Shown: in pieces, positions 1 through 64,000 of the stretch
Position numbering within the stretch: the stretch's first letter is position 1
Layout: every line of letters begins with the position of its first letter
Assembly (NCBI GenBank): GCA_016777125.1
Contig: JADHSC010000001.1
Span: 1 to 64,000 of the forward strand
Source: Candidatus Poseidoniaceae archaeon
Lineage (GTDB): Archaea > Thermoplasmatota > Poseidoniia > Poseidoniales > Poseidoniaceae
Direction of reading: 5' to 3'
DNA: 64,000 nucleotides
Position numbers and translations under genes: made by a program
The notes under the pieces: generated by a model
What the model was told of the DNA's origin: nothing
The model's database searches: none
The model's input: the letters and a program-made list of their open reading frames with translations, nothing else

Positions 1-146
1 CCCAACTCGTAGGAGACATGGGTAGTTTCTTTGGCATGCCAGAGCAATCAACAATCAATATGGTAGTTAATGCTGGACTCATGCTTACACTTCTAGCAAT
101 GGTCATGATCGGTCTGAAAACCCATACAAAGGATCCAGGATTGTGA
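1..146 (+). CDS. C-terminal end of a type II/IV secretion F-domain (TadB/FlaJ-like) membrane protein, partial
   Basis: Only the last 47 codons are inside the window (frame starting at base 3, stop TGA at 144-146); the 5' end lies upstream. The visible tail contains a hydrophobic segment (NMVVNAGLMLTLLAMVMIGLK), which fits the last membrane helix of a T2SF/TadB-type pilus platform protein. It ends four bases before the next T2SF gene, so it is probably the first member of the TadB/TadC pair in the same operon. Family assignment rests mainly on context because the diagnostic domain is missing. Confidence 0.55.
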   Translation, partial: QLVGDMGSFFGMPEQSTINMVVNAGLMLTLLAMVMIGLKTHTKDPGL

Positions 147-150
147 TACC

Positions 151-882
151 ATGCTCTTTCGCCTACTGGAATCGTTCAATAATCAACCGATGATGCTGTT
201 CCTAGGTGTTCTTGGCTTTGCTATGCTCGGAGGAGGTATCCCCCCCATTCGAGAACGGATCCGTAGAAGAAAAATTGAGAACGCGTTGCCAAGTTTCCTT
301 GAGGCCTTATCCGATGAAGTAGGTGCTGGACTTGGTATCCAAGAGGCAATGCAACACCAAGCAAGGAGTGCACCAGCCCCACTTGGTCCATTGCTTCAAG
401 AGACATTGGAAGAAAGCCATTCAAGTTCCTTCGATGCTGCTCTATCGAGTTTTGCAACGAAAACCAGATCCTCTCAGGTTCAACGGGTAATGCATCTACT
501 TGAAACTGCTATCGAGCAAGGTGCTCCGCTTCAAGAAATTTTGATGAATTTATCAATGGATTACGAAAGACTCAATGATTTGATGAACAAGAGAGAATCT
601 GAACTTCAAGGGCGTGGCATCCTTATTGTCCTCTTCATTTGCATCGGACTCCCTGGACTTATTGGATTCCTTGTTGGATTGTTCACTCCTGGTTCAAAGG
701 GGTTCCAAATTGATGGTTTCCTCTCCACATTTAGCCTCTTCTTCGCTGTAGCAAGCGCTGTCGGCGTTGCTGTATCTGGTCGAATGCTCGGTCGAATGAG
801 AGATATAATGTGGTTTGTGCCACTCTGGATGACGATGTCCATGTTCTTCTTTTTGGGAGCAACAAAAATGATCGGTGGATGA
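151..882 (+). CDS. Type II secretion system F domain protein (TadC/FlaJ-like pilus platform)
   Basis: The 243-aa protein has an N-terminal hydrophobic segment (about residues 14-30), a cytoplasmic helical region rich in Glu and Gln (about 40-150), then two or three C-terminal membrane helices (IVLFICIGLPGLIGFLVGLF; FSLFFAVASAVGVAV; WFVPLWMTMSMFFFLGA). This is the T2SF architecture. The SFLEALSDEVGAGLGIQEAM stretch resembles the LP..L..la..l.aG.s...Al core of that family. It lies between another T2SF tail (4 bp upstream) and the secretion ATPase (9 bp downstream), so it should form the inner-membrane platform on which the ATPase acts to assemble type IV/Tad-like pili. Family is confident; which filament it builds is inferred. 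Confidence 0.85.
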   Translation: MLFRLLESFNNQPMMLFLGVLGFAMLGGGIPPIRERIRRRKIENALPSFLEALSDEVGAGLGIQEAMQHQARSAPAPLGPLLQETLEESHSSSFDAALSSFATKTRSSQVQRVMHLLETAIEQGAPLQEILMNLSMDYERLNDLMNKRESELQGRGILIVLFICIGLPGLIGFLVGLFTPGSKGFQIDGFLSTFSLFFAVASAVGVAVSGRMLGRMRDIMWFVPLWMTMSMFFFLGATKMIGG

Positions 883-891
883 GGTGAACTT

Positions 892-2136
892 ATGTCAGAA
901 CAAATTTTAGAACAATACGGTAATGTAACAATCTATACAGAAGCAAATCATCCCTCTCCAATCTATCATGTCGAAGGATCGGTTGCACCGAACCCCCATG
1001 GGGATCTTGCAGTTCTTTTCGAAGATGATAATTTGGAAGAAGTGATGTATAACGGCGGAACACAATGTGTCAAAGTTGCTCATCGAGAACATGGCATGTG
1101 CCGCACAAATGTATGGATTAATGATGAAGCAGGAATGCAAATTGCAAAAAATATTGCTGGTTTCACAAATGTCCCACTCGGAGATGGGCCTGGGATGGTA
1201 CCTATCTTTGACGGTCGCCTTCCAGATGGATCCCGTGTTAACGGAACGATTCCACCAGTTTCACCAGACGGACCAACACTCACAATTCGTAAGTTCAAGG
1301 AAGATCCACTCACAATGATTGACCTTGTTAAATTCGGGACTGTCAATTCTAGACTTGCTGCCATGATGTGGGTTTGGATTGAAGGGCTCGATAGCCGTCC
1401 TGCAAACTTCGTTATTGCAGGAGGTACTGGTTCAGGTAAAACTACGACTTTGAATTGTCTTGGAATGTACATCCCATGGAGTCGCCGTCTCCTTACTGTT
1501 GAAGATACTGCGGAATTACAAGTCTATCACGACCACTGGCTCCGTATGGAAACCCGCAGAGAACGTCCTGATGGAACACCTGAAGTTGACATGAATGACT
1601 GTTTGAAATCAAGCCTACGTATGAGACCTGACAGAATTATTGTTGGGGAAGTCCGTGGACCTGAATGCGCTACGCTCCTGACTGCAATGAATACTGGTCA
1701 CGATGGTTCCTTCGGAAGCCTTCACGCAAATACTGCTCAAGAAACTGTAACCAGAATGATCAATCCGCCAATGAATGTACCTCCGATTATGCTTACAGGT
1801 CTCGACTTGATCATCATCCAAGCACGACTCCATGTTAATGGAAAAACTGCACGTAAGATTACAGAAGTTGCTGAAATTGCAGGTATGGAAGGTTCAAAGC
1901 CTCGTCTCAATACTATCTGGAAGTATAACGCTCATACAGATCAAATCGAAGAAACAGGCATTCCTTCCAATCTCAGAGAAGTCATTTGTAGAGCAGCAGG
2001 CGTTACTCCCGATGTTTTCGAGAAGCACGTGAATCAACGACAGCAAATCATTGAAGATTTAGTTGCTCGTGGAATCTCCGATATTCAATCTGTTACAACT
2101 GTCGTACAGAACTTCTATGCTCAGAACAATCATTGA
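892..2136 (+). CDS. Type II/IV secretion system ATPase, CpaF/TadA-like
   Basis: A 414-aa VirB11/CpaF-family assembly ATPase. Walker A is GGTGSGKTTT. The Asp/Glu-box region is VEDTAELQ, the Walker B-like segment is RPDRIIVGEVRG, and the His-box region is TGHDGSFGSLHANT. These closely match the CpaF signature (LRMRPDRIIVGEVRG..A..LL.AMNTGHDGS...HAN). The N-terminal ~130 residues form the usual sensor domain. An SD-like GAGGTGA lies just upstream of the ATG. It is the third gene of the pilus operon after two T2SF proteins and probably powers pilus extension from the cytoplasmic face. The 3' end overlaps the convergent SAP-repeat gene by 7 bp. Confidence 0.93.
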   Translation: MSEQILEQYGNVTIYTEANHPSPIYHVEGSVAPNPHGDLAVLFEDDNLEEVMYNGGTQCVKVAHREHGMCRTNVWINDEAGMQIAKNIAGFTNVPLGDGPGMVPIFDGRLPDGSRVNGTIPPVSPDGPTLTIRKFKEDPLTMIDLVKFGTVNSRLAAMMWVWIEGLDSRPANFVIAGGTGSGKTTTLNCLGMYIPWSRRLLTVEDTAELQVYHDHWLRMETRRERPDGTPEVDMNDCLKSSLRMRPDRIIVGEVRGPECATLLTAMNTGHDGSFGSLHANTAQETVTRMINPPMNVPPIMLTGLDLIIIQARLHVNGKTARKITEVAEIAGMEGSKPRLNTIWKYNAHTDQIEETGIPSNLREVICRAAGVTPDVFEKHVNQRQQIIEDLVARGISDIQSVTTVVQNFYAQNNH

Positions 2137-3995
2137 TTGTCTTGAAGCCTAAGTCTTGCTAGCAAAGCATCGACTCTGTCAATCTTTCCACGCACATGAC
2201 CGACACGGTCTGAAGCATCTGCAACAGAATCTGCAAGTTCCAGTTCAGGTTCCTCTTCCTCAACCTGTTTTGGTTTGAAGGTGGCTGCTAAGGCTCTCAA
2301 CTCAGCAACAATGGCATCGACTTGATCGTCACTGACAAGAATTCCAGGTGCTAGCCGCGGAATTTGGTTAGGCGTAAGATATCCTAATTCAGTTCCAATA
2401 ATTCCTGCGCATGCAAGGACTCTAGGGCGTAATTCACTGGTATTAACGAGATATCCTTTTGACTCTAAGAAACGAATAATCAGACTTTGTTGTCCTTCAG
2501 AAAAGTCGCCTTCACTGGATTCAAGTACAGTCTCAACAAGGGATTCAAAGGAACCAAGATTTCTCTCAAGTCGCTCAATCGTTCGACGACTTTCGTCTGG
2601 AAGATGAATTGCTCCATGATAGAGAATTCTCAACAAGCGATTCTTTCGAGCTGCAACAGGATCTTGTAATTCTTCGGCCTCACTGATTTCAAGATGTAAA
2701 TCAAACAAAGCATGAAGTCGGCCAGATACAGCAGGGCTTCTCAAATCCAAGCCTTTGGAACGAGCTTCTTCTTCAAATTCCATTCGTGCCTGAACTAAAT
2801 TCCCTTTCTGTCCAGCTACAATTTCTGGGATCCGTTCTCTCAAATGAGGGCGTATTTGTTCAAACATTCGAATTGCTTCACGTTCCGACCAAGAACCTGG
2901 CTTGGTTGAAAGTGCATTTTGCTCTTGTTCAGAACGGTATGCTACTTCCATGATTATGGTTCGGATTGCATCTTGAACACGTTGCATCTCAACAGAGAAC
3001 CCATGCGTTGTAAGACCTGATATGAAGGCACTCATATCTTCCATGTCAGTGGTGCTGCCAACAAGGAGATAATCGCGTGCTGCTGCTTCAACTTCAGCCC
3101 TTCGAGCATTGATTTCCAAAAGAGCTGCCTCTTCTTCCAATGTTGGTTCTTCAAGAGGTATTTCTTGCAGCATTGGTGGGACGTCTTTAACCTCGGGGAG
3201 AGGCGCCAGAGATTGAAGAGATTCATCTATAGATGCTGCAATGTCAGCAAGAGAAGCATCTAGTCCTTCATCTTCCATTTCTCCAATGAGTTCAGACTCT
3301 TGTTCGAAGGTCCAGCCTTCTGGATTTTGTTCAGTGAACGTTTCGACTCTCGCCTCAATTGTTGTTACTTGAGAACTGGCTTCATCGTCTTCTGACGGCG
3401 ATGGAATCTTTATTGTGGGGCCGTTCTTTTTCAGCGAACGTTTGATTGTACCCCAGTTTTTGTGTTGGGCAGAGAGAACACCTGCAACACGAATTAACAA
3501 TGTTTGTCGATTTCCTGAGCGCGGTAGTTCCAATGCCTTACAGAGTGAATGGAGATCTTCCTTGGATAATTTCTCGAGTTTATCTTCTCTTAGTTGCTTT
3601 GGATCGTGATTCAAATGAAGGTACAAACGCTGTCTTCGTGTTCGAAGTGAACCTGTTTTCTTTATTCCAAAGACTCCAAGTAAATCACCTAAGTCACTGT
3701 TTAGAATTACCCGTAGCCCATCGATTGTGAGGTCCCAATCCGAAAGAATCAGATCACGAATGAGTTGTGCACGAAGAAATTCAACGGAACCATTCTTTGC
3801 TAACCCATATGCTGAAGCAATTTCCTTTAGGTCTTCAAGACGGGCCTGATAGAGTTCAGACAAGAGACTTGAACGATCACTCATAAGGGCACCTAAGCCT
3901 CGTTGTTCCCTTACAGTATATGTGGTTTCGCTGTCAAGACATGCTAAATCGTTCGGTTTCGAAGGATGAATAAGTTGTTCAACATCGTATTTCAA
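2130..3995 (-). CDS. SAP-motif-repeat protein of unknown function
   Basis: A 621-aa soluble protein with no signal peptide or membrane segment. The N-terminal ~180 residues contain three segments resembling SAP helix-extended-helix motifs: LEDLKEIASAYGLAKNGSVEFLRAQLI; LRVILNSDLGDLLGVFGIKKTGS; LEKLSKEDLHSLCKALELPRSGNRQTLLIRV. SAP motifs usually bind DNA. They are followed by an acidic linker and a long helical Glu/Arg-rich region. The longest ORF uses TTG at 3995; an internal ATG at 3884 (MSDRSSLLSELY) is an alternative start just before the first repeat. It converges with the pilus ATPase. Function is unknown; a nucleoid or DNA-associated role is only suggested by the SAP-like repeats. Confidence 0.7.
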   Translation of the reverse strand: MKYDVEQLIHPSKPNDLACLDSETTYTVREQRGLGALMSDRSSLLSELYQARLEDLKEIASAYGLAKNGSVEFLRAQLIRDLILSDWDLTIDGLRVILNSDLGDLLGVFGIKKTGSLRTRRQRLYLHLNHDPKQLREDKLEKLSKEDLHSLCKALELPRSGNRQTLLIRVAGVLSAQHKNWGTIKRSLKKNGPTIKIPSPSEDDEASSQVTTIEARVETFTEQNPEGWTFEQESELIGEMEDEGLDASLADIAASIDESLQSLAPLPEVKDVPPMLQEIPLEEPTLEEEAALLEINARRAEVEAAARDYLLVGSTTDMEDMSAFISGLTTHGFSVEMQRVQDAIRTIIMEVAYRSEQEQNALSTKPGSWSEREAIRMFEQIRPHLRERIPEIVAGQKGNLVQARMEFEEEARSKGLDLRSPAVSGRLHALFDLHLEISEAEELQDPVAARKNRLLRILYHGAIHLPDESRRTIERLERNLGSFESLVETVLESSEGDFSEGQQSLIIRFLESKGYLVNTSELRPRVLACAGIIGTELGYLTPNQIPRLAPGILVSDDQVDAIVAELRALAATFKPKQVEEEEPELELADSVADASDRVGHVRGKIDRVDALLARLRLQDNQ

Positions 3996-4062
3996 TCAAA
4001 GAAAGAAGAAAATTGGCTAAACCTTCAAACACGTTCGACTCACAGGACGGGTTGGTGAATCC

Positions 4063-4680
4063 ATGTCAAGTGCAGAAAAGACAGCCCGTTCTATGCTGAA
4101 ACAAGCGCATGAATTAGGCAATACACTTCGCGATATTGTTCGAAGAGATCTCGCTGATGAATCCAGGCGTTTCAACGATACTCTCAGTGAGCGGATTCAG
4201 TTGGCAAGTGAAGCGATTGTACAGGCGGTCAAGGCTAAAGAAGCGATTGCTGCGGGTGCATCTTCACTTAGCTCACGCTTAGATAAGGCCTATAGGAAAT
4301 ATTCCAAAAACAATAATCTCGAAGAATTTAGAACTATTCTCCGCGATTCATTGCACGAGATTCACCAACTGCGAGAACAACATGAAACAGTTGCCCAATC
4401 TATGAGAGAAGCACAAACTCCAAGCAGAAGTGCAGTTGAAATCGTTGAACGCTTTGCTGTCGAACTTCAACGTGCAGCAGGTTCTTGGGAAGCAACGAGT
4501 CGAGAAATCGATGAAATTATTGGTAACCTATGCGACCCAAATCCGGCTGTTTCCTTAGTGGATTTAGAAAAATACCTTCTCGACAATGGCTTTGAAGTAA
4601 TTCTTGCAGGGGAAAACCGAACTCCTGAATCAATTGAACAAGCTCGTAAAGAACTCGGTCATTCAGATTCATCTGAATGA
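4063..4680 (+). CDS. Predicted coiled-coil protein, function unknown
   Basis: 205 aa, almost entirely predicted helical with heptad-like stretches (for example LRDIVRRDLADESRRFNDTLSERIQLASEAIVQAVKAKEAI and LRDSLHEIHQLREQHETVAQSMREAQ). There is no cysteine cluster, catalytic motif, signal peptide or membrane segment. It is transcribed divergently from the SAP-repeat gene, and its 3' end overlaps the convergent HMBS-like gene by 22 bp. The ATG at 4063 lacks a strong SD. I do not recognise a family; the composition suggests a structural or partner-binding helical bundle. Confidence 0.6.
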   Translation: MSSAEKTARSMLKQAHELGNTLRDIVRRDLADESRRFNDTLSERIQLASEAIVQAVKAKEAIAAGASSLSSRLDKAYRKYSKNNNLEEFRTILRDSLHEIHQLREQHETVAQSMREAQTPSRSAVEIVERFAVELQRAAGSWEATSREIDEIIGNLCDPNPAVSLVDLEKYLLDNGFEVILAGENRTPESIEQARKELGHSDSSE

Positions 4681-5741
4681 AGATTCATCATTGCTGGGCG
4701 TTCTTCGTGGAACTCATCTGGTAAGCCGTAGATACGTCTGTTTGTGGCTTCATGCGGAGACGTAAGTGCCGAGAGCATATTCCCCCATTCTTGTAAGAGA
4801 TTGATCATTGAGATACGATGGCCGTCGACTTGGCCTACACGCTCAGCAGAAGCACTGACTCGGCCATCAATACCTAATGTCTCGATTCGCATCTCAAGTC
4901 GCTTAGCTGCGTTTTTAACATTAGATTCTGGATCAATCATCGCTTCCATTGTCCAATCATCGTTGATTCTTTTTGCTTCTCGAAGGATAGTCCCTACCCC
5001 TCTCTGCTCGACATGCACACCTGTAATCGATACAAGATGGCTCGGGATACTTTCCAGAATTTTCGATTCAATTCGATATGATAATTCAGAAGAAGGATCA
5101 ATGATATGCTCTAATCGCATCTTAGGGAAACCAACTCTTCCAACAAGAAGTGTGAATCCATCAAGTGGTGGAGGGATAAATCGTGCACGTTCAGGCGAAC
5201 CCCGTTGGAGCCCAAGAGTATGACGCCTTGTCCTTGACGTGAGGAGATTATACTGCGAACGCTTCACAACATATCCATCGATTTCGCCCTCTATTCTGAG
5301 ACGTTCCATAGCCTCGATTTCTTCGCGACTTCCAGGGACACAATCTCCAAGATTGATTTCAACCGATGTTTGTAGCACTATATCTCGTCGCAGCCTCATT
5401 AGCTGTCGACGAAGAAGTTCATGATCACAGAAAATGAGAGCATTTTTTACCAAATATTCTGGCTTATCTTCGCTGACCATGACCCATGTAGGCTCTCTAC
5501 GTGGTAAAAGACCAATAATTGAGAACTCGGAAGAACGGTGTTGATTCCAATCCGTTGGACTCATGGCAACAACATCACCTAAACCATTGGAAAGAATGGA
5601 AAGAGCGTCTTGAATGGTCGGAGTTTGTTTCAAAACCGCATCAAAGGTTCTACTCCGTTGCTCGAGAGTTTTTTCAATTTGCAGGCGTACTCCATCGCCA
5701 TGCGATGTAGTGGATAGAAACACTAATCGTTCGTTTTCCAA
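4659..5741 (-). CDS. Hydroxymethylbilane synthase-like protein with degenerate active site
   Basis: 360 aa. Weak but colinear similarity to porphobilinogen deaminase (HemC). GLGDVVAMSPTDW stands where the family has DIAVHSMKDVP, so the catalytic Asp is kept but the Lys is lost. IIGLLPRREPTWVMV matches the L..I..REDPRDA.V strand. ALIFCDHELLRRQ keeps the paired arginines of GTSSLRR. EGEIDGYVVKRSQYN matches G.YDAIILA.AG. The C-terminal region has SHLVSITGV where the dipyrromethane-anchoring Cys (GGC) is expected, so covalent cofactor attachment looks impossible. The C-terminal ~100 residues are longer than usual. No other tetrapyrrole gene is adjacent. Similarity is from memory of the family; a repurposed ligand-binding paralogue is as likely as an enzyme. 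Confidence 0.45.
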   Translation of the reverse strand: MENERLVFLSTTSHGDGVRLQIEKTLEQRSRTFDAVLKQTPTIQDALSILSNGLGDVVAMSPTDWNQHRSSEFSIIGLLPRREPTWVMVSEDKPEYLVKNALIFCDHELLRRQLMRLRRDIVLQTSVEINLGDCVPGSREEIEAMERLRIEGEIDGYVVKRSQYNLLTSRTRRHTLGLQRGSPERARFIPPPLDGFTLLVGRVGFPKMRLEHIIDPSSELSYRIESKILESIPSHLVSITGVHVEQRGVGTILREAKRINDDWTMEAMIDPESNVKNAAKRLEMRIETLGIDGRVSASAERVGQVDGHRISMINLLQEWGNMLSALTSPHEATNRRIYGLPDEFHEERPAMMNLHSDESE

Positions 5742-5825
5742 AGTCTCACCTCGGCCGAAACACAGGTCTCAGCGTTTTATGGGCAGAGACCACTCGTTAA
5801 GAAGGACACCCTTGTGGAGGTTAAT

Positions 5826-6809
5826 GTGCAAGCCATTAGCGAAGCGGAACTGAACCGCCTTGAAACCTTGCGTGAGCAAGTCAATCAAGCGCTTCATTTA
5901 ATGATTGAAAAGGAACTCCAAAACGGGGCAGGAGAGGTTGCTGAACTTGCTGGAGAGATGCTCTTATCCGGCGGAAAAAGACTACGCCCATTGCTTGCAA
6001 TTATCGCCTATGAAGTTGCAGGTGGCGAGAATATTGACGAAATAATGGATTTAGCTCTGTCTTTCGAATTCATTCATACTGCAACGCTTGTTCATGACGA
6101 CATCAATGATGCTGCAAAACAACGACGTGGAATTACAACTCTGCATGAACGTGCAGGACAAGCAAAAGCGATCATTGCTGGAGATTGGTTGTTCGTACAC
6201 GGGTTTGGACTTGGTGGATTGTACACGAAATCAATTATTGATCTCGTAACAACTTGTTGTGCAAACATCGCAATCTCTGAGTTCATGCAACTTGATCATG
6301 TCCTCAACCTCTCAACATCACCAGAAGATTACTTGCAAATCGTACGTGGTAAAACTGCAGGGCCATTTGCAGCGGGTTGTGAAGCTGCTGCAATCGTTGC
6401 AGGGGCGAATCAGGCGGATGCTGAAGCACTGGGACGTTTTGGGATGGAATTAGGAATCGCATTCCAGCTGATGGATGATCTTCTTGACTTACAAGGCGAT
6501 GAACGAATGGGTAAACCACGAGGTGCTGATGTAATCGAAGGAAAGATGACACTTCCTTTGATCCACGCTTTGACGCTTCTGCATGGAGAGAAAAGAAAGA
6601 ACCTCTCAACTATTCTTCAACAGTTTACAGATAAGAATTGGGATGAACTAATGGGCTTACTCGAAACCTCTGACTCGCTTGGTTATTCTCAATTACTCGT
6701 AAGAACCCATCTTGAACGAGCTACGCTTGAACTCCAGCGATTCCCAGACTCGCTCTCTAAATCCCTTCTTATGCGGATTGTTGAACATGTCCATCAGCGA
6801 CATATGTGA
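5826..6809 (+). CDS. idsA: Geranylgeranyl/polyprenyl diphosphate synthase
   Basis: A trans-isoprenyl diphosphate synthase that condenses IPP with allylic diphosphates to give the C20 (or longer) chains of archaeal ether lipids and carotenoids. SGGKRLRPLL is the conserved IPP-binding region. LVHDDINDAAKQRRG is the first Asp-rich motif (DDxxD) and FQLMDDLLDLQGD the second. About 327 aa, normal length. I chose GTG at 5826 because GGAGGT lies 4 nt upstream; the longer ORF from GTG at 5814 would begin before that SD. It is followed 9 bp later by geranylgeranyl reductase, forming an archaeal lipid pair. It may also feed the two squalene/phytoene synthases at 38.9-41.4 kb. Confidence 0.93.
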   Translation: MQAISEAELNRLETLREQVNQALHLMIEKELQNGAGEVAELAGEMLLSGGKRLRPLLAIIAYEVAGGENIDEIMDLALSFEFIHTATLVHDDINDAAKQRRGITTLHERAGQAKAIIAGDWLFVHGFGLGGLYTKSIIDLVTTCCANIAISEFMQLDHVLNLSTSPEDYLQIVRGKTAGPFAAGCEAAAIVAGANQADAEALGRFGMELGIAFQLMDDLLDLQGDERMGKPRGADVIEGKMTLPLIHALTLLHGEKRKNLSTILQQFTDKNWDELMGLLETSDSLGYSQLLVRTHLERATLELQRFPDSLSKSLLMRIVEHVHQRHM

Positions 6810-6818
6810 GGTGAAGAC

Positions 6819-7919
6819 TTGACTGAATCGTTTGACCGTGATGTGATTGTTATCGGCGGTGGACCCGCTGGAAGTACAGTTGCTCGATACGCTGCAGAAG
6901 GTGGAGCAAACGTATTGGTCATCGATCGAAGAGACCCTATTGGAACACCACTACAATGCGGAGAATTAGTTCCTACGAATGATGAAATGAGGCGACTTTG
7001 CCCCGATGTTCCTGATATGGATGATCTATTCCAAACTCCAAAGGAAGCGATATCTCGTCATTCATCAAAGATGCATTTGGTACCTCCGTCTGGCAAACCA
7101 TTGAAGTTTGATTTTGATGGTTATGTCCTAAATCGTGTTGCTCACGATGAAAACCTAGTCGAATTAGCAAAACAATCCGGAGCAGATTATCTAATCGATT
7201 CAATGGTTGAGAAGGTTGAAGGAAATCAAGTTCTCCTGAAAAATGGCGATTCTTACAGTGCCAAAGTAATAGTCGATGCTGGTGGCCACAATGGTCCATT
7301 AAGAAGAGATTATTGGAATGAAAAATCTGTAAAGATACCGGTTAAGTTTGTATTGATGGACGGGGATTTTGGAGAAGCTGTAGAACTTCACTTCGGCTCG
7401 ATGGCACCAGGGGGCTATGCTTGGATGTTCCCCAAATCAAAAGGTGCTAACATTGGACTTGGTATTCAACGAAGTTTTGCTAAAGGCCGGAATCTTAACC
7501 AATATACCGATGATTTTGTTTCAAAATACGAAGGAGAAATCTCGTTTACTGGGGCTGGCTCGTTACCGATGTCTGGCACACTCAAGAAGTTTGTAAAAGG
7601 GAATTACATGCTCGTGGGTGACGCTGCAGGCATGGTTTTGCCTTCAAACGGAGCAGGTATAACCATTGCAATGATTGGTGGTCGAATCGCTGGTCAAGTG
7701 ATCTCTGAACATCTATCAAGTGGTATTCCTTTAGAAGAATACGAGAAGCGTTGGAAAAAGCAAATGGGTAAAGTGATGCGTAATTCAAAGCGTTCTTTCA
7801 AAATGGGAAGCATGCTATTCAGACTTCCAGATTGGATTCTAAATTTATTGTTTAATCGGCTGACTAAGAACATCATTTGGCGAGCAGTAACTTGTCGCAG
7901 AATGCTTTGGGTCTTGTAA
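6819..7919 (+). CDS. Digeranylgeranylglycerophospholipid reductase (geranylgeranyl reductase family)
   Basis: FAD-dependent reductase that saturates the isoprenoid chains of archaeal membrane lipids. The N-terminal dinucleotide-binding motif is VIVIGGGPAGSTVARYAAEGGANVLVIDRR (residues ~9-38), followed by the family PLQCGE segment. The second FAD motif is GNYMLVGDAAGMVLPSNGAGI near residue 270. The 366-aa length is slightly short for the family but includes the C-terminal helical part. The start is TTG, supported by GAGGTGA 5 nt upstream. It sits directly downstream of GGPP synthase, consistent with a lipid-biosynthesis operon. The electron donor is not identifiable here. Confidence 0.9.
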   Translation: MTESFDRDVIVIGGGPAGSTVARYAAEGGANVLVIDRRDPIGTPLQCGELVPTNDEMRRLCPDVPDMDDLFQTPKEAISRHSSKMHLVPPSGKPLKFDFDGYVLNRVAHDENLVELAKQSGADYLIDSMVEKVEGNQVLLKNGDSYSAKVIVDAGGHNGPLRRDYWNEKSVKIPVKFVLMDGDFGEAVELHFGSMAPGGYAWMFPKSKGANIGLGIQRSFAKGRNLNQYTDDFVSKYEGEISFTGAGSLPMSGTLKKFVKGNYMLVGDAAGMVLPSNGAGITIAMIGGRIAGQVISEHLSSGIPLEEYEKRWKKQMGKVMRNSKRSFKMGSMLFRLPDWILNLLFNRLTKNIIWRAVTCRRMLWVL

Positions 7920-7979
7920 GAACGACATTTTGTTCCCAACCATCGGTGTGTTCAAGTCTTATCAGCATCTGCAAAGGTC

Positions 7980-8471
7980 ATGGCGAACCTACGCAGTGAT
8001 GAAGAGGCAGTGAGCCCTGTCATCGCCACGGTGCTCCTTCTCGCCATAACCGTCATGCTTTCTGGAATGGTATTCGTCCTTATGCAGGGTGCTCTTGAAA
8101 CAGGTGAAAAGGCTCCACCACAAATGACTGTAAGTGTTCGATCTCTCGACAACGGGTATCATGTCATCAGAATCACAACACTCGATCAAACACTTGATCC
8201 CGGTCGAATTTCATTCAGTTTAGATGAGCAAAACAATGCCAATGGAACTGAATTCACAGGTTTTGTTGATGATTCTGATGTCTATTCAGTAATCGGTTCG
8301 AACGTCTCATTCCATGACCGGGATGCGAGTTATTCAATATCAGCAGGAGATTACTTTGTCATTAATTCAAGAGAGATAGGTACAGATGTAGGCGACTGGG
8401 GCTTTACACTTCTTGACCAAGAGTTGCAATATGTGTTAGTGCGTATTGATTTACCACCAATGCAATCTTGA
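7980..8471 (+). CDS. Archaeal type IV pilin-like protein
   Basis: 163 aa. The N-terminus MANLRSDEEAVSPVIATVLLLAITVMLSGMVFVLM is the archaeal Pilin_N pattern: a short charged leader, then A-V-S-P-V-I-A-T-V-L-L-L, where prepilin peptidase normally cleaves before or at the hydrophobic H-domain. The rest is a soluble beta-rich domain (TVSVRSLDNGYHVIRITTLDQ) likely exposed on the filament or cell surface. It is separated from the Tad-like operon at the window start by ~5.8 kb, so it may be a minor pilin or adhesin built by that machine. It abuts the convergent LON-domain gene. Confidence 0.88.
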   Translation: MANLRSDEEAVSPVIATVLLLAITVMLSGMVFVLMQGALETGEKAPPQMTVSVRSLDNGYHVIRITTLDQTLDPGRISFSLDEQNNANGTEFTGFVDDSDVYSVIGSNVSFHDRDASYSISAGDYFVINSREIGTDVGDWGFTLLDQELQYVLVRIDLPPMQS

Positions 8472-9215
8472 TCAATCATCTTGGTCATTGAGTGTTCTAA
8501 TGAAATTAAGTTGAGCGTTCTTCATCTTCAATGAATCATGAAGAATTACGAACACTTCTTCGCAATCTGATGAACGAAGAGCCTGTTGGCGATACCTATC
8601 ATCATCGAGTACTGCATGCGCAACTTGCCATAATGACGATGAATCATATGGAAGAAACTCTTCTTCAAGAAGCAAAAGCATTTCTTCAATACTAAGCCCA
8701 TCATTCCTTAAAATCGAGTTGATATCAACAATGTGCTGGGCCCATATATGGAGGAATCCAGACCAATCTTCAGCACTGATTTCGCCTTTTATTTCTTCAA
8801 CTACTCTTACGTTTGCTTGGAGGTATAACTTACCATCAGGGCTTGTTTCATGATATTGTTCCACAAGCTCATCAACGGTTGGGAAAATGTCACCAAATGG
8901 CATGGATGGCAAAGCGGCTTGTACAACATCAATGATCTCAAATCGGGAAGTACCATTTGCAGTAAACAGAAGATTCGTCCCCTGCTCTTCCACGTTTTTC
9001 ACATTACATAGAACACCGTATGCTCCTGGTTGAGTCCAACCATCTACATCTGAAACATCGCTTGAATGCGTAACGTACCCAAACGGCTTTTCGTCTAACA
9101 CACAGTCATCGAGCATTTGTTTGTATCTGGGTTCAAAAACTCGAAGTGGTTCTTCTACAGTCGGAAAGATTCCAGCGGGTAAAACGAACAATGGTATCTT
9201 CAGTGTCTGCGTCAT
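8472..9215 (-). CDS. LON N-terminal (substrate-binding) domain protein
   Basis: 247 aa from ATG at 9215. The long ORF continues upstream to 9482 only because it overlaps moaA, so I reject that extension. The N-terminus MTQTLKIPLFVLPAGIFPTVEEPLRVFEPRYKQMLDDC is the classic start of the LON_substr_bdg (PUA-like) domain (P.fPL..v.fPg....L.IFE.RY..M), followed by FGYVTHS...GVLCNVKNVEEQ...NGTSRFEI. There is no AAA+ or protease domain, so it is a stand-alone LON-domain protein (COG2802/cereblon-like fold). The family is widespread and its function is poorly known; a substrate-recognition role is inference. It may be cotranscribed with moaA, 40 bp upstream. Confidence 0.85.
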   Translation of the reverse strand: MTQTLKIPLFVLPAGIFPTVEEPLRVFEPRYKQMLDDCVLDEKPFGYVTHSSDVSDVDGWTQPGAYGVLCNVKNVEEQGTNLLFTANGTSRFEIIDVVQAALPSMPFGDIFPTVDELVEQYHETSPDGKLYLQANVRVVEEIKGEISAEDWSGFLHIWAQHIVDINSILRNDGLSIEEMLLLLEEEFLPYDSSSLWQVAHAVLDDDRYRQQALRSSDCEEVFVILHDSLKMKNAQLNFIRTLNDQDD

Positions 9216-9255
9216 AGAGTTAAACCAACTGTAGGAGTTATTGAAGGATTGTGCA

Positions 9256-10257
9256 TCAGCCACCGATAAAGGACATCTCGATACGTTCTGAGTCGGTCTT
9301 TTCACTGCGAGTCTCAGAATATCGGTCTTTTCTTTGACTCCAAATTGAAGAAATAGCCTTTGAAATTTCTTTTTTACTCGCATCCATACGAAGGATTCCA
9401 CGGATATCGAACCCTTTTGTTGCAAAAAGACAGGTGAAGATACTTCCATTTGCAGAGAGTCTTGCCCTCGAACAATCTCCACAAAAAGGATTCGAAATCG
9501 ATTCTATAAAGCCAATAACAGAACCGGATCTTGTAGTATATTCTCGTGCCACATCACTGGGATGATCCGGCTCGATGGATTGAATTGTTCCGAATTCTTT
9601 TTCGATTAGAGTACGCATCTCTTTGCCGGTCACTACATGATCTAAATTCCAAGAGTTCGTTGCTCCAACATCCATGTATTCAATAAATCGAATAGGGACA
9701 TCTCTTGAACTCATCTGAGTAATCAGAGGTATGATCTGGTGTTCATTGATGCCTTTTTGTACAACGGTATTCACTTTTACCGGAATGCCCAATGCCAGAG
9801 ATTTATCGATGGAATCAAGAATTGTATCTGGTGTTGAAGTTGTATCTCCCATCGCTTGATAGACATCAGTATCGACAGCATCCAGTGAAACCGTAATTCT
9901 CGAGATACCTGCTTGTTTAAGCAGTTCAATCGAATTCGAAAGAAGATGAGCATTTGTTGTCAATGCAATATCAAGTTCTGGTGAAAGCGCCCTTAGTTGT
10001 TGGATAAGCTTGTGCAAGTCTTTGCGAATTAGAGGTTCACCTCCAGTAAGTCTTACTTTCCTAAGACCAGAAGGTAGAAGCGATTCAACAACGTGAACAA
10101 TCTCCTCAAATGAAAGGATATCAGATTTAGGAAGATAGGTATGATTATTGTCAAAATGTTCACGAGGCATGCAGTAACGGCATCTCATGTTGCATCGATC
10201 TGTTACTGAAATCCTCAAATCAAGCAACGGGCGCTTGAAAACATCCTTGAGGACCAT
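9256..10257 (-). CDS. moaA: GTP 3',8-cyclase MoaA (radical SAM)
   Basis: First step of molybdopterin biosynthesis: conversion of GTP to 3',8-cyclo-7,8-dihydro-GTP. RISVTDRCNMRCRYCMP supplies the radical-SAM CxxxCxxC cluster. RLTGGEPLIRKDL is the SAM-binding GGEP region. The C-terminal second cluster is CGDCSRARLSANGSIFTC (C-x2-C-x13-C), and the chain ends in the conserved Gly-Gly tail (FIGG) that activates GTP cyclisation. 333 aa from ATG at 10257; the ORF can extend two codons to TTG at 10263. Divergent from aroA with a very short gap. No other moa gene is close, though a small MoaD/ThiS-like protein lies at 23.8 kb. Confidence 0.95.
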   Translation of the reverse strand: MVLKDVFKRPLLDLRISVTDRCNMRCRYCMPREHFDNNHTYLPKSDILSFEEIVHVVESLLPSGLRKVRLTGGEPLIRKDLHKLIQQLRALSPELDIALTTNAHLLSNSIELLKQAGISRITVSLDAVDTDVYQAMGDTTSTPDTILDSIDKSLALGIPVKVNTVVQKGINEHQIIPLITQMSSRDVPIRFIEYMDVGATNSWNLDHVVTGKEMRTLIEKEFGTIQSIEPDHPSDVAREYTTRSGSVIGFIESISNPFCGDCSRARLSANGSIFTCLFATKGFDIRGILRMDASKKEISKAISSIWSQRKDRYSETRSEKTDSERIEMSFIGG

Positions 10258-10327
10258 GCCCAACCCTAGTACCGTTGTATTGTGAATGTTTGCAAGCCTT
10301 CATCTGATAACAGATGTTGGCATTGGT

Positions 10328-11680
10328 ATGGCAAAGGGTTCGACAAACCGGTGGAATCACCGCGGCAAAGAGCCTCATCCAAGCCATATTGAAGCCCTTG
10401 ATGTAAAAGAAAACACTAGTCTCATGGACATGGGATGGAAACTCCCCCCCTCGAAGAGCCATTTGATTCGAATGATGCATTTGTGTGCATTAAGCGAGAA
10501 TGAACACACACTGTCTGGAGTAACGACTCTCGGAGAAGATCCTGAAAGTATGGCTCGTTGTCTTGAACAACTTGGTGTTCAAATCACCAGAACTCAGGAT
10601 AAATTGGTAATTAAAAGTCCAGGGATTTCAGGATTTTCACGCCCAAAAAGTGTCTTATATGCAGGGAATTCTGGAACAGCGTTACGTTTTTTGATGGGAT
10701 TAGCATCCAGAACAAATTTCTCAATCATGCTCGATGGAGATGCAAGTTTACGTAATAGAGATCACCAAGATTTACTTAATTCATTGAAATCACTCGGAGT
10801 CGAATGCTCGTATGAAACCAAACATGAGCGTCTTCCAATCGTTCTTCAAGGTCCTTGGAACAAACATCATATGAAAGTTGATACATCAAAATCTTCTCAA
10901 CCATATTCCAGTTTATTGCTAGCGACTGAAGCAATCAAACAGCCCTGTGTCATAGAAAGAAGTTCAATCGCAGTCAGTAAGAGGCATGCTCAACTTACAA
11001 TGGATTTGATGGTGGAATGCGGCGCAGTTATCGAACACGAACAAAATAAGACCATAGTTCATCCATGGAAATCAAAGCCCCCGAAGAATTGGCAAGTGCC
11101 ACCTGATGCTTCGATGTTGGCATTTACCGCTCTTTCTTGTATCGTTGCAAACAGAGAGATTACTGTAGTAAATCTTCCAACCAAAGAAGATTCGATCGGT
11201 CATGAAGTGTTATTGGAAAAGTTACCAGAGATTGGGCTTACATTGACTGAAAACATTCTCGCTCCTTCTGAAACTTATTCAATAGTTAACATTGACTTGA
11301 TAGATGCAAATGACTTGCTACCGCCACTCTCTGCAATTCTTGCCTTGACTGGCGGAGGTACAATTTCAGGCGCAGCCCATGCAATGTTCAAAGAAAGCAA
11401 TCGTATTACGAAAACTGCGGAGATGCTTCAACAATTTGGAATTGAATGCATCATAAAGGACGATGGGATGACAATCAGAGGAAATCAGTCGATTCAAAAA
11501 CCAACCTCAATGGTTGAAACATTTGGAGATCATCGTCTTCAGATGACTGCCATTATTTTGGCTACAAAGGTTGGAGCGACAGTAGAGGGACCCCGACTCC
11601 ACCAAGTCGCAGATCCTTCTTTTCTCAATAGACTCTCAACCATGCCTACCGAAGTGCTTGTCAAGGGAGTCCAGAGATAA
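10328..11680 (+). CDS. aroA: 3-phosphoshikimate 1-carboxyvinyltransferase (EPSP synthase)
   Basis: Sixth step of the shikimate pathway. Family motifs in order: LPPSKSHLIRMMHL (S3P-binding, usually PGSKS..NR), YAGNSGTALRFLMGL (PEP-site NAGTA.R), SSQPYSSLLLA (SSQ.vSaLLma), KESNRITKTAEML (KESdR), FGDHRLQMTAIIL (DHR.AMa). It lacks the usual N-terminal Gly-rich strand spacing, so the start is uncertain: ATGs at 10286, 10328 and 10424 are in frame and none has a clear SD. I chose 10328 as a compromise that leaves room for divergent promoters with moaA. Its last 45 bp overlap the convergent mutL. aroD is at 59.4 kb in the same window. Confidence 0.92.
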   Translation: MAKGSTNRWNHRGKEPHPSHIEALDVKENTSLMDMGWKLPPSKSHLIRMMHLCALSENEHTLSGVTTLGEDPESMARCLEQLGVQITRTQDKLVIKSPGISGFSRPKSVLYAGNSGTALRFLMGLASRTNFSIMLDGDASLRNRDHQDLLNSLKSLGVECSYETKHERLPIVLQGPWNKHHMKVDTSKSSQPYSSLLLATEAIKQPCVIERSSIAVSKRHAQLTMDLMVECGAVIEHEQNKTIVHPWKSKPPKNWQVPPDASMLAFTALSCIVANREITVVNLPTKEDSIGHEVLLEKLPEIGLTLTENILAPSETYSIVNIDLIDANDLLPPLSAILALTGGGTISGAAHAMFKESNRITKTAEMLQQFGIECIIKDDGMTIRGNQSIQKPTSMVETFGDHRLQMTAIILATKVGATVEGPRLHQVADPSFLNRLSTMPTEVLVKGVQR

Positions 11681-13606
11681 GCGCAGTGCTGTTGGGCGGC
11701 CATGGACGCAAGCCCATGGATTTGGAACGTGACGCATGTCGTCGAGTAGACGACGCATTTCAGCAATACTCAATTCGTCATTTGCTTTCACAGCACCCCT
11801 GCAAGCATTGAGGAATGCCAGATGGTCTTTTCTTCGTTCAATTGTTTCTAAAGGAGCTCCATCCTCGCTTACATCTTGTAAGAGGTCGAATAAAAACGGT
11901 TGAATTTCATCACCATCGAGGAGACGAGGAGCTTGAACTACATGCCATTCTTCATCTGATTGATGTTCAAGTGAAAATCCGAGATCGTTTAATTTCTCCA
12001 TAGAAGCTTCCAATCGTGCTTGTTGAGTCAAATTGAAATGGATAGGCGTAGGTACCAAACGGGGTTGTGGCTCCCAAATCGTTGGATCATGACGAAGTCG
12101 TTCGTATCGAATGCGCTCGTGTAAAGCGTGCTGGTCAATCAGAAGAAGTTCCTCTCCCGCTTGAGCAAGAATGTAGGAATCAGCAAATTGCGACAATGGT
12201 TCCATCTTTGGTATATCGTTCCCACTTAACTTCAGTGGAGATTCCTGACTTGGGAGAATACTTCCTCCAAGTCCTGCGTGCCGGTGCAATGCTCGTTCTT
12301 CTTTGGAAAGGGCTGGAGCGATTGGAGTTGAATCCATCCCCGGTAACAATTTTTGAGCAGATGCTGCTGTTGATTGAGGCCGTAACTTCTCATCATTGTC
12401 AATTGATTCTTCAGCAACCTTCCCAACAAGATTGAGTTGTGTCCCTGCAGCGAGCGCCCATGCTGGTGGAGCGGGCGTTTCCTGAGGGTTTTTCTCTTCG
12501 GCTTTGGGAACAAGAAGTTCTTGTATTGGCTTTTCTATAGACTGTTGTGAAAGACCTTCGAGCCCTTGAAGTTCACCACTTGGATCAGGTTGTGTTGGGG
12601 AGGAAGCAAGCGTATGTGCGATGGCTCGTTCAAGACGCTCGAGCACACGCCACGAATGACGCAAGCGTACTTCTCGTTTCGTAGGATGGACGTTTACATC
12701 CACCTCATTCGCAGGAACTTCGAGGTGAAGAACTGTTACAGGGTGCCTACCCTGCATAAGGCGGGTACGATAGCCTCTTCGTATTGCTTGATGGAACGGT
12801 GTTGATGCAACCGGCCTACCGTTTACGAGAATGTGAATCTCATCTCCTTTACCCCTCGAAATATCTGGAGTGCTGATGTAACCAGACCATGTTTCATCAC
12901 CAGGAACACTCGCATCATCATCAGGCTGTTGAAGAGGAAGGAGGGAGGAGGATTGGCCTCCTAAAACATCATACAAGCGATCTTCAATTGTGTCGACTTT
13001 TGGTAAATGAAGGGTGGAACGCCCATCAATGGTACATCGGAAGCCAACATTTGGATGGGCGATTGCATGAGCGACAACAACCTCTACGATTCTCGCATGT
13101 TCCGTTGCAGGTCTGCGTTGAAAACCTAATCTGACAGGGGTATTTTCGAAGAGATGTTCGACTGTAACAACAGTACCTTTAGCCATCCCAGATGGTTCAA
13201 TCTCTCCTTTATCACCATCCTCCATGTGGATACTGCGACCTTCTTGACCATCTGGACGAGAAGCAACTGTAAGTTTTGACACCATTCCGATACTTGCAAG
13301 AGCCTCTCCTCGGAAGCCAAGTGTGTATATCTCATTGAGATCTTCTGGAGACTTCATTTTCGAAGTTGCATGTCGGTCGAGAGAAAGTGCAAGGTCCTCT
13401 TGGTGAATACCACTCCCATTGTCTTCGATTTGTATCTTATCAAAACCGCCTCTTTCAATGATGACATGAATCGAAGTAGAGCCTGCATCAAGTGAATTCT
13501 CAAGAAGTTCTTTGACGACTTGTGCAGGACGTTCAACGACTTCTCCTGCAGAAATATGACCAATCGTCTTCTCATCGAGTTGCTGAATTCGGTTTGGTTC
13601 GCTCAC
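11636..13606 (-). CDS. mutL: DNA mismatch repair protein MutL
   Basis: 656 aa. The N-terminal GHKL ATPase has IAAGEVV-type IGHISAGEVVERPAQVVKELLENSLDAG, IEDNGSGI, RHATSK and TLGFRGEALASI. The C-terminal domain carries the endonuclease metal motif DQHALHERIRYE (DQHAxxExxxxE), and near the end ACRGAVKA and CVHGRPT (the CPHGRPT zinc-site motif). It is therefore the nicking type of MutL, as in organisms lacking MutH. It starts 4 bp after the mutS stop, giving a mutS-mutL operon. Sequence is of bacterial type and was probably acquired by transfer, as in other archaea with MutSL. Confidence 0.96.
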   Translation of the reverse strand: MSEPNRIQQLDEKTIGHISAGEVVERPAQVVKELLENSLDAGSTSIHVIIERGGFDKIQIEDNGSGIHQEDLALSLDRHATSKMKSPEDLNEIYTLGFRGEALASIGMVSKLTVASRPDGQEGRSIHMEDGDKGEIEPSGMAKGTVVTVEHLFENTPVRLGFQRRPATEHARIVEVVVAHAIAHPNVGFRCTIDGRSTLHLPKVDTIEDRLYDVLGGQSSSLLPLQQPDDDASVPGDETWSGYISTPDISRGKGDEIHILVNGRPVASTPFHQAIRRGYRTRLMQGRHPVTVLHLEVPANEVDVNVHPTKREVRLRHSWRVLERLERAIAHTLASSPTQPDPSGELQGLEGLSQQSIEKPIQELLVPKAEEKNPQETPAPPAWALAAGTQLNLVGKVAEESIDNDEKLRPQSTAASAQKLLPGMDSTPIAPALSKEERALHRHAGLGGSILPSQESPLKLSGNDIPKMEPLSQFADSYILAQAGEELLLIDQHALHERIRYERLRHDPTIWEPQPRLVPTPIHFNLTQQARLEASMEKLNDLGFSLEHQSDEEWHVVQAPRLLDGDEIQPFLFDLLQDVSEDGAPLETIERRKDHLAFLNACRGAVKANDELSIAEMRRLLDDMRHVPNPWACVHGRPTALRLSLDSLDKHFGRHG

Positions 13607-13610
13607 TTAA

Positions 13611-16244
13611 TCATCCCTCCAACTGTGTTTGAAGATCTTCCAACAACTTGTAAGCCTCTCGAGGAGATAAATCATCAAGATTGACATCGAGTAATTTGTC
13701 TAAGACAGATTGTTGAAGTTGTGAAGGGCCACTCGGCGCAGATTCTGTTGTCTGCATGGCAGCGGCTGCGAAATATCCCATCAAAGAAGACTGCCCAGCC
13801 TCCCGAGTTTGGGGGGCTCCATCTCTGCCAGCCTTTGCTCCTTGGGCTTGTTGTTCAAGGAAAGCAAGGAGATCTGAGGCACGTTCAACCACAGGACGTG
13901 GCAAACCTGCAAGGGCTGCAACTTGAATCCCGTAGGATTCATCACATGGGCCATCAGCAACAGTGTGGAGGAAATGGAGTGTGCCATCTTTTTGCGCCAC
14001 CTGAACGTGCACATTTGCTAAGCCATTGATTTCTGATTCCAACCCAACAAGTTGATGGTAATGTGTCGCAAAGAGACTGCGAGCTCCAATTCGATTACAA
14101 ACATCTTCAGTGACTGCCCAAGCAAGAGATAGACCATCAAACGTTGATGTTCCTCTCCCGATTTCATCTAATAATAACAGGGATTGTGGTGTTGCTCGGC
14201 GTAGAATGTGAGCCACTTCAATCATTTCCATCATGAATGTTGAACGGCCTCTTCTCAAATCGTCACTGGCACCCACTCTAGTGAAAATACGGTCAACAAG
14301 TCCAATTTTTGCCTTCTCAGCTGGAACAAGACTTCCTGCTTGAGCAAGGATTGATACGAGGGCTACTGTCCTTATGTAAGTCGATTTACCGCCCATATTT
14401 GGACCAGTGATCAGAAGAAACCTTCTTTTCTCATCCATCATTGCATCATTCGGAACAAACCCTTGTTGTGCTTCAAGAACGGGATGTCGTGCCTGTTCGA
14501 GGTGCATTTTTTTACCCGAAACAATGGATGGTTTTACCCATGAGCGTTGGCGGGCAGTTGCTGAAAAACATTGCAATACATCGATGGCTGCAACACGTGA
14601 AGCAATCTGAGCGAGATGATTTGCATGTCCACGGATATCATCTCTTAATTCACAAAACAAACGGTATTCAATTGCTTTCGATTTACTCTCAGCGGTGAGC
14701 AATAAGTCATCTTGCTCGAGTAAATCATCGGTTACCCAGCGGTCTCCATTGGTCATCTGCTGTTTGCGTTTCCATTCCTCAGGAACCTTAGAAGAATGAG
14801 TTGCTGTCACTTCAATAAACCATCCTATTTGACGATTATTCTTTACTTTCAGACTTGGTATACCCAACTCTTTCCGAAACTTTGTTTCAAGTTCTTTAAA
14901 CCAAGTATGCCCAAGTTCAGAGGCTGACCTGTAGCGATCTAATTCTTCATGAATCCCTTTTCGGATTAACCCTCCATCTCTTAGACTCAATGGAACTTCA
15001 TCGACTAAGGTTCGATTGATCTTTTCAGCAACATCTGTGAGAGCATCCAGATCTTCAACCAAATGCATGAGTAATCCGTCTTCAGTCTCAAGACATAGTC
15101 GCTTGATAGCAGGAAGTCGTTCGATTGCATTTGCTGTTGCAAGAAGATCACGAGCATTTGACCGTCGATAGTTCAATTGTGTTGACAAACGCTCGATATC
15201 AAGCATTCCTTTGAGACATTCTCTCAACAGGTCAAGTCGTTTAGAAGAACGCATTAGAGAAGATACAGCGGAATGTCTAGCTTCGATAGCAGAGACATTC
15301 GAAAGAGGGCGTAAAAGCCATGATTTCAAGCAGCGCCGCCCCATTGCAGTTCTACATTTATTCATTGACCAAAGGAGAGAACCCTCGAATTCTCCGGCAA
15401 GGGTTTGCGTTATCTCTAAATTTCGAAGCGTGGTTTGATCGAGGATCATACCCTCCGACGTTTCTTGAATTTCAACATCACTGATTGCGATGTCATCGTG
15501 TCTATGAACAGTAGCGAGGTAATCTGCAGCAAGTGCAGTGGCTTGGAGAGCCAAAGGAGAATCGTCTAGATCTAGATGTCCAAGATCATTTACTGATAAC
15601 ATTCTCTTTAATCTCTCAAGAGAACGTTTTGCAGGAGCTGCATGTTGACTGATGATGATTGAATCAAGTAAAGAAATCAAATGAAGGACTTCATCAACCT
15701 TGGAATCCGATAAAGTAAGTACAAGTTCACTCGGGCTCCAGCGTAATACTTCGTCATGTATTGAAGCCCATCGGCCATCACCTTGGTGAGTTGTCGCCCA
15801 TGCTTGTCCTGTTGAGGCGTCGATCATTGAAACTGCTACAGAATCTACTGAGACAGAAAGAGCGCAAAGCAGGGCTGAGGAATCCGTACCAATAAGCGAT
15901 TCTTCATAGAGAGAACCGGGCGTATAGACTCTTGTTACGACTCTCTCAAGCAGTTTTGCACCTTCTCTGAGTTCCTGCTCTTGCTCCGCAACTGTGACTT
16001 TGTGCCCAGCACGCAACATTGTCCGAAGATTATCCTCGAGTTGATGCCATGGAAAACCAGCCATAGGGATTGGATTCTCTGCATTTTTATCCCTCGAGGT
16101 GAGTGCTAATCCCATGACTTCGGAACCGATTTCAGCGTCTTGGTGAAACAATTCATAGAAATCGCCCATGCGGAAGAAAAGAACCGTTCCAGGATTCTCT
16201 TCCTTTAGTTCGTGGAATTGGTCCATCATGCTCCTTTTTGTCAT
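13611..16244 (-). CDS. mutS: DNA mismatch repair protein MutS
   Basis: 877 aa, full-length MutS1. N-terminal mismatch-recognition motif FFRMGDFYELFHQDAE (Phe-x-Glu intercalating site in FYELF). Connector, lever and clamp domains follow. The C-terminal ATPase has Walker A GPNMGGKST, Walker B LLLLDEIGRGTSTFDG and the ATHYHQL switch. The C-terminus has the helix-turn-helix tail (LDVNLDDLSPREAYKLLEDLQTQLEG). It recognises mispairs and recruits MutL, whose gene follows directly. Bacterial-type sequence; the operon arrangement suggests co-acquisition. Confidence 0.97.
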   Translation of the reverse strand: MTKRSMMDQFHELKEENPGTVLFFRMGDFYELFHQDAEIGSEVMGLALTSRDKNAENPIPMAGFPWHQLEDNLRTMLRAGHKVTVAEQEQELREGAKLLERVVTRVYTPGSLYEESLIGTDSSALLCALSVSVDSVAVSMIDASTGQAWATTHQGDGRWASIHDEVLRWSPSELVLTLSDSKVDEVLHLISLLDSIIISQHAAPAKRSLERLKRMLSVNDLGHLDLDDSPLALQATALAADYLATVHRHDDIAISDVEIQETSEGMILDQTTLRNLEITQTLAGEFEGSLLWSMNKCRTAMGRRCLKSWLLRPLSNVSAIEARHSAVSSLMRSSKRLDLLRECLKGMLDIERLSTQLNYRRSNARDLLATANAIERLPAIKRLCLETEDGLLMHLVEDLDALTDVAEKINRTLVDEVPLSLRDGGLIRKGIHEELDRYRSASELGHTWFKELETKFRKELGIPSLKVKNNRQIGWFIEVTATHSSKVPEEWKRKQQMTNGDRWVTDDLLEQDDLLLTAESKSKAIEYRLFCELRDDIRGHANHLAQIASRVAAIDVLQCFSATARQRSWVKPSIVSGKKMHLEQARHPVLEAQQGFVPNDAMMDEKRRFLLITGPNMGGKSTYIRTVALVSILAQAGSLVPAEKAKIGLVDRIFTRVGASDDLRRGRSTFMMEMIEVAHILRRATPQSLLLLDEIGRGTSTFDGLSLAWAVTEDVCNRIGARSLFATHYHQLVGLESEINGLANVHVQVAQKDGTLHFLHTVADGPCDESYGIQVAALAGLPRPVVERASDLLAFLEQQAQGAKAGRDGAPQTREAGQSSLMGYFAAAAMQTTESAPSGPSQLQQSVLDKLLDVNLDDLSPREAYKLLEDLQTQLEG

Positions 16245-16320
16245 CTACTCACCTCTCCGGACACTAACCGATTTAGAGGGTAATGCCGAGGCATCATTAA
16301 GGTTCGCCGCGAACGTTATC

Positions 16321-17553
16321 CTAACGTTTCTTTTGCAACAAAGTACGATCTATGATCGTGTACAATTGAGTTCCAAGCATCAAAACACCTGCGAAGATGA
16401 AGAGGAAATTGAGGAAACCTCGTCCAGAGGCCATTGACCCTTCAAGAGTCAAATCCAACGAAAGGCGGTCTGGCTCTCCCTTCGTATTGTAACCATGAAT
16501 GTACAAGGAATCGCCTTCTATGAGGACAACTGTTGGTTGGAGAGGTAGAGCATATTGTAAGTTCTTTGTTGTCTCTTCACCAGTTTCTACATCCATTCTT
16601 AAAATGGATTTACTCCCCAGTTCTCCGAAAAACCAAAGTCGATGTTCACAAGGTTCGTAGACCATCGCTGTTGCAGAAGTGCTATGAATCTCAATTGAAT
16701 CCTTTGAGATAATGTATACCTCTTGGTCCGAGGCTGCTGCTGCGAGCCCGTCCTTCATAGAAGTCAACGAGTGCACTTCACTGCCGTTACCCATAACTGG
16801 CGATATCAGAACTTGAGGCACATTTGAGCCCCCTGCCCAAGTGATGTGGGCGAAGACAATCTTCGAGCCGAGTAGAGCAGGGTTGTCGTCATGATAGGTG
16901 AATACGCCTGTTGCAATATACGTATCATCTTCAAGGAAAACTAAATCAGTCCAGGATACTGAAGGGTCAGGAGAAGATGAAATCGTAACACCTGACATAC
17001 CCAATCCACGAACACCTGATCCTCCATCTTCGGATGTGATTAAAACACGATTGTTGAGGATTAAATCCGATGTATCTTTAGCTATGCCTTGGATACTGAA
17101 AGACGACCCCATCCCATCATCTAGGATTTGATTCGAAGGCATACCATTGACAACAGTTGTAATCGTGTTTTCGGTCGCTGAATAAGTCACTGTACCTTCT
17201 TCATCCGATTCAAAAAAGGTAACATCTCGGATGGTCTCATGATCGAACGGAACAATGTCATTCACATTTGCAGAGGATAATTGTTGATACATTTTCATGC
17301 CTGAGCCATTCAGAAGAATTGCAGAATGTGCACCGTCCCAGTCCGAGTTGGCATGATAGTCAATTTCGATGATATGATGGCCATCATCAAAAGCGAAGTT
17401 TTCATCAGAATCAACTCCGAGTACCATACCTTCTAAATTACGGGTACCTCCGATGAGGAACCCTCCTATGACTACGAATACCAAAAACAACCCGAGTGCG
17501 AGCCATTGATGCTCTGACTCTTCCTCGAGCAACTTCCTCCAGCCACTCGCCAT
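16321..17553 (-). CDS. Membrane-anchored extracytoplasmic protein, unknown function
   Basis: 410 aa with a membrane helix near the N-terminus (WLALGLFLVFVVIGGFLIGGT, residues ~18-38) and a second at the C-terminus (FLNFLFIFAGVLMLGTQLYTII) followed by a basic tail. The ~340 residues between are polar, Ser/Asp-rich and beta-strand-like (repeated hydrophobic-polar strands with GG/DG turns), so an extracytoplasmic beta-propeller or sandwich is plausible. No catalytic motif is recognised. It lies between the mutS promoter region and the divergent L10e gene. Similar two-anchor topology is seen in the protein at 36459. Confidence 0.65.
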   Translation of the reverse strand: MASGWRKLLEEESEHQWLALGLFLVFVVIGGFLIGGTRNLEGMVLGVDSDENFAFDDGHHIIEIDYHANSDWDGAHSAILLNGSGMKMYQQLSSANVNDIVPFDHETIRDVTFFESDEEGTVTYSATENTITTVVNGMPSNQILDDGMGSSFSIQGIAKDTSDLILNNRVLITSEDGGSGVRGLGMSGVTISSSPDPSVSWTDLVFLEDDTYIATGVFTYHDDNPALLGSKIVFAHITWAGGSNVPQVLISPVMGNGSEVHSLTSMKDGLAAAASDQEVYIISKDSIEIHSTSATAMVYEPCEHRLWFFGELGSKSILRMDVETGEETTKNLQYALPLQPTVVLIEGDSLYIHGYNTKGEPDRLSLDLTLEGSMASGRGFLNFLFIFAGVLMLGTQLYTIIDRTLLQKKR

Positions 17554-17688
17554 AACACCTCCTAACGTTGAACCATTATGTTCCTTGCTCTAAAAAACCC
17601 CTATCTTTTTGTAAAAATATGTTCTTAGGAATACATCGGAGGGATGATAAGGGAAACATTAGTCGCATGGATGCTAGGAGTAGATGTT

Positions 17689-18228
17689 ATGGCACGTAAA
17701 CCCGCATCAATGTACCGCCGACTCAAAGGACCTGCTTACACACGACGCAAGTTTATTGGCGGTGTTCCAAACAACCGTATTCTCTCTTTCCACTCAGGAA
17801 ACCGCCGTGCTGCGGAGACAGGAGGATTCTCTGTTGTTCTCGAATTGAGAGCAAACAATGATTGTCAAATCCGACACACTGCCCTAGAAGCAGCCCGTGT
17901 TATTTCAAACTCAACCATCCGTAACGAGGCTGGCGCACAAGGATACGCACTTCGGATCCACACATACCCTCACCACGTTCTCCGTGAAAACAAGCAAGCG
18001 ACTGGTGCTGGTGCAGACCGTGTATCACAAGGTATGCGCTGTGCATTTGGTAAGAATGTGGGAACTGCTGCACGTGTTCGCCGTGGACAACGTGTTGTTT
18101 CACTCCACGTCAACCCAGAACACTACCTTACTGCCAAGGATGCTTTGCGCAAGGCAGGAATGAAATTCCCAACACCAACAACAACTCGTGTTGTTCGTGG
18201 CGCAGAACACCTCAAGGGTCTCGTTTGA
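17689..18228 (+). CDS. rpl10e: 50S ribosomal protein L10e (uL16 family)
   Basis: 179 aa from ATG at 17689. MARKPASMYRRLKGPAYTRRKFIGGVPNNRI is the highly conserved archaeal/eukaryotic L10e N-terminus, so the ORF-track start 45 bp upstream is rejected. Further signatures are TYPHHVLRENKQATGAGADRVSQGMRCAFGK and RVRRGQRV. It sits near the P site and central protuberance of the large subunit. Upstream on the + strand is an A/T-rich stretch (CTTTTTGTAAAAATATG, ~17605-17621) that could contain its promoter. Next downstream is the ribosome-recycling ATPase ABCE1, an apt functional neighbour. Confidence 0.97.
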   Translation: MARKPASMYRRLKGPAYTRRKFIGGVPNNRILSFHSGNRRAAETGGFSVVLELRANNDCQIRHTALEAARVISNSTIRNEAGAQGYALRIHTYPHHVLRENKQATGAGADRVSQGMRCAFGKNVGTAARVRRGQRVVSLHVNPEHYLTAKDALRKAGMKFPTPTTTRVVRGAEHLKGLV

Positions 18229-18314
18229 ACCTCATGCAAAGGCTGCCCACCAGGGTGGTTTGAATGCGAAGTATGATTGATGATGGGCTTATAGCAAGAA
18301 TATAGGGTGAGAAT

Positions 18315-20096
18315 ATGCGAGTCGCAGTTTTGAAGGAAGACAATTGTCAACCAAAGAAATGTAATGACGAATGTTTCCACTATTGCCCTCCTGTTCGAAA
18401 CGGACAAGAATGCATCGTTATGGATGACAAATCTGGGAAACCACACATCTCTGAATCACTCTGCATTGGATGTGGAATCTGTATTAACAAATGCCCACAT
18501 GATGCATTGATCATCGAACAACTCCCAAGTGAATTGGAAAGCGATATGATTCATCGTTACAGTCTTAATGGATTCAGATTGTTCCGCCTACCTACGCCAA
18601 CAAAGGAATCTGTCGTAGGAATTCTTGGCCCGAACGGTATGGGTAAATCTACGGCTTTCAATGCTCTTTCAGGGCGAATGATACCAAATCTGGGAGATTG
18701 GTTGAACAAAGAACCAGAGTGGGAAGATGTGGTTAATTCACTTCCAAAAGGTGAACTTCGTGATTTCTTCATGGCTGTACGTGATGGTGGAATCAAAGTA
18801 GCACTCAAGCCACAAAATGTCGATCGACTGCCTAAACGTGTTCAAGGAACTGTCGAAGCCTTGCTACGACGAGTCGATGAGCGAAATATGTTCGATGAGA
18901 TGACAGCCGCCTTAGGAATCGATCACCTTCTCGACCGAACCGTCCAGCAACTCTCTGGTGGAGAATTACAACGAATGGCGATTTGTGCAACGATTCTACG
19001 AGATGTTGATGTCTATTTCTTCGATGAACCGTCGTCTTATCTTGACATTCACGAACGAATGCGAATCGTACGGATTATTCAAAAACTGGCAGAAACAAAG
19101 CGTGTGATAGTTATTGAACACGATTTAGCGGTCCTTGACGTACTTGCAGATCTTGTCCATATCGTCTATGGGCAGAAAGGAGCGTTTGGAATATTTACAC
19201 CCGCTCGCTCCACACGAACTGCAATCAATGCATACCTTGATGGATTCTTAGTTGAGGAAAACGTTCGAATCAGAGACAAACCAATTCGTTTCCTCAAGCA
19301 CCATGAACGATCTGTTGAAACAGGCAGTGTTGTTGTTCAATGGGGGGACCTTGGAAAGAAACTGGGTTCATTCGAATTATCGACAGGAGAAGGTTCTGTT
19401 CATCGCTCTGAAGTCGTCGGTGTAGTCGGACCTAATGGGACTGGAAAGACGACGATGATCAAAATCTTAGCTGGCGAACATGAATACGATAGCGGTTGGG
19501 TTACTGCAAATGCAAAAATATCGTACAAGCCTCAACACATTGATGCTGATATGGATTGTACTGTCCAAATGTGGCTTGATAGTGAACTCGGGATGCGATG
19601 GCGAAGCGGTGAATTCAACGTCAATGTCATACGCGCATTAGGTGTTGATTCCCTACTGCCTAAGCGTGTGAAAAAACTCTCAGGCGGTGAACGACAAGCT
19701 GTAGCAATTGCGCTCTGTCTTGGAAGAGATGCTGACTTGTACCTTCTTGACGAACCATCGGCTCACCTTGATGCAAATGCACGTATGGAAGCCGCTAAGG
19801 CAATTCGTAGAACGATGGAAGCGAATGAAAAATCGGCATTTGTCATCGATCACGACGTCTATTTCATCGACATCGTCAGTGATTCATTACTTGTTTTCGA
19901 AGGCGAAGGTGGCGTAAAGGGCAAGGCAATGGGGCCATATTCCCTTCGTGAGGGAATGAATCGGTTCCTGAACGATGTTAACGTCACATTCCGTAGAGAT
20001 CATGATTCCAAACGTCCACGAATCAATAAATCTGAAAGTCGAAAAGATCGTGAACAAAGGGAAATTGGAGACTATTATTCGTTCAATGTCAGATAG
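18315..20096 (+). CDS. abce1: Ribosome biogenesis/recycling ATPase ABCE1 (RLI)
   Basis: 593 aa. N-terminal Fe-S domain: MRVAVLKEDNCQPKKCNDECFHYCP and the ferredoxin-like CIGCGICINKCPHDAL, supplying the eight cysteines for two [4Fe-4S] clusters. Then two ABC ATPase domains with Walker A GPNGMGKST and GPNGTGKTT, signatures LSGGELQR and LSGGERQA, and Walker B YFFDEPSSYLD and YLLDEPSAHLD. It splits 70S ribosomes after termination. Length and domain order match archaeal ABCE1. Follows the L10e gene by 86 bp on the same strand. Confidence 0.98.
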   Translation: MRVAVLKEDNCQPKKCNDECFHYCPPVRNGQECIVMDDKSGKPHISESLCIGCGICINKCPHDALIIEQLPSELESDMIHRYSLNGFRLFRLPTPTKESVVGILGPNGMGKSTAFNALSGRMIPNLGDWLNKEPEWEDVVNSLPKGELRDFFMAVRDGGIKVALKPQNVDRLPKRVQGTVEALLRRVDERNMFDEMTAALGIDHLLDRTVQQLSGGELQRMAICATILRDVDVYFFDEPSSYLDIHERMRIVRIIQKLAETKRVIVIEHDLAVLDVLADLVHIVYGQKGAFGIFTPARSTRTAINAYLDGFLVEENVRIRDKPIRFLKHHERSVETGSVVVQWGDLGKKLGSFELSTGEGSVHRSEVVGVVGPNGTGKTTMIKILAGEHEYDSGWVTANAKISYKPQHIDADMDCTVQMWLDSELGMRWRSGEFNVNVIRALGVDSLLPKRVKKLSGGERQAVAIALCLGRDADLYLLDEPSAHLDANARMEAAKAIRRTMEANEKSAFVIDHDVYFIDIVSDSLLVFEGEGGVKGKAMGPYSLREGMNRFLNDVNVTFRRDHDSKRPRINKSESRKDREQREIGDYYSFNVR

Positions 20097-20144
20097 ACAT
20101 AGAAAATGAAGAGAGTCTAAAGGGAACAACTACGAGCGGTCAAT

Positions 20145-21914
20145 ATGCCAGTCAGTACACCTCCAAAAGGCGGACCACTGGGGAGAAGTCGTTCACGACT
20201 GTCCGCATCGGGGCTTACGACGTACTTACGCTGTACTCGACAATGGTATCTTACTCGAAAAGTTGGCATTTCATCACCTAAATCGATTGGCCAAGTTCTG
20301 GGCATTGTCATTGAAGATGCCCTTTGCAACGTCATGATGAATCGCCCTGGCCCTATGGATTCAATTGACGATTTGAGAGAATGGGCCTATGAATTGGCTG
20401 ATCAAGAAGCCCAACGTGCGTGGGATACTGGACTGGAAACTTGGGAGAATTCCTTGTGGAAACGTGATGATTCTGATTGGTCGACGGTGGATGTCCAAGA
20501 CTTTCAGAATAAACTCTACAATGGTTTAGAACTCTTCTTCGAAGAAATTCAGCGCTGTTATGATGCAAATGGAGGCCCATATCTTGAACAATTCCGGACT
20601 GGTGTTGAACCGTACGAAATTCCAACTCCAAAAATTGGAGCTAAACCACATTTTCCTGTACCTGAGAAAGTACGATCCTTGCATGCTCGAGATTGGAATT
20701 CTGAACATCCATTTGAGTGGATGAATGCCAAGAGTCCAATTCAATGGAATGAAGCATGGGAAGTTGCAAGGCCATGGTTCAAAGATCCGAGAGTCCATCA
20801 ACCTCAGAGAATGTTTCATCCAGAAGGATGGGCTGCTGGAGAACTTGATCTGGTTCTGAGGTGGGATGGAAACATTCGCCTCGTTGACATCAAATCAGGC
20901 CACTCAGGAGGACGATTCTCGGAAAGCCTCCAACATCAACTCAGGTTTTATGCTTGGCTCTGGGAGCGAACCCATGATCAAAACCCTGTCCAAAATATGG
21001 AAGGATGGTATCTTTCATCAAAAGAAAGAATACTCTATGAAGCGCCTAGTAACGAAGAACTTACTTCCATGGACGAGGAGTTTTACTCGATTAACAACAT
21101 CATGAGAACAATGGGGGGAGGTGCTTCACTTCTACCAGCGATTGCAGAATCTGAAGAACCAGATACAACCCATGCATGTGATGGTGAAGCTGCTGGTTGC
21201 GGCTGGTGTTCATTGACACATTCCAATATGGAGTCTGCAGGACCAATGGATGATCAACTAAGAGCAAGAATGATCGAAGGGAATTCAATATCATCTCCAT
21301 GTGTCCCTCTTGGTGAAATCCCTTCTCGAGTCAATGTTTCTGGGAATTTGATTGCTCAATGGGGTCCTTTACCAAACCACTTCAACGAACCTGTTCTCGG
21401 AGCAATGCTCCGTGCAGGAGAAGCAACGATTGCCATTGAGGAAGCAGAACCAGGAGCATTCCCGCATCTGCATGATTCTGAACAAAAGAATGTCATTATC
21501 GAAAATGCATTACCTGGGGCGTGGAGAGATCAACCAAGGCTGTATGTTGACCAACATTCCAATATTCGAGTACGCAACGAGGATGAGCCCAAAGGAACCC
21601 GAATTGGCCTGCTTCGAACGAGAGCTAATGTGGAAGGGGTCGTTGTTGCAATACGCCAGCAAAATGGAGTTCGTCTCGATGCCAAACCGTGGTCTATGCT
21701 CGGTTTCCACCTGTGGGATGGTGAGCATATTGTGGAAGTCGTAGCCTTTGGTTCTGCTATAAGTGAGCGACTTCAAACGATGCGTCCAGGGGATAGAATA
21801 CGCCTTATCGGTGCAGAACTTGGTTGGAGAGCAGGTTTAATCCAGCTCAGAATAGATGTTCGTAAAACACGAATTGAGCATCAATCTCCAGCGTTTACGA
21901 GCAAGAGTATTTGA
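20145..21914 (+). CDS. Cas4/Dna2-like Fe-S PD-(D/E)XK nuclease with C-terminal OB-fold-like domain (copy 1)
   Basis: 589 aa. SASGLTTYLRCTRQWYL provides an N-terminal Cys (C30) typical of the Cas4/AddB/Dna2 nuclease entrance. GELDLVLR (D235) and RLVDIKSG (D248-x-K250) are the RecB-type GxxD...DxK metal site, followed by the motif QHQLRFYAW. C345, C352 and C355 complete a four-Cys set expected to hold a [4Fe-4S] cluster. After a linker, the last ~110 residues (RANVEGVVVAIRQQNGVR...RPGDRIRLIGAELG) look like an OB fold. There is no helicase motor. The next gene is a paralogue with the same spacing of motifs. Family-level call is firm; the partner and pathway (end resection, flap processing, plasmid or virus defence) are unknown. 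Confidence 0.8.
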   Translation: MPVSTPPKGGPLGRSRSRLSASGLTTYLRCTRQWYLTRKVGISSPKSIGQVLGIVIEDALCNVMMNRPGPMDSIDDLREWAYELADQEAQRAWDTGLETWENSLWKRDDSDWSTVDVQDFQNKLYNGLELFFEEIQRCYDANGGPYLEQFRTGVEPYEIPTPKIGAKPHFPVPEKVRSLHARDWNSEHPFEWMNAKSPIQWNEAWEVARPWFKDPRVHQPQRMFHPEGWAAGELDLVLRWDGNIRLVDIKSGHSGGRFSESLQHQLRFYAWLWERTHDQNPVQNMEGWYLSSKERILYEAPSNEELTSMDEEFYSINNIMRTMGGGASLLPAIAESEEPDTTHACDGEAAGCGWCSLTHSNMESAGPMDDQLRARMIEGNSISSPCVPLGEIPSRVNVSGNLIAQWGPLPNHFNEPVLGAMLRAGEATIAIEEAEPGAFPHLHDSEQKNVIIENALPGAWRDQPRLYVDQHSNIRVRNEDEPKGTRIGLLRTRANVEGVVVAIRQQNGVRLDAKPWSMLGFHLWDGEHIVEVVAFGSAISERLQTMRPGDRIRLIGAELGWRAGLIQLRIDVRKTRIEHQSPAFTSKSI

Positions 21915-21936
21915 GGGGTGGATTTTACCACTTCGT

Positions 21937-23772
21937 ATGCCTGTATGTTTACCAAACTCTGAATCAGATTCCGTAGGGAATTACAACAGGCTATCAGCAA
22001 GTCAGGTAAACGCCTGGAAAGCGTGCCCTCGACTATGGTTCTATGAAAAAGTACGTCGTTTAGTCATGCCCCAAATCCCAATTTTATTCGTTGGCAGGGC
22101 TGTCGAAGAAGCGATTTGTCAAACGCTGAAAGAATCTCCTTGCTTGGTCATGGCCTCCGCACCTTCAGACGTTTATGCTCCAACACCGTTGGATGATGAA
22201 GGGCGCCCAAATCGTAATCATGATGGCTCTTGGCCCGCTGAACAACTCCTCTCCCTTCCTGAGAAACACTGGCCTCAAAATAAAAACGACCTACTTGTAT
22301 GGGCGACTCAGAGAGTTAAGACACACCTGAATTCGTCATTGGAAACTATGAAAACTGAATGGTCGAAGCACGATAGGAAGGCTGGCCATTGGGAAGATGT
22401 GGATGTTGATCGATGCCACATGATGGCAAAAAATGGGATTCTGATGCATATTAATGAGGTTGAAAAGTGCCTTACGAACGTATCAAAAACCATTCTTGAG
22501 GACTGGCGAAATGGAGCGCGTCCTCAATGGCCTGCACCAGATGGCCGCGGATTTCAACTTGACAAACATCCATTATCTCAGCAAGGGGATGTAACCTGGA
22601 TTGAGGCGTGGGAGATATCTCGCCCATGGTTTGTTGACCCAGATGCAAAGCCATTCATGATGAACGCAGTTCATCCAGAACACTGGTTTCAAGGTGAATA
22701 TGATTTAGTCTATTCTTGGGATGGAGCAATTCGAATTATCGATATCAAAGCATCCTTAGGAAATAATGATCGTTCAGGAGATTATGTCAAACAGTTACGC
22801 ATGTACGCCTTTTTATGGTGGCATACTCATGAAAAACAGCAAGAAGTTGACGGATTAGAAATTTGGTACCTTGCAGCCAATAGTCAGAAGATGATCGAAA
22901 AACCAACCATCAAAGAAATGGATGAAATGGGTGTTGAACTGAAAGAACTCTGGGGTCAATTAAGAGAAGTAACTCCTGATATCGAACAATGCCCTCCTAT
23001 GCCAGCTCCAATGCGTTCATTCGAAGCTGGAGGGGTTCCTTCTGACAAGCCCGCCAAAGAAACTCGTTGTGAACGATGCGATTGGTCTATGATCTGTCCA
23101 AATGGAACCGGGCATGATGAACACCCTCATGGTGGAACCTATCAGTTGCCAGGCTCTTATGCTGAAATTGAAGGAGACCCTATTGATGAACTTGAAGATC
23201 GACATGATATTGTTGGACACGTGCACACCCTTATTCATTCACAATCTGGGCGCGCACCCCGAATCACAATCACTCAAGCCAACAATGCTTTTGCAGATGT
23301 ACAAGTCAAGGCAATGACCCACTCAGATGGCACCTCAACGGTCCCAGAGGGATTGGAAAAAGGTGATCTGGTACGAGTTGAGAAGGCTTTTTTCCAACTC
23401 AATTACAAAGGGGCAATCGTTCTGAAAGTCGATCCGTTTTCAAAGATTGTAAAAATAGACTCTGATGAGGAAGTTTCAATGAGCCTTCTCAAGCCACGTG
23501 CACGTTGGAATATCATGGGGACAGTTGTCTATAGAACAGAGAAAAGAGGTGTATCAGCGCGAGGAGAATGGTGCCGCAAAGGGTTGATGATTCTCGATAA
23601 TACTGGAGCGATTAAGATAGAAGGTTGGCAAGCCGATTGGGGACCTCAATACGATATGCTTGAACTCGGCGATACTGTGATCATAACCAACGTTGGTATG
23701 AACGGCTGGGCAGCATTAACGACTGGGGAAATTTATCGCTCATCTAGGCTTCATATCGTAGCAGAAGATTAG
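21937..23772 (+). CDS. Cas4/Dna2-like Fe-S PD-(D/E)XK nuclease with C-terminal OB-fold-like domains (copy 2)
   Basis: 611 aa from ATG at 21937; the longer ORF start at 21856 would overlap the preceding gene by 59 bp. LSASQVNAWKACPRLWFYEKV gives C30, at the same position as in copy 1. GEYDLVYS (D256) and RIIDIKAS (D269-x-K271) have the same 13-residue spacing, and VKQLRMYAFLWW matches the Q motif. C378-x2-C381-x5-C387 (CERCDWSMIC) completes the Fe-S set. The C-terminal ~190 residues contain two OB-like segments (HDIVGHVHTL...VRVEKAFFQLNYKG and RWNIMGTVVYR...LELGDTVIITNV). The pair looks like an ancient tandem duplication since sequence identity is modest outside motifs. The stop overlaps the convergent ubiquitin-like gene. 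Confidence 0.8.
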   Translation: MPVCLPNSESDSVGNYNRLSASQVNAWKACPRLWFYEKVRRLVMPQIPILFVGRAVEEAICQTLKESPCLVMASAPSDVYAPTPLDDEGRPNRNHDGSWPAEQLLSLPEKHWPQNKNDLLVWATQRVKTHLNSSLETMKTEWSKHDRKAGHWEDVDVDRCHMMAKNGILMHINEVEKCLTNVSKTILEDWRNGARPQWPAPDGRGFQLDKHPLSQQGDVTWIEAWEISRPWFVDPDAKPFMMNAVHPEHWFQGEYDLVYSWDGAIRIIDIKASLGNNDRSGDYVKQLRMYAFLWWHTHEKQQEVDGLEIWYLAANSQKMIEKPTIKEMDEMGVELKELWGQLREVTPDIEQCPPMPAPMRSFEAGGVPSDKPAKETRCERCDWSMICPNGTGHDEHPHGGTYQLPGSYAEIEGDPIDELEDRHDIVGHVHTLIHSQSGRAPRITITQANNAFADVQVKAMTHSDGTSTVPEGLEKGDLVRVEKAFFQLNYKGAIVLKVDPFSKIVKIDSDEEVSMSLLKPRARWNIMGTVVYRTEKRGVSARGEWCRKGLMILDNTGAIKIEGWQADWGPQYDMLELGDTVIITNVGMNGWAALTTGEIYRSSRLHIVAED

Positions 23773-23969
23773 CCGCCAGATGATACCGTTGTAACAAGCA
23801 AATGTACATCGGAATTGAGCACTGTACTGTGAGGAAGGATTTTTTCCTCATAACTTACAATCACTGTTGAAGGAAGGATCTTGGCAAGCACTAGGGCTTG
23901 ACGAAGGGTGGTGTTTGGTTCCACTTCAATCGTACAATTGTGGTCTCGCCCTGAGAAGGTAATCTCCAT
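23769..23969 (-). CDS. ThiS/MoaD-like ubiquitin-fold protein (SAMP/Urm1-type)
   Basis: 66 aa. MEITFSGRDHNCTIEVEPNTTLRQALVLAKILPSTVIVSYEEKILPHSTVLNSDVHLLVTTVSSGG shows the beta-grasp pattern of ThiS/MoaD proteins (strand, TLRQAL helix, V...G/EK..P..T.L.....v.ll..vSGG) and ends exactly in Gly-Gly, the residue pair adenylated by E1-like enzymes. In archaea such proteins act as sulfur carriers for tRNA thiolation or molybdopterin and as protein modifiers (SAMPs). No E1 homologue is in the window. A perfect 9-bp hairpin lies directly upstream of the start codon. MoaD, ThiS and SAMP2 roles cannot be separated from sequence alone. Confidence 0.75.
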   Translation of the reverse strand: MEITFSGRDHNCTIEVEPNTTLRQALVLAKILPSTVIVSYEEKILPHSTVLNSDVHLLVTTVSSGG

Positions 23970-23970
23970 G

Positions 23971-23991
23971 ATGATGCCTGTGAGGCATCAT
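23971..23991. repeat. Perfect 9-bp inverted repeat between ThiS-like gene and tRNA-Ser
   Basis: ATGATGCCT-gtg-AGGCATCAT. On the minus strand the hairpin ends one base before the ATG of the ThiS/SAMP-like gene, so in a transcript it would occupy the ribosome-binding region. It could also be an operator. It lies 32 bp upstream of tRNA-Ser on the other strand. Confidence 0.6.
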
Positions 23992-24023
23992 GCTTATGAC
24001 GGTGGCGCACAGGCGAGAAACAA

Positions 24024-24109
24024 GCCGAGATCGCATAGCCCGGTATTGCGGTGGATTCGAAATCCACTGTCCCATGGACGCGGGGGTTCAAATCCCTCTC
24101 TCGGCGCCA
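24024..24109 (+). tRNA. tRNA-Ser(CGA)
   Basis: Cloverleaf read by eye. Acceptor GCCGAGA/TCTCGGC with discriminator G and encoded CCA (24107-24109). D arm GCA...TGC. Anticodon stem GTGGA/TCCAC with loop TTCGAAA, anticodon CGA at 24058-24060, reading UCG (Ser). Long class II variable arm GTCC-CAT-GGAC, as required for tRNA-Ser. T arm GGGGG-TTCAAAT-CCCTC. The next base (24110) is the first base of the convergent PAC2 gene's stop codon. Confidence 0.96.
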
Positions 24110-24862
24110 TCAAATGTAGAATGCATCCGGTTCTTCTGTCAATTCACGTACGAGATCCGCGGAATTCTTTGGAGCAATTTCGAGCAATTTTTGTATGACT
24201 CCAGAGGTGACATCGTCTGGAAGAACAAGGTCAAGAGACCATCCCTCACTTATCGATTCAAGAAGGCGAAGGGAAGCATGTACGTCGCCACTCGCCCCAA
24301 CTGTTGTAGCCATGGCACAAGCTGAATGAATACCAAAGATAGGCCCCATTGAAGCCATCAATGCAGACATTCCAATCGCACCTCCGGAAGGCTGGTCTCT
24401 GCGGACGTCAACTCCTTTTTCTTCCATATTAACACGGTGTGCAGAGGAGGAAGCGACCACAAACGCTTCCTTCTTTTCTGGTGGAGAGGAAAGGCCGGCA
24501 AGAACAAGCATTTCTGGCAGTTGTGCTTTTGAAAATGCCTCGAGTAATTCCTGAGTGAAATCATACTGATGGGATGGGTCGCTTGGTTGACCTGGTCCTG
24601 TTACAGTCATCACGCGTTGGCCAGTAGGCGTTGTGAACAAAGATGCATAGAGATGAGGAGGGGCGAGTAGACCATCTTCATCCAATCTTGCCAATGGCGC
24701 TAAACCAGGATGAATAAATCGAGCGACTCTCTCCGCTTGGCTTGATTCATTTAGCATTTCAATAGCGTTCTTTCCGACATCTCCGACCCCTGGAAGAGCA
24801 AACAAAAGAAGATCAGCAGTTGGTAGACCATGTTCGCTTGTAGTGTCGATTAGAAGTGGCAT
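24110..24862 (-). CDS. PAC2 family protein (proteasome assembly chaperone-like)
   Basis: 250 aa. LLLFALPGVGDVGKNAIEMLNES is the PAC2 N-terminal pattern (l..gfPG.G.vG..a...L), and PEMLVLAGLSSPPEKKEAFVVASS matches the central strand-loop. GGAIGMSALMASMGPIFGIHSACAMATT corresponds to the conserved Gly-rich segment in which these proteins comment on 'G.sglLl......g......lla'. Archaeal homologues (PbaB type) bind proteasome subunits. It is the last gene of the eL42-eS27-aIF2alpha-Nop10-PAC2 operon, a conserved archaeal order, which strengthens the call. Confidence 0.9.
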   Translation of the reverse strand: MPLLIDTTSEHGLPTADLLLFALPGVGDVGKNAIEMLNESSQAERVARFIHPGLAPLARLDEDGLLAPPHLYASLFTTPTGQRVMTVTGPGQPSDPSHQYDFTQELLEAFSKAQLPEMLVLAGLSSPPEKKEAFVVASSSAHRVNMEEKGVDVRRDQPSGGAIGMSALMASMGPIFGIHSACAMATTVGASGDVHASLRLLESISEGWSLDLVLPDDVTSGVIQKLLEIAPKNSADLVRELTEEPDAFYI

Positions 24863-24922
24863 GAATCACAAAGCCTACCGTTACGGAGTATAATGTTTCA
24901 CAATAAAGATGGAAGAAGAGAT

Positions 24923-25165
24923 TCATTCTTCTTCCATGTTGCCATGCCCAGCACGCAATTCTTCCACTGAAGGAAGAGTTGGTATGGACGCACTCCACTC
25001 AGGAGTTTCAACATTGTTTAGTGTTCGGCGAATCTTTGCACGGTGGTCCTCTGGCGACCACTTCAGTGGCGCAGCAGCCTGAGCCTTACCACCACATTGA
25101 GGGCATGTTGTCTCAAGACACCACGCCTTACAAACTGTGCATTGTTGAAGAAGTTGACGTGCCAT
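24923..25165 (-). CDS. nop10: H/ACA ribonucleoprotein component Nop10
   Basis: 80 aa from ATG at 25165, overlapping nothing and 5 bp after the aIF2alpha stop. MARQLLQQCTVCKAWCLETTCPQCGGKAQAAAPLKWSPEDHRAKIRR has the Nop10 zinc ribbon (CxxC...CPxCG) and the P..fSPeD....R segment that contacts Cbf5. Slightly longer than typical (~60 aa) because of an acidic C-terminal extension. It supports pseudouridylation of rRNA. Its position directly after aIF2alpha is the standard archaeal arrangement. Confidence 0.94.
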   Translation of the reverse strand: MARQLLQQCTVCKAWCLETTCPQCGGKAQAAAPLKWSPEDHRAKIRRTLNNVETPEWSASIPTLPSVEELRAGHGNMEEE

Positions 25166-25170
25166 AAATT

Positions 25171-25956
25171 TCACTCTCTGTAAGCAAGGGCCGTTCCACC
25201 AGCATTTTCAATAATTGAAACTGTTGCTTTAATTGCTTCGGTCCAAGTATCTTCAGCAGTTTTGAAATCGGGAGCTTTTAATTCAATTCGGTATTCTGGA
25301 GAACCATCATAGAAACAATTCACTTCTATTTCTTGTTCTTCCGATGAAAGTTCCTCGGCTGCTAAAAGTGCCTCTCGTATTGTTAAAACTCCGTCATTGG
25401 TCTCAACTGTTAGTGTCAACGTACCACGGATTTCAACAAACGGTGGAATAATGTTCTCAACTGCAATTTCAATGAATGGTGCAATCCAATCACCTTCAAA
25501 TCCTGCATCGACCAATGTTCGTTCACTCATTGCAGCCTCTTCAAATGCTCCGTAAAGCGTCTCATACGATTCTATCAATTGATCGAGGAGTTCAGAAGCA
25601 AACTCTTGCTTCCATTTCTGAGCTTCACCAAGAACTTTGAACAGTTGGAGTGCTCTTTGTTCGTTCTTCCATTGTTGAAGGCGATCACGACGCCTCTCTT
25701 CTGAAACAGATTTCAAAGAGAGTTTAAGGGAACTTCCATCCATACGGTTTGGCATTACTTTGCAGATGAGGCGTTGCCCTTCTCGTACAAACCTACGAAT
25801 GTTTTTGATCCAACCACTTGCGATTTCACCAATGAAGATGAATCCATCGACGCCTTCGTATTCGTCAAGAGTAACGTCAGCACCATTTTGCTTGACGCTT
25901 TTTACAGATACGACAACGAGTTCTCCCTCTTCGGGGTAAACGAGGTCTGTTGACAT
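25171..25956 (-). CDS. eif2a: Translation initiation factor aIF2 subunit alpha
   Basis: 261 aa. N-terminal S1/OB domain MSTDLVYPEEGELVVVSVKSVKQNGADVTLDEYEGVDGFIFIGEIASGWIKNIRRFVREGQRLICKVM is diagnostic of eIF2alpha (P..gelvv.tV......gayv.L.EY...eGfi..sE......iRni...vreGq..v.KVl). It is followed by the helical domain and the C-terminal alpha-beta domain (ELKAPDFKTAEDTWTEAI). With aIF2beta/gamma it delivers initiator tRNA. Operon partners are eS27 upstream and Nop10 downstream. Confidence 0.96.
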   Translation of the reverse strand: MSTDLVYPEEGELVVVSVKSVKQNGADVTLDEYEGVDGFIFIGEIASGWIKNIRRFVREGQRLICKVMPNRMDGSSLKLSLKSVSEERRRDRLQQWKNEQRALQLFKVLGEAQKWKQEFASELLDQLIESYETLYGAFEEAAMSERTLVDAGFEGDWIAPFIEIAVENIIPPFVEIRGTLTLTVETNDGVLTIREALLAAEELSSEEQEIEVNCFYDGSPEYRIELKAPDFKTAEDTWTEAIKATVSIIENAGGTALAYRE

Positions 25957-25971
25957 GGAGGCTCAGCCTCC

Positions 25972-26142
25972 TCATTCCATTGTCTCTAGGACGGTACAGC
26001 CAACGAGGGTTGCTTTTCCACCCGAAGGATTTGTTAGTGTAGCGCCACAGACACCACAGGAGATTACGGTTGTTGCTCGTGAAAACAGGACAGACTCGTT
26101 TCCACAATCTTTGCAGGATACTTTGATGAATTCGCCGGACAT
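25972..26142 (-). CDS. rps27e: 30S ribosomal protein S27e
   Basis: 56 aa from ATG at 26142 (MSGEFIKVSCKDC); the ORF start 21 bp upstream is not needed. Four zinc cysteines are intact in C-KDC and SCGVCG (CxxC...CxxC), with the family segment NESVLFSRATTVISC and the GGKATLVGC end. Lies between eL42 and aIF2alpha, the expected archaeal order. Confidence 0.95.
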   Translation of the reverse strand: MSGEFIKVSCKDCGNESVLFSRATTVISCGVCGATLTNPSGGKATLVGCTVLETME

Positions 26143-26152
26143 TTCTTTCACC

Positions 26153-26437
26153 TCATCGATCAATTAGTTCGAATTTCTTTGCACGCTTACATGGTGCATA
26201 ATGTGCCTTACCTGTCTCTGTACAACGATAAAGAATGTTTACGCGCTTGGTAGGCTTTTCACGACCATCTGGTTTAGGACGTGGGAAACCACGGTATCCA
26301 CGCATTACCTTGCGGAAACGGCGTTGACCCCAGCGAAGCTCGGAAGCTCGCTTCTTCTTGATACGCTCAACAGTGTGAAGAGTGTGCTTACCAGCAGACG
26401 GACTATATCGCTTAATTTGACGAGGCATCTTAACCAT
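26153..26437 (-). CDS. rpl44e: 50S ribosomal protein L44e (eL42) lacking most zinc ligands
   Basis: 94 aa from ATG at 26437, supported by AGGTGA 4-5 nt upstream. MPRQIKRYSPSAGKHTLHTVERIKKKRASELRWGQRRFRKVMRGYRGFPRPKPDGREKPTKRV is unmistakable eL42. The canonical protein binds zinc with CPxC near the N-terminus and CxxC in YRCxxCGKAH. Here these read SPSA and CTET, so three of four ligands are gone while eS27, Nop10 and eL37 in the same window keep theirs. First gene of the translation operon. The substitutions look natural because the reading frame and surroundings are intact. Confidence 0.95.
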   Translation of the reverse strand: MVKMPRQIKRYSPSAGKHTLHTVERIKKKRASELRWGQRRFRKVMRGYRGFPRPKPDGREKPTKRVNILYRCTETGKAHYAPCKRAKKFELIDR

Positions 26438-26568
26438 GTCTTCACCTGAACGTCTTGGCGACAATCGACGGGTATTTATTGCTGTCGTAAGAGAATTCCA
26501 AGGCAATACGCCTCACAAGTAGGAAAAATGCAGCGATATTGATAAGTCTAATACCATGAACTACGGTC

Positions 26569-27372
26569 ATGCAAGACGAAATCAGAGCGGCATTGCTCCT
26601 TTGGATACCGCTCGCCATTGCATCTCTCGGCATGGCAATGCAATTTCGCCGCCAGCACTCACTACAGAACCTCGGAAAGGGGTTTCTGATTCTAGGAGGG
26701 AGTCTCTATCTCGCTTCATTCTTGACGGTTCCAGAATCGCCTTCTGCCGCCTCTTCTGCGCTAATAGTTGCAATCCTTCCTGCGCTTTTGTTGATCTTCG
26801 TTGGATTATACATAGCCACATTCGCAGGAGATATCCCAGTCAAGCGTTTCAATCGAAAACTTAGGCCTCTGGGCCTATTGCTCTTCATTTCAGGATTAGC
26901 ACTACTGGAAGCGATGAACTGGTATGATGAAAAGTGGTTACCATCCCTTCATTGGGAAGGTGAAACCAACAAGTATTGGCTTATTTTCCGCCCAACATTT
27001 CTACTAGGAATGAGCAGTATACTCTTCTGCAGCTCGTATGTGATCAAGCACATGGGGGAGAACAGAAACGATGCATCTCGGAATCTGTTTCTTCTGGGCG
27101 CATTTTCGTTTGGGTTTCTCCTTCTTGGATTGTATACCGACAACGCATATACCACCACAGACCAATTTAGCACCTCTGTGTGGCTAGCAACAAGCGACCT
27201 GTTTGGAATCCTTGCTGGCCTTGGACTCTCCATCATCGTGTTTACATTGGCGATTTTGCAATATGAGAGAAAACGTCCTGGGTTGGGCAATTTACCTCCG
27301 CCCTCTAACGAACAACTCGAATTAGCCGCAGATGTTATTCGGAAAAATCTCGGAGGTGAAGAAAATGAGTGA
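26569..27372 (+). CDS. Seven-transmembrane-helix protein, unknown function
   Basis: 267 aa, with about seven hydrophobic segments (AALLLWIPLAIASLGMAM; GFLILGGSLYLASFLTV; LIVAILPALLLIFVGLYIATFA; LGLLLFISGLALLEAM; WLIFRPTFLLGMSSILFCSSYVI; LFLLGAFSFGFLLLGLY; LFGILAGLGLSIIVFTLAIL) and a short cytoplasmic C-terminus rich in Glu. No sequence family recognised. The stop codon overlaps the ATG of the next membrane gene, implying co-translation. Confidence 0.65.
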   Translation: MQDEIRAALLLWIPLAIASLGMAMQFRRQHSLQNLGKGFLILGGSLYLASFLTVPESPSAASSALIVAILPALLLIFVGLYIATFAGDIPVKRFNRKLRPLGLLLFISGLALLEAMNWYDEKWLPSLHWEGETNKYWLIFRPTFLLGMSSILFCSSYVIKHMGENRNDASRNLFLLGAFSFGFLLLGLYTDNAYTTTDQFSTSVWLATSDLFGILAGLGLSIIVFTLAILQYERKRPGLGNLPPPSNEQLELAADVIRKNLGGEENE

Positions 27373-27808
27373 GTCTCCGAAGCAACGAGTCATGCTCATT
27401 GCAGGTTTTATTCTCATTCTACCGAGTTTAGTCCTGGTAATAATAAGCAGTTCATCCGACTCTGATTTATCAAGGGGATTTGCTCGGTTTGCAAACGCAT
27501 TCTTGACAACATACACCCTCACATCAATCTTTTTCATTGTGAATATGTTCAGATACTCAAAGAGCAGAAATGAACCAAAAGCGCCATGGATAGGGATGTC
27601 ATACGCAGCTATCTTGGGAGTTATTGCCTCTATCGCACTCACATCACAGGGTGGATTTTTATTGGAAGATAATAGTGGTAGCAGAGCCCAAATCTTAACC
27701 AATGTAGTACACTTTATTGTCACAGCGTTGGCAGTGATGGTGGCGATTGTAATCATGATCTTTGTCGCATTTGTAAACATCACTTCCAGAAATCAAAACA
27801 AACAGTGA
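27365..27808 (+). CDS. Four-transmembrane-helix protein, unknown function
   Basis: 147 aa from ATG at 27365, which overlaps the preceding stop (GAAAATGAGTGA) and follows GGAGGTGAAG in the upstream gene. Four hydrophobic helices: VMLIAGFILILPSLVLVIIS; FANAFLTTYTLTSIFFIVNMF; IGMSYAAILGVIASIALTS; VVHFIVTALAVMVAIVIMIFVAF. No known domain. The overlap suggests it forms a complex with, or is stoichiometric to, the seven-helix protein. Confidence 0.65.
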   Translation: MSESPKQRVMLIAGFILILPSLVLVIISSSSDSDLSRGFARFANAFLTTYTLTSIFFIVNMFRYSKSRNEPKAPWIGMSYAAILGVIASIALTSQGGFLLEDNSGSRAQILTNVVHFIVTALAVMVAIVIMIFVAFVNITSRNQNKQ

Positions 27809-27883
27809 CCAATTTATCAGGGTATTCTCTTAGCGTTGCCTTGATAAGGAGAGGGCAGGTGGCTTCGACATCGAGGTGAGTAT

Positions 27884-28063
27884 ATGTCAAAGGGTACACC
27901 ATCAATGGGTCGTCGACAAAAGACAACACACATCCGCTGCAGACGCTGTGGAAGAAATGCATATCACAAGCAGAAAAGTGTTTGTTCATCATGCGGATAT
28001 GGAGCGACTGCTCGCATGCGCACCTACAGCTGGAACAAGAAATCTCACCGTCCAAAGGCTTGA
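27884..28063 (+). CDS. rpl37e: 50S ribosomal protein L37e
   Basis: 59 aa, just too short for the ORF track. [54 protein letters not shown] matches eL37 along its length, with an intact C-x2-C...C-x2-C zinc finger. SD-like GAGGTGAG lies 3-4 nt before the ATG. Followed by purF, a neighbour pair common in euryarchaea. Confidence 0.97.
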
Positions 28064-28118
28064 ACTTCAAGCGCAATGAATACAAAGGCGCCGCGACTGT
28101 CTCGACACAGGGAATCAC

Positions 28119-29660
28119 ATGTGCGGCATCATCGGAATAGTTGGTCGACAAGGTTCACACGTGAACCAAGCACTCTATGATGGCTTGACTGTACTTCAAC
28201 ACAGAGGCCAAGATGCTGCCGGAATTATGACTGAACATAATGAGAAATTCAATCTTCGAAAAGGAAACGGTCTCGTCTCCGATGTATTCTACAAGCGACA
28301 TATGCAAAAATTGCTTGGACATGTGGGTATTGGACACGTTCGCTATCCTACTGCAGGCTCTTCTTCCACAGCGGAGGCTCAGCCGTTTTACGTAAACTCT
28401 CCATATGGCTTAGCTTTGGCACATAATGGAAACCTAACCAACAGCGATGAGATACAAAAAAGCCTGATTGGTGAACATCGTCGACACGTGAATACAACGA
28501 GTGATTCTGAAGTACTCTTGAATCATCTTGCCGTACAGTTAGATCTTCAAAGCGATCAGATGAGCATCAATGGAGAACCTTTCCTTAATGTCGATTCTTT
28601 CTTCGATGCAATAAGCAACGTTAACGAGTCTGTTCGAGGAGGATATGCCTGTGTTGGAATAGTCAACGGATATGGGCTATTCGCCTTCAGAGACCCACAT
28701 GGAATTCGCCCCCTCGTTTATGGGAAAAGAGAATACGATGGAGGAACGGAATGGGTTGTTGCAAGTGAATCTGTTGCCATTACTGCACTTGGATTTGAAA
28801 TCGTTGCAGATGTCAAGCCAGGAGAAGCGATATTTATTTCATCATCAGGACACATATTTACCAAGCAATGTGCAGAACCTCGTCCATTCACCCCATGTGT
28901 TTTTGAGCATGTTTACTTCGCCCGCCCGGATTCAACTATCGACGGAATCTCAGTCTATCAAGCCAGATTGAATCAAGGTGAACGTTTAGCTGAAAGATTA
29001 CTCGAGCAATGGCCTGACCATGATATTGATGCGGTGATTCCAGTACCTGATTCAGGTCGAATCTCTGCCCTACAAATGGCGAACATACTCGATGTCCCCT
29101 ATCGTGAAGGGTTCGTTAAGAACCGATATGTTGGCCGTACATTCATTATGCCTGGCCAAGAAATGAGAATGAAATCTGTGCGCAGAAAACTCAACGCAAT
29201 TCCAAGAGAATTTAATGGAAAAAATATACTTCTTGTTGATGATTCAATTGTGCGTGGAACAACAAGCGCTCAAATTATTGAAATGGCCAGAGAAGTAGGC
29301 GCAGCAAAGGTTTACTTTGCATCTGCTGCACCTCCAGTTCGCCATCCAAACGTGTATGGAATAGACATGCCAGCAGTAGATGAATTCATTGCAAACGGAA
29401 AATCCATAGAAGAAATTAATCAGACAATCGGCTCAGATCGTTTGTTCTATCAGACGCTGGAAGATTTAATCGAAGTAACCATGCTGAAGGGATGTGGAAT
29501 CGATGGATTTGATAGTTCATGTTTCAATGGAGAATACATCACTGGCGATATTGATTCAGAATATCTCAAAAAGTTAAGCGATGCAAGAAATGATGCTTCA
29601 AAAATACAAGAATCAATGGATGATGAACGAAGTATCGACATGCATAATCATCAGATTTGA
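28119..29660 (+). CDS. purF: Amidophosphoribosyltransferase
   Basis: 513 aa. First committed step of purine synthesis (PRPP + Gln to phosphoribosylamine). MCGIIGIVG places the catalytic N-terminal nucleophile Cys directly after Met, with no propeptide. [11 protein letters not shown] and GHVRYPTAG are glutaminase-domain motifs, and [10 protein letters not shown] is the Asn oxyanion site. The C-terminal PRT domain has the PRPP loop [14 protein letters not shown]. The last ~30 residues are a polar extension. No Fe-S Cys pattern is evident. Lies 55 bp after eL37. Confidence 0.97.
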
Positions 29661-29705
29661 ACAGAAAAAGCATCAGGCTATAACCACCGAGGTTTTGGTC
29701 AGGGC

Positions 29706-31271
29706 ATGGTCCAAACACTTCCTTCAATTGATTCGATTCATAACGAAGAAAAAGTAAACACCATCTCAGTCAATGCTTCTGGAGACAAAGTACTGATTGG
29801 AGATTGCAAAGGATCAGTTTTACTCTATTCACTTGATGAAAAAGGCCAGCACCTTGAAAATACATTCAAATTTAGTTCAGCAATAATCGAAGTGATTTGG
29901 CACAATGAAAAGTTCCTCGTCGTTGACGAAGTCGAAGGCGTGCACATGTGCTCCCAGAACGGAGACATCGAGTGGACCTTTGATCTAGAAGCTGGAGGAG
30001 CAAAGGCCTATATCCAGCAACAAATCACTGTTCTCGACGGTCTTGGGACTCTACGTCTTCTCACATTTGATGGTAAAGAGCATGCAACAAAATATCAACA
30101 AATCATCTCGTTTGAACCTCTTCAAGATGGTTTTCTGTTGCTAACAGAACAAAGCGAAGTGAAGAAGATTAATTCATCATTTGAAGAAGTATTCTCTCGA
30201 GAACAGCGAGGCGATATTGGAGAGGACATTGTGCATTATGGCCAAGGCCTCAACTCCACTTGGTTCGTAGCAAGAGAAGGACATGCATTGGTCCCAGGTG
30301 ACGAGGAAGCCCTTGAGATTGAATTCTTTACAGGAAATGAACGCGTTTCTAGGTCTGAAATTACGGGCCGTGTTCGGGCATTCTCTTCCAAAAATGAAAT
30401 CCAATATCTTGGATTAGATAATGGAACAATCATCCACGTTTCGGATGTATACGAATTGACTGAGATACATCAATTTCCTTACGCAATACAATGTTTAGCG
30501 TTAACTGAAAAACACTTAATCGTTGGAACTTGGTTCCATATATATGGCATCAATTTAGTCTCAAGCGAAATAGATTGGACAATTGAGCATAAGGGATTCG
30601 TTGAACAAATCATGATCAACAAGAATCAAACAAAAATGCTCTTTTTTGGAGAAGATCAAAATGACTGGACAGAAGCGGAACCAGTTGGTATCTGCAGTAT
30701 CCATCAACAACCTGTTGAAGTTGATGACTCGTTTCTACAAGGTTGGTTTGAGAAAGAAGTTGTCTTTGCTGAAACAAATCCGGAAGTTGTCTATAGAAAC
30801 GTAGATGACTTTGAATCTCTTTTGTCAGAAGGAGAAAGGGAAATGCTTACGGATTCAGATCGAATTGAAGAATTTGCATTTGATGCATTATCTGATGCAT
30901 TGAATGAAATTAGTCAATCAATTGAAGACATTGATGAAGAAGAAGCCGATGATTTATTGAGCATGCTTCATGAATCGAGTGAAGTATTCATTCCACCATC
31001 AGCTCATGCAGGTGATGACCAAACCTATGTCCTTGAACAGGGAGAAGCATCGCTTATACTGACTCTTGATGCATCGAACACAAATGATCCTCAAAGCAAC
31101 ATTGTTCGCTGGTCATGGCTTGATTCAACTGGAAAGGAGATTGCTACGTCTATGAAGGTGAAGGTAAAACTTCCAATCGGTACGCATCAATTTGAACTGA
31201 GAGTTGAAGCATCAGATGGTGTCTTAACAACGGATTATGTTCGAATCACAATCCTATCCTCAGACTCATGA
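29706..31271 (+). CDS. Cytoplasmic beta-propeller protein with C-terminal PKD-like domain
   Basis: 521 aa without signal peptide or membrane segment. The N-terminal ~330 residues have repeated propeller-blade patterns (VNTISVNASGDKVLIGDCKGSVLLYSL; IEVIWHNEKFLVVDEVEGVHMCSQNGDIEWTF; IQYLGLDNGTIIHVSDV; LIVGTWFHIYGINLVSSEIDWTI), WD40/PQQ-like. An acidic helical linker (residues ~360-430) leads to a C-terminal domain AHAGDDQTYVLEQGEASLILTLDASNTNDPQSNIVRWSWLDSTG that resembles a PKD Ig-like fold. PKD domains are usually extracellular, so the lack of an export signal is odd. Function unknown. Confidence 0.7.
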   Translation: MVQTLPSIDSIHNEEKVNTISVNASGDKVLIGDCKGSVLLYSLDEKGQHLENTFKFSSAIIEVIWHNEKFLVVDEVEGVHMCSQNGDIEWTFDLEAGGAKAYIQQQITVLDGLGTLRLLTFDGKEHATKYQQIISFEPLQDGFLLLTEQSEVKKINSSFEEVFSREQRGDIGEDIVHYGQGLNSTWFVAREGHALVPGDEEALEIEFFTGNERVSRSEITGRVRAFSSKNEIQYLGLDNGTIIHVSDVYELTEIHQFPYAIQCLALTEKHLIVGTWFHIYGINLVSSEIDWTIEHKGFVEQIMINKNQTKMLFFGEDQNDWTEAEPVGICSIHQQPVEVDDSFLQGWFEKEVVFAETNPEVVYRNVDDFESLLSEGEREMLTDSDRIEEFAFDALSDALNEISQSIEDIDEEEADDLLSMLHESSEVFIPPSAHAGDDQTYVLEQGEASLILTLDASNTNDPQSNIVRWSWLDSTGKEIATSMKVKVKLPIGTHQFELRVEASDGVLTTDYVRITILSSDS

Positions 31272-31293
31272 AGGTGGAGTTGCTCGGCTTGTC

Positions 31294-32049
31294 ATGGGCG
31301 TCCAATCTCCACTGATTGAGAACTTTCTAGTCGGGCCACTTCAGATGAGATGCTCTGTTGTAACCGATGTACAAACAGGAGATACTGTGATCATCGATGG
31401 CGGTGATGAACCTCAACGTTTGATTAATTGGATAGAGAATTGTGAAGGAAACGGTCCAAATTGGTCAAACTATTCGAAAGAGAAGACACAAGTGATTCAA
31501 CGAAATGTTGTTGCTCTCTTGAATACCCATGCCCATTTTGATCATAGTGGGCATATACCCACACTCAAACAACATTATGATGTTGAGTGGTATCTTCATC
31601 CAGATGATACCTTCCTTCAAACATTGGCGAAATCTGCAGCGGTTCGATATGGAATCCATCTCCCCGAACCTGCTCTTGCCGATGTTGAGATTCAGGACGA
31701 TGAAATATTGAGACTCGGATCCATTGAATTTGAAATTCTCCATACACCAGGACATACACTCGGAGGATGTTGCCTTCGATTACTGATTGATGATGAAGCT
31801 GATCATTTGTTTGTTGGAGACACCTTATTTGCAGGGTCTGTAGGGAGAACTGACTTAGAAAACACTGGAGGTGACTTCAATGTTCTTTCAAACAGTATTC
31901 GAACAAAGTTGTGGCCATTGAATCCTGAAACAATTGTTCATCCTGGACATGGACCTCTTACTACAATCGGTCATGAGAAGATGACGAATCCATTCGTTGG
32001 CGACTCAGCAGGTGAAGGTGGAACCTTCACGTTTGGAAAATATGCTTAA
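31294..32049 (+). CDS. MBL-fold metallo-hydrolase (glyoxalase II-like)
   Basis: 251 aa from ATG at 31294; the longer ORF would overlap the previous gene. NTHAHFDHSGHI is the HxHxDH metal motif, with further ligands in TPGHTLGG (His), FVGDTLFAGSVGRTDL (Asp) and VHPGHGPLTT (His), giving the complete glyoxalase II/MBL set. The FAGSVGRTDL stretch is typical of the YcbL/hydroxyacylglutathione hydrolase-like branch. Substrate is unknown. The stop overlaps the convergent etfA stop by 4 bp. Confidence 0.92.
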   Translation: MGVQSPLIENFLVGPLQMRCSVVTDVQTGDTVIIDGGDEPQRLINWIENCEGNGPNWSNYSKEKTQVIQRNVVALLNTHAHFDHSGHIPTLKQHYDVEWYLHPDDTFLQTLAKSAAVRYGIHLPEPALADVEIQDDEILRLGSIEFEILHTPGHTLGGCCLRLLIDDEADHLFVGDTLFAGSVGRTDLENTGGDFNVLSNSIRTKLWPLNPETIVHPGHGPLTTIGHEKMTNPFVGDSAGEGGTFTFGKYA

Positions 32050-32978
32050 CCAAGCATGGCTGAAAGTGCTTCTTGGAAGACTGGCAATGCCTCTTCCCAA
32101 GTTGCTACGATTCCATAATCTGCGTGTTGGAAGATTGCAGCGTCAGCATCTTTGTTGATCGCTACGATGTACTTTGAAGAGCGCATACCTGCAAGGTGTT
32201 GAATCGCACCTGAAATTCCAACAGCAATGTAGAGATTTGGATTTACTGTCTTACCAGTTTGGCCAACTTGCATTGAATGGGGAATTTCATCCCAGGTGTC
32301 AACAGCGGCTCTTGAAGCGCCAACTGCTGCCCCGATTGTATCTGCGACTGCTTCGAGATGAGCGAAATTTGCAGGTGAACCCATACCTCTTCCTCCAGAG
32401 ATGACGATGTTTGCTTCGGATACATCGAGACGAGTACTTGCTCGTTGCATGATTTCTTGCACAGCAGTTTTGACGTCCCCTGATGCATCAACGACTGACA
32501 CATCACAAGATCCATCGTTACCTGCAGAATCGAATACATTTGCTCGTACAGTAATCACGGCATCTCCAGAAACAGAAACTGTTTGATTTGCCTTTCCAGA
32601 ATAGATTGGAGAGGTTAAGTTTGTACCATCGATTCGAATAACATCCTGAACCACTGAAATATTTCGCCGTGCTGCAAGACGTGCTGCAACGTCTTTGCTT
32701 CGTGATGTAGCAAGACAGAGTACAGTTCCTGAGGGAAGTGCACTATCGAGGGCACTTGCCCATCCACTGCTGTCGCTTCCATCAAAGACATCAGACTTTA
32801 CTGCAATGATCTTAGAAATCCCCGAAAGTGATTGAACTGAGTCCGCAATTGATGCGTCTGTACATGGAACAACAAGTATTGGCTCTCCACCAAAAGCATG
32901 CGCTGCGGTTACGAGTTCTGCGGTTGAAGGATGGATGTTTCCCTTTGATAATTCTGCTATTACAATCATATTTGTCAT
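32046..32978 (-). CDS. etfA: Electron transfer flavoprotein subunit alpha
   Basis: 310 aa from ATG at 32978 with GAGGTGA 6 nt upstream. MTNMIVIAELSKGNIHPSTAELVTAAHAFG is the EtfA N-terminus. The C-terminal FAD domain has VISGGRGMGSPANF, GAAVGASRAAVDTWDEIPHSMQVGQTGKTVNPNLYIAVGISGAIQHLAGM and NKDADAAIFQHADYGI, all classic. It carries electrons from acyl-CoA dehydrogenases, such as the one at 37719, to the membrane. Preceded by etfB with a 10-bp gap. Confidence 0.96.
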   Translation of the reverse strand: MTNMIVIAELSKGNIHPSTAELVTAAHAFGGEPILVVPCTDASIADSVQSLSGISKIIAVKSDVFDGSDSSGWASALDSALPSGTVLCLATSRSKDVAARLAARRNISVVQDVIRIDGTNLTSPIYSGKANQTVSVSGDAVITVRANVFDSAGNDGSCDVSVVDASGDVKTAVQEIMQRASTRLDVSEANIVISGGRGMGSPANFAHLEAVADTIGAAVGASRAAVDTWDEIPHSMQVGQTGKTVNPNLYIAVGISGAIQHLAGMRSSKYIVAINKDADAAIFQHADYGIVATWEEALPVFQEALSAMLG

Positions 32979-32988
32979 ATTATTCACC

Positions 32989-33732
32989 TCATAGTACATT
33001 TGCTTCATCACGAAGAAGTTGCGCAACTTGCGAAGCGCTGGCCCCGCCCTCGAAGGTTTTTCCTGTAGGTTTTGCAGGAGGCATTGAGTGAGAAGCGATA
33101 TTGATTGAAGATGTTGGAGCTGTAGCGCTCATGAGTTCCACTTTTGCTTTCTTAGCCATCATGATTCCCTTGACGTTTGGCTTGCGGACTTTGAAATCCC
33201 CTTTATCACACGAAATGACTGCTGGCAAAGCGACATTGATTTTTGCAACCCCTGATTCAACTGGCATTGATACAACCACGGAATCTGAAAATTCTGCCCC
33301 AATAACGTTGGAAGCATTTCCCCAGCCGAGTCTTTCGGCAAGACCAGGCCCTGTAGATCCAGCTCCAGTATCGGCTGCAGACTTTCCGCAGTAGACGACA
33401 GTAGCTCCCAATCCTTGAATTGTTTCTGAAAGAATGCTTTGAAGAGCATTAGAATCAAGATAAGACCAAGAATCATCCCAGACTCGTACGATATTGTCCA
33501 CACCGATTGCCTTTGCGTCCTTGAGAATCTTCTCAGAAACTGGTCCGCCGACTGTAAGTGCTGTTACAGTGCCATCAGTCGCTTCCTTGTGGCGAATTGC
33601 AGTTTCAATTGCGAACTCATCATATGGACTCATGACCATTTTGACGGATGAGAGGTCAACACGGTCCCCTTGGACCACAATTTTTGCATTGGTATCAGGT
33701 ACTTGCTTGACTAAAACAACGATTGTAGGCAT
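32989..33732 (-). CDS. etfB: Electron transfer flavoprotein subunit beta
   Basis: 247 aa from ATG at 33732 (MPTIVVLVKQVPDTNAKI), the standard EtfB start; the ORF track's 305-aa version reads through the upstream spacer and is rejected. SPYDEFAIETAIRHKE and VYCGKSAADTGAGSTGPGLAERLGWG are the AMP/FAD-domain signatures. GAGGAATGA upstream provides an SD. Forms the etfB-etfA operon. Confidence 0.96.
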   Translation of the reverse strand: MPTIVVLVKQVPDTNAKIVVQGDRVDLSSVKMVMSPYDEFAIETAIRHKEATDGTVTALTVGGPVSEKILKDAKAIGVDNIVRVWDDSWSYLDSNALQSILSETIQGLGATVVYCGKSAADTGAGSTGPGLAERLGWGNASNVIGAEFSDSVVVSMPVESGVAKINVALPAVISCDKGDFKVRKPNVKGIMMAKKAKVELMSATAPTSSINIASHSMPPAKPTGKTFEGGASASQVAQLLRDEANVL

Positions 33733-33854
33733 CTGTATCATTCCTCGGAATGAGGCTCGATTCATGAAGATTGGCTTTGCGCCGTTTGTAATTTTGGAAC
33801 AGAAATCAAAAGGACAGGAATCTTTAGAAGCCGTCTGTATTAAGGCCAACTTCC

Positions 33855-34685
33855 ATGTCAGATGAACGAGTATTTCCCGGACCCTCGCCCGCCCAAGCAG
33901 ACACACTCAATGCTTGGAGAGAATTGTTTGAATCCAAACACAGTGAGGACTTCACTTCGTTAAAAGGAACCGATTGTCTTGAGCAACCAATCTTCCCATT
34001 TGAAGTCGATTACAGAGATATTGATCGCAATGATGTCCTAAGCCTATACTTCAACGAAATTCCAGAGAAAACAATCGAACTCGCAAACGAAGTTCTTCGC
34101 ACAATGGTCGCTGAATACGAAGTAAGTGATATTCGATGTATTCTCCGGCCCCTATGCCTCCCTCCTGAGCGTACGAAGAGTATTTCCTCTCTACGAATGA
34201 GAAACAGAGGTACAATTGTCAGTACCGTCGTGCGAATAAAGGATGTTGGACCTCGCTTGGGCTATTTACAAGAAGCGCTTTATGAGTGTGCTCGCTGTGA
34301 ATACAGAGAGACCGTTAAACAGAAAATAGCTCGTGAGAGAATGCGTCCTGAAGGACCTTGTCAAGATTGCTTCGATAAGGCAATGAAAACCTTCGAAGGT
34401 AAAATTCCCTATGTGGTCTATGAACGCCTGAAATCTTCTATGAAACTTACGGCTGAGGGTTCATTTTACAAAGACATTCAATATTTATCTGTTTCAGATA
34501 TTGATGATTCATCTGCACAACCGATTTGGGTTGTTATAGACGACGAGTACGTAGATACTTACAAGATAGGGGATACAGTGAGAATCAATGGTGTTGTCCA
34601 GATAGATCCTGTCCCTGATAGAAACTTCATGAAAGATACTCGACGTATTCTTCAAATTCATGCGTTCAGTATTGAAAGCCTGTGA
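33855..34685 (+). CDS. MCM N-terminal-domain-only protein (no AAA+ motor)
   Basis: 276 aa. FPFEVDYRDIDRNDVLSLYFNEIPEKTIELANEVL matches the helical A domain of MCM (l.Vd..Dl......L...P...i.la). SSLRMRNRGTIVSTVVRIKDVGPRLGYLQEALYECARC is the MCM OB-fold entry (LR..hig.lv.i.GiV.r...v.p.l..a.f.C..C). C145/C148 and C169/C172 form the zinc ribbon, and DIQYLSVSD...DEYVDTYKIGDTVRINGVVQ completes the OB fold. The stop comes where the AAA+ domain should begin, with tyrS convergent 7 bp later, so there is no room for a lost motor. It could cap, load or compete with the replicative MCM. No full-length MCM is in the window. Confidence 0.78.
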   Translation: MSDERVFPGPSPAQADTLNAWRELFESKHSEDFTSLKGTDCLEQPIFPFEVDYRDIDRNDVLSLYFNEIPEKTIELANEVLRTMVAEYEVSDIRCILRPLCLPPERTKSISSLRMRNRGTIVSTVVRIKDVGPRLGYLQEALYECARCEYRETVKQKIARERMRPEGPCQDCFDKAMKTFEGKIPYVVYERLKSSMKLTAEGSFYKDIQYLSVSDIDDSSAQPIWVVIDDEYVDTYKIGDTVRINGVVQIDPVPDRNFMKDTRRILQIHAFSIESL

Positions 34686-34692
34686 AATTATT

Positions 34693-35835
34693 TCAAGAGG
34701 TAATGCTTAGCATTGTCTCGTAAGATTCAGGGTGCTCTTCAAAGTGCTGGGCAATTGAAATCAATCCGTTTGCAACACCTTCTGCAACACCCATTTTCGC
34801 ATCAAAAGGATGGAGTGTGCCATCTTTTACTGCCTGCTTGAATTGTTCAAGGTCATCCCAATTACTCGGTTCTCCAAATTTAGGATTTGGAGTGACGGTG
34901 ATTGATCCAAATTCTGGTAGAACAACATGTTCTGCGAGTTCGTAAACTGGTGAATGATCATCGGCAGGATCGAGGTAAGCCTTCTTCATTTTCTTTTGAA
35001 CGAGTTGGAGTGTATCATGAAGTAAGAGGGCCCCGTTAGGATCGGATTTGCTCATCTTATGATCAAAGGAATCCATTCGAACACCTGAAGCCTTCAATGA
35101 AGAAAGAATAGGGGTATGGAGACATGTTGCCTTCTTCCAGTTCCATTTTGAAGCCATATCTCTCATGAACATGTGGGCCTTTCGTTGATCCATTCCGCCA
35201 AGAGCGACATCAATTTCAAGTTCAAAAATATCTGCAGCCTGCATGGCAGGATAATAGAATTTAGACAAATCATGATCTGATGAACCTTCATCACGTCCCA
35301 TGATGGTGAATGTTTTTCGAACCATTGGCAAAGTTGCCCCCTTCGAACATCGAAGTACTCTTGCCCAATAATCCCCAGAATCCATGAGCGTACTCGCCCA
35401 AACAAATCGAAGTTGCCCAGGGCCTTCTCCTTCCTCTGGATAATCAAGAAGGGCACGGAAGGTTTCTTCCATGTACACACCAGTCTTCTGGATGTCCTCC
35501 ATCTGACCACCGAATTTGTCATTGACCCATGCGTGCCAATCCGCTAGGAAAATCAAGACGTTTGCCTTCGCCTCAAGCATACGCTTTAGTTGAAGCGAGA
35601 GAACCTTCCATCCAATGTGAGCTTTCCCACTCGGTTCAAAACCGACGTAACATCGAATCACTCCATCCCCAGACATTGAGGTCTCATCAGCGAGACAATC
35701 GACAAGGTGGTTGATTCCAACGCATTCTTCAACATCCGAAACCATTAGACTAAGACGCTTACGTTGTTCTTCGTTTAGTTCCTTAATACGTTCATATCTT
35801 TCCTCAAAGGGAGATAGGAGCGTATCGACGTCCAT
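34693..35835 (-). CDS. tyrS: Tyrosyl-tRNA synthetase
   Basis: 380 aa from ATG at 35835 with GAGGTG 5 nt upstream (a GTG two codons earlier is possible). YVGFEPSGKAHIGW is the class I HIGH-like motif in its archaeal/eukaryotic TyrRS context. LADWHAWVNDKFGG and GGMDQRKAHMFMRDM line the Tyr site, and DHKMSKSDPNGALLLHD is the KMSKS loop. The TyrRS rather than TrpRS assignment follows from GGMDQRKAH and the ADWHA segment. Confidence 0.94.
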   Translation of the reverse strand: MDVDTLLSPFEERYERIKELNEEQRKRLSLMVSDVEECVGINHLVDCLADETSMSGDGVIRCYVGFEPSGKAHIGWKVLSLQLKRMLEAKANVLIFLADWHAWVNDKFGGQMEDIQKTGVYMEETFRALLDYPEEGEGPGQLRFVWASTLMDSGDYWARVLRCSKGATLPMVRKTFTIMGRDEGSSDHDLSKFYYPAMQAADIFELEIDVALGGMDQRKAHMFMRDMASKWNWKKATCLHTPILSSLKASGVRMDSFDHKMSKSDPNGALLLHDTLQLVQKKMKKAYLDPADDHSPVYELAEHVVLPEFGSITVTPNPKFGEPSNWDDLEQFKQAVKDGTLHPFDAKMGVAEGVANGLISIAQHFEEHPESYETMLSITS

Positions 35836-35844
35836 GTCCACACC

Positions 35845-36369
35845 TCAAACAAGGTCTGTGAGTTTCTTCACTTTACCTTCTGATGGAGGAGTTCCTGCTT
35901 CAATTAGCGCTTCGATTTCAGCAATCATTGATTCTGCAAGATCGATTGTTTCTTGGGTTACAGTTGTACTCATCTCGATTGATTTACGAATCATTTTGAT
36001 TCCAGATTTAGCCTTTGAGAATTTCTTTGCGTCTTCCTTTGCCTTATCGCCACGTTGTTTAGCAGTGTATCCGGTTGCTTGATCGAGGAATAAAGACCAC
36101 TTCTTACGACTTTCTAACGCAGATTCACGACCGCCGTCTTGAGACAAAAATGATTCAAGGTCAGACCCTTTGAGTTGTACAACGTCAACCATGAGTTTAC
36201 CTTGATCTGTGTAAGAGCCTTTGATGGACGAAAGAAGACCGAATGATGCTTCGAATTCACCTTCAGAATTTGCTTGAACATTATCGAAATGTTGTGCTGC
36301 TAACTTTGCAAGACCAGCATTTCCACCAATCGACTTTTCTAAACCACGCTTAACTACGAATCGCTCCAT
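35845..36369 (-). CDS. Small basic/coiled protein of unknown function
   Basis: 174 aa, 9 bp upstream of tyrS and probably cotranscribed with it. The N-terminal half (MERFVVKRGLEKSIGGNAGLAKLAAQHFDNVQANSEGEFEASFGLLSSIKGSYTDQGKLMVDVVQLKG) looks like a small alpha-beta domain, with the second half lysine-rich and helical (KQRGDKAKEDAKKFSKAKSGIKMIRKS). No signal peptide, cysteine or catalytic motif. I do not recognise a family. The ATG at 36369 follows a spacer containing a + strand T-run. Confidence 0.65.
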   Translation of the reverse strand: MERFVVKRGLEKSIGGNAGLAKLAAQHFDNVQANSEGEFEASFGLLSSIKGSYTDQGKLMVDVVQLKGSDLESFLSQDGGRESALESRKKWSLFLDQATGYTAKQRGDKAKEDAKKFSKAKSGIKMIRKSIEMSTTVTQETIDLAESMIAEIEALIEAGTPPSEGKVKKLTDLV

Positions 36370-36458
36370 GTTAGGCCATCGACAGGTGCCTCATAAGTCT
36401 CGCGAAAGAGAAGCCACCTCATGCGGGGGGTTTTTTTGTGTTAATCCCTGCGCCAACT

Positions 36459-37646
36459 ATGCGCAAGATAGTGGCGATAGTCCTGATTGGAGTTCTCCTT
36501 CTACCATTGGCTTCTGCTTCTGAAGTCGAATTTTCTGATTTAACACCGCTTAGTTCTCAGAATCTTGCACTGAATGCCGGTGATCTTTCTCCAGATGGAA
36601 CCACTGTTCTCGTAGTGGGTTCAGATGGTTTTATTCACGGCTTTTCGGGGAATGAACCAGGGGACCGAGGAAAGGATATTTCGATAGACAGTGGTCGCAG
36701 CGCTTCTTTCAATGACATTGCATGGCATCCGAACGGTGAAACTGCACTCATAGCAGGTGATTTAGGAGCAGCCCTACGATATGTTCACTCTGACCAAACA
36801 ATTGAATCCTTAAATGGAGCAACGATTGTGAACGGAATAGAACTTACAAATGTGGAGTGGAGAGCAGGAGGTGATCTTGCTTTCTTTGGAGCACAAAATG
36901 GTAACATTTACAGTTTCAACCAAGGCGAGGGGCTCTCTGAAATAGAAGGCAGTATGAACTCGACAATTACCGATATAGCATGCCATCTTGAACAGAATAT
37001 TTGTGTTGTAACAACTCTCGAAGATGGCATAGGTGTCATCGATAGAACAAGAGAATTAACTTGGATAAGTGGAACCTCTGACCAAGCATGGATGGCGATT
37101 GATTGTCCGGAATCTACGCTCTATACTTGCACTGGATTTGCCAGTGGAAGACAATATCTTTCAATACGCATCGATATAGAGGATGCTTCGAAATCAACTG
37201 GTGATCTTGACGGAGATGGTGAAACAGAAGCGCGTCTTCTGAAAAATGGAGAGAGCGATTTCATCAAACTAAGCCGTGGGTATGATGGAACTACACTCGT
37301 CCATATGGCTCCGATGGAATCAGTTCGATACCAACCTAAATTGAATGAGATTTATCCTCACACATCTTCAGAAGAATTAACCGCATTCAATCCGACTGTT
37401 GCCGGAGATAGTATCACATTTATGTGGGAAAGGGGAGAAAACGATGGATGGATGGTCACAAGCACAGGGAAAATTGTTCAAATAACTCCTGACGAAACAA
37501 CACCAAGCTTGGGAATAATGGAAACAATGGTGTTCACTGCTGTGGCGATTTCGGTTCCTGGAGTGATAATTGGTTTGATTTACATGAATTCCCCGTTTTT
37601 ACAACGTAAATACCGTCAACTGCGAGGCTTTGATAAGAAAAAGTGA
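36459..37646 (+). CDS. Exported, membrane-anchored beta-propeller protein
   Basis: 395 aa from ATG at 36459 (MRKIVAIVLIGVLLLPLASAS), which gives a clean signal peptide; GTG at 36438 would add seven residues in front. The extracytoplasmic part has blade-like repeats (NLALNAGDLSPDGTTVLVVGSDGFIHGF; NDIAWHPNGETALIAGDLGAALRYV; TNVEWRAGGDLAFFGAQNGNIYSF), resembling WD40-type propellers. A C-terminal helix (MVFTAVAISVPGVIIGLIYM) and a basic tail anchor it. Two Cys in CHLEQNIC may form a disulfide. Function unknown. Confidence 0.72.
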   Translation: MRKIVAIVLIGVLLLPLASASEVEFSDLTPLSSQNLALNAGDLSPDGTTVLVVGSDGFIHGFSGNEPGDRGKDISIDSGRSASFNDIAWHPNGETALIAGDLGAALRYVHSDQTIESLNGATIVNGIELTNVEWRAGGDLAFFGAQNGNIYSFNQGEGLSEIEGSMNSTITDIACHLEQNICVVTTLEDGIGVIDRTRELTWISGTSDQAWMAIDCPESTLYTCTGFASGRQYLSIRIDIEDASKSTGDLDGDGETEARLLKNGESDFIKLSRGYDGTTLVHMAPMESVRYQPKLNEIYPHTSSEELTAFNPTVAGDSITFMWERGENDGWMVTSTGKIVQITPDETTPSLGIMETMVFTAVAISVPGVIIGLIYMNSPFLQRKYRQLRGFDKKK

Positions 37647-37718
37647 TTGTTCTTATCCTCATAGAGTTCGTGCTAAAGTTCATCAATTACTTTCAACCAC
37701 GTCCCACTAGGGAACACT

Positions 37719-38894
37719 ATGGAACCATACGAAGGCTTAGACTTTTACGACATTGAGTCCTTACTTACAGAAGAAGAAATTATGATTCGCGACATGGTTC
37801 GTGATTGGGTTGATGAAGAAGTCATTCCTAAGATTGAACACGCATGTGCTGAAGGTATTTTTCTAGATGAGTGGAGAGTTGCGCTTGGAGAAATGGGCGT
37901 CCTTGGCGCTCCATTGAAGGGATATGGTTGCCCTGGACTATCCTATGTTGCATACGGACTCATCTGTCAAGAACTTGAAAGAGGAGACTCTGGACTTCGA
38001 TCCTTTGCTTCAGTTCAAGGTTCCCTCGCAATGTACCCAATCTGGGATTTTGGAAGCGAAGAACAGAAGAACAAGTACCTTCCAAAAATGGCGAGTGGAG
38101 AATACATCGGTTGTTTCGGATTGACTGAACCAGATTACGGTTCAAACCCTGGTGACATGGTCACAAAGGCAGAAGATATGGGGGACCATTACCTTCTCAA
38201 CGGAGCAAAGATGTGGATTACAAACGGGACTATTGCTGATTTGGCTGTGGTCTGGGCAAAACTTGACGGCGTTATTCGTGGATTCATTGTCGAAAAGGAC
38301 GATGAAGGTTTTTCCGCTCCAGAAATGAAAGGAAAACATTCTCTCAAGGCTTCGGTCACATCCGAACTCGTATTCCAAGATTGTAAGATACCTAAAGATC
38401 GAATGTTACCAGATGTAAAAGGCCTGAGAGGACCATTTTCATGCCTCAACAATGCCCGCTTTGGAATTTCATGGGGTGCTCTTGGCGCTGCTATGGCCTG
38501 CTTCCACAGTGCCAAGACCTACTCGATGAGTCGAATTCAGTTCGATCATCCGATTGCCTCTTACCAATTAGTGCAGAATAAACTTGCATGGATGCTTCGA
38601 GAGATTACCAAAGGCCAACTCCTTGCCTATCATCTTGGACGAAAGAAAGACGATGGTACTTGGTTCAACGAACAAATCTCGCTTGCTAAGATGAATAACG
38701 TTGACATCGCATTAGAAATTGCTCGTGTATCAAGAGACATACATGGGGCCAACGGCATTCTAGATGAATATCCAGTCATGAGACATATGGCAAATCTTGA
38801 ATCTGTCAAGACATATGAGGGAACCCATGACATCCACAATCTCATTATTGGACGCTATATCACTGGAATTCAAGCATTCACACGAACAGTCTGA
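37719..38894 (+). CDS. Acyl-CoA dehydrogenase, glutaryl-CoA dehydrogenase-like
   Basis: 391 aa. FAD enzyme oxidising acyl-CoA and passing electrons to EtfAB, which is encoded 5 kb away. FGLTEPDYGSNPGDM and WITNGTIADLAVVWAK are the ACAD FAD/substrate segments. RSFASVQGSLAMYPIWDFGSEEQKNKYLPKMASGE resembles the glutaryl-CoA dehydrogenase branch. KTYEGTHDIHNLIIGR contains the catalytic Glu (YEGT/YEG.H). Decarboxylating versus non-decarboxylating activity cannot be decided by eye. Confidence 0.9.
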   Translation: MEPYEGLDFYDIESLLTEEEIMIRDMVRDWVDEEVIPKIEHACAEGIFLDEWRVALGEMGVLGAPLKGYGCPGLSYVAYGLICQELERGDSGLRSFASVQGSLAMYPIWDFGSEEQKNKYLPKMASGEYIGCFGLTEPDYGSNPGDMVTKAEDMGDHYLLNGAKMWITNGTIADLAVVWAKLDGVIRGFIVEKDDEGFSAPEMKGKHSLKASVTSELVFQDCKIPKDRMLPDVKGLRGPFSCLNNARFGISWGALGAAMACFHSAKTYSMSRIQFDHPIASYQLVQNKLAWMLREITKGQLLAYHLGRKKDDGTWFNEQISLAKMNNVDIALEIARVSRDIHGANGILDEYPVMRHMANLESVKTYEGTHDIHNLIIGRYITGIQAFTRTV

Positions 38895-38918
38895 GTGAAC
38901 TCAAACGCTTGAAAAAGT

Positions 38919-40214
38919 TCACACGTTTGGAAGTAATCCGATTCTTGCAAGACCTGACCAAACAGGGTCAAGGAACCTTGGAAGGAATCTGTGTCGAAGA
39001 TAAACCGCAGCAGCCAATGAGAGTTTCTGTACCTTGGAAAGACCGACTCTGCGAGTGAATACATCGCCTTGTTGCTTCTCTATTTGCTTCAAAATTTTAT
39101 CGTAAAATGCAATCATTGCTGCAGGAGAGTAACGCGTTCTTCGAGGAAGAAGCGGTAATAATTGACGTGCTTCTTCCAAATAGGTTCGAGCTCGCTCAGC
39201 ATAATGATGGCAGTAAGGCTCCCATGAAGAATTGAGAACAACTTTTCCTCCATGCAGATCTTGTTCGCCAATTCCATTGTGCTCAAGTTCGTCGAGAGGA
39301 AGATAAACACGATCTCTCTCAATATCTTCACCGACATCGCGCAATACGTTTGTCAACTGCATGAAGATACCCCAAGATTCTGCAAACTTTCTTGCACGTG
39401 GGTCATCATATCCGTAGATTTCAATACACATTAAGCCAACAACTGAAGCTACTCTGTAACAGTAAACATAGAGTTCATCGAATGTTCTATAGCGATTACT
39501 GTAGAGGTCGTCTTCCATACCAGATATAAGATCATCAAAGACACTGCGAGGAATTGAGTAGCGATCTACAGTATCCTTGAGTGCAAGGAAAACTGGGTCA
39601 GTACTGTAAACGCCTGAATAACATGTAGAGAGTTTCTTTCTAAAGAAAAAGAGTTGACTGATTTTGTTAAGATAAACTTCATTATCAAGAATAGTGGTCC
39701 TTTGTTGCAAAGACTCAAGTTGTTCACGATATTCTTTTGCTTCTTGGTTTAACTCGCCTTCTGCACCAGGGAAACGATCAGCCCAATCGCCATCAGCAAT
39801 ATCATCTGCACGACGACAGAATGCATAGACTGCACACATTGCTTGGCGTTGATCGTCTGGAAGATACTTGAATGAATGGTAGAAGTTTCCGGCTTCTCTC
39901 TTAGTTAACTCCTCACAATATTTGTAAGCAAGACGATGGAGTTCAGCAGGAGGCTTATCAGACCATATAGGTGCGTCTAAATCTGCAAAGGGATCAACAA
40001 GTTCATTCTCATCCCCAATAATTCCAATCAATAATGCTCCTTCGCGAAGAGCCTCCATAGCAGTCATGCTAACTGCCTTAACAGCATCTCTAGCTAACAT
40101 GACACCTGCTCTGAGGCGGTCGAGTGGAGTCGGATTTTCCTTTGCTGAGACTGAACTCTCTGCACCTCCCTTCAACGGGAAGAGAAGGTCCAAGGGTTTC
40201 CGGCGTTCCAGCAT
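38919..40214 (-). CDS. Squalene/phytoene synthase family protein (phytoene synthase-like)
   Basis: 431 aa. Head-to-head prenyl transferase. FYHSFKYLPDDQRQAMCAVYAFCRRADDIADG contains the first Asp motif (DDIAD). LTNVLRDVGEDIERDRVYLPLDEL is the second (DxxED), in the form usual for phytoene synthase. The N-terminal ~100 residues (LDRLRAGVMLARDAVKAVSM) are an extension with no clear domain. Product may be phytoene, the C40 carotenoid and retinal precursor, since GGPP synthase is present. It lies 120 bp downstream of a second family member on the same strand. Confidence 0.88.
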   Translation of the reverse strand: MLERRKPLDLLFPLKGGAESSVSAKENPTPLDRLRAGVMLARDAVKAVSMTAMEALREGALLIGIIGDENELVDPFADLDAPIWSDKPPAELHRLAYKYCEELTKREAGNFYHSFKYLPDDQRQAMCAVYAFCRRADDIADGDWADRFPGAEGELNQEAKEYREQLESLQQRTTILDNEVYLNKISQLFFFRKKLSTCYSGVYSTDPVFLALKDTVDRYSIPRSVFDDLISGMEDDLYSNRYRTFDELYVYCYRVASVVGLMCIEIYGYDDPRARKFAESWGIFMQLTNVLRDVGEDIERDRVYLPLDELEHNGIGEQDLHGGKVVLNSSWEPYCHHYAERARTYLEEARQLLPLLPRRTRYSPAAMIAFYDKILKQIEKQQGDVFTRRVGLSKVQKLSLAAAVYLRHRFLPRFLDPVWSGLARIGLLPNV

Positions 40215-40270
40215 CCTAACCAGTTATTCCTCGCGCTACTTCCTTAAGAGGCCTCCTCTCGAAAGTTTGG

Positions 40271-40280
40271 ATTAAATAAA
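40271..40280 (-). promoter_or_regulatory. Putative TATA box of the phytoene synthase-like gene
   Basis: Minus-strand TTTATTTAAT about 57-66 bp upstream of the ATG at 40214, in the 120-bp spacer between the two prenyl synthase genes. It suggests that the second gene has its own promoter rather than relying only on read-through. Confidence 0.3.
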
Positions 40281-40334
40281 GTTAAAGCAGGAGTGTAAAC
40301 TTTTACTTACAAGGAATGCTCAGTCGTGTAATCT

Positions 40335-41351
40335 TCATTTATCTTTATTCTTTTCAAGCAAACGACGTACTCCCCCTGGAATAACCAGAGCGCGCAATAA
40401 TTTCCTTGCATAAGATTTCATCTCATCTCTTGTAACCTTAATTCGTTCATCTGAATCAAGAATATTTCCAGTTCTCAAGAGAGTGACCGTACGCTGGCCA
40501 ATCAACACCGGCAACATACATGATGCTTTGAGACGGAATTGTTTGTCGGGAAGCATTCGAATGTAATCTGTGGCAGCTTCAAGATGTTCATTTGTTAAAT
40601 CCAAATATGCATCGTAGAGGGGACGGAATGTATCAAGATTTGAATCATCCAAGAGATCTTCTGGGACCAATCCGTGCTCTGCGAGTGCTTCACTTGGAAT
40701 GTAACATCTTCCAAAACGTAAATCCTCTGGAATATCTCGAAGAATGTTGATCATTTGAAGCGCCTTCCCGAATCGAATTCCTTTCTCAAGGAATATTTTC
40801 TCTTTCTCTGGAGATAACGTCATGAGATGGGCAAGAGACATCTTGCTCCAGAACGTACCAACGCAACCTGCAACTCTGTAGGCATAGTCATCCAATTCAT
40901 CATCTGAGGTGAGAGATAAAATGTTTCCACCTTCCATTGCTGTTCCAAAGCGTTGAAGATCAAGCATTTGCCCCCCTACGATTATTTCTAAGCATTCCAG
41001 AATACGCTTGCGATCTCCTTCATCATATTCTTGTAATCCTTCAATAACATCTTCTGCATTAAGAAGAAGTTCAGCCTCATGTGGATTCGTTTGAATCTCC
41101 GCAAGGTCTGAAAAATCCGGTAGAATGGTTTCACGGCCTTGGGCCACATCATTGTATTTCTCCAAAAAATCAAGTAAAATTTCGGCCTCACCGTGCTTAG
41201 AATCAGCAATTGTGTCAGCAAGTCTAGCCAAAAGGTACAGCATACCAATCTGGCCACGTACCTTTTTTGGAAGATATTTCAAGGTAGGATAAAACGAACG
41301 TGATGTTGTTTCAAGAAGTTTGTCAATTTTAGCATTGATTAGTACTGACAT
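40335..41351 (-). CDS. Squalene/phytoene synthase family protein (second, divergent member)
   Basis: 338 aa from ATG at 41351 with GGGGAGGAG just upstream; the ORF-track extension is rejected. TTSRSFYPTLKYLPKKVRGQIGMLYLLARLADTIADS contains the first Asp motif (DTIAD, squalene-synthase form). INILRDIPEDLRFGRCYIPSEAL is the second (DxxED with FGR.YIP). It lacks the C-terminal membrane helix of eukaryotic squalene synthase. It is clearly distinct from the neighbour at 38919, so the two may make different products or act in sequence. Confidence 0.88.
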   Translation of the reverse strand: MSVLINAKIDKLLETTSRSFYPTLKYLPKKVRGQIGMLYLLARLADTIADSKHGEAEILLDFLEKYNDVAQGRETILPDFSDLAEIQTNPHEAELLLNAEDVIEGLQEYDEGDRKRILECLEIIVGGQMLDLQRFGTAMEGGNILSLTSDDELDDYAYRVAGCVGTFWSKMSLAHLMTLSPEKEKIFLEKGIRFGKALQMINILRDIPEDLRFGRCYIPSEALAEHGLVPEDLLDDSNLDTFRPLYDAYLDLTNEHLEAATDYIRMLPDKQFRLKASCMLPVLIGQRTVTLLRTGNILDSDERIKVTRDEMKSYARKLLRALVIPGGVRRLLEKNKDK

Positions 41352-41479
41352 TGACTCCTCCCCTGTCCGACCCAACCTAATCTTCCGCATGAAGATTCGT
41401 GTTCTCACTGGCAAATTTTCGTGGCCGTAATACAGAAGACTTTAGATTGAAGGGGCGGTACGTCTGCATAGGTGAGGAG

Positions 41480-42937
41480 ATGGACTGTGGTTCTTGCGCT
41501 GCAATGATTCCTGATGACAGTATCTTCTGTCCAGAATGCGGGTCACGTCAAGAAATGTCCAGAGCAGGGAGTTTCTCAGCCATTGGGTCTACAAGTCTCG
41601 GTGGAGGTGAAGTAACCGGAGGCCGTGGTTTTGGAGTCGTCTCAGGAGAGGCTGTTCGCCAACAAAGAGAGACACAACAGCAGGGAATGCCTCAAGGGAT
41701 TCCAGCCGATGTTCTTCAACAAATTGCATCAGGCATTCATCAACAATCGAACCTCCCTCCAGGTGGCCAAATTCCACCTCAACAACCTTCTCAATTTCCG
41801 AACCAAATGAGTAATCAATTCCCACAAGCCCAACCGTTTGGTCAAAACCAACCTGGTCAAATGCCCCAGAGCCAACAAAGAAGTGATATCCCGACACTAC
41901 CAAAAGGACCGACACTGGGTAGCGGGGAACTTCCAACTTCAAACGTTGAACCACAATTGGGAGGGACTACAGTATCAAACAATCCAGCGGCTTCGCCTAC
42001 AGATGCGATGGTGAATCGATTGGCTGAGACGGAACGTGCAGTAAAAACTGAACGAAGAAGTCAGTGGCTCAACATGAATCAATCTAGTGCAACGAATGTT
42101 CTTGCTAATTTAGGAGCCGATCTCCCCTCACATCTGAAAGATGCACAAGGAATTACTCCGGCTGCTGAAGTAATTGCTGGAACGATGGGCCAGACTTCAC
42201 CAGATGCCCCAAATGAAGCCCTTTTGAGACGAATGTGCGAAGTTGCTTCTCGCCGAGTTGCTCGAAAACGCGGTGTTGCTGTTGAAACGCCAGAAGCAAA
42301 AACTGTTGACGGTGCCCTAATCGTAAACCTAACCTATGTCGACGATGGCAGGGTACTTGATACCCCTGAAGATTTAGAATCTGCATTTGAACACGCGATC
42401 CAAACTGAAGTGGCTTTGAAAGGATTTGACATGGATGTTCAAATCATCTTATCTTGCATGAAAGATGGAAAGGTCAGTACAATCGGAGCAACTGAAGAAC
42501 CCGAAGAAGAAATGTTTGCTTGCGAGGTTTGCGATGGCCTCGTTAAAGAATCTGATCCAAAATGTCCACATTGTGGAGCTGTTTTTGAAGAAGAAGAGGA
42601 AGAACTCGAAGAAAAGCCATCACGAGGAAGACCACCTGGACCATCTCGTGGAGGACCACCTGGACCAAAGAAGTCAGGGCCACCGGGTGGAGGACCACCT
42701 GGACCAAAGAAGTCAGGGCCACCGGGCGGAGGGCCACCCGGACCAAAGAAGGGTGGAGGACCACCCGGACCAAAGAAGTCAGGGCCACCGGGCGGAGGAT
42801 CACCTGGACCAAAGAAGTCAGGGCCACCGGGCGGAGGGCCACCCGGACCAAAGAAGGGTGGAGGACCACCCGGACCAAAGAAGTCAGGGCCACCAAAAGG
42901 AGGTCCATCCGGACCTAAACGTGGCCCGCCTCGATGA
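41480..42937 (+). CDS. Double zinc-ribbon protein with collagen-like GPPGPKK repeat tail
   Basis: 485 aa from ATG at 41480 (GGTGAG just upstream). N-terminal zinc ribbon MDCGSCAAMIPDDSIFCPECGSRQ. Then a ~130-residue Gln/Pro/Asn-rich disordered linker. A conserved-looking alpha/beta segment follows (RRMCEVASRRVARKRGVAVETPEAKTVDGALIVNLTYVDDGRVLDT), then a second zinc ribbon CEVCDGLVKESDPKCPHCGAVF and an acidic stretch. The last ~100 residues are GPPGPKKSGPPGGG repeats, with Lys in the X/Y positions. Its stop overlaps the helicase start (ATGA), so the two should be made together. The basic low-complexity tail might bind nucleic acid. Function unknown. Confidence 0.75.
   Translation: MDCGSCAAMIPDDSIFCPECGSRQEMSRAGSFSAIGSTSLGGGEVTGGRGFGVVSGEAVRQQRETQQQGMPQGIPADVLQQIASGIHQQSNLPPGGQIPPQQPSQFPNQMSNQFPQAQPFGQNQPGQMPQSQQRSDIPTLPKGPTLGSGELPTSNVEPQLGGTTVSNNPAASPTDAMVNRLAETERAVKTERRSQWLNMNQSSATNVLANLGADLPSHLKDAQGITPAAEVIAGTMGQTSPDAPNEALLRRMCEVASRRVARKRGVAVETPEAKTVDGALIVNLTYVDDGRVLDTPEDLESAFEHAIQTEVALKGFDMDVQIILSCMKDGKVSTIGATEEPEEEMFACEVCDGLVKESDPKCPHCGAVFEEEEEELEEKPSRGRPPGPSRGGPPGPKKSGPPGGGPPGPKKSGPPGGGPPGPKKGGGPPGPKKSGPPGGGSPGPKKSGPPGGGPPGPKKGGGPPGPKKSGPPKGGPSGPKRGPPR
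42628..42925 (+). repeat. Tandem GPPGPKK-coding repeats with a 105-bp higher-order unit
   Basis: Repeats of ggaccaaagaagtcaggg plus ccaccgggcggaggg encode GPKKSGPPGGGPP. A segment starting accgggcggagggccaccc at 42721 recurs at 42826, a period of 105 bp (35 codons). Mostly synonymous third-base differences distinguish copies, so it is under protein-level maintenance while still expanding or contracting. Confidence 0.9.
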
Positions 42938-45729
42938 AGGGCGTTTGTATGAACCACAATCTCAGTGAATTCGGAGGAATTCATTTCTCCGGAAAACTAC
43001 GTCCTTCCCAAGTTGCAGCCGTATCAGTAATAGAACCGGAATTAGATTTGAAAGGTAAGCATTTACACATTGTCGCTCCTCCTGGATCTGGAAAAACAGT
43101 GCTTGGATTATATGTCTGGTCAGACCTCGTTCGAAAGCCTACGCTGGTTTTATCTCCCAATTCAGCAATCCAAGCGCAATGGGCTGCACGTACATCGTTG
43201 TTCGACCTTGATGGGAAAGAAGATTTGATCAGCACAGATTCAAAGAACCCCGGTCTACTGACTTCGTTAACATATCAATCTATCACTATGCCAAAGAAAG
43301 GTGGAGAAGACTTAGATGAAAGTGCTCTTCAGTTATGGAATTTAAATCTCATCGAAAAAGGAGAAGCTGAAAGCAGTGAATCGGCTGAAGCATGGATTTT
43401 AGATTTGAAGGTTAAGAATCCAGATTATTATAAATCACGTCTATCGGTCTATAGCAAAAAGGTACGAGATGACCTAGCACAACATGGCAACGCAATGTGG
43501 ACATTACACGACTCCTCTAGAGAGACACTTATCCGTCTAAAGGAGATTGGAATTGGATTGATTATTCTTGATGAATGCCATCATATGCTACATCATTGGG
43601 GCAGAGTGCTTGCAGAGGTACGAGAATTCTTTGATGATCCAATCGTTTTGGGACTAACTGCAACCCCTCCGGACTATTCTCAAATTGATGAAGAAGATGC
43701 GAAGCGGTATCAAGAGTTCTTTGGCGAAATCGATTATGAAGTTCCTGTACCCGCTCTTGTACGAGATTCTAACCTTGCACCTTACCAAGACCTGTGTTAC
43801 TTCGTCCGCCCTGAAAATAAGGAATTAGAGTATATTTCAACGGTTGATGATGAATTCGACCAACTTCTATCGGAAGTTCAGAGGCCAACTGAAGACGAAA
43901 AAAGAGTACCTGAACTTCAACGATGGATTTTCGACGTACTCGATAAGCGAATCTTGCCTGGAGGGAAAAGCGTCACTTGGCAAAAATTCCATACCAAAAA
44001 CTCCGATTTTGCCGATGCTGCCCGGATTTATTTGACAAAAAACCAGATTAAATTACCTCAAGGAGTCCCTAGCCCTCCGACGGATTTGCTGAATTCAGGC
44101 CTTAACAAGCTCTCATACTTACGTCCGGTTTTGGATCGATACGTTCGTCATGGACTTCGCCGTTCTGAATCAACCGAAGATCATCGACGAGGAGAAGATC
44201 TCACAAAACGGTTGAGGCTCTTGGGGATTCAAATTACCGAAACCGGTTCAAGGCCATGTGCTTCTCCAGTTGGACGTATTATGGCCTATTCATCTTCTAA
44301 GGTCAAGGCCATTTCGGATATCATTACCACTGAAATGCAATCCTTGGGACCAGATATTCGGGCAGTAGTCATCACCGATTTTGAGAAAACCTCTGCAACA
44401 ACTCTGGTCGAGGGAGTTCTCGATGAAGAGGCGGGAGGTGCTGTTGCAGCATTTAGAGCATTAGTGGATTGTTCTTCTGGCGATCTGCTCGATCCTATAT
44501 TGATGACTGGAAGTACCGTTCTTGTTGATGATGATTTAGCGGAACGATTCCTTGAGGCAGCTCGAGCATGGATTGCAGAAAGAGAACTGAAAATCGTACT
44601 TTCAGACAACCAAAAAGGCCGTTATCATGAAATTGTAGGAAAAGGAAAGGATTGGATTCCTCGATATTATTCGATGATGATTACAGAATTCTTCCAAAAT
44701 GGTTTGACAAAATGCCTCATTGGAACGAGAGGACTTCTAGGAGAAGGTTGGGATGCTTCAAAGATTAACGTGCTCATTGACTTGACAACTGTCACAACCA
44801 GTATGAGCATTAACCAACTTAGAGGACGTTCTATTCGCTTAGACAAAGAATGGCCGGAGAAGGTTGCAAACAATTGGGACATTGTATGCTTAGCAGAGGA
44901 ATTCACAAACGGGTTTGCTGATTACAATCGATTCAAGGAGAAGCACAAGCAATTGTACGGTGTCTGTGATGATGGTGCTATTGAGAAAGGCGTCGGTCAC
45001 GTACACGCAGCCTTTACAGAAGCACAGCCTGAAGGAATAAGCGAAGGCATGGCATTGTTCAATGAGGAGATGTTAAGGAGATCACGTAACAGAATTCGAA
45101 GTCGAGAGTTATGGGGTATAGGACAGCCATTCTCAGCACTGCCAACACAAGCAGTGGAAACAAAGTGTGCTGCAGGATTTGCAGGAGGATTTAATTTCGG
45201 GGTTAGAAAAAGTCCCTGGACTGATGAATCTTTGATTCAAGCAATTGCAGATGCGATCTCAAACAGCCTCATCCATACGGGCCATATCTCCGCAAATTGT
45301 CGAACATCTGGTGGTGACAGAGGAGGTGGATGGCTTCGAGTACATCTAAACAACAGCACAGAAGAAGAAGCAGCAATATTCACTGAAGCACTTGAAGAGG
45401 TCCTCGGTCGACTCGAAAAGCCGCGGTATGTCATTTCCAGATCTTCGCGCTTCTTGGAAGAGACTTGGCTTACGAAACTTCTTCCTGAAGTATTAGCGAA
45501 GTACATGAGACCAATAAAAAGTCAACTCGTAATGTATCATTCAGTCCCTAAAATCTTAGCAGGTAAGGCTGACGATGCTGAGGTGTTCCTCAAATATTGG
45601 GAAGAATTTGTCAGCCCTGCAGAGTTATTTTACGCACATAGTAAGGAAGGGAAGAAGAAATTAGAGTTTATCCGACAACTAGGGAGGACGCCAAAGAACT
45701 CTCTCCACAGAAAGGAAATCTTCCTATGA
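42934..45729 (+). CDS. SF2 DEAD/DEAH-type helicase
   Basis: 931 aa. KLRPSQVAAVSVIEPELDLKGKHLHIVAPPGSGKTVLGL gives the Q-like motif and Walker A (GSGKT ~51-55). IGLIILDECHHMLHHWG is Walker B DECH, LGLTATPPDY motif III, LLGEGWDASKINVLIDL motif V and NQLRGRSIRLD motif VI (QxxGRxxR). There is a ~150-residue insertion between motifs III and IV. The C-terminal ~200 residues are not recognised. The ATG overlaps the stop of the zinc-ribbon/repeat gene (ATGA); an alternative ATG is at 42949. It resembles ResIII/SSL2-type helicases, but DNA versus RNA substrate is not decidable. Confidence 0.88.
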   Translation: MKGVCMNHNLSEFGGIHFSGKLRPSQVAAVSVIEPELDLKGKHLHIVAPPGSGKTVLGLYVWSDLVRKPTLVLSPNSAIQAQWAARTSLFDLDGKEDLISTDSKNPGLLTSLTYQSITMPKKGGEDLDESALQLWNLNLIEKGEAESSESAEAWILDLKVKNPDYYKSRLSVYSKKVRDDLAQHGNAMWTLHDSSRETLIRLKEIGIGLIILDECHHMLHHWGRVLAEVREFFDDPIVLGLTATPPDYSQIDEEDAKRYQEFFGEIDYEVPVPALVRDSNLAPYQDLCYFVRPENKELEYISTVDDEFDQLLSEVQRPTEDEKRVPELQRWIFDVLDKRILPGGKSVTWQKFHTKNSDFADAARIYLTKNQIKLPQGVPSPPTDLLNSGLNKLSYLRPVLDRYVRHGLRRSESTEDHRRGEDLTKRLRLLGIQITETGSRPCASPVGRIMAYSSSKVKAISDIITTEMQSLGPDIRAVVITDFEKTSATTLVEGVLDEEAGGAVAAFRALVDCSSGDLLDPILMTGSTVLVDDDLAERFLEAARAWIAERELKIVLSDNQKGRYHEIVGKGKDWIPRYYSMMITEFFQNGLTKCLIGTRGLLGEGWDASKINVLIDLTTVTTSMSINQLRGRSIRLDKEWPEKVANNWDIVCLAEEFTNGFADYNRFKEKHKQLYGVCDDGAIEKGVGHVHAAFTEAQPEGISEGMALFNEEMLRRSRNRIRSRELWGIGQPFSALPTQAVETKCAAGFAGGFNFGVRKSPWTDESLIQAIADAISNSLIHTGHISANCRTSGGDRGGGWLRVHLNNSTEEEAAIFTEALEEVLGRLEKPRYVISRSSRFLEETWLTKLLPEVLAKYMRPIKSQLVMYHSVPKILAGKADDAEVFLKYWEEFVSPAELFYAHSKEGKKKLEFIRQLGRTPKNSLHRKEIFL

Positions 45730-46347
45730 GCAACTTGGGCAAGTAAGGCCACTACCCTTACACGACTCACAGAATCGCTCTCTACACTGATAACATCGGA
45801 AATCAAAGGCAGAAATAGATTTTGGACAGTTCGGGCCTGCACATATTTCATCAGACTTGGCTTCATTTTTTGCTACTCCTTCTGAAACATTATCCCAGAA
45901 ACTATAGTCAACTGATTGAGATGAAACTTCTGCGGTGTCTTGAATACTCAATCCGAGGGTTGACATAACAGACTGATTGTTGAAAAATGGCTTTGCAGCC
46001 TTTTCACCAACGTTGAATAAACTCGAATAAGCTTTGATTGCTTCGTCTACTGTAGTTACTGTCACTCCACTGGAATGTATTTTAGCAATTATTGATCTAT
46101 AGTGATAAGTTCCGTAATCAATCGGCGTTCGATTATTTGTTGTTCTTGGCATTTGATTGGCCGGCGTGATTGTCATAATCCCGAGCATTACAAGTATTTG
46201 TGCAAATAATGCAAAACCCACAAAAATGGCTAATATAAGCCATAATCCTGGATCAGCGGGATCACGAAAGGTTTGAATCATGAATCCTATAGATAAAATA
46301 AAAAGGACAGAAAATTTGTTGCTTGAAAAGTTTATTTTTACAGGCAT
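45724..46347 (-). CDS. Membrane protein with C-terminal zinc-finger domain
   Basis: 207 aa. Two N-terminal membrane helices (FSVLFILSIGFMIQTF and PGLWLILAIFVGFALFAQILVMLGIMTI), a cytoplasmic helical region, and a C-terminal cysteine-rich module CAGPNCPKSISAFDFRCYQCRERFCESCKGSGLTCPSCS. The module has eight Cys that could bind two zinc ions in a RING/B-box or AN1-like cross-brace. Convergent with the helicase, overlapping its end by 6 bp. The leader contains a candidate structured RNA and a TATA box. Function unknown. Confidence 0.7.
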   Translation of the reverse strand: MPVKINFSSNKFSVLFILSIGFMIQTFRDPADPGLWLILAIFVGFALFAQILVMLGIMTITPANQMPRTTNNRTPIDYGTYHYRSIIAKIHSSGVTVTTVDEAIKAYSSLFNVGEKAAKPFFNNQSVMSTLGLSIQDTAEVSSQSVDYSFWDNVSEGVAKNEAKSDEICAGPNCPKSISAFDFRCYQCRERFCESCKGSGLTCPSCS

Positions 46348-46373
46348 ATTATCACGAGATGTGGCTAGGCGCT

Positions 46374-46450
46374 GTCCCCGAGCGCCGTCGCCGATTGTTT
46401 CTATGGCCTCGATTCGAGAAATGTCACAGTCCTAAGACTCCATTGGGGAC
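46374..46450 (-). ncRNA. Candidate structured leader RNA
   Basis: 77-nt GC-rich element in an AT-rich spacer, closed by GTCCCC/GGGGAC (first base 46450, last 46374 on the minus strand), with internal hairpins AGTC-TTAG-GACT and CTCGA-A-TCGAG. A competing hairpin GGCGCT-cggggac-AGCGCC (46368-46386) would break the closing stem. It has no T-loop consensus, so it is not a tRNA. It starts about 27 bp downstream of a TATA-like box. Could be a riboregulator of the zinc-finger membrane gene or a separate small RNA. Confidence 0.35.
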
Positions 46451-46473
46451 GATTTTACTTACTTGCAAGCAGT

Positions 46474-46483
46474 ATATAAATAA
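46474..46483 (-). promoter_or_regulatory. Putative TATA box upstream of the structured leader
   Basis: Minus-strand TTATTTATAT. Its centre is about 27 bp from base 46450, where the closing stem of the structured element begins, which is the normal archaeal TATA-to-start distance. It lies against the stop codon of the primase gene. Confidence 0.4.
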
Positions 46484-47764
46484 TCAGTCTCTGACAACCA
46501 TTCTAATGCTTGGTTCACTCTTTCCTGCGAGTTTCTCATATTGAGAACTATCAATCGGAATACCAAGTTTAGTTAGCAATGTTAAATGCGCTCTTGAATA
46601 GATTGATTTAGAATTATTATTGTCTATAATTGATATGAACTTTGGCTCATTGTGCCATATACCATCATCATCCATTATACCCGAGATTCGAACCCAATAA
46701 TGCTCTCTTTGTTTTAGGTTCTCTGATAATTTCTCCATCCCTAGATCCTTTAGAATTTTTACTACCTTCGCCCTCGTGATGGATTCAGGGCAAATGAACA
46801 GAACTCTTTCACCATCTGAAAAAAGAGCACCATAGCCTAGATTCTCCACCTCGATTAGATTGTTTAACCGTTCAAAGCATTCAGCATCCGTCCCCCATGA
46901 GTAAGGCGTCCAAAAGAGGAGTGCACTTCTATCCTCAGTCCCAGGTAAGTGATTACTAACCTCCATAATATAGGAGTGTTCATGTTCAACAACTGTTTGT
47001 CTTTTTTCTTTTACTGGTGCTTTGACAATGGCCTTGGCTTTCTTTGGGATGATAACGGCATGATCGATCTTAGGTATTTGTTCTAGAAGTTTTTTCAGGG
47101 GCATATCAAAATGATTCGCATCTATGCTTGTGCATTGAAAACCAGTTTTTCCATGAATAGATCCTGGTAAACGAATGATTCTACGAGTGTCTGCAGTAAT
47201 TCGTTCATCGACTTCAAAACCTTGCTTCAAGACTCGTGAAAGCAATTCTTTACGCTCATTTCGAACCGTTTCCTCTCGTTCTTTCGGATCAGGGATTCCA
47301 AATTTAGTACGGTCTGTATCTTTGTAGATGAGATGAAATCCCTTACTTCCAGAGAATGTAGCATTAACAAATTCAACCGATTCATTCTCCATAACAAAGG
47401 CGTGAAGACCTTTTGCAACGTTCTTAGCCCTTTCCAAATTTTTCAAACTCAATGGAGCTACATCAATGTCAAACACAATAAGATGGTCAATGAGAATTGG
47501 ATAGGAAGTTTCAGTATCTCGTAATCGAGGTAGGTCTATTGGATTCAACCATGAAGATGTCGAGACATACAAATCGCTTGGAAAATCCTTCCCGATGGAT
47601 TTCATTAATGTGTCATGGTTCCGTATTCGTCTCTTGCAAGTCACCCATCGGCCTTCAAAGGTCCTCCATCTAAACTGATGTTGACTTGGCTTAGAAAGCC
47701 AATCGAATTGTATCGTATTCGACTTGTAATGGGCAATGATTTGTTCATTCCAAGTTGAGTCCAT
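46484..47764 (-). CDS. priS: DNA primase small subunit-like protein (archaeo-eukaryotic primase fold)
   Basis: 426 aa. DLYVSTSSWLNPIDL...DHLIVFDIDV contains the DxD metal motif; FVNATFSGSKGFHLIYKD is the SGxxGxH nucleotide-binding motif; ITADTRRIIRLPGSIHGKTGFQC is motif III with the RLPGSxHGKTG form of PriS. The C-terminal ~170 residues are an extra region not recognised, longer than most archaeal PriS. Expected to synthesise primers with PriL, which is not in the window. It lies 8 bp downstream of sucD and is apparently read from the sucCD operon. Confidence 0.82.
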   Translation of the reverse strand: MDSTWNEQIIAHYKSNTIQFDWLSKPSQHQFRWRTFEGRWVTCKRRIRNHDTLMKSIGKDFPSDLYVSTSSWLNPIDLPRLRDTETSYPILIDHLIVFDIDVAPLSLKNLERAKNVAKGLHAFVMENESVEFVNATFSGSKGFHLIYKDTDRTKFGIPDPKEREETVRNERKELLSRVLKQGFEVDERITADTRRIIRLPGSIHGKTGFQCTSIDANHFDMPLKKLLEQIPKIDHAVIIPKKAKAIVKAPVKEKRQTVVEHEHSYIMEVSNHLPGTEDRSALLFWTPYSWGTDAECFERLNNLIEVENLGYGALFSDGERVLFICPESITRAKVVKILKDLGMEKLSENLKQREHYWVRISGIMDDDGIWHNEPKFISIIDNNNSKSIYSRAHLTLLTKLGIPIDSSQYEKLAGKSEPSIRMVVRD

Positions 47765-47772
47765 GAGAACCC

Positions 47773-48696
47773 TCAGCGTAGGCCTGCTGCTTTGAGGGAT
47801 TCAAGCAAAACTGCTCCAAGTTCCGATGGATCTCGAGCGCAAGCAATGCCTGCTGCCTCAAATGCTTCGAATTTCTCTTCTGCAGTTCCCTTTCCGCCAG
47901 AAATGATTGCTCCGGCGTGTCCCATTCGCTTACCTGGTGGTGCAGTTGCACCAGCAACGAAACCAACGATTGGTTTTGTGACATTCTCTTTTGCCCAAGC
48001 AGCTGCTTCTTGTTCTGCATTTCCACCGATTTCGCCAATCATAACGATGGCTTCAGTTTGAGAATCTGCTTCAAATGCTGCAAGGCATTCAATGAAACCT
48101 GTTCCGTTGACAGGGTCTCCACCAATACCAACACAGGTTGATTGTCCTTCATCTATGCTCATTGTTTGAGCAACTGCTTCGTAGGTTAAGGTCCCTGATT
48201 TAGAGACAATCCCTATTCTTCCTTTTGCATGGATATGCCCAGGCATGATTCCGATTTTTGCACCGCCACCATCGCCTGGAGTAATGATTCCAGGACAATT
48301 AGGACCAATGAGTCGAACACCTGGTCGGTTTTCAACAAACGCTACAGCCTTGACCATATCGAGTGTTGGAATACCTTCCGTGATACAAACAACGACGCCT
48401 TCCCCTTTGATTTGATCAAATGCATCAGCGGCTTCCATAATCGCTTCTGCTGCAAATGGAGGTGGCACGTAAATGACTGTAGCATCAGCATCTGTTGTTT
48501 CAATTGCCTCAAACATGGAATTCCAAACAGGATATGAATTCCCTTGTAAGTCTACTGTTTGTCCGCCTTTTCCAGGTGTACATCCACCAACAATATTGGT
48601 GCCGTATTCAACCATCTTGTCAGCGTGGAACATTCCTTGCTTTCCTGTTATTCCTTGTACCAGTACCTTTGCGTCTTCTTCAATCCAAATAGCCAT
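47773..48696 (-). CDS. sucD: Succinate--CoA ligase (ADP/GDP-forming) subunit alpha
   Basis: 307 aa from ATG at 48696, which overlaps the sucC stop in [40 protein letters not shown] is the CoA-binding N-terminus. [13 protein letters not shown] and [19 protein letters not shown] supply the catalytic His (GHAGA) and phosphate-binding helix. TCA-cycle substrate-level phosphorylation. Translationally coupled with sucC. Confidence 0.97.
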
Positions 48697-49904
48697 CACA
48701 CATCGCCTCCGATGAGTTCTACAATCTTTTGAGCACCTTCAGCAAGGTCATCAGCAGGATGTATGTTGAGAGTTGAAGAGGCCAGGATTGCCTTACCTTC
48801 ATCGACGTTAGTTCCTGCGAGTCTGACAACAAGAGGAACGGTTAGTCCAAGAGATTCAGTAGCAGCAATTACACCTCGAGCAATGATATCACAACGCATA
48901 ATACCACCAAAAATGTTCACGAGAATTCCTTTTACATTTGGATCTTCAAGGATGATTGAAAAGGCTGTTTTAACCTGCTCTTCGTTTGCTCCACCACCTA
49001 CATCAAGGAAATTTGCAGGCTCTCCTCCGTAGAGTTTGATGACATCCATCGTTGCCATAGCCAGTCCTGCTCCGTTGACTAAACATCCAATGTTTCCATC
49101 GAGTTTAACGTAGGAAAGACCTGTTTCCTTAGCACGGATTTCAACGTCCTCTTCCTCAGAAAGATCCCGAATGTCATCCCAGGATTTATGCCTGAATTCT
49201 GCATTCTCATCAAAACTTACCTTCGCATCGAGCGCAATCATTTCATCATCTGAAGAACGGACAAGTGGATTAATCTCAACCATTGCACAATCTTCCTTGA
49301 GGAACAGAGAATACAATGCTTTCAACATCTTTCCAAAGGATTTGTGAGCAGCACCGTGGAGTCCAAGAGCGAGACCAAGATCTCTAATTTGATAGCCAAG
49401 TAGACCTGCATTAGGGTCAATGTTCAGTTTATGGAGAAGTTCAGGAGTTTCCTCGGCAACCTCTTCAATATCCATTCCACCTTCAGTTGATGCCATAACC
49501 AGAACTGATTTTTGTTCACGGTCTACAAGCAGAGCAAGGTAGTATTCGTGCGCAATGTCGCAACCAGACTCGACGTACAAATGGTTCACAAGTTTACCTT
49601 CTTCACCTGTTTGTTTTGTAACCAAAATATTACCAAGAATATTTTTCGAATAGGTTCCAACATCATCTTTTGAAAAGGCGATTTTAACTCCGCCTTCCAT
49701 TACCAAGTCTCGACTACCAGGAGAGTAAAGATTCCCTTTTCCTCTCCCTCCTGCATGGATTTGAGATTTAACTGCAACAACTTTCGATTGAAGATGATCG
49801 TATGCATCGAGTGCTTCTGATACGGACGTACAGTGAACGCCTTCAACGACTTTTACACCATGTTGCTTGAACAATGCTTTTCCTTGGTATTCGTGGATAT
49901 TCAT
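48696..49904 (-). CDS. sucC: Succinate--CoA ligase subunit beta
   Basis: 402 aa. [17 protein letters not shown] is the invariant SucC start, followed by the ATP-grasp segment [47 protein letters not shown] and [17 protein letters not shown] are further signatures, and [14 protein letters not shown] closes the power helix region. Forms the sucC-sucD operon, with the primase gene downstream. Divergent from the nucleotidyltransferase gene. Confidence 0.97.
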
Positions 49905-49995
49905 ACTATCACTGATACCTGCGAATGGAAGAACGTCTTTGAACTGTGCGGAAAGGTTTCCTTGTGATTCCAGGAACGAAAGGGTACAACTTCAA

Positions 49996-51021
49996 ATGCC
50001 AAAACATTGCCCCAAAACCATGCAAGTCGTGGTTTTAGCAGGGGGTTTTGGAACTCGGCTGCGTCCATGGACATATGGCATTCCAAAACCAATCCTTCCA
50101 ATGTTGGACAAAACGTTACTCGAACACGTCGTAGAAGTCATGCCAAGCGACAAAGTCGACGAAGTCATAGTAGCTGGCGGATACAAAATCGATATGATTG
50201 AGCAATATTTCAAAGAGAACGAAGTCCCATTCGACGTGCGGATCGTAACAGAGCGTGAACCCCTAGGTACCGGAGGAGCTCTTGGGAATTGCCGAGATAT
50301 CATCTCAGGAACTTTTGCATGCCTAAACGGTGACATCATCTCATCGCTCAATATGCAAAAGGGAATCGAACTACAACAGAAGAACGGAGGTGTTGGAACA
50401 CTTGCACTATGGGAAGTTGAGGACCCAACCCGCTTTGGAATCGTTGGAATTGATGAACATAATAGGATTACTCAATTCAAAGAAAAACCAAAACAAGAGG
50501 AAGTATTTTCTAATTTGATTAATGCTGGATCCTATCTTTTCGAAGAAGATATTTTTTCATACATTCCCATGGGGAAATGTTCTCTTGAACGAGAGGTGTT
50601 TCCAGTCTTGGCTGGAGAGAACGAATTGAATGGTTATCCATTTGAAGGATATTTTATTGATGCAGGAACACCTGAGAGTTGGTCTGCTGGAGTTCAGGCA
50701 TGTATTGCAAACCATCGATGGAAATCAGGTGTCAGAAAAGGAAGTAATTGGCATGCTGATTCATCTGTCCAAATCGGAACAAATTGTCATGTCGAACATA
50801 CCATGCTCGCTAAGAAAACTCGAATCGATGATGCAATTTTATCGAGGTGTAGTTTACTTGAAGGCGTCCTGATTAAAGAAAAATCAATACTACGCAATAC
50901 AATGGTGGGAAGAGATACGGTTATTGGAAAGAATTGTCATCTGAACAATGTTGTAGTCGACCACGATTCTGTGATACCCGATGGTACTGTTCTTAATGAC
51001 ACAAAATGGCCAATTAAATGA
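49996..51021 (+). CDS. Sugar-1-phosphate nucleotidyltransferase with left-handed beta-helix tail
   Basis: 341 aa from ATG at 49996; ATG at 50020 (MQVVVLAGGFGTRL) is an equally plausible start. The ORF-track start inside the divergent sucC region is rejected. VVLAGGFGTRLRPWTYGIPKPILPMLDK is the NTP-transferase signature, with EPLGTGGALGN and FACLNGDIISS downstream. The C-terminal hexapeptide-like repeats (SVQIGTNCHV, TRIDDAILSRCSLLEGVLIKEKSILRNTMVGRDTVIGKNCHLNNVVV) form a left-handed beta helix. Probably activates mannose- or glucose-1-phosphate for surface glycans; the exact sugar is not decidable. Confidence 0.88.
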   Translation: MPKHCPKTMQVVVLAGGFGTRLRPWTYGIPKPILPMLDKTLLEHVVEVMPSDKVDEVIVAGGYKIDMIEQYFKENEVPFDVRIVTEREPLGTGGALGNCRDIISGTFACLNGDIISSLNMQKGIELQQKNGGVGTLALWEVEDPTRFGIVGIDEHNRITQFKEKPKQEEVFSNLINAGSYLFEEDIFSYIPMGKCSLEREVFPVLAGENELNGYPFEGYFIDAGTPESWSAGVQACIANHRWKSGVRKGSNWHADSSVQIGTNCHVEHTMLAKKTRIDDAILSRCSLLEGVLIKEKSILRNTMVGRDTVIGKNCHLNNVVVDHDSVIPDGTVLNDTKWPIK

Positions 51022-51066
51022 GCCATGTGTGGAAGGACTCAAGAAGAACAATACACACGCATCACT

Positions 51067-51732
51067 ATGCAGCCACTAATTGTTGTCAATTTCAAAACAT
51101 ACGCATCTGCGTTAGGGTTGAACGCTGTGAATTTAGCAAAGGCCATGGAGAGAGCTTCTGAAGACCACGTTCGCATGGTTGCAGTTGTTTCCGCTTTTGA
51201 TCTAAGTTCAGTTGTAAAAGCAGCACCATCACTCGAAATTTGGACCCAACATCTAGATCCTGTTGGATTTGGCTCCAATACGGGATGGTTACAACCAGAT
51301 AACGCTATAGAACACGGTGCTAATGGGACTATTATCAATCATGCTGAACATAAATCTGAGCATTCTAGAATAGAAAAACTGATTCAAACACTTCCTGAAG
51401 AGTTCCCGATTTGTGCCTGTGCTATTGATGTAAATGAAGCACAGTCTCTTGCAAAGATGAATCCTACATTCATTGCAGTAGAGCCTCCTGAACTTATCGG
51501 TGGGGACATCTCTGTAACATCAGCAGATCCAGCCATTGTTCAAGATACTGTAAAGGCAGTCCAGGACATTAATCCTAACGTCCGAGTCCTTTGTGGAGCG
51601 GGCGTGAAAGATGGCAATGATGTACGGACTGCGGTGGAATTAGGCGCTCATGGAGTCCTTTTGGCATCAGGTGTTACGAAAGCGACAGATGTTGACATGG
51701 TACTGAAAGACCTTGTCAATGGATTGAAATGA
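51067..51732 (+). CDS. tpiA: Triosephosphate isomerase, archaeal type
   Basis: 221 aa from ATG at 51067 (MQPLIVVNFKTYASA), matching the short archaeal TIM; ORF-track residues before it are rejected. NFKTY holds the Asn/Lys pair, TIINHAEHK the catalytic His, and FIAVEPPELIGGDISV the catalytic Glu with the flexible loop. VLCGAGVKDGNDVRTAVELGAHGVLLASGVTKA forms the phosphate-binding end. Interconverts DHAP and G3P in glycolysis and gluconeogenesis. Confidence 0.95.
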   Translation: MQPLIVVNFKTYASALGLNAVNLAKAMERASEDHVRMVAVVSAFDLSSVVKAAPSLEIWTQHLDPVGFGSNTGWLQPDNAIEHGANGTIINHAEHKSEHSRIEKLIQTLPEEFPICACAIDVNEAQSLAKMNPTFIAVEPPELIGGDISVTSADPAIVQDTVKAVQDINPNVRVLCGAGVKDGNDVRTAVELGAHGVLLASGVTKATDVDMVLKDLVNGLK

Positions 51733-51750
51733 AGTTGGAAGGTTTTTCCC

Positions 51751-53061
51751 ATGGCACGAAAATCCAATAAATCGAAGCGAGTAAGAATCGCTCATGAGTT
51801 ATCGAAACATCGAAGAAAGGTCATTGAGAAAGCTCTTGCAGAACATAAATCGGAAGATCGAACCGAATGGGACCGAAATGCAGAATGGGTAGATTACAAG
51901 TTCTATCGAAAGACCATCAAGCGAGGTACAATTCGTACAATTGACCTCCCATTGCTCGAAGTTAGCCTTGGCGACCCATGGGCCACACCTGTAACCATCA
52001 TCCATGGAAGTAGGCCTGGTCCAACGATTACAATTCTTGGAGGAATGCATGGGGATGAGTTAACAGGACCATCTGCCTGTACCCATTTACTTGGAAATTC
52101 ATTCACTGAAAAAGATAGACCTCTCAATCCCGAAACGCTTGCAGGAACGATTCGAATCGTCCCAGTTGTAAACATGCCAGGATATCGATCGAAATCAAGA
52201 TACTTCCCTGATGGGAGAGATTTAAATCGGAATTTCCCTGGTAATCCTAAAGGATCCTCCACTCGAAGAGTTGCCCACCAAGTATGGAAATATTTAATTG
52301 AGGATTCAGATGCTATTATTGACTTACATAGTGCAGGAAAAGGCCGTTCTAACATGCCGCAAATACGCGTCGACCTCGCTCATGCAGGTTCTAATATTCT
52401 AGCGAAAGCATTTGGAATAGAGATTATTTTAGATTCGAAGCCTCCAAGCGGCTCTCTTCGAAGTAATGCGAACGAGATTGATATCCCTTCCATAACTTAC
52501 GAAGGTGGTGGAGCGAATTGGCTAGACCAAGCATCGGTCAAGGTTGCTGTTCATGGCGTTGTTAACATTCTTCGAAATTTGAAAATGATTCCAGAAAAGC
52601 CGCACAGGCCACGGTTTAGAATGCTAGCAAGTGGATCTAAATGGCTACGTGCAGGAGAAGGAGGATTACTCGATCTGTTTGTTGATAGTGGATCTATCAT
52701 GAAAGAAGGAGATGTCGTTGCTCGTATATCCGATCCTGCAACACCTGGCCTTTCTGTTGATATCTTAGCGCCTGAAGATGGTTTGATGATATGTATCGCT
52801 ACAAATCCATTCGTTGCTGCTGGAATGCCTGTAGGGCATTTCCTACCTGTATCAAAACACATGTCGCTTCTTGAGGAACAAGTTGACAGTCATGGCAGAT
52901 TTGTCACACAAGGGTCTCTTGATGAGCCTGTTTGGAGAGAAGAAGAAGAGATTGAAGTCGAAGTTGTTGGCGAATGGGATGGGGGTAGTGTCGATAGTGG
53001 ATGGCTTGAGACAACCTTGGAAGAAGTCAACCGAGAAGATAATGTTGAAGAAGAATCTTAG
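51751..53061 (+). CDS. Succinylglutamate desuccinylase/aspartoacylase family protein
   Basis: 436 aa. GGMHGDELTG holds the His/Glu zinc ligands (HxxE), and IIDLHSAGKG supplies the third His. RDLNRNFPG contains the substrate Arg typical of AstE/AspA, and ITYEGGGANWLD carries the catalytic Glu. The C-terminal ~150 residues include a biotinyl/lipoyl-like beta segment (GLLDLFVDSGSIMKEGDVVARISDPATPGLSVDILAPEDGLMICIATNPFVAAGMPVGHF), as in the larger AstE-like deacylases, then an acidic tail. The basic N-terminus (MARKSNKSKRVRIAHELSKHRRK) is an extension. Substrate unknown. Confidence 0.85.
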   Translation: MARKSNKSKRVRIAHELSKHRRKVIEKALAEHKSEDRTEWDRNAEWVDYKFYRKTIKRGTIRTIDLPLLEVSLGDPWATPVTIIHGSRPGPTITILGGMHGDELTGPSACTHLLGNSFTEKDRPLNPETLAGTIRIVPVVNMPGYRSKSRYFPDGRDLNRNFPGNPKGSSTRRVAHQVWKYLIEDSDAIIDLHSAGKGRSNMPQIRVDLAHAGSNILAKAFGIEIILDSKPPSGSLRSNANEIDIPSITYEGGGANWLDQASVKVAVHGVVNILRNLKMIPEKPHRPRFRMLASGSKWLRAGEGGLLDLFVDSGSIMKEGDVVARISDPATPGLSVDILAPEDGLMICIATNPFVAAGMPVGHFLPVSKHMSLLEEQVDSHGRFVTQGSLDEPVWREEEEIEVEVVGEWDGGSVDSGWLETTLEEVNREDNVEEES

Positions 53062-54329
53062 TTCATGGATTGGAAATCCTTAATCGATTCAATAACTTCC
53101 TCATCATCCATGAGTCTTCTTTGTGATTTTGCTACTTCAAAGAGATGAGAAACAAGTTCATCAGTGGCTTCATAATTTCGTTGTTGTAACCACCAGATGA
53201 TGTTTGAACGGCCAGCCATATGCCCAATTCGAATAACTTGCTCCAATCCAAATTCTCCGGCAGGGACGCCAGAGTATACTCTGTCAGCAAGCCAATGATC
53301 TCCTTTCTTCATTGCTTTAATTACAGCTGAAGCATGGACTCCAGTTCCAGTTTCAAAGGCATCTTTTCCGAAGACTGGATAGTTTCTTGGCAAAGGAACT
53401 TCGGTGTATTCGTGTGCTTTTTGCATGTATTCACCTAGAACTGACAGATCATTATCAATCGCCCCCATGAGTTTCAAATTGACAAGTGTTTGATCAAGAG
53501 GAGCGTTTCCTGCACGTTCCCCGAGACCAAGTGCAGTTCCATGTACAACGTCTGCTCCAGCTTCAACTGCTGCGATGTTGTTGGCAACACCAAGACCACG
53601 ATCTTGATGACCATGCCAATTTACTTCGATATCTCTTCGGTTGTATCCACCATCTTTGATGACCTCTTCATCGATGAAATTGAGTAGTTTCTTGACCCCA
53701 TTTGGGGTAACGTGCCCACATGTGTCACAAACACAGATTCTGCGAACTCCAAGTTCCATGGCTCTTTGATAGATGAGTTTGATATCTTCTGGTTTTGAAC
53801 GAGTGGTATCTTCTGTAACAAACATTACTGCAACATCGTTTTTAACAGCAAATGAAACTGCTTTTTCCATTGTTGTAAGCAACTTTTCCATTGTCCATCC
53901 TTCTGCATATTGTCGAATTGGGCTTGTGCCAAGGAAGGCAGAAGCTTGGACAGGAATACCATGCTTTTGTTGTAATTCAACGAGGGGTTCAATGTCGTTC
54001 ATGAGTGTTCGAACTGCAGCACCTGGGCGAATAGAATAGTCGTTTTCGGTGATATGGTTGAGCATTGAATCGATGTGTTCGACGTGAAATGGCCCAGCGC
54101 CTGGCAAACCAAGGTCAACTTTCTGAATACCGAGTGTCTCCATATAACTGAGTAATTCGATTTTTTGGTCTATGGTGGGATTACGAGCAGATGGACTTTG
54201 CAGACCATCGCGTAGAGTCTCATCATCAAACCAAACACCATGTGGATGGTTGTTTGGATTTCGGTTAAACTCATACTCAATGGTATTCCAATCGTATATC
54301 AAAGAACGCTCATCCATATATTTCACCAT
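53058..54329 (-). CDS. 2-isopropylmalate/homocitrate synthase-like enzyme (HMGL-like family)
   Basis: 423 aa from ATG at 54329 (MVKYMDERSL; ATG 54317 also possible). WFDDETLRDGLQSPSA is the catalytic D-E-T-x-R-D-G motif; WHGHQDRGLGVANNIAAVEAGADVVHGTALGLGERAGNAPLDQTL provides the HxH metal ligands and GERAGN signature. The length stops shortly after the TIM barrel and accessory helices, so the LeuA allosteric dimer domain (feedback by leucine) is missing. The substrate could be a 2-oxoacid for Leu, Lys or citramalate synthesis; only the family is sure. Confidence 0.85.
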   Translation of the reverse strand: MVKYMDERSLIYDWNTIEYEFNRNPNNHPHGVWFDDETLRDGLQSPSARNPTIDQKIELLSYMETLGIQKVDLGLPGAGPFHVEHIDSMLNHITENDYSIRPGAAVRTLMNDIEPLVELQQKHGIPVQASAFLGTSPIRQYAEGWTMEKLLTTMEKAVSFAVKNDVAVMFVTEDTTRSKPEDIKLIYQRAMELGVRRICVCDTCGHVTPNGVKKLLNFIDEEVIKDGGYNRRDIEVNWHGHQDRGLGVANNIAAVEAGADVVHGTALGLGERAGNAPLDQTLVNLKLMGAIDNDLSVLGEYMQKAHEYTEVPLPRNYPVFGKDAFETGTGVHASAVIKAMKKGDHWLADRVYSGVPAGEFGLEQVIRIGHMAGRSNIIWWLQQRNYEATDELVSHLFEVAKSQRRLMDDEEVIESIKDFQSMN

Positions 54330-54399
54330 ACCGGTTGAAACTATCCGGTACAAACAGCCTCAGACATGAATCATGTTTGAAGACGTCGATTGGACCGTT

Positions 54400-59230
<4,831 letters not shown>

Positions 59231-59252
59231 CTAACTGTTGAAGATGGCCGAC

Positions 59253-59274
59253 GGGGGTATGTAAACATACCCCC
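59253..59274. promoter_or_regulatory. 10-bp inverted repeat in the gyrB-aroD divergent spacer
   Basis: GGGGGTATGT-AA-ACATACCCCC, a perfect 10-bp stem with 2-nt spacer, about 98 bp upstream of gyrB and 125 bp upstream of aroD. No T-run follows on either strand, so an operator for a dimeric regulator is more likely than a terminator. The rest of the 243-bp spacer (59156-59398) shows no gene that I can support. Confidence 0.45.
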
Positions 59275-59398
59275 ATAGAAGCCTCCTGCGTGATGTTTTT
59301 GATAGACAAAAAGAACACCCATTTTGACATTATTTACTCCCTTGGAAAGAACGTCGACAGCCGTGAGCGTTAAGAACAGGTCCCCAGTCGAGTGCAAT

Positions 59399-60196
59399 AT
59401 GCCTGAACCTACAATTTGCGTTGCGCTTGACTCTACGACCGTTAAAGCAATGGTCGACGAAGCCGCACGAGCCTCTACTGCAGGCGCAGACATCGTCGAA
59501 ATCCGTTTCGACAGACTTTACCTCTCCAAACCAGCACCTGTTGAAGTCGAACAAGAAGATGGAGAGACCAAATCGGTTATGCCACCCGAATCTGAATGGT
59601 CAATAAACGATGTATCATCAATAGACGCAGAGGCTTCTATACAAAAGCTGAAAGAATCAATCGGAATTCCCGTCATCTTCACCAACCGCCCTGCTCGCGA
59701 GGGTGGTTTTTTCCCAGGTACTGAAGAAGAACGAATTGAAGTGCTTAAACAAGCAATTGCTTCAAAGGTCAGCTGGATTGATATCGAAACCTCCATCGAA
59801 GAAGCCGAATTCAAGGCTTTGAATGAAAGCGCTAAGAAGGCAGGATGTAAAATCATCCATTCATCACATGATATCAACGGAACCCCAAATTCAGAAGATA
59901 TCGCTGCTTATGTTCGAGAGAGAAGTGAAACTTCAGACATGGTCAAATTTTGCTCAACTGCACATTCACACCTCGATGCATTACAGATTGTTGATGCGGC
60001 GATCGACCTGAAGGGTGAAGGACACGAATACAGCCTCATGGCAATCAACAGTGGCGGCGATTGGGCTCGAATCCACGCTCCGGTCTTGGGCGTCTCAATG
60101 GTCTATGCAACACTCTCTATGGAACACCGCATCAGCGACAAGGGCCTCATCAACGTACGAGACCTAAGAGATGCATGGACGCTTCTTGAGTATTGA
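59399..60196 (+). CDS. aroD: 3-dehydroquinate dehydratase, type I
   Basis: 265 aa from ATG at 59399 (MPEPTICVALDSTTVKAMVDEA). The barrel has ADIVEIRFD (E.R.D), VIFTNRPAREGG (the R..eGG motif), IIHSSHDINGTP with the catalytic His, and DMVKFCSTAHS with the Schiff-base Lys. INSGGDWARIHAPVLGVSMVYATL is the C-terminal phosphate-free substrate loop. Third step of the shikimate pathway; aroA is at 10.3 kb. Confidence 0.95.
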   Translation: MPEPTICVALDSTTVKAMVDEAARASTAGADIVEIRFDRLYLSKPAPVEVEQEDGETKSVMPPESEWSINDVSSIDAEASIQKLKESIGIPVIFTNRPAREGGFFPGTEEERIEVLKQAIASKVSWIDIETSIEEAEFKALNESAKKAGCKIIHSSHDINGTPNSEDIAAYVRERSETSDMVKFCSTAHSHLDALQIVDAAIDLKGEGHEYSLMAINSGGDWARIHAPVLGVSMVYATLSMEHRISDKGLINVRDLRDAWTLLEY

Positions 60197-60206
60197 GTGA
60201 ATGTAC

Positions 60207-61253
60207 TCAGGAATTTTGTTGCAAAGAAGGCATCAATTGTTGCTCATCAGTAATATTTTGTTCTAGTCCGGCATTCATATATCGCTTGTTTACGATAAGT
60301 GGTGCCATCACTATGGCCATGAAGAATACTAAGAACGCCAGAGAAACGGTCCAGTTTGGCAAGATAATGGAACGTTCGACCGTGGATATCGATATGTCAG
60401 CCACGACGACTTTGTCTTGGACAGGAGCATCTCCTCTGCGAGAATTGTCCCAAGTATCGATGACGATGAAGAATTCCTCATATACCGTCCCAGAGAAGAG
60501 AGAACTGTAGACTTCTGGCCCATCTAGTGAGACGCTCATAACGACAGAATCTGTGGAATCATAAGCATGAACATCACGGTATGTTTTCCAGCCCGTCCAT
60601 TCAAAGGCAGCCCATTCAGGGGATGTTTCAGCAACAAACTCATCTGAACTTTGGCTTTCTTGCCTAAACCATTTGTCAATGTTATCGCTATGCATCCTCT
60701 GATAGGACCCCTGATATGATTCGTAATTATTAGTCGTCATAAGATACACATCGGCCTCAGCTGGCACGAGTTGATCACCGATTAAACCTTGAATTTCGAC
60801 ACAAATCGTCGTTCTATGTGTACTCGATAGATTGACGCGAATAGCCCCTACGCTATCGTTTCCAACCTTGATTGTTGTAGCGATATTAGATTCAAATTTA
60901 TCGAGGGCAATGTCGGAATGGTAGTTCATGTACATGTAGGGCTCTTCTGGAACATCTGTAGAATCCTGTTCTGGGTCATCTTGGGCAGCAGAGCGGCCTT
61001 GACCCTTGCGACCACCATCATTATCTTCAAATCCAAAGTCATCCCAACCCCATGAATCGTAAAATGGAACTTCTGCATGACGAGAAATTGTTTCATTCCA
61101 AACAATTGGAGACAAATCTCCTCCACAATCATCGATTGCTGCTGAAGCAGAACCAATCGGTTCAACCCCATACATGTCACTGAAGAACGGTGCAAAGAAA
61201 ATAATCAACAAGAATGCTGCTTTTCGCTGGTGCACTGTTATTCCCCTGTTCAT
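60207..61253 (-). CDS. Secreted, C-terminally anchored surface protein, unknown function
   Basis: 348 aa from ATG at 61253 (MNRGITVHQRKAAFLLIIFFAPFFSDMYG), giving a signal peptide; the longer ORF overlaps the upstream gene and is rejected. The exported region is acidic with a low-complexity Asp/Gly stretch (FEDNDGGRKGQGRSAAQDDPEQDSTD), followed by beta-rich sequence, and the C-terminus has a membrane helix (VSLAFLVFFMAIVMAPLIV). It starts 31 bp after the PKD protein ends on the same strand, so the pair is probably cotranscribed and cell-surface exposed. Confidence 0.7.
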   Translation of the reverse strand: MNRGITVHQRKAAFLLIIFFAPFFSDMYGVEPIGSASAAIDDCGGDLSPIVWNETISRHAEVPFYDSWGWDDFGFEDNDGGRKGQGRSAAQDDPEQDSTDVPEEPYMYMNYHSDIALDKFESNIATTIKVGNDSVGAIRVNLSSTHRTTICVEIQGLIGDQLVPAEADVYLMTTNNYESYQGSYQRMHSDNIDKWFRQESQSSDEFVAETSPEWAAFEWTGWKTYRDVHAYDSTDSVVMSVSLDGPEVYSSLFSGTVYEEFFIVIDTWDNSRRGDAPVQDKVVVADISISTVERSIILPNWTVSLAFLVFFMAIVMAPLIVNKRYMNAGLEQNITDEQQLMPSLQQNS

Positions 61254-61284
61254 TCGTTGTACGCTCGGTTCATGAGGTATTCGA

Positions 61285-64000
61285 TTACTCACGTCGGCGT
61301 AATGGCCGGATGTATCCGCTTTCATCGCTCTTCCTTTCTTGCTTTGACAGAATCTTTGGAGCAGGCGGCGGAGTGTGATGATCCATACCCAGCAATCCCC
61401 CATCATCAGCATGTTCAACTTCATAGGTTTCCGCACTTTGTTTGGCTTCTTCTTCGAGTTCATTTGGCTGACGCATTACGAGCCAACCGAGAATTAATGC
61501 AGCAATAATGAGAGCGATAAAGCCGAGTGCGTCTCCACCAGCTTCACCCATCCACGATTTCCATTCATCCCAACTGAAGTCCGATAATGAAGGATCAGCG
61601 TCTTGTTCAGGAAGAACTGTGAAATCCTGTTCTGCTACAACACAAATACCCATTCCGTCACAAACACGAACCTTGACAGTGACTTCTCCTGGAGTATCCC
61701 AACTCATTGTCGTAAGTGTAGCCAAGGAGTTTGTCGAAACATACCAATCATTCTCTGAATCACCATCCTCATCTTTGTCGAAAGAGAGGTCTTCTTCCCA
61801 TTCGATAATCAAATCATTACTGATTGTTTCATCTCGATCAGTATTGGAACCATCAAGAACGTCCAAGTCTCTATAGAAGACGAGGTTCGAAAGAGATTCT
61901 GAATCGGTCACATTAACAACGACAGCTGTAGAATAATCCTCATAGATTTCATCAGGAACATCAATTCCACCAATCACAGGAGCAGCATCAACATGGACTT
62001 GGAACTCCGCTCGAGTTACATCCCCTGTTCCAAATGCATCCCTGACAGTTAGTTTAACTGTGTAAAGGCCAGCCATTTCATAGGCGTGCCACGGCATTGG
62101 ATCATGGACAATAGGAGTTGCATCACCAAAGTCCCACGTATATTCCAGTAGACCGTTCCAATCAGGAGATTCCTGCTCAAGAGGTACGTACTTACCTTCG
62201 AACTTCTGGTCACCATCTCTGGTTCCACTTGAATCGAAGTAGAGCAAAGCTCCAGGTATTGCAATGTTGACTCCATTCTCATCAAATGTTCTTGACCATT
62301 GATCTGGAAGTCCATTCTCAGGGAAAACATCCGAGTCCATCAAAATACTTCCATTGACCCAAGCATCCAAAATCTGTAATTCAATGATTGGAAGAGGGTT
62401 TGCAACGATTACAATGATGACTCTTGGCGTACTTTCTTCTCCATTTTCATCCGTAACAACGAGTGTAACAACACGCTCACCTGGTTCGGTGAAAGAATAT
62501 GCTGGAAGTGTTTTGTTGCTGAATGTCCCATCCGGGAACGACCAATTAAACGACACATCGTTGTATGTTCCCGTCGTACCATCGACGTCGAAACTTGTTC
62601 GTCCGTCGAACGTGTAAGGGACATTGACCTTTGCGTTTTCAGTAAGGAAATCAATCTGAGGAGACCCTGTTGCACCTGATTCTTTGACGATATATTTTGC
62701 AACGGGCAATTGATTTACAACATTCACCTGAAGTTGTGCAGAAGAGATACCTCCATCTTCGTCAGTGATTGTAACTGTGATGTTTTTCATACCAGGTAAA
62801 TTCCAAGCAGGAGCGGGATAGATGGATGCAGAATTTGTGGTTGTGAAATCGTCTGAGCGATCAACGTCAATACCATCCAAGTTTACTCCACCTTCAAAAT
62901 CCCATTCCAGTGTAAAATTCTCGCCATCATCATCGGTAAAGACATCTGGCATTGGCAAAGGCGTGTAGGTGTAGGTTGTCAAAACATCAGAGAAAATCTG
63001 ATATGGCAATCGATTGTTAACGATGATTTGAATCGTTTTTTGCCCAATATTTACTCCATCGGAGACAGTCAGAGTGAGATTAAACGTTTCATTTGTTCCT
63101 ACAACATCGCCCCATTCATGGTTCGAAGAATACAATCCTTGACCGCTGCTAACAGACGTTCCATCACCCCAGTCCCAATCAAATTGAAGGAATTCGAGTG
63201 GAACGTTGTCACTTGTTTGATATGCAGAAAAGACAATTCTTTGATTTGTTAGAATCTCAAGTGTAGTCTCAACCACGATGTTGTTTACGGTAATAATCGG
63301 AAGAGGTTCGCTATTGTCAGTTATGTTCACAACATTTACGTCGAGTTCTGACCAAGTGCCCCCGATATCCATGATTTGTAGAGTCGTGTTGTATTCACCC
63401 ACTAGTGAGAAGGATCGAAGTGGTGAACGCAGGCCAGAGGAGATGTTGTCTCCGAAATCCCATGCGTAAGCGACTGGTGCGTCAAAGTAAGGGAGTGTAT
63501 TGTTGTCAAGGGAAAGACCCCATGCATCAAACCCATCTCCAGTAAACTGGATTTTCTCATATGTTTGACTGGCGTTCGTAGAGATTGATGCGTTGGCAAC
63601 TGGAGCCATGTTTCCTAATGCTTGAGGCGATGTGGTTTCAGTGTCGAGAACTGCCCCCAGCATATCCTTCATTGTGAACTCAAATGTGTATAGATCTGAT
63701 TTACGAGCGGTGAAATACACATCCTCAGGAACGTAGATTCCTCCTCCAGCTTGTACTCGTGTAGAGGTCGAATCGACAATCGTTCCGTTGCTATCACGTA
63801 CAGAAATTTCGACATCAAGATCCTCAAAGAACGCATTTGACAAAATCGAGTAGTTTGCTTGAGCGGTATCATCAACGCCATCCCCATCACGATCGCTTAG
63901 GGTTGTTCCGTTGAGAATCATTGTCGCAGGTGATGTGATTCGAGCAGCCTCGATATCGATTGTACCCTGTGGGTACGAAGGCCCGCAAGAGGTGTAATCA
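61285..64000 (-). CDS. Multi-PKD-domain cell-surface protein, 5' end outside window
   Basis: The frame is open to the window edge: residues DYTSCGPSYPQGTIDIEAARITSPAT precede the first Met of the ORF track, so the start is beyond 64000. About 900 visible residues hold at least five PKD-like Ig domains (e.g. VAYAWDFGDNISSG, FDWDWGDGTSVSSG, LEWDFEGGVN, FNWSFPDGTFS, YTWDFGDATPI). Near the edge is a DRDGDGVDD calcium-binding motif like thrombospondin type 3 repeats. A C-terminal helix (LGFIALIIAALILGWLVM) anchors it. Likely an adhesin or S-layer-associated glycoprotein. Confidence 0.85.
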   Translation of the reverse strand, partial: DYTSCGPSYPQGTIDIEAARITSPATMILNGTTLSDRDGDGVDDTAQANYSILSNAFFEDLDVEISVRDSNGTIVDSTSTRVQAGGGIYVPEDVYFTARKSDLYTFEFTMKDMLGAVLDTETTSPQALGNMAPVANASISTNASQTYEKIQFTGDGFDAWGLSLDNNTLPYFDAPVAYAWDFGDNISSGLRSPLRSFSLVGEYNTTLQIMDIGGTWSELDVNVVNITDNSEPLPIITVNNIVVETTLEILTNQRIVFSAYQTSDNVPLEFLQFDWDWGDGTSVSSGQGLYSSNHEWGDVVGTNETFNLTLTVSDGVNIGQKTIQIIVNNRLPYQIFSDVLTTYTYTPLPMPDVFTDDDGENFTLEWDFEGGVNLDGIDVDRSDDFTTTNSASIYPAPAWNLPGMKNITVTITDEDGGISSAQLQVNVVNQLPVAKYIVKESGATGSPQIDFLTENAKVNVPYTFDGRTSFDVDGTTGTYNDVSFNWSFPDGTFSNKTLPAYSFTEPGERVVTLVVTDENGEESTPRVIIVIVANPLPIIELQILDAWVNGSILMDSDVFPENGLPDQWSRTFDENGVNIAIPGALLYFDSSGTRDGDQKFEGKYVPLEQESPDWNGLLEYTWDFGDATPIVHDPMPWHAYEMAGLYTVKLTVRDAFGTGDVTRAEFQVHVDAAPVIGGIDVPDEIYEDYSTAVVVNVTDSESLSNLVFYRDLDVLDGSNTDRDETISNDLIIEWEEDLSFDKDEDGDSENDWYVSTNSLATLTTMSWDTPGEVTVKVRVCDGMGICVVAEQDFTVLPEQDADPSLSDFSWDEWKSWMGEAGGDALGFIALIIAALILGWLVMRQPNELEEEAKQSAETYEVEHADDGGLLGMDHHTPPPAPKILSKQERKSDESGYIRPLRRRE

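Follow-up and report, generated by a model that had tools for sequence, protein, structure and literature searches.

In this study, we found that mcmN, a gene in a 64,000-nucleotide window (the whole stretch of DNA analyzed here) of a Candidatus Poseidoniaceae archaeon, belongs to a true family of stand-alone MCM N-tier proteins, passed on by inheritance among Poseidoniaceae. We tentatively favor (probability roughly 0.4) the reading, drawn from its sequence, that the product is an MCM accessory protein, which would tune or block loading via its retained N-tier contacts. The host assembly (1.87 Mb in 51 contigs) belongs to a Poseidoniaceae genus that we take to be Marine Group IIa. It also contains one normal full-length MCM, a 724-aa frame on a separate contig (C48), so the ordinary mcm gene that the initial annotation had suggested looking for is present. 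The gene and its two neighbors, both of which are conserved synteny markers, are located as follows:

32989..33750, minus strand: etfB (electron transfer flavoprotein beta), divergent neighbor of mcmN
33855..34685, plus strand: mcmN, gene for a stand-alone MCM N-terminal domain of 276 aa, ATG start
34693..35841, minus strand: tyrS-type aminoacyl-tRNA synthetase gene, convergent neighbor of mcmN

An AAA+ motor is absent from mcmN: the frame closes directly after the last OB strand, its stop and that of the convergent tyrS gene are 7 bp apart, and no motor remnant was found 3' of it. The initial annotation had taken this arrangement to speak against a recent truncation, which was borne out by the lack of a motor remnant and by the conservation of the gene in six genera; a recent truncation of mcm was rejected on the same grounds. 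It had also described a stand-alone MCM N-terminal protein with A domain, OB fold and four Cys, with which the open reading frame, the profile matches and the fold matches all agree. The elements of the protein are:

33906..34148, plus strand: helical A domain, residues 18-98 (hhalign to MCM; aligned to 1LTL)
34149..34274, plus strand: first part of the OB fold, residues 99-140, with a family-specific LRMRxR (alignment to MCM)
34275..34370, plus strand: zinc ribbon, residues 141-172, C145-x2-C148 ... C169-x2-C172 (orthologue alignment)
34371..34442, plus strand: insert following the zinc ribbon, residues 173-196, with a helical prediction; MCM and the orthologues of genus g5 lack it
34443..34682, plus strand: second part of the OB fold, residues 197-276, with Y205 at a ring-interface aromatic position; a loop replaces the MCM allosteric communication loop (ACL)
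34599..34652, plus strand: N-terminal beta-hairpin, residues 249-266, PxRx[FY]x[KR]DTRR, within the second OB part

Searches with the single sequence pointed to MCM: the protein matched NCBIfam MCM over residues 49-265 (E=2.5e-8), Pfam MCM_OB slightly below Pfam's curated cutoff (E=5.5e-5) and, in phmmer, 1LTL (E=0.006). When a profile of nine orthologues was compared with PDB chains, a check against MCM N-terminal structures that had been proposed earlier, the significant matches were all MCMs (1LTL, 3e-18; 4ME3, 1e-13), and their alignments began near residue 13 and thus included the A domain. On its own, the A domain matched the Thermoplasmatota MCM profile (hhalign, 98.7%, E=4.4e-16; best E=0.03 among 60 column-shuffled control versions); it was seen by profile comparison only, and a phmmer search with just this domain of the window protein gave no MCM match. 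The AlphaFold model, for which all input sequences came from one genus, was of moderate quality (pLDDT 69, pTM 0.60) with low confidence in the A domain, and compared with MCM N domains at a TM of about 0.5-0.58. The 50 Foldseek matches listed for this model were all MCM proteins or MCM-containing complexes. In both the PDB profile search and Foldseek, the top matches of the OB fold were MCM rather than RPA/SSB, and other OB/zinc families gave no competing significant match. The outcome that would have spoken against the initial annotation, namely another OB/zinc family with no A domain, was therefore not what we observed.

For residue comparison, we aligned 14 stand-alone proteins (13 of them counted for residues) with 21 full-length MCM N domains; PfMCM numbering assumes a one-residue PDB-chain offset inferred from residue identity. 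The family shares with the archaeal MCM N-terminal domain (1LTL, 4ME3, 4POF/4POG) the A domain, OB fold, zinc ribbon and hairpin, in the same order and of similar length, but has its own gene without AAA+ or winged helix, has lost MSSB and ACL, and carries the insert after the zinc ribbon. The full-length MCM on C48 is homologous to mcmN over residues 10-276 (profile comparison; 21% identity), whereas its N domain changes at a far lower rate and has kept the MSSB Lys and the ACL. The cysteines C145, C148, C169 and C172, whose positions the initial annotation had given exactly, are invariant in 13/13 orthologues and form a candidate zinc site. The full-length MCMs of g5 and g2 (L185, L186) have CxC, not CxxC, as their first zinc motif (CDCGH, CICGY). 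The roles of MSSB and ACL have been described by Froelich et al. (PMC3970758) and in a review (PMC4619765). At the MSSB position (PfMCM R124), the window protein has Asp130 and all 13 stand-alone proteins have D, E, G or S, in contrast with K in 20/21 and R in 1/21 full-length MCMs; at the second MSSB position (R186), most of the compared MCMs themselves have Glu, so that it is uninformative. The ACL columns are 79% identical among MCMs but only 13% among stand-alone proteins, and the QExPExxxGGxQPxR-type ACL motif is absent from the stand-alone proteins in the alignment. At the PfMCM F179 position, all stand-alone proteins compared have Tyr (Y205 in the window protein). The hairpin, with basic residues R256/K260/R263/R264 in the window protein, is the best-conserved part of the family if g5 is left aside; in g5 it is not basic in this manner.

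Orthologues of mcmN occurred in 90 of the 146 Poseidoniaceae genomes, counted by hand as matches clearly above the MCM level, and belonged to six genera: g1 (20/24, plus one remnant), g3 (7/9), g5 (2/2), g7 (1/1), g9 (29/30) and g11 (31/38). The gene was absent from g2 (0/2), g4 (0/5), g6 (0/6), g8 (0/2) and g10 (0/27). The two copies in genome G017 were provisionally attributed to contamination (6%). Among 293 genomes of the phylum, no further stand-alone orthologue was found, and none was seen in the sister family; each of the remaining matches examined was a full-length MCM, a fragment at a contig edge or the provirus protein of L099 described below. With regard to conservation and purifying selection, which the initial annotation had proposed to check, dN/dS among close orthologues was 0.03-0.07 and the gene is conserved across the six genera, which supports both points. 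The order etfB, mcmN, tyrS is common to five genera, and in g5 mcmN adjoins an acyl-CoA dehydrogenase gene of the same neighborhood. In g8 and g10, etfB lies next to tyrS, with about 70 bp and no gene between them. In the tree of neighboring genes, g8 and g10 were sister to the carriers g1, g3, g7, g9 and g11, and g5 grouped with g2 and g6; thus, losses, transfer or both are needed to explain the distribution of mcmN. In six g11 genomes, a single contig carries both flanking genes around an intact empty site; a seventh also has an empty site, and its contig breaks off within etfB. In g1, genome G011 has a decayed remnant between tyrS and etfB (L173:2643-2987), which corresponds to the N-terminal part of mcmN and is truncated and frameshifted; the three other non-carriers have no tyrS match either, so their site was simply not assembled. 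The five genera without the gene and the losses within g11 and g1 show that mcmN is dispensable, and repeated loss means that it cannot be required for helicase loading. As a real gene under selection that is nevertheless lost from time to time, mcmN probably serves as an accessory regulator or a decoy and not as a central component of replication.

Hexamer formation by PfMCM requires the zinc domain, F179 and a basic beta-turn (PMC4627082), and residue by residue these determinants appear to be kept in mcmN (zinc Cys, Y205 and basic hairpin, the hairpin differing in g5). An MCM N half expressed on its own is able to influence the AAA+ half in trans (PMC4619765). As an accessory protein, mcmN might use its zinc domain, interface aromatic and basic hairpin for ring formation or docking with full-length MCM. 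For example, it could then cap the N face, at which one MCM hexamer contacts another, or exchange with it, and helicase loading or double-hexamer formation would be tuned or blocked under some condition. Since both motifs are gone from its sequence, mcmN probably neither holds ssDNA through the MSSB nor is coupled to the AAA+ tier through the ACL. The ssDNA clamp suggested by the initial annotation is hence not supported, at least for binding as it is known from MCM, since 13/13 proteins have lost the MSSB lysine. Its other suggestion, that the protein might join the MCM ring and regulate loading, is conceivable. Loss of the ACL, the route of communication between the N and AAA+ tiers, should also weaken docking on the motor side, and the between-genera identity of mcmN proteins (25-36%, versus 52-76% for MCM-N) is not what one would expect if mcmN were held tightly in a conserved ring.

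The stand-alone proteins grouped as a single clade (100/99) on a long branch, which in the best tree falls outside the Poseidoniales MCMs. Constraining them with Poseidoniaceae MCM was not rejected (p-AU 0.064 and 0.33 in two analyses), and because of the long branch the source of mcmN can be placed only tentatively. A viral source was rejected: searches of IMG/VR, phages and plasmids turned up no close relative, and the mcmN profile scored 66-98 bits against cellular MCMs versus 15-40 bits against viral MCMs.

Motorless MCM-N proteins were also observed elsewhere. One Thermoplasmatota genome encodes a 266-aa protein of this kind (L099:1548-2348, minus strand; also L167), whose gene probably lies in a provirus, judging from two phage integrase genes about 12 kb away and a nearby PrimPol/PolA fusion gene. 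In the tree it fell within another Thermoplasmatota MCM lineage (95/92), and shared ancestry with the mcmN family as a motorless form was rejected (p-AU 0.008), which on phylogenetic grounds indicates that it arose independently; like mcmN it is motorless and has lost the MSSB Lys (Gln there), but it has kept the ACL. The second is a 244-aa Halorussus megaplasmid protein (WP_276282269.1; L171:3830-4564, plus strand; L228, L229) with relatives in six other species (65-83% identity). In the three records examined, the gene encodes 244-245 aa and lies beside a PadR-type regulator; its annotation is hypothetical or MCM. This protein resembles mcmN in being motorless, with Asp at the MSSB position and a short loop replacing the ACL, whereas it is haloarchaeal, plasmid-borne and adjoins the PadR-type regulator; a common origin with mcmN was not rejected (p-AU 0.19). 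The MSSB basic residue is lost in both of these proteins and also in some full-length MGE MCMs, so that its loss is not specific to motorless forms. We would only tentatively propose that motorless MCM N tiers are recurrent accessory replication proteins of archaea and mobile elements, with at least two origins, which as N-face rings or caps might control how the MCM of the cell or of an invader is loaded, while being coupled neither to ssDNA nor to the motor.

Several other explanations should be considered. It is conceivable, though rather unlikely, that mcmN is an independent DNA-binding protein that makes no contact with MCM and forms its own N-tier rings or filaments, with the basic hairpin and LRMRxR as its contacts to duplex or structured DNA. 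Conserved Arg/Lys in the hairpin and OB fold, unlike MCM, would fit such a role, as would the ability of isolated MCM-N domains to form rings and bind DNA (PMC3970758, PMC4627082). However, the canonical ssDNA motif is lost, the hairpin of g5 is not basic in the same way, and the protein as a whole is acidic, with a pI of about 5, although MCM N domains are acidic too. A domesticated, MGE-borne motorless MCM-N that was kept for some chromosomal role appears improbable. The provirus and megaplasmid genes offer precedents, the clade lies outside the Poseidoniales MCMs, and the F179 position is aromatic where Poseidoniales MCMs have Leu or Met; on the other hand, descent from Poseidoniaceae MCM stands unrejected, the provirus protein is of separate origin, and viral contigs, phages and plasmids yielded no close relative.

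An anti-virus decoy, that is, a dominant-negative N tier poisoning the MCM rings of Poseidoniales viruses, seems quite improbable. One virus that infects this host order has an MCM gene of its own (PMC10768690), 40 IMG/VR viral contigs with MCM were retrieved (hosts not assigned), and mcmN is patchy, repeatedly lost and quickly diverging between genera. However, PADLOC gave no match for the window protein and one weak match (0.038) for one family member, the low dN/dS gives no hint of an arms race inside clusters, mcmN matches cellular MCMs better than viral MCMs, and its locus is a stable housekeeping neighborhood. A functionless remnant of an old truncated mcm copy would agree with the missing motor and the decayed copy in G011, but it is extremely improbable, being contradicted by selection: the frame is open in six genera with low dN/dS and invariant cysteines.

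To our knowledge, the usual picture of archaeal MCM is a homohexamer without a dedicated N-tier regulator. Our literature search on stand-alone MCM-N returned nothing relevant, and the mcmN family was not mentioned in the papers searched. As a conserved motorless N-tier paralogue from which exactly the ssDNA-binding and motor-coupling motifs have been removed, mcmN would lend itself to use as a separation-of-function protein and would open a way to study archaeal control of MCM loading or resistance to viral MCMs. Finally, two other proteins near mcmN diverge rapidly between genomes. The product of window positions 29706-31268 (about 25-46% identity) resembles, from weak Pfam matches, a beta-propeller protein with a PKD-like end, and that of 36438-37643 (27-61%) has no Pfam match; for comparison, the nearby acyl-CoA dehydrogenase shows 75-96% identity between genomes.
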